Shown piece by piece: positions 1 through 33,903 of a DNA stretch of 33,903 bases. Origin of the DNA: Micrococcales bacterium (GTDB lineage Bacteria > Actinomycetota > Actinomycetes > Actinomycetales > Microbacteriaceae); the NCBI GenBank assembly GCA_947489235.1, contig CANLDE010000009.1:1-33903 (forward strand), read 5' to 3'. The translations under genes and the position numbers were made by a program. Below the pieces are notes generated by a model. It made no database searches. It was given only the letters and a program-made list of their open reading frames with translations, and was not told the DNA's origin. Position 1 is the first letter of the stretch, and each line of letters opens with the position of its first letter.

Positions 1-259
1 AACCTAAGCCAACATTCCTTTGATACGTAAGGCCCTTTTCAGAGCGGGTATACACAAGATTTTTCAATTTTCTTATTTTGATTAAATCTTGGCAGAGCAT
101 TTCAGTTTCATCACTATCGCTACTATCCACGATAAGAATTTGTGTAGGTATTGCTGACTGATTAAAAACTGTTGTAAGACACTCAGAAATGTCGTTTGAT
201 CTGTTTCTGGTGCAAATCACCAAAACTGAACTAAATTTGCGCTGCGGGCTGTCAATCAT
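1..259 (-). CDS. GT2-family glycosyltransferase, N-terminal part (cut by window edge)
   Basis: Only the first 86 codons are in the window. The translation has the N-terminal signature of an inverting GT-A (family 2) glycosyltransferase: a beta strand ending in VLVICTRNR, then a second strand ILIVDSSDSD whose aspartates sit where UDP-sugar binding residues lie in the family, and RNVGL further on. It would transfer a sugar from a nucleotide donor onto the growing lipid-linked exopolysaccharide unit at the cytoplasmic membrane face. The ATG overlaps the stop of the upstream ABC exporter gene by 4 nt (ATGA), so it is the next gene of the same operon and probably translationally coupled. Donor and acceptor cannot be told. 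Family assignment is good; the rest lies outside the window. Confidence 0.85.
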   Translation of the reverse strand, partial: MIDSPQRKFSSVLVICTRNRSNDISECLTTVFNQSAIPTQILIVDSSDSDETEMLCQDLIKIRKLKNLVYTRSEKGLTYQRNVGLG

Positions 260-1917
260 AATTTATCTCTGTCCCGATTCACTTCAAAAAGCCGTCCGTT
301 GTCAAGTTTAACAACCCTGTCAGCCAGGGCGACGAGTGAGGATCTATGTGTAATTGCAATTACCGTAATGCTCCATGGCAGTGCACGTATTGCTCGAATG
401 ACGTCGAGCTCAGTTTTCTCATCAAGTCCGTTTGTAGCTTCATCCAAAATCAGTAGAGTAGGTTTCTGATACAAAGCTCTTGCTATACCAATTCTTTGAC
501 GTTCTCCGCCAGACAGTGAAAGACCCTTAGAGGAAAGCTCAAACGAGTAAGATTCTTCTCTACTTTTGACAAATGAAGTTAAGCATGCTATCTGCGCTAC
601 CTTATCTCTCCAAGAATCTTCCAATTCGTAGCCACAGGTAATGTTCGAGCCAATCGAGCCCGAAAAGATGGGCACATCTTGAGTGACAACTGAGACTCTG
701 CTCAATATGTCCTCTAGATTTTGACCAGATAGTTCTTTGGAGTCAAGCGCTACTGTCCCTGAATGACTGGCCCTTAACCCCAGCATGGCATCTACTAAAG
801 TTGTCTTCCCTTCCCCTGTTCTTCCAGTAATAACCAAAAATGCGCCTTCGGTCACCTCAAGATCAACCTCGTTTAATATCTCTTTTCCATTTTCAACGAC
901 AGTGAGCGATGAAACTTTGATGTGAGCACCTTGTTGTGGATTTGCTGGCACGACTTCTAGCTTTTTACCATCGATCTCAATACCCGACAACGAATTACCC
1001 AGAGCATCTCTCCTGTTTACCCATTCTGTAAGCCATACCCGTTGTCCCACAGTAGTGGAAATGTAACCTTGCAAAGATTGAAGACGGGGAACAAGTCGAT
1101 AAAAAACCCCCATGAAAACAATTCCCTGCGAAATCGGGAAACCTTGGAATGCAATCATCCCAAGGGAAACAATTAGAAAAATAGAAGCCGTGGATTCCAC
1201 AATGGCTCTGTTTGTGGCGGGTAAAACTATCTGCTTTCTTCTGAAGTCAGCCAGTAGAGATGCTTGCTGATTAATCTGTCTAAACCAGAACATTTTTTGT
1301 GAAGCCAAACGTATAAATTTTATTTCAGAAAGTAGCCCTGAGACTTGCTCGCTGACGTTTTGATAACCAGTTCGCAACCCTGACTCAACTGCCTTAAATA
1401 TTCTTAGGCGAAACCTCAAGATCGATCCTATAAATAGGAGAAAGATAGATGTAACGAGGGCCATTGATGGATTCACTATGAATGCAGAAGCCCACAACAC
1501 AAGCACTAAAATGCCTGCTCCAAACGCATTCAAGAAAGCGAAAACTCCGTTGGCTACCTGGCTTGACTCGGAGACTACTCCACTAGTTATTTGACCTTGG
1601 GAGAGTTTACGGACATCTTGCCAAGGGGAAAAAAATATTTGCGATATAAGTTCCTGCCGTAATCCCGACTCCGTTCTAGCTAGAATCAACGCTTGAAGAT
1701 TCTCCGCTAAAAATCTAAACCCGATTGCGCTAAGCAATATTGCAAGGGGAACAAATAAGAGGGTTATAGCTCCACCCGTATCTGCCGAAATGGCTTCGAG
1801 CGCGGGCACAAGGGAAATCAACCCCAAAGCCTCGAGCATCCCAGCAATCACGCTAACTAAAAAATAGAAGATTGCTGTTGTTTTATTCTTTCTGAGAAAA
1901 AGTAGATACTGCTTAAT
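256..1917 (-). CDS. ABC exporter (membrane domain fused to ATPase), probable lipid-linked saccharide flippase
   Basis: A half-transporter with an N-terminal six-helix membrane domain and a C-terminal nucleotide-binding domain. Visible motifs are Walker A GRTGEGKTT, Q-loop VVTQD, signature LSGGERQR, Walker B LLILDEATNGLD and the H-loop ITHRS. It resembles PglK/MsbA-type exporters that flip undecaprenyl-linked oligosaccharides, which fits its place beside a Wzy-like protein and glycosyltransferases with no Wzx-type flippase in sight. The start is unusual. The first conventional start is a GTG at 1849-1851, but it falls inside the first membrane helix and has no ribosome binding site. The same frame continues upstream with the expected N-terminus (basic residues, then a hydrophobic helix). 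An ATT codon at 1915-1917, overlapping the upstream stop, sits 9 nt after GGGAGAGG (1927-1934). I took that start, giving 553 residues; the GTG start gives 531. Confidence 0.9.
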   Translation of the reverse strand: MKQYLLFLRKNKTTAIFYFLVSVIAGMLEALGLISLVPALEAISADTGGAITLLFVPLAILLSAIGFRFLAENLQALILARTESGLRQELISQIFFSPWQDVRKLSQGQITSGVVSESSQVANGVFAFLNAFGAGILVLVLWASAFIVNPSMALVTSIFLLFIGSILRFRLRIFKAVESGLRTGYQNVSEQVSGLLSEIKFIRLASQKMFWFRQINQQASLLADFRRKQIVLPATNRAIVESTASIFLIVSLGMIAFQGFPISQGIVFMGVFYRLVPRLQSLQGYISTTVGQRVWLTEWVNRRDALGNSLSGIEIDGKKLEVVPANPQQGAHIKVSSLTVVENGKEILNEVDLEVTEGAFLVITGRTGEGKTTLVDAMLGLRASHSGTVALDSKELSGQNLEDILSRVSVVTQDVPIFSGSIGSNITCGYELEDSWRDKVAQIACLTSFVKSREESYSFELSSKGLSLSGGERQRIGIARALYQKPTLLILDEATNGLDEKTELDVIRAIRALPWSITVIAITHRSSLVALADRVVKLDNGRLFEVNRDRDKL

Positions 1918-3307
1918 TCTTTTTTTCCTCTCCCGTCAGTGATGCTTTGCCTCTGTTATCAAATGTTGAAAATGTTAAGGCCAACACAAGCCAAAATATC
2001 CACGAGCTGGACGCAAACCTCGCCACTTCTACTTTAGCTTGGTCAACAAGTACGTAGCACAAGATAATTAGTGCCGCTGAAGCATCCACCTTGAATGTTT
2101 TCCGCCTAGAAACTGCCCCTGCTATGGAACTTGTTACCAATGTCAATAGGATTACTAAACAAAAAACTCCACCTGACCACAATATCCAGAGATATAAACT
2201 GTGGGGATAGCTTTGGATCTCGGAGTATGGGTATGAAAAACCATTTCCGATAGGAGGTAAATTCGTGAATGATCGTAAATTTTGGAAATAGCCCCAAACA
2301 CCTGACCTATTTGCGACGCCTGAAATGTCTTGGTTTAGTTCCGTGGAAGCTAATCGATTCCAAATTTCTTGAAACGATCCTCCAGCGAGAAGAACAACCT
2401 GCGCGCTTGCTCCTACAAGAGCCAAAGTTCCTAGAGATCTCTTGAGTCGCTTAGATGTCGCCGAGGAGGAAATAATGATGATTGCCCCAAGCAACGTAAG
2501 GAGAAATGAACTCCTAGTTTGAGTGGCTACGAGTAGAGCCACAAAACCAGTGATTTCTAGTAAAGCAATTGCTCGAAGCCATTTACTTTCTGTTACCAGA
2601 AGAACATAAATAGCCACGATGATACTCAAGCCATAAATCTCAGCGGACAATTCATAATCGCCCAAACTGCCAGTAAAACGCCCCAAATTAAACAGATCAG
2701 TGGATCGGTACTTGGAAGTCACCAGACCAAAAACGTCCAGCAACATCAACAGTGCGACGCCTACTGTCCAAAACTCCATGAAATCTTGGAATTTTAATGT
2801 TGCGCTACGCTGCAATAATTTGGCAATCACAGCTGAGGCAATAGGCAAGATAACCCAAGATAGAAACTCTGGACCTCTGTAGTTAAAAATGGAGGTCAAC
2901 GTTGCTAGCCCAGCGAACAAAATTGCGCAGACAAAGTAAAAGCTAGAAAACTGTTGTTTTCCTGACTTAGGGCTGTCCTGTAGTGCTGAATCTCTATTGA
3001 GAGTAAAGATGATTAAAGACAAGGAAATAATGGGCAGTAGGTCGACGCCAAATATAAATCGGGAGGGAACCGGCAAGAAAAAGAATGTGAGAGCAAAAGC
3101 AAGGCTAAGGACGACTTGACTAGACAGATGTCTGTGCACGGTTGCGTACACGAATCCGAGAGCGATTAAAAGTGCCTGATTAAGGCTTAAGAATCTCATG
3201 GCCACCGCGCCAGGGATAGCGAGGGCACACAAAACTATGGCGACTGTGGCAACACCGCCATTGAAACCGAAGCTTGAGTGTCGTAGATTGCTAAGTCGTC
3301 TAAACAT
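1913..3307 (-). CDS. Wzy-like O-antigen/exopolysaccharide polymerase or ligase
   Basis: A 464-residue integral membrane protein with about eleven to twelve hydrophobic segments and few charged loops. In the C-terminal half a longer exported loop contains IGNGFSYPYSEIQ and YPHSLYLWILW, the type of 'G-NGF ... PHS-YL' motif seen in the O-antigen ligase/polymerase (Wzy/WaaL) family. It probably joins lipid-linked repeat units into a polymer on the outer face of the membrane. The ATG at 3305-3307 overlaps the preceding glycosyltransferase gene by 8 nt. Its stop overlaps the proposed ATT start of the ABC exporter, and its last codons carry that gene's ribosome binding site. Such proteins diverge strongly in sequence, so polymerase versus ligase cannot be settled here. 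Confidence 0.85.
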   Translation of the reverse strand: MFRRLSNLRHSSFGFNGGVATVAIVLCALAIPGAVAMRFLSLNQALLIALGFVYATVHRHLSSQVVLSLAFALTFFFLPVPSRFIFGVDLLPIISLSLIIFTLNRDSALQDSPKSGKQQFSSFYFVCAILFAGLATLTSIFNYRGPEFLSWVILPIASAVIAKLLQRSATLKFQDFMEFWTVGVALLMLLDVFGLVTSKYRSTDLFNLGRFTGSLGDYELSAEIYGLSIIVAIYVLLVTESKWLRAIALLEITGFVALLVATQTRSSFLLTLLGAIIIISSSATSKRLKRSLGTLALVGASAQVVLLAGGSFQEIWNRLASTELNQDISGVANRSGVWGYFQNLRSFTNLPPIGNGFSYPYSEIQSYPHSLYLWILWSGGVFCLVILLTLVTSSIAGAVSRRKTFKVDASAALIILCYVLVDQAKVEVARFASSSWIFWLVLALTFSTFDNRGKASLTGEEKKN

Positions 3308-4433
3308 CTCTAAGCCCTAGCGTTTTCGTGATGCCATGTACAAAATTTTTGGTCATCTTTTCTATGGAATATTTGTCTGACTCTAGGAGTGCTTCCCTGC
3401 GGGAAAGGGTTTGAAAATCTGTTGATATCGCCTCAATAATTTTTGATGCAAGGCTGATTGGCGTTGCTTCAGAAAGCATGCAAGTTGTGTTTTCGTTTAA
3501 GTAATGAAACTCAGGGGCGTGAAGTGCGCTTCTAACAGTCACAACTGGCAGCCCCGAAGCTAGTGCGTCTGCAGCGACTAAACCGACCCGGCCAGGAATA
3601 ACTATGGCCTTACAGCTTGCTAGAGCCATCAGCTTAGCCTCATCGCTCCTCCCCAAGAAACGGATCCAGGTTTGTCTGGAAGCGGCTTCCTCTACGTACT
3701 TACGAAGAGGACCTTCTCCAACGATGGCCAATGTTAGGCTCGGGTCTGCTTCATGAGCGACTTGGGTCGCAGAGAAAAGCAAGTCAAGATTTTTATTCAC
3801 ATCTAGAGAACCTAAGAATAAAACTAGATTTTCACTGAGATCAAAAGAATGAATGAAGTTTTTTCTTTGGTCATCTGTGATTAGTTTCAAGTTTCGCTTC
3901 AATGCTAGGGTGTCAGTGGAATTCTGAACACTCGTGATTTTGTCCGATGGAACGCCCTCAAGTATCAGTCTTTGTGCTGCTCCTGACGTGTATACAAGGA
4001 CATGACTAGACAGGTTGATCATGTATCTTCTCAGCCCACGCGAGATTGGACCGCCTATATTCACGTAGTCAATACCATGACCCCAAAGTGCAGTTGGTTT
4101 TCGCAACAATTTACGAATAAAGATTATTACCCAAGTCGATACATTCTTGGCCGCTTGTTCGACAATTAATAAATCTGCACTAATTTCGTTTCTTGAGATT
4201 TTCCTGAATCTGACCTGGGTCTTGCCCGCTTTCAAACTCAATGAATCCAAGAACAGGGTTTGCGGGCTTATTGTCGAAGAGTCGCCGTTGCGATTTAAGA
4301 TGTTAATTTTCTTGTCCAGAATTACTTCCAATGTGATGTTGCGCCTGTTTAGCTCTTCGCCCAGCAAATTGAAAAAAGGTACCCTGTATTCAGGAACATA
4401 GTCTTGAACGATAACTACTCTGGAATTACTCAT
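3300..4433 (-). CDS. GT4-family glycosyltransferase (variant donor-site motif)
   Basis: A 377-residue GT-B fold transferase. The N-terminal half begins with VVIVQDYVPEYRVPFF, the C-terminal half has LFLGSLDVNKNLD and AIVGEGPLRKYVEE, both typical of the retaining GT4 family. The motif that is usually E-x7-E reads PGRVGLVAADALASGLPVV. The first Glu is replaced and the second is Asp, a variant I have seen in a recognisable GT4 subgroup. I chose the ATG at 4431-4433 because it overlaps the upstream stop as ATGA. An in-frame ATG 42 nt further upstream would add a 14-residue extension without conserved character. It would add one sugar to the repeat unit on the cytoplasmic face; the sugar is unknown. 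Confidence 0.92.
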   Translation of the reverse strand: MSNSRVVIVQDYVPEYRVPFFNLLGEELNRRNITLEVILDKKINILNRNGDSSTISPQTLFLDSLSLKAGKTQVRFRKISRNEISADLLIVEQAAKNVSTWVIIFIRKLLRKPTALWGHGIDYVNIGGPISRGLRRYMINLSSHVLVYTSGAAQRLILEGVPSDKITSVQNSTDTLALKRNLKLITDDQRKNFIHSFDLSENLVLFLGSLDVNKNLDLLFSATQVAHEADPSLTLAIVGEGPLRKYVEEAASRQTWIRFLGRSDEAKLMALASCKAIVIPGRVGLVAADALASGLPVVTVRSALHAPEFHYLNENTTCMLSEATPISLASKIIEAISTDFQTLSRREALLESDKYSIEKMTKNFVHGITKTLGLRDV

Positions 4434-5581
4434 AAAGTTGCGCTCCTGTAGATCGCATTGACTCGCGAAACCCAAGCCTCTTCTGTGAATTCTGATTTGT
4501 ACAGTTCCAAAGATCTCGCTTGGAATTCTTTCGACTTCTTTCCCACGGTAATCAGTGCATCAGATAGCTGAGTGCCATTTGAATAGACTTCACCCACATT
4601 GAATTGACGGACTAAGTGAGAAACCACGTTGCTATCTTTGGCAATAGTTGGACAGCCAACAGACAACGCCTCCAAGAAAACTAATGGCAAACCTTCACGA
4701 ACAAGGCTTGGAAAGATCATTCCTTTGGCATTGGAGAGGATTCCCGAAATTTCTTTACTTTCGAGCCTCCCTAGTAACTCGACGTTTGGTGCTCCAATAA
4801 TTCTTTGTTCAATCTGAGCAAGCAAAGGGCCGTCACCTATTATTGAGAGTTTTTCACCCTTTGGCCAGTCTTTCAGAAGTTCCAAGATTCCTTTTTCTGA
4901 ACTTAGCCTTCCAATGTAAACCCAAGAGTCCTGTTTTGAATTAATGCCTTGGTGTCGGTTTTCTCTGGTTTTCGGTGTTTCAATAAAGTTAGGCACCACT
5001 TGGAGCTGACTACTTGGCCATCCAGCCTTGACGAAAACATCTTTTGCTTCTTGCGTGAGTACCAATATCTGTTTTGCGTACTTCACAATCGATCCCGAAA
5101 CGCCTAGGTCTCTATTCGCGATGGCTAAAGGTAATGTAGCCAGGCCTGAGCCTCGGTAGCATTTCTTTGCAAGGGCGGGCCTCGAGTTGCCTTTTTCTAG
5201 GCAAGTGAAGCATTGTTGATTTCCAACAAAAAAAGTCCCTGCTGCACAAAGGTAGCGATAATTGTGAACAGACACAATGATGGGGGCTTTAACTTTACTG
5301 AGCCAATTGGTTGAGTAATTGGGAAACAAATTGTGAATGTGAACCAAGTCTGGTTTAAATCTATTAATTTTAGTCAAAGGGTTAGTTCCACTGCCAAAAG
5401 CAACCCTCATAGCTGCACGGAGTTTATAAGAAATATTCTGTGGACCAGTAGTTGTCTGCGCTGAGAAAAGCTTGACTTCATGACCGGCTCTAGTGAGTGC
5501 TGCAACTTGAGAGTTCACAGCAGAGTTCTCTCCGCTCGGTGCATCCTGACTATAAAAACTGTGGACTACCGCTATTTTCAC
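4430..5581 (-). CDS. GT4-family glycosyltransferase with cysteine-rich insert
   Basis: A 383-residue GT-B transferase starting with IAVVHSFYSQDAPSGENSAV. The C-terminal domain has VYIGRLSSEKGILELL, SIIGDGPLL and the complete donor motif REGLPLVFLEALSVGCPTIA (E-x7-E present). After VHNYRYLCAAGTFF there is a conserved insert with four Cys (C-A-A-G, C-F-T-C, K-K-C-Y-R-G-S), common in one GT4 subgroup and perhaps a metal or structural site. The start is GTG, overlapping the upstream stop (GTGA, 5578-5581). Together with the neighbouring transferase it likely builds the repeat unit after the priming steps. Substrate unknown. Confidence 0.93.
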   Translation of the reverse strand: MKIAVVHSFYSQDAPSGENSAVNSQVAALTRAGHEVKLFSAQTTTGPQNISYKLRAAMRVAFGSGTNPLTKINRFKPDLVHIHNLFPNYSTNWLSKVKAPIIVSVHNYRYLCAAGTFFVGNQQCFTCLEKGNSRPALAKKCYRGSGLATLPLAIANRDLGVSGSIVKYAKQILVLTQEAKDVFVKAGWPSSQLQVVPNFIETPKTRENRHQGINSKQDSWVYIGRLSSEKGILELLKDWPKGEKLSIIGDGPLLAQIEQRIIGAPNVELLGRLESKEISGILSNAKGMIFPSLVREGLPLVFLEALSVGCPTIAKDSNVVSHLVRQFNVGEVYSNGTQLSDALITVGKKSKEFQARSLELYKSEFTEEAWVSRVNAIYRSATL

Positions 5582-6342
5582 AATCTACTCCGTGACCTAG
5601 TAGCTCTCCATTTGACATAATCCAAAACGAACCCCGGGTTGCCTATTAAGTACCTTCTACCTAAGCGTCTTGGTTCCTTGGCAAGTCGAAACAACCATTC
5701 TAGATAGATGGCTCTTAGCCAAATAGGCGCTTCCTGTTTTGGATGCGCATAAAAGTCAAAGGCAGCCCCAACAGCAACTACTGAGGCATCGACCAACGAC
5801 GACAATTTACTTGCTACGAAGTCCTGTTTAGGGGTCCCTAATGCAACCCAAACAACCTCTGGTTTCATTGCATTGATCGATTTAGCTAGGGAAGCAAAGT
5901 CGAATTCGCCGAGTTCTTGAAATGGAGGGCAAATATATTGGATCTCGTTGCCAGTAACTGCCTTTAGCTTTTCCGAAATCTCTCGGCATCTAATATCAGT
6001 GGAGCCGAATAGCACCTGACTTTTACTCTCTTGTGCAAGCGATTCAACTGCTCTGGAAAAAAATTCAATTCCTCTCGTTTGAAAAACTGGATACCCACTC
6101 CATTTGTTCACAATTCGAGCAAGTGGTTTACCATCTAGCAAACAAATACTTCGTTCGAAAACGGCCAAATACTCAAAACTTCTCGAGGCCAAATAACAAG
6201 AGTATGAATTAACGAAGAGAATAGGTTTTTCCAACAATCTAGCCTCTTCTAAAATACTTTCATAATTCTTCAAAACTGATAATTCTGAACGAGAGTACTT
6301 CGCGTCTCGAATCATCAAATCAAATGGACCTGCATTTCTCAA
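5578..6342 (-). CDS. WecG/TagA/CpsF-family glycosyltransferase
   Basis: A 254-residue GT26 enzyme. Family landmarks are LFVNSYSCYLA (about 42-52), the acceptor-site Asp in LLDGKPLARI (D70), FQTRGIEFF (87-95), WVALGTPKQDFVA (165-177) and GAAFDFYAHPKQEAP (192-206), followed by the conserved W-L-R...EWLFRL...EPRRL...RY tail. In WecG and TagA these enzymes add the second sugar (ManNAcA or ManNAc) to a lipid-linked first sugar, so this is the likely second step after the priming transferase just upstream. The start is TTG, overlapping the upstream stop by 4 nt, with AAAGG six nt upstream. An ATG at codon 10 is the alternative start but lacks these signals. Confidence 0.93.
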   Translation of the reverse strand: MRNAGPFDLMIRDAKYSRSELSVLKNYESILEEARLLEKPILFVNSYSCYLASRSFEYLAVFERSICLLDGKPLARIVNKWSGYPVFQTRGIEFFSRAVESLAQESKSQVLFGSTDIRCREISEKLKAVTGNEIQYICPPFQELGEFDFASLAKSINAMKPEVVWVALGTPKQDFVASKLSSLVDASVVAVGAAFDFYAHPKQEAPIWLRAIYLEWLFRLAKEPRRLGRRYLIGNPGFVLDYVKWRATRSRSRL

Positions 6343-7790
6343 AACGCGCCTTTCCCCTTGAGCACGTAAAGAATGGTTCTGAAAATGATTGCTAAATCGA
6401 CTAAAACAGTCCAGTTCTCAACATAACTAAGGTCTATAGCTACAGTCTCTTCCCAGGTTAGAAGTGATCTTCCACCTATTTGCCATGGGCCTGTTACTCC
6501 AGGCTTTACTAGGAGTCTTCTTACTTCATGTTGTTTCCATTGTTCTACTTCTGAAAGTAGTGGTGGTCTAGGTCCTACTAGGCTCATGTCACCTTTTATA
6601 ACGTTTAGGAACTGAGGTAGTTCATCTATTGAGTATTTACGTATTACTCTTCCTACTTTGGTAACTCTTGGGTCTTCAGGGTCTTTGAACATATTTACGT
6701 TGGTTTGAACATCTGAGAGAGCTTTTTGTCTCTCAGCATGTTCAAGTTCAGCACCGACTTTCATGCTTCTGAGTTTATATATTTTGAATTCTCTGCCGTT
6801 TAGTCCAACTCTGGTTTGAGTAAAGAAGGCAGGGCCTTTATCTTCAAGTTTCACGATTAGAGCTGTTACTAAGACAATAGGGAGGGACACTAGGAAGGCT
6901 AGTGTGCCGAGAGTTATGTCTAGCGCTGTCTTTAGCAAATACTGAGGACCTGTGAACTTAGTCGAAGCTATCTCAAGAAGAGGTGAGCCTGCTATTACTC
7001 TGGTGGTTAGCTTTGTGCTGGAGACACCGGTTATGGCTGGAGATACAACGAAGCTGATGTCATAGCCATCTAGGGCCCAGTAAAGACGTTTGTGCATTTG
7101 TGCTGAAGTTGAACCAGATCCAATTACTTGTAGTACTTCAACGCTGTGCTTTTTGCAGATTTCTGGAAGAGCGGCTAGATCAAATTCTTCTTCATTACCA
7201 TTTGCTAGCTCTTTGAGCTTTAGTGGATGGCTAGCTTCGATTACGAAGATGGGTTCGAATTCGGCTTCTTTATTTTTCTTGAATTTTTGTAATTCGAATT
7301 CGATATCTTCTTTAGGTCCGTATAAAGCAACTCTTCTTCGGAATCTTCCGTTGAGTCTTTGCTTTCTAAGCCAGGCTCTTGCAATTCTTCTTTCAAGAAG
7401 AACTGCAAGTAGTCCAAAGAAAAGAATGCTGGAGACATAAACACGAGATACGTCAACCTTGAAAAACAGTGCTCCAAAAGCAAGCAAACCTAAAACAGTT
7501 AGCGATGCGTTTACTACTCTTCTGTATTCACTGAAATCAGATCCAACAAGTTTGGGATCTCTAGTCTTGAAAATAGTTAGAGCTAAAAGCCAGGTGACGA
7601 GAAGACCTAAACCCACAAACTGCGGGCTGATCTCATACCTAAGTGTTCCAACATCTTGAACGTTGTCTGCAATTAGTAACCTTCCATAGCAGGCATAGTA
7701 GGTAATAGCTGAGGTAACTAAGAGCACCACAAAATCTAAGAACCCTACCGCAGCAGCGTAGTTTTTCATCGGGTGAGGTCTTCTAGCCAT
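6339..7790 (-). CDS. Polyprenyl-phosphate sugar-1-phosphate transferase (WbaP/CpsE type priming enzyme)
   Basis: 483 residues. The N-terminal part has four to five hydrophobic segments and a central soluble domain (about 150-260). The C-terminal catalytic domain begins with one membrane segment (LGTLAFLVSLPIVLVTALIV). It contains FFTQTRVGLNGREFKIYKLR, the conserved DELPQFLNVIKGDMSLVGPR near residue 389 with the catalytic Asp-Glu, and KPGVTGPWQIGGR. It transfers a sugar-1-phosphate from a nucleotide sugar to undecaprenyl phosphate, starting each repeat unit at the inner membrane. The ATG shares one base with the stop of the phosphatase gene (TAATG), so translation is coupled. Whether the sugar is glucose, galactose or another cannot be read from the sequence. 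Confidence 0.96.
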   Translation of the reverse strand: MARRPHPMKNYAAAVGFLDFVVLLVTSAITYYACYGRLLIADNVQDVGTLRYEISPQFVGLGLLVTWLLALTIFKTRDPKLVGSDFSEYRRVVNASLTVLGLLAFGALFFKVDVSRVYVSSILFFGLLAVLLERRIARAWLRKQRLNGRFRRRVALYGPKEDIEFELQKFKKNKEAEFEPIFVIEASHPLKLKELANGNEEEFDLAALPEICKKHSVEVLQVIGSGSTSAQMHKRLYWALDGYDISFVVSPAITGVSSTKLTTRVIAGSPLLEIASTKFTGPQYLLKTALDITLGTLAFLVSLPIVLVTALIVKLEDKGPAFFTQTRVGLNGREFKIYKLRSMKVGAELEHAERQKALSDVQTNVNMFKDPEDPRVTKVGRVIRKYSIDELPQFLNVIKGDMSLVGPRPPLLSEVEQWKQHEVRRLLVKPGVTGPWQIGGRSLLTWEETVAIDLSYVENWTVLVDLAIIFRTILYVLKGKGAF

Positions 7791-8389
7791 TAGGCGGCCA
7801 TCCAGTCAACAATGATTTCTAACATCACGTCTATATGTTCTGCTACTTGGTTATAAACCTCAATGCTTTCAACGTAAGGATCTATTACATCTTTAGGGTC
7901 AAGGTTGGTTGGAACCATACCTCTGAGCAATACAGCTTCCTGCATTGCTCTTTTGAGGTATTGCTCTCTAGTTTCTTTAGGCTTCTTTTTGAATTCTTCT
8001 TGGAATTCAGGGTCTGCAGATAGGAATGAAGTTAGCCTTGCGAACTCATCAATGGTGAATGAGTACTTGCTTGCTTTAGGAAGCATTCTGGCTAGTTCAC
8101 TTCTGTGATCTAGGGTTGCTGTTAGCACTATATCTGCTTCTTCTAGAAGCTTTGGGGTTAGGTCTTGTGAGATGTGCTTAGTTGGAGTGAAGCCTCTTAG
8201 TGTCATTGCCTCCGCCGACTCAGGAGTCATAGGATCTCCAGTCATAGCTGCTACTCCTGCTGAAGATACTGAGATAGGAAGCATGTGCTTCGCAGCTTTT
8301 TGTTCCAGCATTTGCTCGGCCATTGGAGATCTACAGATGTTGCCTGTGCAGACAAAAACTACTTTGAATGCTGCCTTTGAGGCTGGCAT
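7790..8389 (-). CDS. Low-molecular-weight protein-tyrosine phosphatase
   Basis: 199 residues. The P-loop VFVCTGNICRS places the catalytic Cys at C14 and the phosphate-binding Arg at R20 (C-x5-R). The general-acid Asp is probably D170 in VIDPYVES. It should remove phosphate from the tyrosine-rich tail of the Wzz/BY-kinase encoded immediately upstream, the usual pairing in exopolysaccharide operons. It is longer than the usual ~150-residue members. The extra length is a Lys/Glu-rich helical stretch at about 118-165 between the core and the DP motif. The ATG is 2 nt after the upstream stop. Confidence 0.95.
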   Translation of the reverse strand: MPASKAAFKVVFVCTGNICRSPMAEQMLEQKAAKHMLPISVSSAGVAAMTGDPMTPESAEAMTLRGFTPTKHISQDLTPKLLEEADIVLTATLDHRSELARMLPKASKYSFTIDEFARLTSFLSADPEFQEEFKKKPKETREQYLKRAMQEAVLLRGMVPTNLDPKDVIDPYVESIEVYNQVAEHIDVMLEIIVDWMAA

Positions 8390-8391
8390 GG

Positions 8392-9879
8392 TTAGGCCTT
8401 TTTAGTTGATTTACGAGGCGGCTTCGCAGCTACCGGGGCTTCAAGTTTGGTGGTCTCTACAGCATCTTCGCCGTAAGCCTGATTGTATGTGCCGTAGTTA
8501 CCGTAATTTCCATAGCTTCCGTAAGAACCGTACTTGTATGAGTAGCGGTAGCGGTAAGCGTCAACACCTTTAGTTGGGATCTTGTTCATAATGAATCCAA
8601 GGACTCTTCCACCTACGCTTTCAACGTGACCTAAGGCAGCAGAGAGCTGAGGTTTAGTTGTTTTACCAACGGCAACCACAATGGCAACACCGCCAGTTAT
8701 CTTAGAAAGAATTGCGGCATCTGTTACAGGCAGTAATGGAGCAGTGTCGATTAGAACTACGTCGTAGTCTTTTTCTGCTTTGATTAGGAACTTCTTCATA
8801 GCTTCGCTGCCTAGTAATTCTGATGGGTTAGGTGGAACTTGACCAGCTGGAAGCAGGTCAAGGTTCTTTCTACCCCAGCGTTGAATGACATCGCTTGGTT
8901 TTACTTGACCAATAAGAAGGTTGGTAAGTCCAACTGCACCTTCGATTGAGAAGTATTTGTGCATCTTTGGTTTACGGAAGTCACAGTCAACCAGTAGAAC
9001 TTTTTTGCCGGTATCAGCCATAGCGATAGCTAGGTTGGCAATTGTTGAAGACTTACCTTCAGATGGAACAGAAGATGTCATAACAATTGACTTTCTTCCC
9101 TCTGCTGCTTCAATGAATTGAATGTTTGTTCTTAGCTGCCTGAAAGCTTCTGCTCTTGTGCTCTTTGGGCTGGTGTGAACAATAAGGGGGTTTGATTCAG
9201 CGGTAGGGTCGAAGACAATTCCACCTAGCACGTTGGTGACACCATCTTTATCTGGCACATCTTCAACGCTTCTAATTCTTAGATCTAGGGATTCTCTAAG
9301 TAAAGATGCACCAAAACCTAGAGCAAGACCAATCAGTGCTCCAAGGGCAAGGTTTAGTAGTGGTCTCGGTGCTGCAGGAGATTTAGCTGCTTGTCCAGGT
9401 TGAATAACACTTAGCTTCACAGGTGAGGCAAGAGTTGGGTCTACTGTTTCTAAGTTTGTTACTACTGCCTCTAGAGAGCTAGCTACTGAATTAGCAATGT
9501 TCGCTGCACGGTATGGAGAGGGGTCTGTAACAGTAATTTCTAAGATGATTGTGTTCAGTGGAACTGTTGCACTGATGTTATCTGAAAGTCTGTCGGCTAT
9601 ATCTTGAAGGTTTAGTTCAGCTACTACAGCGTCTAAGACAGCCGGAGAGGTGACGATATCCGCATAAGACTTAACTCTTTGCTGAGTGAAGGAGTTACCG
9701 GTTAGTAGATCTGCCGCAGATTCATTGCCACTGGTTGATACAAAGAGTCTTGTGGTTGATTCGTAAGTCGGGGTGGTTAGTGAGGTTATTGTGAACGCTG
9801 ACGCGATCGACATCAAGAAGATAGCCGAAAACAGTAGAAAGTGCTTTCGCACAACTAGCAGATACTCACTCAGTCTCAA
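8392..9879 (-). CDS. Fused Wzz chain-length determinant / BY-family tyrosine kinase
   Basis: 495 residues. A Wzz domain spans two membrane segments (about 12-33 and 175-195), with the proline-rich PGQAAKSPAAPRP just before the second. The cytoplasmic kinase domain has Walker A VPSEGKSS (271-278), Walker A' VLLVDCDFRKP (294-304) and Walker B VVLIDTAPL (374-382). The tail has eleven tyrosines between 442 and 469 (Y-R-Y-R-Y..., then G-S-Y/G-N-Y repeats), the likely autophosphorylation cluster, followed by a Lys/Ala-rich end. It sets polymer length and export through cyclic autophosphorylation. The start is TTG with AGGG 7 nt upstream. It is the first gene of the leftward operon, with its promoter in the 9880-10064 interval. 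Confidence 0.95.
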   Translation of the reverse strand: MRLSEYLLVVRKHFLLFSAIFLMSIASAFTITSLTTPTYESTTRLFVSTSGNESAADLLTGNSFTQQRVKSYADIVTSPAVLDAVVAELNLQDIADRLSDNISATVPLNTIILEITVTDPSPYRAANIANSVASSLEAVVTNLETVDPTLASPVKLSVIQPGQAAKSPAAPRPLLNLALGALIGLALGFGASLLRESLDLRIRSVEDVPDKDGVTNVLGGIVFDPTAESNPLIVHTSPKSTRAEAFRQLRTNIQFIEAAEGRKSIVMTSSVPSEGKSSTIANLAIAMADTGKKVLLVDCDFRKPKMHKYFSIEGAVGLTNLLIGQVKPSDVIQRWGRKNLDLLPAGQVPPNPSELLGSEAMKKFLIKAEKDYDVVLIDTAPLLPVTDAAILSKITGGVAIVVAVGKTTKPQLSAALGHVESVGGRVLGFIMNKIPTKGVDAYRYRYSYKYGSYGSYGNYGNYGTYNQAYGEDAVETTKLEAPVAAKPPRKSTKKA

Positions 9880-10064
9880 AGACAGTCCCTAACCTCTTCT
9901 AAACTCCAAAACTATACGACTTATGGCGAAATAGCAGGGGTTATTTTCTAATGTTCGTTATTACGAATAATTGGGTAATTCTAGAGATTAACATTGAGAA
10001 ACGAAAAAAAACTTCGTAGATTAGTGCTATAGGCTAAATAAACGTATAGGAATTGAAGGAAATC
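9880..10064. promoter_or_regulatory. Divergent control region with two TTCGT/ACGAA inverted repeats
   Basis: This AT-rich interval separates the leftward exopolysaccharide operon from the rightward secreted-protein gene. It holds two inverted repeats of the same five bases: TTCGT (9954-9958) with ACGAA (9963-9967), and ACGAA (10001-10005) with TTCGT (10013-10017). For the rightward gene a candidate promoter is TTGAGA (9994-9999), a 17-nt spacer, and TAGATT (10017-10022). The second inverted repeat almost exactly fills that spacer. A second candidate is an extended -10, TGCTATAGG (10025-10033). The leftward promoter is less clear. The repeated half-sites suggest one regulator acting on both directions; this is inferred. 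Confidence 0.5.
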
Positions 10065-10745
10065 ATGAAAAAGACACTCGTAGCTATATCTGCAGTAGCA
10101 GCATTAGCAATTGGATCTGTAGCTCCAGCACTTTCATACCCAGCTGGTCAGTCACCAACGTTTAGCCTTTCCTCTGTAAGCCGACTAACCCCTGGTGACA
10201 CAGTCTCTGTCGTTGTTGCTCGAGTTAAGAGTGGATGTTCTGTCTTTCTAAGTTGGGATGGCCACGACTACATCAATACTGTTTCAGCAACAGTGAAGAG
10301 CTCAGGAAAAACTCCTGTAATGACAATCGCAACTCCTTCAACCGCAGGTGTTTACACACTTATGACTGGTCAGATCTCTGGAACCTGTTCAGGTGGATCT
10401 GCAGTAACACTTTCTCGTTCAATCACAGTTGGAAAGCTTTCGAGCATCGTTGCAAAACTTTCTACCACTAGTGGTTATGTTTCAAAGAACCCAACAGTTT
10501 CAGTTTCAGGAACTGTAAAGTCTGGTTCAGTTGCTGTTGCAAGCAAGACAGTTTCAGTTTCACTAAGGCTAGCTGGAAGCGAAGTTAAGACTGTTTCTGC
10601 AACTACTAATTCTTCAGGTGTATTCAGCGCGAACTTCACCGGAACCTCATATGATGCGGGTTCATACACTGCTGTTGTGTCTTTCACTGCGAACTCTACC
10701 TATGCTGCGAAGAGCAAGACAACATCTGTTCTGAAACTTAGATAA
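10065..10745 (+). CDS. Secreted Ig-like domain protein of unknown function
   Basis: 226 residues. A signal peptide (MKKTLVAISAVAALAIGSVA, cleaved near residue 24 after PALS) is followed by two beta-rich domains. The first (about 25-125) carries two cysteines that could form a disulfide. The second (about 130-226) has the Ig-like/Big pattern VSVSGTVKSG...VSLRLAG...TNSSGVFSANF...GSYTAVVSF, as in bacterial Ig-like domains of surface proteins. The ATG at 10065 has AAGGA at 10056-10060; an in-frame TTG at 10053 has no such signal. No anchor or sorting motif is visible, so it is probably released or held by another surface component. It stands 9 nt before the DUF4012 gene and diverges from the exopolysaccharide operon, suggesting a linked envelope role, but no function is recognised. 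Confidence 0.8.
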   Translation: MKKTLVAISAVAALAIGSVAPALSYPAGQSPTFSLSSVSRLTPGDTVSVVVARVKSGCSVFLSWDGHDYINTVSATVKSSGKTPVMTIATPSTAGVYTLMTGQISGTCSGGSAVTLSRSITVGKLSSIVAKLSTTSGYVSKNPTVSVSGTVKSGSVAVASKTVSVSLRLAGSEVKTVSATTNSSGVFSANFTGTSYDAGSYTAVVSFTANSTYAAKSKTTSVLKLR

Positions 10746-10754
10746 TAAGTAGTC

Positions 10755-12539
10755 TTGCAACTTTCACACAATAAACGTAATGCCATCGCTCTTGGAGTGG
10801 TGGCATTAGTTTTATTCATCCTCTACGCGGTAATTCGTGTGGTGCTAATGGTCTCTTCCCTACAGAGCACAATGAGTGAAGTTGATAATTTACAAACTGC
10901 AGCAGCCAGTAAGGATCTAGGCGCAATAAGCGTTGGTCTTGGTAAAGCAGCTGATGCTATGGCTATGGCTGACTCATCAGCGAACGATCCAATTGTTCAA
11001 CTGTTTAGCTATGCGCCAATAATCGGTAATGACATTAGAGCTGCCTCCATTGTTTCCAAAGATGGTCGTCTAGTTCTACAGGCAGCCCAAGAAGTTACAT
11101 CTGTGGCCAACCAATTAGTTAAATCAGGCATCGGTAAGAAACAGCTAACAGATAGCGCTCTAGTAGCCTCTCTGCGTGATGGCATGAGCCAGATGGATGA
11201 AGCTGTCCAGAAGCTTAACTCGGACCTGGCAACCGTTGATGAATCTCAGTTGCACTTCGGCTTGGACTCAAAGATTAGATCGGCCAAGGCCGTTGTGTCA
11301 TCCTTTGCTGCGGCAAGCTCTCGTCTTACTCCCCTAGTGCAAGTTGGCACAACTCTTCTAGAGCAGCCTGGCAAGAAGCGCTGGTTTGTTTCTATTCAAA
11401 ACCTCGCTGAGCTTCGTGGTACCGGTGGTATTACCGGAGCATATGCGGTTATCACAACTAACAACGGCAAGCTAAAGCTAGAAGAGTACGGTTCAGATAA
11501 GCGTCTACTAAAACTAGGTCGGATTAATTACAAGAACTTCCCAGAAGAACTTAGAGACCTATGGGGAGTAGATCTTGCTGACTGGCGAGATATAAACGCT
11601 TCTGCTCACGCCCCATACGCAGCGCAGCTGTTAGCTGATGGTTGGCAGCAACTCAGAGGTCAAAAGGTTGATGGGGTTCTTTTCATGGGTCAGGGCGTGG
11701 TCAGCCAGCTCTCCGGTGCAGTGGGCCCTATTGAAGTGCGCGGTGTAACAGTTGATAAAGATAATGCTGTTGATTTCTTCGCTAAAGACATATATGCCAA
11801 ATTCACCAATGTTCAAGCAAAAGACGCAGTTGTTGGGGAGATTTCAGCTGAAGTGTTCAAGCGACTCATCGATGGCAAAGTTAGCGGGGCTGGTTTGTTT
11901 GCAGCTGCTGCTAACGATAAAACTGGTGACCGAGTAATGGCTTGGTCAAGAGATAAAGCAACCCAACAGATCTTTAGCAAGTACCAAGTTTCAGGCGAGG
12001 TCAGCACTGGCTTCGGACCTTTGGTCGATGTGACTTTGAATAACGCTGGTGGTAACAAGCTGGATGCATACACAACCCTAAAAGCCGATTACATTCTTGG
12101 TATTTGTAATGTCGATACCTTTACTGGTTATCAGGGTCGAAAGAGCAGAGTCAGCATTGAAATTACTAACAGTGCTCCTAAAGGCTTGCCGGCCTATGTT
12201 GACATGAGGCTTGATGACAGCTTTGGTGAGGCTAGACCTAAGGGATCTAATAGAGAACTAGTAACTATTTATGGCCCGGTTGGTTCTGAAGCTGAATCTG
12301 TGACCGTTGATGGAGTTGAAGAGTTTGTAGTCAACGGTGTTGATAGAGGTAGGCCACTCTGGATATTTGATCTTCAAATGCTAGCTGGTAGCACTAAGAA
12401 GATTGTTATAGATCTAGTTGAACCAATCAACGACGATAATTTGGAGAAGGTCACAGCTAAGCAGGTTCTTCGTGGTCCTGTGATGCTAAACGCCCCTACT
12501 TTGAGTTCTTCCTCATCCGGCGAATGCTCATTGAAATAA
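10755..12539 (+). CDS. DUF4012 family membrane-anchored protein
   Basis: 594 residues. One N-terminal membrane helix (about 10-35) is followed by a large extracytoplasmic region. A helical stretch (40-190) precedes the conserved core, KRWFVSIQNLAELRGTGG, which then continues ITGAYAVI. Further conserved parts are DWRDINASAH and VDGVLFMGQGVVSQLSGAVG, which identify the actinobacterial DUF4012 family. The family often sits near exopolysaccharide genes and is thought to act in the envelope, but its biochemical role is unknown. The start is TTG, 9 nt after the preceding stop and without a good ribosome binding site, so coupling to the upstream gene is likely. The 3' end overlaps the convergent VanZ-like gene by 44 nt. 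Confidence 0.88.
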   Translation: MQLSHNKRNAIALGVVALVLFILYAVIRVVLMVSSLQSTMSEVDNLQTAAASKDLGAISVGLGKAADAMAMADSSANDPIVQLFSYAPIIGNDIRAASIVSKDGRLVLQAAQEVTSVANQLVKSGIGKKQLTDSALVASLRDGMSQMDEAVQKLNSDLATVDESQLHFGLDSKIRSAKAVVSSFAAASSRLTPLVQVGTTLLEQPGKKRWFVSIQNLAELRGTGGITGAYAVITTNNGKLKLEEYGSDKRLLKLGRINYKNFPEELRDLWGVDLADWRDINASAHAPYAAQLLADGWQQLRGQKVDGVLFMGQGVVSQLSGAVGPIEVRGVTVDKDNAVDFFAKDIYAKFTNVQAKDAVVGEISAEVFKRLIDGKVSGAGLFAAAANDKTGDRVMAWSRDKATQQIFSKYQVSGEVSTGFGPLVDVTLNNAGGNKLDAYTTLKADYILGICNVDTFTGYQGRKSRVSIEITNSAPKGLPAYVDMRLDDSFGEARPKGSNRELVTIYGPVGSEAESVTVDGVEEFVVNGVDRGRPLWIFDLQMLAGSTKKIVIDLVEPINDDNLEKVTAKQVLRGPVMLNAPTLSSSSSGECSLK

Positions 12540-12942
12540 CAATTCCCAGCACTCCCCCTAGAGCGTTATAAAACACATCATTCAAAGTTGCATACCGATC
12601 AGGTAAGAACATTCGCTGGGTGCCTTCGGCAAGTAGTGAAAATAAGACTGGGATTAGAGATAAAGCCCATACTCTTGCTCTTGGCCAGAACAAAACCAGG
12701 AACACTCCTAGCGGCAAATACAGGAGCACATTGGCTATGGCTTCAAGTTGGTTGTATTGAATCCAGTTGAGCCAGGAGATCGTGCTAGCAAACCTTAGAA
12801 GATCACTTGTAATAATGGCTAATAGGCCTTGACCATCGACCGGCTTAGGCCAGAGCGATGTTGCCACCAGAAGAATCAGGTAGTTCATGAGAGCGATGAG
12901 TGAAAGAGCTTTCCTCAATTTGGCCGCCTTGGTGTTTCGCAA
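12496..12942 (-). CDS. VanZ-like family membrane protein
   Basis: 148 residues, four hydrophobic segments. The VanZ-like pattern is clear: NQLEAIANVLLYLPLGVFL, then LLAEGTQRMF, LPDRYATLNDVFYNALGGVL and a basic tail. VanZ itself gives low-level teicoplanin resistance; most family members have no assigned role and act at the membrane. The start is weakly supported: TTG at 12940-12942 has no clear ribosome binding site, and a TTG at codon 9 is an alternative. A possible -10 (TATATG on this strand, 12957-12962) lies inside the spacer of the divergent leader-peptide promoter. The gene converges on and overlaps the DUF4012 gene. Confidence 0.85.
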   Translation of the reverse strand: MRNTKAAKLRKALSLIALMNYLILLVATSLWPKPVDGQGLLAIITSDLLRFASTISWLNWIQYNQLEAIANVLLYLPLGVFLVLFWPRARVWALSLIPVLFSLLAEGTQRMFLPDRYATLNDVFYNALGGVLGIVISMSIRRMRKNSK

Positions 12943-12943
12943 C

Positions 12944-12972
12944 TTGACGAAAGTTGCATATAGACCTAAAGT
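12944..12972 (+). promoter_or_regulatory. Promoter of the leader peptide (leaderless start)
   Basis: TTGACG (12944-12949), a 17-nt spacer, and TAAAGT (12967-12972). The end of the -10 is 7 nt before the ATG at 12980, so transcription should begin at or next to the A of the start codon. That makes the leader peptide mRNA leaderless. Confidence 0.6.
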
Positions 12973-12979
12973 TTATGAC

Positions 12980-13075
12980 ATGACTAACACCGCTATTTCA
13001 AACACCGTGTCGGAGGCGACCTTTGTTCGCCCTGCCATGATGAGCGTTGTTATGTGTATGCGAATGTGTCGCTAA
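12980..13075 (+). CDS. Met/Cys-rich leader peptide (putative sulfur amino acid attenuator)
   Basis: A 31-codon reading frame ending in MMSVVMCMRMCR and TAA. Seven of its last twelve residues are Met or Cys, separated by Arg and Val, and the rest is Thr/Ser/Ala-rich. It has no convincing ribosome binding site, but its ATG is 7 nt after a -10 box, as expected for a leaderless start. Known relatives in spirit are the polycysteine leaderless short ORFs of mycobacteria, where ribosome stalling at Cys codons controls the downstream gene. Here the downstream gene is a winged-helix regulator 108 nt away. Attenuation is inferred. A longer frame from 12887 in the same phase is possible but ignores the promoter. 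Confidence 0.7.
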   Translation: MTNTAISNTVSEATFVRPAMMSVVMCMRMCR

Positions 13076-13183
13076 CTCTCACAGCCGGCTAAGCCCGCTT
13101 ACAAACGAGTTACGACACCAACACCCCAGCAAAAGTCCTAATTAGGCATACCCTCCCGCATACACAATCAAAGGATTAGAAAA
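13076..13183 (+). promoter_or_regulatory. Leader region between Met/Cys peptide and winged-helix gene
   Basis: 108 nt with no gene. Two small self-complementary elements are visible: AGCCGGCT (13083-13090) and the perfect palindrome CCTAATTAGG (13137-13146). The ribosome binding site of the next gene is AAGGA (13171-13175), 8 nt before its ATG, and is followed by TTAG. The CTAAT half of the palindrome could pair with GATTAG there, offering an alternative fold that masks the site. No U-tract terminator is seen, so if this leader controls expression it is more likely by Rho or by translation. This is inference. Confidence 0.4.
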
Positions 13184-13798
13184 ATGAGCATTGCAGTAAA
13201 CCCATTTGTAAGAAAGACCCAAACAGAAACAGAAGCCCGTGGCTTCGCTCTATACGTTGGCATTGACGAATCAACTGCCAAAGCCAATGGAACATCTCTA
13301 AGCGCTATCGTTGCCGCCCTCAGGAGCACTCTTGAAGAGCTTGCTCCTGGGTTATCAGCTGAGACCTTTGCCTCTGTTGCTCTAGCTAAGGCTGGAACTG
13401 GAGGCAGAAATGTTGATGTTGTTAGAGCTGCTTTATCAGACCCTAGAGCCCTAGAGAAACTGGCTGAGAAGGAGTCAGAGAACCCTGCTAAAGGTGTAGT
13501 TATTGATCTGCAGCGTAGAAAAATATTTATTGATGGTTTGAAAGCTGAACTAACTGGCAAAGAATTCTGCTTGTTGGAATACCTAGTTCAACACCAAGGA
13601 ATCACAATTTCCAGAGATGAATTAATAAAAGCTCTTTGGGATTGCGCAGGTGGCTCAGAAGTCAACGGCAGAACCATAGACGTTCATGTTAGAAGACTAA
13701 GAGCAGGACTTATTGATAATGAGGATATTGTTCGCACAATTCGTGGTGTTGGCTATCGTTTTGACAAGCACCCGGATGTCCTGATTGAAGGCATATAA
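13184..13798 (+). CDS. Winged-helix (OmpR/PhoB-type DNA-binding domain) regulator lacking a receiver
   Basis: 204 residues. The C-terminal part (about 108-195) is a Trans_reg_C winged helix: ELTGKEFCLLEYLVQHQG, then ISRDELIKALWD, NGRTIDVHVRRLRAGL as recognition helix, and IRGVGYRF as the wing. The N-terminal ~100 residues are not a response-regulator receiver: no phospho-acceptor Asp pattern is visible, and the stretch FALYVGIDESTAKANGTSLS looks like a small alpha/beta or helical domain of its own. It should bind DNA, with an input other than phosphorylation. AAGGA lies 8 nt before the ATG. The leaderless Met/Cys leader peptide upstream suggests that it responds to sulfur amino acid supply. 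Targets are unknown. Confidence 0.88.
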   Translation: MSIAVNPFVRKTQTETEARGFALYVGIDESTAKANGTSLSAIVAALRSTLEELAPGLSAETFASVALAKAGTGGRNVDVVRAALSDPRALEKLAEKESENPAKGVVIDLQRRKIFIDGLKAELTGKEFCLLEYLVQHQGITISRDELIKALWDCAGGSEVNGRTIDVHVRRLRAGLIDNEDIVRTIRGVGYRFDKHPDVLIEGI

Positions 13799-13802
13799 AA
13801 AG

Positions 13803-13808
13803 TAGGCT
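13803..13808 (+). promoter_or_regulatory. -10 box TAGGCT for the P-loop kinase gene (leaderless)
   Basis: TAGGCT ends 6 nt before the ATG at 13815 and there is no ribosome binding site, so a leaderless transcript is likely. The same hexamer at the same distance precedes the second CotH gene (27347-27352). Confidence 0.5.
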
Positions 13809-13814
13809 TGCAAT

Positions 13815-14402
13815 ATGCCTGAATCTCTTGACTACGACGAGCTGATAGCTCGTCTAACCGATGAGACATTCAAGCTAGTTGACCGTGGGATTTCAATGCC
13901 AATCATTGTCATCGATGGTCGAGCTGGAGCAGGCAAATCTACTCTTGCCCTTGATCTGCAGAACGAATTATTCCGATCTGGTGAATCAATGCCGAGGGTT
14001 ATTCACATGGATGACCTTTATGAAGGTTGGAATGGTTTGGCTCAAGGCGCAGACTATTTGCAAAGAATTGTTCTAGGGCCTTTGTTAGCTAGCGGCACAT
14101 CCTCCTGGCAGGAATACAACTGGGAATTAGAGGCTAGGGAACGTTGGCGGGAGTTCTCTGGTGGAACGCCTCTAATAATTGAGGGCTGCGGATCTCTAAA
14201 TAGATACACAAGTACTGTGGCTCACCTGACTGTTTGGCTAGATGTTTCAGTTGAGGTTAGAAAACAGCGCTGGCTAGAAAGAGATGGCCACATCTTTGAT
14301 AAATACTTTGAGTCTTGGGCTGCTCAAGAACTTGATTTTATTGCTAGAGAGAAATCTCCGCAGTTTGCTCAGTTTGGTTTATCTAGTTCTTCTGTTCAAT
14401 AG
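13815..14402 (+). CDS. P-loop kinase, uridine kinase-like
   Basis: 195 residues. The P-loop is IDGRAGAGKST (about 34-43). It is followed by a nucleoside/nucleotide kinase layout: HMDDLYEGWNGL (substrate Asp pair), LIIEGCGSL (Walker B region) and VRKQRWLERDGH (lid-like Arg-rich helix). In actinobacteria such proteins are usually annotated as uridine kinase-like or cytidylate kinase-like ATP-binding proteins. The true substrate is not known, and a sugar or vitamin kinase is also possible. The start is supported by a -10 box 6 nt upstream rather than by a ribosome binding site. The 3' end overlaps the convergent DedA gene by 24 nt. Confidence 0.82.
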   Translation: MPESLDYDELIARLTDETFKLVDRGISMPIIVIDGRAGAGKSTLALDLQNELFRSGESMPRVIHMDDLYEGWNGLAQGADYLQRIVLGPLLASGTSSWQEYNWELEARERWREFSGGTPLIIEGCGSLNRYTSTVAHLTVWLDVSVEVRKQRWLERDGHIFDKYFESWAAQELDFIAREKSPQFAQFGLSSSSVQ

Positions 14403-15017
14403 CCAAATTCTTGCACCTGCTATCAAGCTTGCGGTAATAAAGGTTCCTGCAATTAGATAAGAAGCGTTCTTCACAGCTGGGATACTTGCCGAGTAATAGC
14501 CAGCGAGAGTTAGCCCAGTTCCCCAAGCTAGCGCTCCAACAAGATTTGCACTAAAGAACTTGTAGTAATTCATCTTGGCAATACCAGCCACCACTGGAAC
14601 AAAAACTCTGGCCCATGGCATGAACCTAGCAATTACAACAGCCCACCAACCCCAAGCATTGAATAGAGCTTCGCTCTTTTCAATTCCAGTCTTGATCCAC
14701 TTACCTTTTCTTTTATCTAGATAAGGTCTTCCATAGTGTCTGCCTAGGGTGAAGCCGACCTGATCGCCTAACCAAGCTGCAATGCCAACACCTGTTGCCA
14801 TGACCACTATGTTCACTTCACTGGAGTGAGAAGCAGCAATAAGTCCGGCTGCAAAGACTAGGGAGTCGCCGGTGATGAAAGGTATAAATGCACCAATTAA
14901 TAAGCCGGTACCGGCAAAGACCAAACCCCAAACCACAAGATAGAAAAGGGTTGCGCCTAAACTCGGAAACCAACCAACTATTTGATCGCTTAGAGCTGTG
15001 TGTATATGAACTGGCAA
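14379..15017 (-). CDS. DedA/SNARE-associated family membrane protein
   Basis: 212 residues with five to six membrane segments. Family landmarks are GAFIPFITGDSLVFAAGLIA in the N-terminal half (the E/P-x-x-x-G-D region), AWLGDQVGFTLGRHYGRPYL, and the ARFMPWARVFVPVVAGIAKM motif with its conserved Arg and Pro. DedA proteins act as membrane transporters or scramblases; recent work links some to recycling undecaprenyl phosphate, which would serve the exopolysaccharide and wall pathways here, though not proven for this one. The start TTG directly follows the nitroreductase stop (TAATTG), with GGAAAG upstream, so the two genes are coupled. Confidence 0.93.
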   Translation of the reverse strand: MPVHIHTALSDQIVGWFPSLGATLFYLVVWGLVFAGTGLLIGAFIPFITGDSLVFAAGLIAASHSSEVNIVVMATGVGIAAWLGDQVGFTLGRHYGRPYLDKRKGKWIKTGIEKSEALFNAWGWWAVVIARFMPWARVFVPVVAGIAKMNYYKFFSANLVGALAWGTGLTLAGYYSASIPAVKNASYLIAGTFITASLIAGARIWLLNRRTR

Positions 15018-15602
15018 TTAAGGCTTTCCGTACAACATAACTTCGTCAAGAGTGTGACGAACTCGAGGCGCTACTTCGCGCTCATAGGCTGGACCCTCTA
15101 GTTGTTCAGCAGGTGCTAGCTTGCCAACAGCAATTATTACTAAGACTTCCTGGTTCTCATCAAGCTTGAGTAGCGAGTGCAACTCTGCGTGAACTATTCC
15201 ACCAATTTGGTGAGTGTGTAAACCTAACTCTTGGGCCTGAACAACCATTAGAGCTGCAGCGAGACCAGCATCGTATTTACGCCCAGTTATTTCTTTACCA
15301 TCAGGTAGCGTCTTCTGAACTGCAAGAACAATTAGTGCTGAGGCATCAGGGGCCCATGACTGGTTGAAACCAGTGAGACCTTTTTCGCAGAGTTCTGCAT
15401 GTAATTCATCGTTGCGGCTTACAAATGCGAAGCGCCATGGCTGAAGGTTGTTAGCTGATGGAGCCCATCTGCCTGCTTCGAGGATTGCTAGTGCTTCATT
15501 TTGACTGAGAAGGTATTCTCTGTTGAAAGATCTTGGGCTCCAGCGTTCGGCTAGGACAGGGGCAATCGGGGCAGCGGTAATCGCGATTTTGTTTGTTTGC
15601 AT
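15018..15602 (-). CDS. Nitroreductase family (FMN-dependent) oxidoreductase
   Basis: 194 residues. The N-terminal RWSPRSFN motif contributes FMN phosphate contacts, followed by LEAGRWAPSANNLQPWRFAF, the classic nitroreductase signature. Then come GLAAALMVVQAQELGLHTHQ and a C-terminal IIAVGKLA. It probably reduces quinones, nitro compounds or other electrophiles with NAD(P)H; the true substrate is unknown. The ATG lies 7 nt from a TAGACT box that overlaps the stop of the upstream aldolase gene, so it may have its own leaderless promoter in addition to read-through. The DedA gene follows without a gap. Confidence 0.93.
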   Translation of the reverse strand: MQTNKIAITAAPIAPVLAERWSPRSFNREYLLSQNEALAILEAGRWAPSANNLQPWRFAFVSRNDELHAELCEKGLTGFNQSWAPDASALIVLAVQKTLPDGKEITGRKYDAGLAAALMVVQAQELGLHTHQIGGIVHAELHSLLKLDENQEVLVIIAVGKLAPAEQLEGPAYEREVAPRVRHTLDEVMLYGKP

Positions 15603-15609
15603 GCCCTTA

Positions 15610-15615
15610 AGTCTA
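15610..15615 (-). promoter_or_regulatory. -10 box TAGACT for the nitroreductase gene (leaderless)
   Basis: On the minus strand TAGACT is followed by 7 nt and the ATG. Its first three bases are the TAG stop of the threonine aldolase gene. AAGGG also lies upstream, but it is only 1 nt from the start codon, too close for a ribosome binding site. Confidence 0.45.
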
Positions 15616-16680
15616 AACCCCTAGGGCTTTGGCTAAAACCTTGAGCAACCCATCGACATCTTCTTGTTTAGTGTCCCAGGCACACATCCAGCGGACCTGT
15701 CCTGTGTTGTAATCCCAAATGTAGAACCAATATTCCTTTTGGATCTGTTCAATTAGTTCCATGGGCAGCATGGGGAAAACAGCATTAGCTTGGGTTGGGT
15801 TAGGAACTCTTACTCTTCCGTTTGACTTAGCTGCTAGCTCTCTGACTCCAGAATCTAGGGCTTTCGCCATAGCGTTGGCATGTCTAGCGCTTTTGATTGC
15901 TAGGTCATCTTGTAAGAGGCCAATAAGTTGAGCGCTAACGAATCTCATCTTGCTAGGTAGCTGCATTGATGTTTTTCTCAAGAACGGAATACTTAGAGCT
16001 CGAGTCTTCGAGTTGAGAACAACCACTGCCTCAGCAGCAAGTGCTCCAATCTTGGTGCCACCAAAGCTAACTAAGTCAACTCCCACATCGGTAGTGAATT
16101 CTTTGAAAGTTGCATTTAGAGCAGCAGCAGCATTAGAAAGTCTTGCTCCATCCATGTGAAGAACCAGGTTGTTCTCATGAGCAAATGTTGCCAACGCCTT
16201 TATCTCTGGAATTGAATACAAGGTACCAAGCTCTGTAGTTTGGGTAATGCTGATTGCCCCAATCTGCGATCTGTGCACAGAGCCAATATCGAATAGGTGG
16301 GGCTTGATTAGTTCTGGAGTTAGTTTTCCATCTGGAGTTGGAATGGTCCACAGCTTGATGCCGGCCATCTTTTCTGGGGCACCACCTTCATCACTGTTGA
16401 TGTGAGCGGTCTCAGCGCAGATCACTGACTCCCAACGCTTCAAAGTTGAGGAGAGAGCAATTACATTTGCACCAGTTCCATTGAATACTGGAAACACTTC
16501 TGCTTCAGGGCCAAACTGATCCTTGAAGATAGCTTTTAGCTCGCTGGTAACAAAATCGTCTCCATAAGCAACCTCGTGACCATCGTTCACGCTCTTCATT
16601 AGATCAAACAGGATTGGGTGGACTCCAGCGTAGTTATCGCTAGCAAATCCTCGCCATACTTTGCGTTGTTCAAGGCTCAT
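15613..16680 (-). CDS. Threonine aldolase (beta-eliminating lyase family, PLP)
   Basis: 355 residues. The N-terminus has FASDNYAGVHP, typical of low-specificity threonine aldolases. The cofactor-ring Asp is D177 in LHMDGARL, and the Schiff-base lysine is K210 in VSFGGTKIGA. It cleaves L-threonine or L-allo-threonine to glycine and acetaldehyde in the cytoplasm. AAGGAG is placed 7 nt before the ATG, a strong site. It diverges from an orphan response regulator and leads a three-gene leftward run with the nitroreductase and DedA genes; no metabolic link among them is evident. Confidence 0.93.
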   Translation of the reverse strand: MSLEQRKVWRGFASDNYAGVHPILFDLMKSVNDGHEVAYGDDFVTSELKAIFKDQFGPEAEVFPVFNGTGANVIALSSTLKRWESVICAETAHINSDEGGAPEKMAGIKLWTIPTPDGKLTPELIKPHLFDIGSVHRSQIGAISITQTTELGTLYSIPEIKALATFAHENNLVLHMDGARLSNAAAALNATFKEFTTDVGVDLVSFGGTKIGALAAEAVVVLNSKTRALSIPFLRKTSMQLPSKMRFVSAQLIGLLQDDLAIKSARHANAMAKALDSGVRELAAKSNGRVRVPNPTQANAVFPMLPMELIEQIQKEYWFYIWDYNTGQVRWMCAWDTKQEDVDGLLKVLAKALGV

Positions 16681-16809
16681 CGGTGGCTCCTTTTCCTTAG
16701 CTTCACTACTCTATATTGCCCCAAAACTGCGTTCGCCAATAAGAACATTTTGAAAGCCTCCTAAATACCTTTGGATAGTTAGACTTGAGCCAAGATTGGA
16801 GCAATTCTT
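16681..16809. promoter_or_regulatory. Divergent promoter region between threonine aldolase and response regulator
   Basis: For the rightward regulator a candidate promoter is TTGAAA (16750-16755), an 18-nt spacer and GATAGT (16774-16779). GGAG (16798-16801) is its ribosome binding site, 8 nt before the ATG. For the aldolase only the ribosome binding site is clear. Confidence 0.4.
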
Positions 16810-17451
16810 ATGTATCAAAGATCTGTTCTTGTAGTAGAAGACGAGCCGTTCATCAGGGCATTGGTTGCCGACAAGTTGAAACATGATGGTTTTAAGGTTC
16901 AAGTTGCCGCTACCGCTCGCGAAGCCAGAAAAATCACTGACCTTGAAGATGTCGACGTCATAATTTTGGATATCGACCTAGGTGCTGGCCCTAATGGTCT
17001 GGACATCGGAGTTGTAATGAACAAGCTCCATCCTGATATGGCGCTGGTTTTTCTGACCCACGTGGCAGAGCCGAGATTACTTGGTTTCGATGTGAAGTCC
17101 GTTCCAAAGAATGCTGCATATCTTCTTAAGAGTCGCCTGTCCGACCCCGATGTTTTGAACCAAGCAATAGAAGCAGCTTTGCGCGACAAGGTCGGTGCCA
17201 AGTTCAGGGATGATCTCCAGCCTTCACACTCACTTGTTAACGTATCTAAAACTCAGTTTGAAGTATTACGTCTGATTTCCAAGGGTTACTCAAATAAGCA
17301 GATCGCAGAGGAGCGAAACACTACTCTTCGTGCTGTTGAGAACCTAATCAACAGGGCTGTAGCTGCTGCGGGTATTGACGTGACTTCAAAGACCAGCGCT
17401 CGAGTAATTGCGGTTAGAGAATTCGTAAAAGCTGCCGGTTTACCCGAATAA
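16810..17451 (+). CDS. Orphan response regulator with LuxR-like output domain
   Basis: 213 residues. The receiver domain (about 5-120) has the acidic pair E10-D11, the phospho-acceptor D54 in [11 protein letters not shown], a Thr in VFLTHV, and the conserved Lys in AYLLKSRL. The output domain (about 143-205) is a GerE/LuxR helix-turn-helix, [20 protein letters not shown] followed by [11 protein letters not shown]. It should switch gene expression on phosphorylation. No sensor kinase gene is adjacent, so its partner lies elsewhere or it is controlled another way. Its last 12 nt overlap the convergent nucS gene. Confidence 0.92.
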
Positions 17452-18138
17452 AGAATCTGGATCTATAGACGCTTCCCTAAGTTGTTCGTAATCAAGAATT
17501 AGACACTCGATACCTCTATCCTCAGCGAGAGTTCTGGCTTGAGGTTTTATCTCCTGGGCCGCAAATATTCCCCGCACAGGCTTCAGTGCATCATCTCTGT
17601 TCATGAGTTCTAGGTATCTAGTGAGCTGCTCAACGCCATCGATTTCTCCACGACGCTTTATTTCAATTGCTACGCTCTGACCGTTACTATCTTTTGCCAA
17701 GATATCTACTGGGCCAATCGGAGTCATATATTCTCTTCTAACCAACTTGGCACCGGCACCAATAATTTCTATCTGTGCTGCCATGAGTTCTTGAAGGTGA
17801 GCTTCAACACCATCTTTGATCAGTCCAGGATCTTTACCAAGTTCATGATCAATATCTGTGTGTATTTCAAAGATTTGAATCCAGAGAATATCTGCTGTCT
17901 TTGCTTGGCTTACTCGCCAAATCTCTTTTACTCCGTTACCTAGCTGCTCTTCATCAGGTTCATGGGTTGAGTAATTACAAGGAGGGTTCATCCAGTTCAA
18001 AGGCTTATAAGAACCAGTTTCACTGTGAATAAGAATGCTGCCATCACCTTTGAGCATCAGAAGTCTTCGGGCTTTAGGTAGGTGGGCGGTTAGCCTGCCA
18101 GCGTAGTCAACTGAGCAGTCGGCAATAACAAGACGCAT
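17440..18138 (-). CDS. nucS: Mismatch-specific endonuclease NucS (EndoMS)
   Basis: 232 residues, the usual length. An N-terminal DNA-binding/dimerisation domain starts with [16 protein letters not shown]. The C-terminal RecB-like nuclease domain has GPVDILAKD (D145), VAIEIKRRG (E159, K161) and [10 protein letters not shown] (Q171), matching the catalytic set of archaeal and actinobacterial NucS. It cuts both strands at G-T, G-G and T-T mismatches and replaces MutS/MutL repair in most actinobacteria. The C-terminal end DPDSLFG resembles a beta-clamp binding tail. Its ATG has only a weak ribosome binding site. The gene converges on the response regulator. Confidence 0.96.
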
Positions 18139-18243
18139 CTAACTATTTCTTATTTAGTTTGGTGTCTATCTCTTCTAATCGACAGATTAGATGAGCTAAA
18201 GATTGATCTACTCAAAGGATGCCTTTGGTGCTTTTGCGGTCAT
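18139..18243. other. Short gap between nucS and DUF4956 genes with two small inverted repeats
   Basis: No gene seen. It holds two inverted repeats: TCTAATC-GACA-GATTAGA (18174-18191) and CAAAGG-ATG-CCTTTG (18213-18227). Neither is followed by a T-run on the minus strand, so they are not good intrinsic terminators for the DUF4956 gene; they may mark the nucS promoter area. Confidence 0.35.
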
Positions 18244-18801
18244 TTAGGACTCGATTTCTAGCTTCATTCCAATTGGGGTGGTAGTAACGGCTTTGACTTG
18301 AACTCTTTGAACGCTGTAGCCAAGTTGAGCTTCAACCTTCTGCTTTAGTGCAATAGGTTCTATCTCCACGTAATCGGTTGAGAGAGAAAATCTCTGGTTT
18401 ACTCTTTGCGGAAGCACTCTAGGGTGATCCACTACGAACACTGCTAGAGCTAGAAGGCAGGCATACAAACTCTGCACCGCAATGTCATAGGCAGGTAGGC
18501 CAAGGGTTAGGCCCATAGCCAAAGCAACCAGAAGGTAGGTAATCTCCGTCCAACCCAAGGTTGTTGATCTCATGCGGAAGATTGAGATAACGCTAAATAG
18601 GGCAAACCCGACACCAATGGAGATGGTGAATGTGCCTAGGGCACCACCTAAGACATAAAGGGTGATATTGACCAGGCAGATAGCCACAAAGACGTCCCTG
18701 CGCTTGTGTCTTCTATAGAAGAACACGTATGCCACTAGGTATAGCAAAACTAGATTTATGCTGAGAGTCGCTAGAAGTAGCGAATAGTCAATGGGGGTCA
18801 C
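18244..18801 (-). CDS. DUF4956 family membrane protein
   Basis: 185 residues. Four hydrophobic segments in the first 130 residues are followed by a soluble C-terminal alpha/beta tail. The family core is GVGFALFSVISIFRMRS and WTEITYLLVALAMGLTLGLP. DUF4956 proteins are repeatedly found beside CotH kinases and VTC-type polyphosphate polymerases; no function is established. Here it faces a CotH gene across only 18 nt. The GTG start is 6 nt from TAGTCT, so the message is probably leaderless, and that -10 overlaps the CotH -10 on the other strand. No VTC polymerase gene is present in the window. Confidence 0.9.
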   Translation of the reverse strand: MTPIDYSLLLATLSINLVLLYLVAYVFFYRRHKRRDVFVAICLVNITLYVLGGALGTFTISIGVGFALFSVISIFRMRSTTLGWTEITYLLVALAMGLTLGLPAYDIAVQSLYACLLALAVFVVDHPRVLPQRVNQRFSLSTDYVEIEPIALKQKVEAQLGYSVQRVQVKAVTTTPIGMKLEIES

Positions 18802-18819
18802 AAAGATAGACTAGCCTAC
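18802..18819. promoter_or_regulatory. 18-nt bidirectional promoter with overlapping -10 boxes
   Basis: The seven bases TAGACTA (18807-18813) read as TAGACT toward the CotH gene (7 nt to its ATG) and as TAGTCT toward the DUF4956 gene (6 nt to its GTG). Both spacings put the transcription start at the start codon. No clear -35 box is seen on either side. Confidence 0.6.
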
Positions 18820-20106
18820 ATGGTTATCCGAAGAGGCCTTAGAAGGCTTGTAGCGGGCTTATCGGCCCTTGTTTTGGGCTCAGTTCTCTTGATATCCCCT
18901 GCTCAGGCTGCTAGCCCCCTAAAGTCCACAGACTTCTTCAACCCAGCCAAAATCCTTCGTATTGACCTTGATTTGCCTGGAGCCACAGTTTCAGCTCTCA
19001 ATGACAAAAATACCTATAGAACCTATGCCCCGGGGGCTATCGTCATGTCGGTTGATGGCAGATCCAGTGGCAGCCTACCCATGGACATCAGGCTCAAAGG
19101 AAGTACTTCCATTTCTAAGCTTGATGCCTCCCCTAGCTTCAAGATCAAGTTTCCCAAGGGGCCCTCTGGAACTGGTTTTCTTGGCCAACGCAGACTCACC
19201 CTAAACGCTTTGACCCAAGATGGCAGCAAAATACATGAGTACGGTGCCTATGCACTATTCAATGCCATGGGAGTGCCGGCCTCTAAAACTGGCTGGGCCA
19301 GAGTTTATGTCAATGGTGAAGATCGTGGTTTATATCTAAACGTTGAACAGCCAGACGAAAACTTTATGGCGAAAAGATTCAAAGACATCACCCAGCATGT
19401 CTATGAAGGTGTTGCTGTTAAGGACTTCAAGCCCGGCAATGACTACGGCGATAACGTCTCTGGAGCATTCTTAGCTGACTACGGTTGGAAAGTTACTCCA
19501 AATAAAAATGATCTAGCCGAGCTGATCTCTGTTGTGAACTACAAAGATCCGGCTACTTGGTATAAAGCTCTCGAAACATATACGGATCGACCAGCACTAA
19601 TCAAATTTCTGGCAGTAGAAAACTTCTTAGGACACTGGGACGGCTATACCGGACCAAATGTTAATAACTTCTTTATAAGAAGTAACACACGTGGCAAGTT
19701 CACCTTCATTCCTTGGGGTGTTGACCAAACCTTTGGTGAGAACAGACAAACAAGAACCCTAGGGGACACCTTCCTAACCCCAATGCTGTCAAAGACTGCT
19801 ACACATCCGTGGTTACCTAAGGAAACTGCTAGAGGCATGTTGTATACAAAGTGCATCGCATACACAGTTTGTAAGACTGCTTACTTGACTGAACTCAAAG
19901 CTGTATCAGCGATGGCTACCAAGATGAAACTTGGCACACTAATGAAATCAGCTGCCGCGCTCATCAAGCCGGTGCTGCTAACTCAATACCCTGCAGGATC
20001 ATCATTGTATGAAATTTCACAGCTGGAACAGACGCGTTCAATCGCATTCATCGCTACAAGGCAGAAGGAAGTTGCTGCTCTAGTCAAGACCTACAAGATT
20101 AAATAA
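18820..20106 (+). CDS. Secreted CotH-family kinase-like protein (first copy)
   Basis: 428 residues. A signal peptide has a basic start and hydrophobic core, ending SPAQA near residue 30. The CotH domain follows: MDIRLKGSTSISK, RRLTLNALTQDGSKIHEYGA, VYVNGEDRGLYLNVEQPDEN, then GHWDGYTGPNVNNFF (D274) and FIPWGVDQTFG (D302). These aspartates match the metal/ATP-site residues of the family; the usual W-D-x-D is W-G-V-D here. CotH of Bacillus phosphorylates spore coat proteins; this copy is predicted outside the cell, so its phosphate donor is unclear. It has no ribosome binding site but a -10 box 7 nt upstream. Its 3' end overlaps the convergent 1273-residue gene by 8 nt. Confidence 0.92.
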   Translation: MVIRRGLRRLVAGLSALVLGSVLLISPAQAASPLKSTDFFNPAKILRIDLDLPGATVSALNDKNTYRTYAPGAIVMSVDGRSSGSLPMDIRLKGSTSISKLDASPSFKIKFPKGPSGTGFLGQRRLTLNALTQDGSKIHEYGAYALFNAMGVPASKTGWARVYVNGEDRGLYLNVEQPDENFMAKRFKDITQHVYEGVAVKDFKPGNDYGDNVSGAFLADYGWKVTPNKNDLAELISVVNYKDPATWYKALETYTDRPALIKFLAVENFLGHWDGYTGPNVNNFFIRSNTRGKFTFIPWGVDQTFGENRQTRTLGDTFLTPMLSKTATHPWLPKETARGMLYTKCIAYTVCKTAYLTELKAVSAMATKMKLGTLMKSAAALIKPVLLTQYPAGSSLYEISQLEQTRSIAFIATRQKEVAALVKTYKIK

Positions 20107-23100
20107 CTCCAGCTAGCTGCATAGTCCAGGCAAGCATCGCTATGCCACCGATTCTATAGACCCAGCGCAACCTCGGCTGCATGATAGGTCGGTCTTCCCC
20201 ATCTTTACCCTCGCGACCAAACATTCCAATAAAGCCGATTAGGAATACTGGAATAGGTAAGAGCATGAACAGGTATTGCGGATACTCTGGATTGCCTTCA
20301 AGCCAGCCAGATATCATTCCTGCACTAAAGCTAGAAACAATCAAAGTTAGAGCTAAGCCCGGTACACCTTTTGGAATAACTCTCCAGATTAATGGATAGT
20401 TAGGGAACCGATCAGAGAACCAGCTCAAGATATTAGGCAAGATGAAAATAAAACTTCCTACCCAGACTTGCCAAACGTTACCCATGAATGCCGCTGTCAC
20501 AAAGATGAATAGGAATAGTCGCACTCCTGTTGAAATGTACTTCTGCATTTGAGAGGTGACAGGAACTTCAGTTGGGTTGATGGTGTCAAGACGTTTGGAG
20601 AACCCTCTGGCTGCTAACTCTTCAAAGAGAATTCTTAGGGCTATACCTATGGCTAGGAATAGAGCGAATTCTGATACGTGATTAGCAACAACAAGTGTTC
20701 TTCCTGCAAGAGCTGGCAAAGTTGCCACCATAGCTGACACGGACCAACTTATGAAGAATGTAAGCACAGCTAGATCAACTATGCGATCCCAGAAGTAAGC
20801 AAAACTTGTCTCGAACTGTTTTCTAATCGCTCTAAAGGCAACACCAATTAGAGCAGGGCCAAAGCCAAGAAGTAGCACACCCAGCATCAAACGAATGTCC
20901 GATAGACCGCTGATGCCGTAGATACTGACCATTCCAATTGAATAGACGAGGGTAGCTAGTAATCCAGATAAAGCATCAAACATTCCTAGAACTGCAATTG
21001 CTAGGAACAACTCCCAGGTTGGAGGTCTTAGTTCAATCGAAGGCTGCATCAAAGCCACGGTGGCCAATGCAACTCCAGTGATTGGTAATGCTAGCCACAT
21101 CGAACCAAAGATTGCACGAAGGTATGCGCCATCGTTTACTACTTTAGATATAACTGGCGAGACTGGTGCCAAACGCACAGTGAGATTGTGGGTTAAGGTA
21201 TCTAGGAAAGTGAGTGCTTTGAGCTTGAAAATTGGGATTTTATCGCCCCAACTTACTCTGTCCGTTGTGAAAGTTTCGACCTCAGCATCAAGAGTTGAAA
21301 TCTCCCCATCTTTGACTTCGGTGTTTTGAGCATTTGATTCACCAGATCCAGCTTCCGCTCTAGCACCTCCACCGCCGCCAGCTGCAGCGCCTGCCACTGC
21401 GCCAGCAACCGCTCCAGCTACAACAACTGCTGTTCCCACTGCTTCTGCTACAGCTTTGATGCCTTCAGGGCTTGCTAGCGGGTCATACGGCTGGCTAGGG
21501 GCGTTCTCGTCTGTCTGAGTGCCTGGCACCTCAGTACTCGGCTCAACTGGGGTCTCAGGGTCAATTACCTCAGGAAGTCCGTTAGGTCCAGCTATGCCGG
21601 TGAGGGTTAGGTTTATCTGCTGAGGGCTAAGTAAAGTTTCTTCAGCATTAACTGCTCTACCAAAACTGCCTAAGCCTTTACCGAATCCAGCTACCTTAGG
21701 AAGCGACATATTTGTGACTACATCTTTACCTACTATCACAAGTCTGATCTTGTATTCACCTAGCTTGGCAATTGTGAACTCAGCAGAGTTTGCGGAGTTT
21801 CCAGTGAAGGAAGTTCTGCCTAGGTATTGCCATAGCCCGTCGGTTTCCATAAATGCAACAACATCGGAAGCCGCAGCTATGCCCGCGCTTACGTTAAGTG
21901 TGAGTCGAACCGAAGATCCAACTTCGACTTGCTGGGTTGAGGCAAGCTGTATTTGTTCATCAACAGTCGAGTTGGTTAGATCTGTCAGAACTGTAACTGT
22001 TGGTGCACCTGGAGTTGGCGCATAAATTCCATATTCTTTCAAAGCATTCTGGGTTTCTTCATCCAAATCAGAGAAGACTCGAGCAACTGGATTTGGATCG
22101 AGAGACTCTGGTGTTTGGCCAGGGGTAACAGTAACAGTAGTGGCTTTAGTTGACTGTTCTGATAATGCAGAAACAATGTCATCGTATGGGCCTCTGTTTC
22201 CAGCGGCGTCTTTTGCAGATTCAGATAAAAGTGTGAGACCAAATGTTCCATCTGCACAGCCATCTAAACTAACTTGGAAGTATTTTCCGCTTCCAATTAA
22301 ATAACCGACCTTGCAGAGTCTCGAAGTACCAGTTGCTGGCTTGAAACTGGCAAGAGTCAAACCCGTTACAACTTCATCAAACCGCACATCAAACACATGG
22401 CTGTTTGTTTGTAGACTTCCTGGCTGGATAACAATGCTCGCCTCAGGTGCAATATCATCTGTCACTACTGCTTTGCCATATAGCTCTGATGAATTTATAT
22501 AGCTTGGTCCGGCGTTGCCCGATGAATCCATAACCGTATTCTGGCCTAAGCCCAGAGCAAATGTTCCAGCCGAACAGTTCGTAAGCGATACCTGATAATT
22601 TGAACCCCCACCATTTAGAGAATTGACTAAACATCCAGTAGCTGTGCCGCTATAAAACTTAAAGTCATCTTTCGAAAGCCCCTGAACATTTTCATCGAAG
22701 AGCACATCAAACAACTTTGTTGACTGGTTGAGAGTTGAATTGACCAAGCTAATCTTTGCTTCAGGTCCTGCGGCATCAATTACCACCGGGACAGAACTGA
22801 CATCAAAGACAGTGGCCACCAGTGTGCCCTGGAGTTTAGATTTTGGGTCTCTCGGTGTCACACTGAATTGGTAAATGTAAGGAGCTTTAAGGGGTTTGAC
22901 AGTGGTAATGGTTGTCTTTAGGGCTTGCCAGCTAGCCGCGCTGCCGCTTAGAAGTATGTCTTTTAGTCCAAAATCTCTTTTGGATTTCAGAACTAGTTTG
23001 AACTCAATTACGTTTGCAGAAGTAGGGTTGCTACCAAAAACTTCAAGCGATCTTGTCCCTAGGATTGGGAAATATCTAACTAGGACTTTTCCTGAAGTGG

Positions 23101-23920
23101 AAGCGCTCTGATATTTACTGATGGCTACTTTCCCACCGGCTGGGGAACTCTTTCCTGCGTTGCCACCGTAGCCAGCTGATTCATTGCCTGAAGCTTTATA
23201 GAGACCTCCACCTAAGCCTCCCAGGACTCCAGCGCCACCTCCTCCGCCACCAGCACCATCTGAATATGGATTGCCTGTGGTTGAGGTTCCAGCAACTCCA
23301 GCTGAACTCTCTGAGAAATTATCGCCAATTGAGCCCTGGGTTGATCCATTTGTAGAGTTGGCACAACCACCGCCAGCACCGGCACCGGCAGCGATGAATA
23401 TTTCTTCGCCAACCTCAAGCACTGTTGCCGCACCACCGCCACCACCTCCACCTGAAGAGCCGACTGGACCAGCATTTCCACCTTTACCGCCTTTGTAAGC
23501 ATCCCCCAGTAAAGAATTACCACCCAGGCCTCCGCCCGAGCCACTTGCTCCGCTGGCCCCATCCTTACCTTTTTCACCTGGATAGAAATTGATGGTTTTG
23601 TTTGATAGGTCGGAGTATTGAATAAAGAGGTACCCAGCATCACCACCATATGATCTGGCACATGCCCCGCCATCAAGGCCACCTGCTCCACCGGCAGCTC
23701 CAAAAACCTCGAATTCAATTTCACCCAAACCTTTTGGAATTGTTAATGATTTAATTCCATCGGTGTATGAGTAGGTTCTTTCACAAACTTCACCCGAGAG
23801 TGCGAAACCTGGGATACAGTCCTCTGCGGCATGAGCAAGCGGGCTAGCTGCAAGACTGAAACCCATTCCTAGCGATATTGCCATTAATGAATTAACAAGT
23901 TTTCCTGTAACCTTACCCAT
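20099..23920 (-). CDS. Large surface protein: glycine-rich region, Ig-like repeats, C-terminal multi-pass membrane domain
   Basis: 1273 residues, no recognised function. A signal peptide (cleaved near 31, SPLAHA) is followed by a glycine-rich region (about 60-260) rich in GGAGG and GGGG runs, like the Gly-rich domain of receptor kinases. Next are Ig-like modules at about 287-374, 384-474 and 484-584. The last two are related to each other (FDVLFDENVQGLSKDDFKF; FDVRFDEVVTGLTLASF) and each carry two Cys. A further beta domain (647-740), a Pro/Glu/Thr linker, an Ala/Gly stretch (820-850) and about nine to eleven membrane helices (935-1273) complete it. A large exported head on a polytopic anchor is unusual. 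The ATG has GAGG 9 nt upstream, partly inside a hairpin. Confidence 0.8.
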   Translation of the reverse strand: MGKVTGKLVNSLMAISLGMGFSLAASPLAHAAEDCIPGFALSGEVCERTYSYTDGIKSLTIPKGLGEIEFEVFGAAGGAGGLDGGACARSYGGDAGYLFIQYSDLSNKTINFYPGEKGKDGASGASGSGGGLGGNSLLGDAYKGGKGGNAGPVGSSGGGGGGGAATVLEVGEEIFIAAGAGAGGGCANSTNGSTQGSIGDNFSESSAGVAGTSTTGNPYSDGAGGGGGGAGVLGGLGGGLYKASGNESAGYGGNAGKSSPAGGKVAISKYQSASTSGKVLVRYFPILGTRSLEVFGSNPTSANVIEFKLVLKSKRDFGLKDILLSGSAASWQALKTTITTVKPLKAPYIYQFSVTPRDPKSKLQGTLVATVFDVSSVPVVIDAAGPEAKISLVNSTLNQSTKLFDVLFDENVQGLSKDDFKFYSGTATGCLVNSLNGGGSNYQVSLTNCSAGTFALGLGQNTVMDSSGNAGPSYINSSELYGKAVVTDDIAPEASIVIQPGSLQTNSHVFDVRFDEVVTGLTLASFKPATGTSRLCKVGYLIGSGKYFQVSLDGCADGTFGLTLLSESAKDAAGNRGPYDDIVSALSEQSTKATTVTVTPGQTPESLDPNPVARVFSDLDEETQNALKEYGIYAPTPGAPTVTVLTDLTNSTVDEQIQLASTQQVEVGSSVRLTLNVSAGIAAASDVVAFMETDGLWQYLGRTSFTGNSANSAEFTIAKLGEYKIRLVIVGKDVVTNMSLPKVAGFGKGLGSFGRAVNAEETLLSPQQINLTLTGIAGPNGLPEVIDPETPVEPSTEVPGTQTDENAPSQPYDPLASPEGIKAVAEAVGTAVVVAGAVAGAVAGAAAGGGGGARAEAGSGESNAQNTEVKDGEISTLDAEVETFTTDRVSWGDKIPIFKLKALTFLDTLTHNLTVRLAPVSPVISKVVNDGAYLRAIFGSMWLALPITGVALATVALMQPSIELRPPTWELFLAIAVLGMFDALSGLLATLVYSIGMVSIYGISGLSDIRLMLGVLLLGFGPALIGVAFRAIRKQFETSFAYFWDRIVDLAVLTFFISWSVSAMVATLPALAGRTLVVANHVSEFALFLAIGIALRILFEELAARGFSKRLDTINPTEVPVTSQMQKYISTGVRLFLFIFVTAAFMGNVWQVWVGSFIFILPNILSWFSDRFPNYPLIWRVIPKGVPGLALTLIVSSFSAGMISGWLEGNPEYPQYLFMLLPIPVFLIGFIGMFGREGKDGEDRPIMQPRLRWVYRIGGIAMLAWTMQLAGVI

Positions 23921-23931
23921 TTAGGACCGCC

Positions 23932-23949
23932 TCAATACTTTGGTATTGA
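23932..23949 (-). promoter_or_regulatory. 5' hairpin overlapping the ribosome binding site of the 1273-residue gene
   Basis: A 7-bp stem, TCAATAC and GTATTGA, closes a 4-nt loop. On the minus strand the 3' arm runs into GAGG, the ribosome binding site. A TAGGAT box (23955-23960, minus strand) would start transcription at about 23948-23949, so the hairpin would form the very 5' end of the mRNA. Confidence 0.45.
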
Positions 23950-23991
23950 TGCCAATCCTATTTACAGCGCTTTTTGCTTCCTCTATAGCTC

Positions 23992-24005
23992 TTCGCTTAA
24001 GCGAA
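23992..24005. promoter_or_regulatory. 14-bp perfect palindrome, possible operator
   Basis: TTCGCTTAAGCGAA is perfectly self-complementary. It is centred about 50 nt upstream of the inferred transcription start of the 1273-residue gene, a usual place for an activator site. It also lies just after the stop of the next leftward gene. It has no loop and no T-run, so it is not a typical terminator. Confidence 0.45.
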
Positions 24006-24038
24006 TGAGATTTATTAGCTCCGTGTCGGTACGTCCGA

Positions 24039-24899
24039 CTATCTAGATCCGTACTCTGAACAAACTTTTGCTACTTCGTCTTTGGCCTTCGCCGTAAGTG
24101 ATCCAATCTCCTTCAGAGCTATAGAGCCTTCAGGCTCAGTATCTAATAGGGAAAGATATTGTCTAGAGATGTCAGAGAAATTAACGAGCAAGTTCTGAAG
24201 AGATCTGTTGCCCGCAGATTCGCCAATAACCCTAATTTCAGATAAGAATGTTGGTACATCTTCGTCTAACTGCGGCACTTCTAGTGCTGCATACCTATTG
24301 CAGGCAGCTCTATCCAGTGATCGAAGCGAACCGTTGTAAGCACCTAATGGCACGATAATCGCTAACACCAAGAGAGAGACACCAGCATAGATAAAGTATC
24401 TGGTTCGTATTTTTGGGTTGACGGCTTGTGGGTCTGGTGCAGATCTAAACATCAAAGCAGCCCTTATGCTCAGTGCAACTGAAACTACTGTGCAGATTAG
24501 AGCCAGTGCTAGTAGTTGTGGAGATGCAAATCTAAGCAATCGATACATTGCCTGGAAAATCTCAAAATAGTTTCTGTCGGGGAAGCTAAGCGCTGTTGGA
24601 ATTATCAGAATGAATGGAATAACTAAAAGAATTGCCGCTGGAGCAAGGCTCAGCCAGAACTTTACTTTGTTACTCACTTTGGTAGCAGAAAGACCAGCAG
24701 TTAACAGGTTTAGCAGGAAGAAAACGAGATAAATGATAACGATGCTTCTAAGTGCAAGCGAATAATCGGCATAGTCTTCACTTGCTAATACCCCAAGATA
24801 CTCAGGTAGCGGGAACCAGTAGCTTATAGGCCAGAATATGACTGCTGAACTCAGTGCTAAGAGCAAGCCTGCTCTGAAGTGTTTTAGACGATCTACCAC
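24039..24899 (-). CDS. Membrane protein of unknown function
   Basis: 286 residues, not recognised as a named family. Five hydrophobic segments can be seen, near residues 10-30, 48-68, 82-105, 128-150 and 168-187. They are followed by a C-terminal soluble tail of about 95 residues with a Cys (R-A-A-C-N-R-Y) and Leu-rich helical character (LLVNFSDISRQYLSLLDTEP). The GTG start has AGGAGA 5 nt upstream. It is 118 nt upstream of the 1273-residue gene on the same strand and could share its transcript. The context suggests an envelope role; nothing in the sequence defines it. Confidence 0.75.
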   Translation of the reverse strand: MVDRLKHFRAGLLLALSSAVIFWPISYWFPLPEYLGVLASEDYADYSLALRSIVIIYLVFFLLNLLTAGLSATKVSNKVKFWLSLAPAAILLVIPFILIIPTALSFPDRNYFEIFQAMYRLLRFASPQLLALALICTVVSVALSIRAALMFRSAPDPQAVNPKIRTRYFIYAGVSLLVLAIIVPLGAYNGSLRSLDRAACNRYAALEVPQLDEDVPTFLSEIRVIGESAGNRSLQNLLVNFSDISRQYLSLLDTEPEGSIALKEIGSLTAKAKDEVAKVCSEYGSR

Positions 24900-24981
24900 T
24901 TGACTCTCCTACATGAACTTGGGTTAAGCCTAGCCCCGACAATGCCTCATAGTCGGTCAACTAACTGAGAGAATGTAAGCG

Positions 24982-25782
24982 ATGATAGATTTCACTGGAA
25001 AAACAGCTCTTATTACAGGCGCAAGCTCAGGACTTGGCGAAGCCTACGCCCTCAAACTTGCTGGCCTTGGCGTCAAAGTAATCTTGGTTGCCCGAAGAAC
25101 GGATCGATTACGAGCCCTTGCTGATCGGATTATCTCCGAGCATGGAATCTACGCAGCCAGTGTTCTGCCAATGGACCTGAGTACTAGGGACGCGGGAGCA
25201 ACACTAGCCAGAATCCTTAAGGGTCGTGGCACCCAGATTGACGTCCTGGTAAATAACGCGGGTTTTGGTGAAACTATCAAATTCGTTGATGAAGATAATC
25301 GGTTCATCGTTGATGAACTTACGGTCAACATTCATACTCTTGTTGAACTGACTCACGCATTCCTACCGGGCATGGTTGAACGCAACGATGGAATTGTTAT
25401 TAACATTGCCTCAACAGCCGCATTCCAATCATTGCCATACATGGCTGTTTACGGGGCTACCAAAGCCTTTGTATTGTCCTTCACCGAAGCTCTATGGGGC
25501 GAAACCAAGCACACAAAAGTCAAAGTATTAGCCGTATGCCCAGGTCCTACCGCTACTGAATTCTTTGATACCAATGGAACCACACCTGCTCTAGGAAAAT
25601 TCATTAGAACTTCCGAGAATGTCATTGAGTCGACTTTTAGGGCTTTAGAAAAAGAGAAGACCCCTGCAGCGGTAATCGATGGTCCTCTAAATAAGCTCAC
25701 AGCCCTATCTAGCAGATTTGTGACTAGAAGAGCCTCAATCAAGCTTTCTGGCAAGATTTTGAAGCCTAAGGAAAAGAACTAG
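24982..25782 (+). CDS. Short-chain dehydrogenase/reductase (SDR family)
   Basis: 266 residues, classical SDR layout. The cofactor motif is TGASSGLGE (12-20), an Arg-rich turn VARRTDR (37-42) hints at NADP(H), NNAGFG is at 91-96, and the catalytic residues are S144, Y157 and K161 (YGATK). It reduces or oxidises a keto/hydroxy substrate that cannot be named. The C-terminal lysine-rich end ILKPKEKN follows the family's dehydrogenase core. It sits alone in a rightward unit and overlaps the convergent phosphodiester glycosidase gene by 4 nt. Confidence 0.94.
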   Translation: MIDFTGKTALITGASSGLGEAYALKLAGLGVKVILVARRTDRLRALADRIISEHGIYAASVLPMDLSTRDAGATLARILKGRGTQIDVLVNNAGFGETIKFVDEDNRFIVDELTVNIHTLVELTHAFLPGMVERNDGIVINIASTAAFQSLPYMAVYGATKAFVLSFTEALWGETKHTKVKVLAVCPGPTATEFFDTNGTTPALGKFIRTSENVIESTFRALEKEKTPAAVIDGPLNKLTALSSRFVTRRASIKLSGKILKPKEKN

Positions 25783-27317
25783 TTCTTCCTATCGATGCTA
25801 AACGCGTTGGCTAACTCTCGCCACCATGCACTATCAGGCAAGTCAAACCGTTGCCAACCAACATCTGGCTTATTGATCTGCATAGTTGTTGAGCCACCAC
25901 CATCTAGAAGAACAGCGTCTGTAGCTCCTAAAGACATTAGCCACATGGCCATCTGGCTTGAAGTTGAGCCGCCCTGTCGATAACCAAAATCAAAAGCGTC
26001 ATATCCCCTGCTTGAAGTCATCAACCAAACCTGGCCGTCTTGATTCCAGCCAATAGCTGATCTTGGTCTGTGTTCCTTATTGTGCTGAGCACAAATCCAA
26101 ATCAACTTACCACCCTGAACAATTCTTGGGCCGCGACCTGCAGCTGTGACAAACTGATGATTTGATTGAGCCTGGAAGGCCCTCGACAAAGTAATTTCAT
26201 CGCCAGCCTTAAACTTAAGCGCAGTTGAAACAGCTGAACTTCCGCTGACCTGCAAAATATACCCACCTGCGTCAACTTTTGCCTGGTATCCATATCTGTA
26301 AACATTTTTAACAAAAAGTTTTCCGGTTATATCTGGCACTATTCTCAGTGTTGCTCTGCCTGCTCTAGTGGGATTCCTAAAGTTGCTGTCAAAGAGCGTC
26401 GAACTACTAGCGCTAAGGTTTGTGTAATTCACGGCATCGAAGATCAATGTATTGGACTGGCTAGAGATACTGCCGCTTGCAGATACATTATCTGCAGACA
26501 TACTGTCTTCAAACTCTGGCACCGGTGGCAAACTTATTTTTACTGTTGACTTAGCCTTAAGCTTGGCAATTATTGGAGCTAGGTAACCCTTAACCTGTAT
26601 CACGGTTGCAGACCTAGAACTTATAGCTTCTCCACTTGGATAGACCTTGAATACCTTGCCATCTTTTAGAACCAAGGTCGTCTGCCCTTTAGGGGTCACA
26701 TCCTGTACGTAGTTTTTCTTGTATACAACAAGCGAGGTTCCGCCAGGTGTGGGCTGGTTTACGCCGGTTATGTTGAATTTCCTAGTCCCAATAGTCAAAG
26801 TTCCAGTACTTCGGTAGCCTTTGGTTTCGACAACTTTCCTACGGCTTAGCCCAACCACGCCGGTCTGACCTGGCGGTGAATAAAGAACCTGGCTGTCCTG
26901 AATCATGGCACTCCAGGGCCCACTGGAGTCAAAGTAATCGCCATTTAGGCTACCCATTGATTTCACATTGGAATTTGAAAGCACACGCAAGTCCTGAGAT
27001 CTAGGAATTCCCTGATGCAGCACACCGAAAGTAATGTGGCGAAGGTTGCCGGTAACTATAGACACCTTTGCGCCTAGAGACGATACAGAAGCTTTTTGTG
27101 AATCAGAGCCTGGCTCCCATTGCCATGACTGCGCTTTCACTCCCTCACCAAGGGAGAGATCAGTTGTCTGGTGAGCTTTATCCAAAGTTGGGGTGCTGAT
27201 GCAATCTGAATTTGCGGCAGCCGCTGGTAAAACTCCAGCCACTGCGAAGGTGGTAGCCGCGATGAAAGAGATTAGCTTAATAGTTCTTCGCTTGGTTTGT
27301 CTCTCAAATTTTTTCAT
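25779..27317 (-). CDS. Secreted phosphodiester glycosidase family protein (NAGPA-like)
   Basis: 512 residues. A signal peptide with a very basic start (KKFERQTKRR) ends near residue 34 (AAAAN). The family motifs are SLNGDYFD (125-129 core), RSAIGWNQDGQVWLMT, and LGATDAVLLDGGGSTTM (D472-GGGS). In animals the related 'uncovering enzyme' removes GlcNAc from a phosphodiester; bacterial members act on surface or wall phosphodiester glycans in a few studied cases. Here it is exported. The ATG at 27315-27317 has AAGG close by and a TAGTCT box 9 nt upstream on this strand. It diverges from the second CotH gene with only 41 nt between them, suggesting a shared control and possibly a shared substrate. 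Confidence 0.92.
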   Translation of the reverse strand: MKKFERQTKRRTIKLISFIAATTFAVAGVLPAAAANSDCISTPTLDKAHQTTDLSLGEGVKAQSWQWEPGSDSQKASVSSLGAKVSIVTGNLRHITFGVLHQGIPRSQDLRVLSNSNVKSMGSLNGDYFDSSGPWSAMIQDSQVLYSPPGQTGVVGLSRRKVVETKGYRSTGTLTIGTRKFNITGVNQPTPGGTSLVVYKKNYVQDVTPKGQTTLVLKDGKVFKVYPSGEAISSRSATVIQVKGYLAPIIAKLKAKSTVKISLPPVPEFEDSMSADNVSASGSISSQSNTLIFDAVNYTNLSASSSTLFDSNFRNPTRAGRATLRIVPDITGKLFVKNVYRYGYQAKVDAGGYILQVSGSSAVSTALKFKAGDEITLSRAFQAQSNHQFVTAAGRGPRIVQGGKLIWICAQHNKEHRPRSAIGWNQDGQVWLMTSSRGYDAFDFGYRQGGSTSSQMAMWLMSLGATDAVLLDGGGSTTMQINKPDVGWQRFDLPDSAWWRELANAFSIDRKN

Positions 27318-27358
27318 AGAACCTTAAGACTATATGAGGAAGTAGGTAGGCTTGGATA
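27318..27358. promoter_or_regulatory. 41-nt divergent promoter between phosphodiester glycosidase and CotH genes
   Basis: Rightward, TAGGCT (27347-27352) is 6 nt before the ATG, with no ribosome binding site. Leftward, TAGTCT (27327-27332 on the minus strand) is 9 nt before the ATG. Each transcript is therefore leaderless or has a 5' end only a few bases long. Confidence 0.5.
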
Positions 27359-29107
27359 ATGTTGGTGAAGCGTAAATCAGGGCTTGTAGCAGTTCTAATT
27401 GTTGCTGCCTTGACTGGGAGTTTGCTGAACAGCTCTCCTGCCAATGCGGCAACTTCATACATCGAGGGAACCGATGCCGCAGCTGTAATGTTCAACCCGT
27501 TAATGGTCAATGACTTCTCCATGCAAATGTCCCAAGAAGACTTTGACTCGCTCAGATATCCCAATGTCAACTGGGAGTACGAAGGTGACTGGCGTGAAAC
27601 TCAGATGAGCTTCACTATGGCTGGAAAGATTTACGGTCCCTACGTTGTGGGAGTGCACCTGAAAGGTGCATGGGGTTCATGGCGTGATGTTACAGGAAAA
27701 GCGGCATTCAAGATCAAGATGGATGCTTACGTTCCGGGGCAGACACTTTTTGGAGTTAGCAGGATAACCCTAAACAATATGGTCCAAGATCCGAGTTACA
27801 TTCATGAATCCTTGACTTATCGTTTGTTTAGAGCGCTGGGCATCCCATCGCCTCGAACAGGCTATGCAAATGTTTCTCTAAATGGCATCAATTATGGTTT
27901 GCATCTAAACGTGGAAACACCGAACAAGCAGATGCTTAAGCGTTGGGGTGTTTCAAGCAAGCACCTATATAAAGGAGCTGTCCCCTACTTCCCAGATTTT
28001 TATAGTGGCTCGGAATGGATGTTTGCTATTGAATCCGGTAGTGAAACTAACACCGCTGACCTAACTAATTTCTTGGCCATCAATGAGCTTGAGGGAGACA
28101 CTTGGTGGAATGAAATGTCTAAGATAACGGACATGGAAATGCTCACTTTAGGTTGGGCTACCGAGTATTTCACTGGCCATTGGGATGGCTATGTTCTAAA
28201 CCGAAATAACTATTTCGTAAACTTCGATGACAACGGCAAAGTTCTTTTGTTGCCATGGGGTGTCGATCAAACTTGGGGAGGTTCCCTCGACTACGGCAGC
28301 TCCCCTGCTCTAATGACAAACAAGTGTTGGGCGTATGAGCGTTGCCTGGAGACATATCGCCAGTCAATGGCTAAAGTAGCGAGAATCTCTAAGGGGCTAG
28401 ATCTGCCAGGAATGAGCAGAAACATCAGCATTGTGATCAAGCCGCACATAGCCTCTGATGCGTTTGGACCAGGCATACATACTGCAGAGGCTAACCAAAA
28501 CTACTTACTTTGGCGTCTCAGAGAACAGCAAACTGTCCTAAATTCAATCGTGAAGCCATATGACACCACCTTGGCCAGTGTCCGAGTAAATGGTATTTCC
28601 TATAATCCCGGACAGCAGGTTTATTTAGCACCTGGAACAAAAACAGTAAGTCTGTCAGTGACCACAAGCCAAGCCAGTGCTAAGGCAGCAATCCAACCGA
28701 TGGGGACTCTACGCCATGGAATAAACTCGGCGTGGGTGGTTGTAACCTCAGCTGATAAGCAGCACATCAACTCTCACAAGATTCCTCTTTATGTATATAC
28801 AGAGCAAGTAAAAAAATCGACGATATCGTTCAACGCAAATTCAGCAGTGCCAACTTTCTCTGGGTTATCAAATACTGGAGTCTTAGGAACTGATGCCTTA
28901 GGTTCTATAAACCTCACTCTGGATGTAAAGATGTTGAAATCAAAGACCGTTACAACTGCAAAGGCCAACGCCCTGATGGCCAATCGAGTCAAATACTTAC
29001 TTGCGAGCCTTTCCAGTAGGGGCATAAAGCCCACAAAGGTAACTCAAACATTGGTATCAACTGGATCTGCAAATAACCTCACAGTTTCAGCTACATACAT
29101 GAATTGA
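27359..29107 (+). CDS. Secreted CotH-family kinase-like protein (second copy) with C-terminal beta-sandwich
   Basis: 582 residues. A signal peptide ends SPANA near residue 30. The CotH domain (about 45-400) repeats the features of the first copy: VGVHLKGAWGSWRD, SRITLNNMVQDPSYIHE, VSLNGINYGLHLNVETPN, GHWDGYVLNRNNYF (D276) and LLPWGVDQTWG (D303). Residues 405-480 (TTLASVRVNGISYNPGQQVY) form one cadherin-like beta-sandwich module of the type repeated in the leftward giant genes. The last ~95 residues contain AKANALMANRVKYLLASLSS then RGIKPTKV, reminiscent of OmpA-like wall-binding domains. It is likely exported and wall-associated. A -10 box lies 6 nt upstream of the ATG. The gene ends just before a bidirectional terminator. 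Confidence 0.92.
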   Translation: MLVKRKSGLVAVLIVAALTGSLLNSSPANAATSYIEGTDAAAVMFNPLMVNDFSMQMSQEDFDSLRYPNVNWEYEGDWRETQMSFTMAGKIYGPYVVGVHLKGAWGSWRDVTGKAAFKIKMDAYVPGQTLFGVSRITLNNMVQDPSYIHESLTYRLFRALGIPSPRTGYANVSLNGINYGLHLNVETPNKQMLKRWGVSSKHLYKGAVPYFPDFYSGSEWMFAIESGSETNTADLTNFLAINELEGDTWWNEMSKITDMEMLTLGWATEYFTGHWDGYVLNRNNYFVNFDDNGKVLLLPWGVDQTWGGSLDYGSSPALMTNKCWAYERCLETYRQSMAKVARISKGLDLPGMSRNISIVIKPHIASDAFGPGIHTAEANQNYLLWRLREQQTVLNSIVKPYDTTLASVRVNGISYNPGQQVYLAPGTKTVSLSVTTSQASAKAAIQPMGTLRHGINSAWVVVTSADKQHINSHKIPLYVYTEQVKKSTISFNANSAVPTFSGLSNTGVLGTDALGSINLTLDVKMLKSKTVTTAKANALMANRVKYLLASLSSRGIKPTKVTQTLVSTGSANNLTVSATYMN

Positions 29108-29122
29108 TTCATACAGTTAAAG

Positions 29123-29156
29123 AAAAGAAGCCCTTGATAATGCAAGGGCTTCTTTT
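29123..29156. terminator. Bidirectional intrinsic terminator
   Basis: A 14-bp perfect stem, AAAAGAAGCCCTTG (29123-29136) and CAAGGGCTTCTTTT (29143-29156), encloses a 6-nt loop. T-rich bases follow on the plus strand and A-rich bases precede it, so it works for both the CotH gene and the convergent repeat protein gene. Confidence 0.93.
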
Positions 29157-29165
29157 GCTTTGTTC

Positions 29166-32100
29166 TTAGTAAGAGTAGATCGTAACTGTTGTACCCTTAG
29201 CTGTCTTGGCCTTCGGGTCTGGTACGAGCTGGTACACAGCAGTCTTGAATCCGTTTGTCTTCAAGGCAGCTAGGTACTTCTTGGTGTTTGTCGCACGAGC
29301 AGGACCTGCAGTCACCTTGTCCTTAGCAATCAAGAAGTTATTGGTGATCTTTACGATCCCAACGGTTCCCTTGATTTTCTTTAGTCCTGCAGTGATTGCC
29401 GCGTTACCCTTGACGTTGGTCTTCTTGTCAACAGTCAAGACTCCAACCTTAGGGAATGGAATAACGATAATGTCGATCTGCTTAGGCACAATAGCTGTAA
29501 CTTTGTATTCCTGAGAAGTCTCATCTTCAGCTGTAACTGTGATTGTCAGAATGTTCTTTCCAACAACAAGTGAGTCTCCACCAGATACCTCGTAAGTTGC
29601 AACATCGCTCACTGTGGATCCATCAATCTCTGCGGAAGTTGCTCCCTTAGCAAGAGCGATAACTGATCCAACAGTAACCAAAGCTCCGTTTACAGTGAAA
29701 GTGTTTAGTCTCTTGTCCGGTGAAAGTGCAACTGGGATAACTATTGAGTAGCTACCAGCTTCTGCTGCTTCGTCACCTGGGGTAACTGTTAGAGCGATGA
29801 CGTTCTCACCTGTAACAAGTCCTGTTACGTTCCAAGTGTTAGCAGCAGCTGCCTTAGTAACAGTAGCTTCGCCACCGTCAAACTCAAGCTTGGTTCCATT
29901 GACCAGACCTACTGCAACAGCAACTGTTGGTTCAACATAGATGGTCGCTGTAGTAGTTCCATTAGCCAGAGGGGTCTGCAGTGCTGCAGTTCCATCTTCA
30001 ACTGTAAGAGTAGTTGTGTTTACCTTCACTGTCTTCAGGGTTGTGTCAGCTCCACCAACATAAACCTTGAGCTTATAAGTCTTTTCAGACTCTAGACCAG
30101 CCTGCGGTATTACCTGGATGTTGATCTCGTTGACACCTTTTTCAAGACCAAATGTGCGAGCAACAGTTGAGAGCATAGTCTTACCATTGGCAATCACATC
30201 TGATGTGTCGCTCTCAGCTTTAACCTGAATGCTAACTGATGTATCAGTCAGAGGGAGATTTACAAATCCAGTTGGGTTGTCCAATAATTCAAGATCAACA
30301 GACTCACCATTTACAAACAGTCCAGCATCAGGGTCAATGTTGTTGTTTGTGCTGATTGGAAGAACAGTCAAAGTGATTATGTATTCTTCACTATCGCCAT
30401 TAGCAGCTGTGACAGTAAGCACAAGCTCGTTTTCACCTTCAACTAACGGGGACAATCTTCCATCACCAGTCACGATGTATGAAGCAGTGGCGTCAGTAGT
30501 TGTGACCAAGACGTTTACTCTTGTAACTCCATAAGGAAGCTCAATTGCATCGTTGGTTGTTCCATCAATGCCATTGACCAAGAAAACTTCCAAGCTAGTG
30601 TCATCGCTAAGGATTACTTCCTCAACAGTGACAGTGATTTCAACCGCATCAGAAGCCTCACCATCAGCTGCAGTAACAGTCACAGTCACAGTGTTCTCAC
30701 CAGGAATAAGTTCAGCGTTACCCTCAACCACAAACGAAGCAAAAGGATCAGTAGTCACAGCAACAACAACAGCTGCACGAGTACCAGCAGGCAAAGTAAC
30801 TGCACCACCAATAGCGTCCTCACCACCAACAGTCAAAGAAGCCAAAGAAGTATCATCACTCAAAACAACTTCAGTAACAGTGACAGTAACCTCAACAACA
30901 TCAGAAGCCTCACCATCAGCTGCAGTAACAGTAACAGTCACAGTGTTCTCACCAGGAATAAGTTCAGCGTTACCCTCAACCACATAAGAAGCAAAAGGAT
31001 CAGTAGTGACAGCAACGACAGCTGCAGCACGAGTACCAGCAGGCAAGGTCACAGAACCACCAATAGCGTCCTCACCACCAACAGTCAAAGAAGCCAAAGA
31101 AGTATCATCACTTTGAGCAACGTTGAAGATCAAAAGGTATGTGCTCACTGATGTGTCTTGAGCAGTTACAGAGATCTTTACAACATTTCTTCCTGAAACT
31201 AGAGTGTCCGCTCCTACAATGGCGACAGTTGAAAGGCTAGAGGTAGCTTCGGCAGTAATTTCTACAGAAGTGACGCCGTTATCTAGATCGAATTCTTCGC
31301 CATTGCTGACATCGCTTCCGTCATACTGGAACAACGCCAAGCTGGTGTCATCACTTGCTAAAACATTTAGTGTGACGGTTGAAGTTGTGGTTGTACCATC
31401 TTCAGCTGTAACAACTACGGTTAGAGTGTTCTCGCCAAGCTGTAGTCCATTACTTCCAGTTACTGCCACAGATGCAGCAGAGTCAGAAGCCAGTGCAGTT
31501 ACAGCAACAGCTGTGGTTCCAGCTGGAATAAAGACTGTTGTTCCGTCAGTTACGCGAGCACCTGAAACTTTGAATACTACAAGTGAGCTGTTGTTTGAAG
31601 GTATCTGAACATTCAAAGTAACTTCGTAAGTTGCAGATGTTCCAGCTTGTGATGTTACAAGAACTGACAGAGTGTTTGGCCCTGCAGTAAGTCCAGTTCT
31701 ACCGGTTACTACAACTGATGAGGTTGAGTCGCTAGGGGTAGCAACTACAGTTACAGCCTCAGTGCCAGGCTCTAGGAAAATTCGTCCACCATTTCGAACA
31801 GATTGACCGTTCACTGTGAAACTTGCCAAAGCAACATCTGTTGGTAGTGACAGAACTCTTACTTTGAATGAATAAACACGGATTGTAGTTCCATCTTCTG
31901 CTGTTACCGTGACTGAAACATTGTTTACACCAGAAACTAGGTTCAACGATCCGGACACTACAGTTGTTGCGTTCACATGCGAAGTTGTAGAAAGAACTGT
32001 TACAGCAGTTGTCAATGGAGCTACTTCGACAGTTTGCCCATCGATCACAGAAACACCATTTGCCGTCAGTGCAGACAGTGTGGCATCTGTTGAGAAAATG

Positions 32101-32483
32101 TTGCTCTGCTCGGTTACGAAGACATTTACTGTGTAAGTTTGCTGATCTAAAGTGTTCGATGAAGTAACTTTGACGACAACATCATTATCTCCAGTGACAA
32201 GTCCAGTGTCACCTGTAACAGCAGCTGTAGCGGCAGGGTCGGTAGGAATTGCCACTACAGTTACTGCAGTTGTGCCAGAAGCAACAACCATGATGTCGCC
32301 ATCTTCAACGTCGCTGCCATCGATAGTAAAGGTGTCAAGGGTGGTAGTTATTCCATTAGCGTTAGCCGCAGTTACGTTCAGCCCCTGCATTGGGACAAGA
32401 ATCAATAGCGTAGCGATAATCGCTGTCATCATCTTCTTGACTGTCATGGTTTTGGCTTCCTTGTTCGTTTCTACGCGTCTCAT
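29166..32483 (-). CDS. Secreted cadherin-like beta-sandwich repeat protein with OmpA-like tail
   Basis: 1105 residues. A signal peptide (basic KK, core AIIATLLILVPMQGL, end near ANA) is followed by eleven cadherin-like modules of about 80-95 residues, each opening with a pattern like DTSLxxFxVxG and ending GxNxVxVxVTAxDG...Y. Two adjacent modules are near-identical. The last ~95 residues contain AGPARATNTKKYLAALKTNG, resembling an OmpA-type peptidoglycan-binding fold, so it may anchor the protein to the wall. The ATG at 32483 overlaps the upstream stop (TAATG); a second ATG at 32447, with AAGGA upstream, gives a more usual signal peptide and may be the true start. Probably an adhesin or surface layer component. 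Confidence 0.88.
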   Translation of the reverse strand: MRRVETNKEAKTMTVKKMMTAIIATLLILVPMQGLNVTAANANGITTTLDTFTIDGSDVEDGDIMVVASGTTAVTVVAIPTDPAATAAVTGDTGLVTGDNDVVVKVTSSNTLDQQTYTVNVFVTEQSNIFSTDATLSALTANGVSVIDGQTVEVAPLTTAVTVLSTTSHVNATTVVSGSLNLVSGVNNVSVTVTAEDGTTIRVYSFKVRVLSLPTDVALASFTVNGQSVRNGGRIFLEPGTEAVTVVATPSDSTSSVVVTGRTGLTAGPNTLSVLVTSQAGTSATYEVTLNVQIPSNNSSLVVFKVSGARVTDGTTVFIPAGTTAVAVTALASDSAASVAVTGSNGLQLGENTLTVVVTAEDGTTTTSTVTLNVLASDDTSLALFQYDGSDVSNGEEFDLDNGVTSVEITAEATSSLSTVAIVGADTLVSGRNVVKISVTAQDTSVSTYLLIFNVAQSDDTSLASLTVGGEDAIGGSVTLPAGTRAAAVVAVTTDPFASYVVEGNAELIPGENTVTVTVTAADGEASDVVEVTVTVTEVVLSDDTSLASLTVGGEDAIGGAVTLPAGTRAAVVVAVTTDPFASFVVEGNAELIPGENTVTVTVTAADGEASDAVEITVTVEEVILSDDTSLEVFLVNGIDGTTNDAIELPYGVTRVNVLVTTTDATASYIVTGDGRLSPLVEGENELVLTVTAANGDSEEYIITLTVLPISTNNNIDPDAGLFVNGESVDLELLDNPTGFVNLPLTDTSVSIQVKAESDTSDVIANGKTMLSTVARTFGLEKGVNEINIQVIPQAGLESEKTYKLKVYVGGADTTLKTVKVNTTTLTVEDGTAALQTPLANGTTTATIYVEPTVAVAVGLVNGTKLEFDGGEATVTKAAAANTWNVTGLVTGENVIALTVTPGDEAAEAGSYSIVIPVALSPDKRLNTFTVNGALVTVGSVIALAKGATSAEIDGSTVSDVATYEVSGGDSLVVGKNILTITVTAEDETSQEYKVTAIVPKQIDIIVIPFPKVGVLTVDKKTNVKGNAAITAGLKKIKGTVGIVKITNNFLIAKDKVTAGPARATNTKKYLAALKTNGFKTAVYQLVPDPKAKTAKGTTVTIYSY
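30609..31112 (-). repeat. Tandem duplication of a 252-nt module
   Basis: Two adjacent 252-nt units (30609-30860 and 30861-31112) encode two nearly identical 84-residue cadherin-like modules in the 1105-residue gene. The shared block GAGTACCAGCAGGCAA (plus-strand reading), for example, recurs exactly 252 nt apart. Differences between the units are few and mostly silent. Confidence 0.9.
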
Positions 32484-33903
32484 TATGCTTTCACCCTTAC
32501 TGTGTAAGTTTGGCTTGATCCATCGGCAGCTGTCACTGTGACGATTAGGTAGTTGAATCCTGGCTGAATGTCTCGACCTGAGATCGAAACAGACGCTCCG
32601 GCTGCGTTAGCAATAGCAGAAACGTGCAACCTGGTTGTTCCCTTTGCCACTGTGATTTTTGCCTTACCAAGAACATTGAATCCCTGGATCTTGAAGCTAC
32701 TTAGGCTCGTGTCACTTGATAGCACAGGAACAATTACGTTGATGTGATAGTCAATGAAGTCTCCGTTAGCAGCAGTAACTCGGATAATGACATCGTTGTT
32801 ACCGTCTACTAGGTTCTTGTTACCTGAATAGCGGACAGTAGCTGATGAATCAGCAGCAGTACCAATAACTTCAGCATATCTTGCACCAGCTGCTACCGTG
32901 TTATCACTGTTTACAAGGACGTTTGAGCCATTTAGGGAAATCAGTGAAAGTCCGGTGTTGTTAGACAGGGTTGCTACGTTTACTGTCACGGTGTAGATGC
33001 GTTCGGTGCTTGCGTCAGCACCGATAACAGTGATTGTAACTTGATTAGATCCAGCAACAAGTGCCTTGTTTCCAGAAACCAGCACTGTTGCACTCTGGTC
33101 CTCAGCTACGGCGATAACTGGTGTGCTCTTTGAACCCGCTGGCAAATTAACAGTCCAGTTAGATTCAGTGAGATTCAGTTTCGAACCGCCAACACTTAGA
33201 GATTCAAGTTTAACGTTTCCAGGTAGGCCACCAATTCTGAAAGTAACTGTGTACTCTCTGGTGTCCAGGCTAGGAGCGGTAACAACAATTGTGATTATGT
33301 TGTCACCGATTACTAGGTCGGTGTTTCCAGTAACTTCTACTGTCGCGTTCTCATCGACTGTGGTTACCTCAACATCAACTTCAGTAAGTTCTAGATCTAG
33401 AGACAGTACTACTCCGCCATCTAGAACTGACTCGCCACCAAGAAGAATCTCAGTAACTCCAGTTTCACTTGAAAGAACAACATTGACGGTAATGCTGTAA
33501 ACGAAGGAATCGCCATTTGCAGCAGTAACCGTAACTTCGATTGTGTTCTCTCCAGGCTGAAGGGCGTCAGCTCCAACAATATCGACTGTTGCGTTTTCAT
33601 CGGTAGCCTCAGCAACAACTTCTACAGACTCGGTGTAAGCAACAACTGTAAATACTGCGCCGTCTTGGATTGCCTGACCATTCAGTGTGAACACTGCAAG
33701 AGAAGTATCACTATTCAAGGCAACATTCAAGGTAACTGTATAAGTTGCAACAGACTCACCATCAGCAGCAGTAACAGTAACAACCAACTCGTTATCACCA
33801 GAAACAAGATCAGCGCCACCCTCAACAACAACAGTCGCAGCCTCATCAGTAGCCTCAGCAACAACCACTACAGAAGTAACACCATAAGCCAGGTTCACAG
33901 TAT
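32483..33903 (-). CDS. Cadherin-like beta-sandwich repeat protein, C-terminal part (cut by window edge)
   Basis: The frame is open at the right edge, so the N-terminus is outside the window; 473 codons are visible. It holds one partial and five complete cadherin-like modules (SLAVFTLNGQAIQDGA, ATVEVTGNTDLVIGDNIITI, LSLISLNGSNVLVNS and others) of the same kind as the next gene. It ends TVRVKA with no anchor or OmpA-like tail. A GTG at 33896-33898 could be taken for a start, but it falls inside a module and coding continues upstream. Its stop overlaps the next gene's ATG by one base, so the two are co-translated. The pair likely forms one surface structure, but this is inferred. Confidence 0.88.
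   Translation of the reverse strand, partial: TVNLAYGVTSVVVVAEATDEAATVVVEGGADLVSGDNELVVTVTAADGESVATYTVTLNVALNSDTSLAVFTLNGQAIQDGAVFTVVAYTESVEVVAEATDENATVDIVGADALQPGENTIEVTVTAANGDSFVYSITVNVVLSSETGVTEILLGGESVLDGGVVLSLDLELTEVDVEVTTVDENATVEVTGNTDLVIGDNIITIVVTAPSLDTREYTVTFRIGGLPGNVKLESLSVGGSKLNLTESNWTVNLPAGSKSTPVIAVAEDQSATVLVSGNKALVAGSNQVTITVIGADASTERIYTVTVNVATLSNNTGLSLISLNGSNVLVNSDNTVAAGARYAEVIGTAADSSATVRYSGNKNLVDGNNDVIIRVTAANGDFIDYHINVIVPVLSSDTSLSSFKIQGFNVLGKAKITVAKGTTRLHVSAIANAAGASVSISGRDIQPGFNYLIVTVTAADGSSQTYTVRVKA

Follow-up and report, generated by a model that had tools for sequence, protein, structure and literature searches.

The window, by which we mean the whole 33,903-nt stretch of DNA analysed here (Micrococcales bacterium, family Microbacteriaceae; contig CANLDE010000009.1), carries a short leader open reading frame (ORF) between a promoter and a gene for a transcriptional regulator. 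The features of this region are listed in Table 1. The leader starts at ATG 12980, continues for 30 codons and stops at TAA 13073-13075; its peptide ends in MMSVVMCMRMCR, and seven of the final twelve residues are Met or Cys. The promoter is laid out as TTGACG, 17 nt, TAAAGT, 7 nt, ATG and is recovered by a consensus promoter scan with 9 of 12 matches, a result that is weak alone (shuffle mean 0.7 per region). The reading frame stays open 5' of ATG 12980, yet this start and the promoter layout are common to the homologues. A sequence-only reading had described a 31-codon frame lying 7 nt after a -10 box, with seven Met/Cys in its last twelve residues, and both the sequence and the homologues confirm this. 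An inverted repeat, GCAACTTGACGAAAGTTGC, spans the -35 element (12939-12957) and adjoins the start of a divergent VanZ-like gene.

Table 1. Features of the leader-regulator region, in window coordinates.
Feature	Position	Strand	Basis
-35 element TTGACG	12944..12949	+	sequence, consensus scan, TTGAC placement in homologues
-10 element TAAAGT, 7 nt 5' of leader ATG (leaderless start inferred)	12967..12972	+	sequence, consensus scan
Leader ORF, 31 codons, peptide MTNTAISNTVSEATFVRPAMMSVVMCMRMCR	12980..13075	+	sequence, homologue alignment, frame-blind conservation (127/129)
P1 5' strand TGTGTATGCG, inside Met-Cys-Met-Arg codons	13053..13062	+	predicted fold, complementarity statistics
Near-invariant CGA (Arg) codon	13061..13063	+	CGA in 142/147 leaders with alignable Arg
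P2 5' strand GTGTCG-C-TAACTC, last codons and stop	13066..13078	+	predicted fold
P2 3' strand GAGTTACGACAC	13107..13118	+	predicted fold
C-rich box CACCAACACCCCAGC, first three bases also close P2	13116..13130	+	alignments; conserved in many Rhodoluna/Aquiluna loci
P3, small variable hairpin	13135..13147	+	predicted folds
P1 3' strand CGCATACACA, 3 nt 5' of Shine-Dalgarno	13157..13166	+	predicted fold, alignment
Regulator Shine-Dalgarno AAAGGA	13170..13175	+	sequence; unpaired in predicted fold
Regulator, 204 aa, C-terminal OmpR/PhoB winged helix, no receiver match	13184..13798	+	Pfam, structure model

The regulator matches the Pfam family Trans_reg_C at residues 121-193 and no other Pfam family, Response_reg included, at E-values up to 0.001, in agreement with its earlier description as a winged-helix regulator that lacks a receiver. 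In the structure model, residues 1-100 are helical without assigned strands, and a whole-model structure comparison covers residues 103-197. Homologues are present in 46 of the 67 genomes of the window genus at E up to 1e-40, and in 128 of 130 genomes (84 of 85 genera) of a family sample at E up to 1e-22. A sample of the order yielded homologues in 24 of 119 genomes from three families (f1, f6 and f7), and a scan of named genomes yielded 38 regulator loci, including those of Rhodoluna and Aquiluna (both Microbacteriaceae); the window genus is accordingly probably Rhodoluna. These proteins are often just 45-60% identical to the window copy. One draft genome has a second regulator and leader (L002, G000:C25:801-1400; 71% identical), which could be a paralogue or come from a contaminating strain; G065 likewise has two such copies. 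Two divergent regulator paralogues (L253 and L254, about 35-44% identical) have no recognised leader.

When the window genus was searched for the leader's C-terminal pattern MCMRMCR-stop with at most one mismatch, 27 of its 67 genomes matched, compared with 0 of 67 for the pattern reversed as a control, and chance is therefore not the explanation. The sequence-only reading had proposed looking for this motif upstream of the same regulator in related genomes, and that is where 28 of its 29 places lie (in one of these, G050, the contig holds just a fragment of the regulator); the remaining place, in G051, is at a contig end. Across 199 regulator loci (after dropping one duplicate and four paralogues), a motif list drawn up after leaders had been seen finds a leader before the regulator in 162, a count of loci that share ancestry and are not independent. 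By family, these are 158 of 183 loci in Microbacteriaceae, 4 of 8 in f6 and 0 of 8 in f7. The list finds no leader in 25 of the 183 Microbacteriaceae loci; five further leaders are visible by eye (L016, L017, L018, L020 and L090), and some lineages are without any leader. Four f7 loci have related peptide ends, such as MCMRCVRGR.

The typical peptide in many genera is roughly MTDNAxxLTSxEAxGxAGMMMPGxxVMCCRMC(R/A). Peptides of the window genus often end in MMxxVMCMRMCR, those of genus g13 in SMCMCMRMCR, MCMCMCMCR or MCMCMRTCL, and those of f6 in RCCRM(H/Q)A; the richness in Met and Cys persists where the core drifts (MCMCMCMCR, HMRMC). In total, the leaders contain 727 Met and 485 Cys among 4,826 residues after the start. 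The mean leader has 4.49 Met and 2.99 Cys, interleaved with Arg near the end rather than forming a pure Cys run, and three leaders (L016-L018) have many Met and one or two Cys.

The distance between promoter and start is conserved as well: of 162 leaders, 122 have a TTGAC that begins 35-38 nt 5' of the ATG, which predicts a leaderless transcript starting at that ATG. For a test that ignores the reading frame, we selected loci with TTGAC, an ATG 32-40 nt further on and CGAATG beyond it, and 129 of 204 loci qualified. ATG and CGA are in frame with no intervening stop in 127 of these 129, and in 123 of the 127 the frame closes at the fourth codon past CGA. The N-terminal part of the leader is weakly constrained (8653, 7853 and 9368 differences at codon positions 1, 2 and 3), and constraint is clearer in the last eight codons (1281, 1496 and 2076). 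Four leaders compared with NCBIfam gave no match, and three compared with Pfam gave one chance match below the cut-off. Rfam gave 0 matches in the window at gathering score and 0 in 12900-13250 at E up to 5. A literature search of open-licence papers returned no account of this leader among the matches listed.

In several genera (e.g. L180, L100 and L191), an inverted repeat TGCAAG-N3-CTTGCA overlaps the leader -10 element. We rejected this repeat as a regulon motif: in ten genomes picked for having it, the leader promoter is the sole site in nine and the tenth adds two weak matches, compared with 3 for the reversed control pattern. It is a candidate single-target operator.

The regulator itself is almost devoid of the residues in which the leader is rich. 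The 179 Microbacteriaceae regulators contain 17 Met (0.042%) and 39 Cys (0.095%) in 40,887 residues after the start, and 142 of the 179 have neither; the window copy has 2 Cys and, past its start codon, no Met. In matched segments taken from genes nearby (duplicates included), Met makes up 1.07% of kinase-like (97), 1.59% of VTT (84) and 1.47% of nitroreductase (44) segments, and Cys 0.13-0.47%. At 1.07%, about 440 Met would be expected in the regulators, compared with the 17 observed, and the depletion of Met is stronger than that of Cys. Five paralogous regulators of the window genome, two of them read in part, have 2.22% Met and 0.42% Cys. Regulators of f6 and f7 (8 genomes each) have 0.66% and 0.27% Met, respectively, and 0.05% Cys. 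Having almost no Met or Cys suits a protein that is needed when these amino acids are lacking. This feature went unseen in the sequence-only reading and lends independent support to a role in sulfur amino acid starvation.

The leader is also related to the regulator mRNA at the nucleotide level. In loci of the window genus, a conserved segment that directly precedes the Shine-Dalgarno sequence is matched in reverse complement by the leader codons TGTGTATGCGAA. We measured the longest exact complement of the leader in the regulator ribosome binding site (RBS, -40..+3) and compared it with shuffled RBS sequences. A complement of at least 8 nt is found at 20 of 33 loci of the window genus (shuffles: mean 1.2, max 4) and at 59 of 129 other loci (mean 9.6, max 20). 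Two control windows in the other loci are near chance at 8 nt, with 9 of 117 (mean 5.9, max 9) and 3 of 129 (mean 4.0, max 8). At 7 nt or more, the counts are 27 of 33 (shuffle mean 5.0) and 78 of 129 (27.2). At this length, the count for the control window at -100..-57 (39 of 117) lies above every shuffle too (mean 19.4, max 25), and pairing is therefore not confined to the RBS; a coding control is not above its shuffles (10 of 129; 15.3). When the core alone is compared with the whole spacer at 8 nt, 17 of 33 window-genus loci (1.1) and 35 of 129 others (5.7) score, compared with 2 and 1 of 33 and 11 and 8 of 129 (8.5 and 6.3) for other leader windows.

The codons that pair differ between clades. 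Duplexes of at least 7 nt include Cys codons in 23 of 27 cases in the window genus; elsewhere they include Met runs in 47 of 78 and Cys codons in 22 of 78. CATCATC, the complement of a Met run, lies within -30..+3 of the regulator start at 49 of 106 non-Rhodoluna loci with MM and is found 0 times in two control windows. To look for covariation, we ranked all cores against each spacer: the core of the locus itself falls in the top 10% at 15 of 33 loci of the window genus (3.3 expected), at 3 of 8 Aquiluna-type loci and at 2 of 4 f6 loci. This preference is at chance in the remaining loci (13 of 117; 11.7 expected), which do score against shuffled cores (23 of 117 at the 5% level; 5.9 expected).

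The core Arg codon is nearly always CGA (Table 1), although CGA makes up 12% of the Arg codons in the regulator genes of these loci in the window genus and 4.5% in the rest; the Arg that follows it is encoded by CGC in 68 of 69 leaders. Outside the window genus, core Cys is mostly TGT (75 of 95 and 94 of 117 at two positions before CGA), compared with 2 of 20 Cys codons (0.1) in the regulators. The bias towards CGA and TGT relative to the regulator genes therefore indicates a constraint at the nucleotide level. Nucleotide conservation is strong around CGAATG, and Cys is replaced by His in 6 of 121 leaders at one position. Sensing of Arg was considered and rejected, because the following Arg is CGC in nearly every leader and CGA lies within the pairing core. 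CGA is read by tRNA-Arg through inosine, which is made by TadA. A tadA-like frame was seen by eye near the leader in L113; a link between TadA and CGA was rejected, since this adjacency occurs in a single locus and was read by eye. Also by eye, several high-GC loci (L098 and L274 among them) have an upp-like gene 5' of the leader.

The window RNA from the core to the RBS is predicted to fold into three helices, P1, P2 and P3 (z = -4.42; 0 of 200 shuffles as good). In this fold, both the Shine-Dalgarno sequence and the AUG are unpaired, with P1 stopping 3 nt short of the former. When eight chosen Rhodoluna/Aquiluna-type sequences were folded one at a time, seven gave the same plan and the eighth, L113, a shifted form of it. 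RNAalifold gave a weak consensus (-4.4) for a joint Rhodoluna/Aquiluna alignment of 35 sequences, probably because the spacers misalign, and single-sequence folds with z-scores were used instead: z is below -2 at 28 of 33 window-genus loci and 67 of 126 others. The conserved CACCAACACCCC box (13116-13130) of Rhodoluna/Aquiluna is mostly single-stranded and in many loci is followed by a GCACGTGATTCGTGC-like hairpin. The box is more conserved than pairing alone needs; it is possibly a protein, Rho or ligand site.

Two folding tests addressed access to the RBS. The first (-14..+3, every usable locus) showed no advantage for stalling of a ribosome at the core: values were 0.607 (free) and 0.592 (stalled) at 29 window-genus loci, and 0.455 (free), 0.486 (stalled) and 0.483 (ribosome ten codons earlier) at 101 others. 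The second (-25..+5) was restricted to loci with an 8-nt complement, a choice that is partly circular, and in it the RBS opens at 18 of 20 window-genus loci when a ribosome occupies the pairing codons. At Met-run loci it opens in 15 of 33 and closes in 1; opening is not significant at the 12 Cys-pairing loci outside the window genus.

We consider it quite probable that the leader is a leaderless translational attenuator that responds to sulfur amino acid supply and precedes a sulfur-free transcription factor. When Met- and Cys-tRNA are sufficient, ribosomes would complete the leader and depart, and the freed leader codons would pair beside or over the Shine-Dalgarno sequence and start of the regulator, keeping its translation low. 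When these tRNAs are short, a ribosome would wait on the Met/Cys codons, pairing would be blocked and the regulator would be made. The regulator, being without Met or Cys, would place little demand on the scarce residues apart from its initiator, and would then govern a sulfur-starvation regulon. That starvation turns the switch on rather than off is inferred from the Met/Cys depletion of the regulator together with the mycobacterial model described below. The earlier suggestion that a leaderless Met/Cys leader controls the regulator gains support from its conserved promoter-ATG spacing, frame, Met/Cys richness and position, and from the complementarity between codons and RBS, with one folding test negative and one positive but partly circular. 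The relative weight of Met and Cys as the signal may differ by clade. For the broader proposal of a family-wide sulfur-starvation switch in Microbacteriaceae, in which the leader reads both Met and Cys and activates a transcription factor evolutionarily stripped of both, we lean slightly towards acceptance.

The same Met/Cys signal could act on transcription instead, with the spacer serving as a Rho-dependent terminator and leader translation or P1/P2/P3 controlling access of Rho. The sense strand of the spacer is C-rich and G-poor (C.359 and G.159 in the window genus,.415 and.239 in the rest, compared with.243 and.281, and.335 and.315, respectively, 5' of the promoter), but base composition by itself is weak evidence. 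A simple scan of the + strand at 12850-13300 found no terminator-like site, P1 leaves the window Shine-Dalgarno sequence free, and Rho has been proposed for actinobacterial cys leaders in the excerpted text of PMC1262725. Complementary sites are richest at the regulator RBS, however, which points to translation, and we regard the Rho model as possible but rather unlikely.

These codons might instead report a different stress, be it a metal (copper) or an oxidant that acts on the nascent peptide with its many Met and Cys, or translation stress that slows the reading of CGA, as in whiB7. CGA decoding requires inosine in tRNA-Arg, and the codon is near-invariant in the leaders though rare in the regulator genes; the tadA-like frame near the L113 leader, seen by eye, would fit as well. 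CGA sits within the pairing core, however, so RNA pairing can explain it. The occasional exchange of Cys for His is compatible with a metal or oxidant signal, and a regulator without Met or Cys would resist oxidation too, but this depletion is more simply explained by scarcity, and the L016-L018 leaders, with their one or two Cys, speak against this explanation, which we judge improbable. We give very little credence to the idea that an RNA structure or a DNA operator is what is conserved here, with the ORF being incidental. The strong conservation around CGAATG, the significant folds, the conserved CACCAACACCCC box and the weak coding constraint of the N-terminal part are consistent with it; against it stand the near-complete retention of the frame with an ATG at a fixed distance from the -35 element, the fixed position of the stop in nearly all of these loci, the Met/Cys richness that is retained as the core drifts, and the lack of Rfam matches in the searches given above.

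Translational attenuation of this kind has a precedent in mycobacteria, in which Canestrari et al. (in 2020) reportedly described leaderless polycysteine short ORFs where ribosome speed on Cys codons is coupled to translation of the next gene. The window leader is similar in being a short ORF, predicted to be leaderless, with sulfur amino acid codons that are able to pair with the RBS region. In contrast to the mycobacterial ORFs, it has Met besides Cys codons, the next gene encodes a Trans_reg_C transcription factor rather than a protein of sulfur metabolism, the duplex codons vary by clade, and the regulator is nearly free of Met and Cys. The sequence-only reading had noted the resemblance, along with the Met-Cys mixture and the transcription factor downstream, and the comparative tests bear it out.

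Control of downstream genes by Cys codons in M. smegmatis is cited in excerpts of PMC9031893 and PMC13236596, and a leaderless Cys-rich upstream ORF (uORF) before cysA2 appears in an excerpt of PMC4633059. Cys-run leader peptides before cys operons were predicted in Actinobacteria in 2005, with Rho suggested (PMC1262725, excerpted text). As excerpted there, the cys/cbs leaders of Mycobacterium, P. acnes and B. longum are likewise short ORFs with Cys codons near the stop and no conserved terminator hairpin; they precede cysteine pathway genes, whereas the window leader precedes a regulator and has leader-RBS complementarity. The whiB7/wblC uORF, in the excerpted text of PMC13236596, is also an actinobacterial uORF that controls a transcription factor through ribosome stalling; it differs in being treated there as transcription attenuation and tested with a drug (CLR), whereas here the ORF is Met/Cys-rich and the scan found no terminator-like site. 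GlnR, an orphan OmpR-family regulator, differs from the window regulator, whose N-terminal 90-100 residues are without a Pfam receiver match.

If the attenuator reading is correct, the regulator would be a candidate for master control of the response to sulfur amino acid starvation across Microbacteriaceae, in reduced freshwater plankton as well as in relatives with larger genomes. Leaderless attenuation, described for pathway operons and for Cys, would extend to a transcription factor and to Met and Cys together, and the regulator would be a clear case of sulfur sparing within a regulator itself: sulfur-rich sensor and sulfur-free response protein would both have been shaped by the element that they govern. 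The way in which the pairing codons change from clade to clade (Met run, Cys-Arg, Cys-Met-Arg) would be a natural experiment in attenuator evolution.

Elsewhere in the window, two adjoining large ORFs on the - strand (29166-33898) contain repeats that look beta-sandwich-like by eye and probably encode cell-surface proteins.
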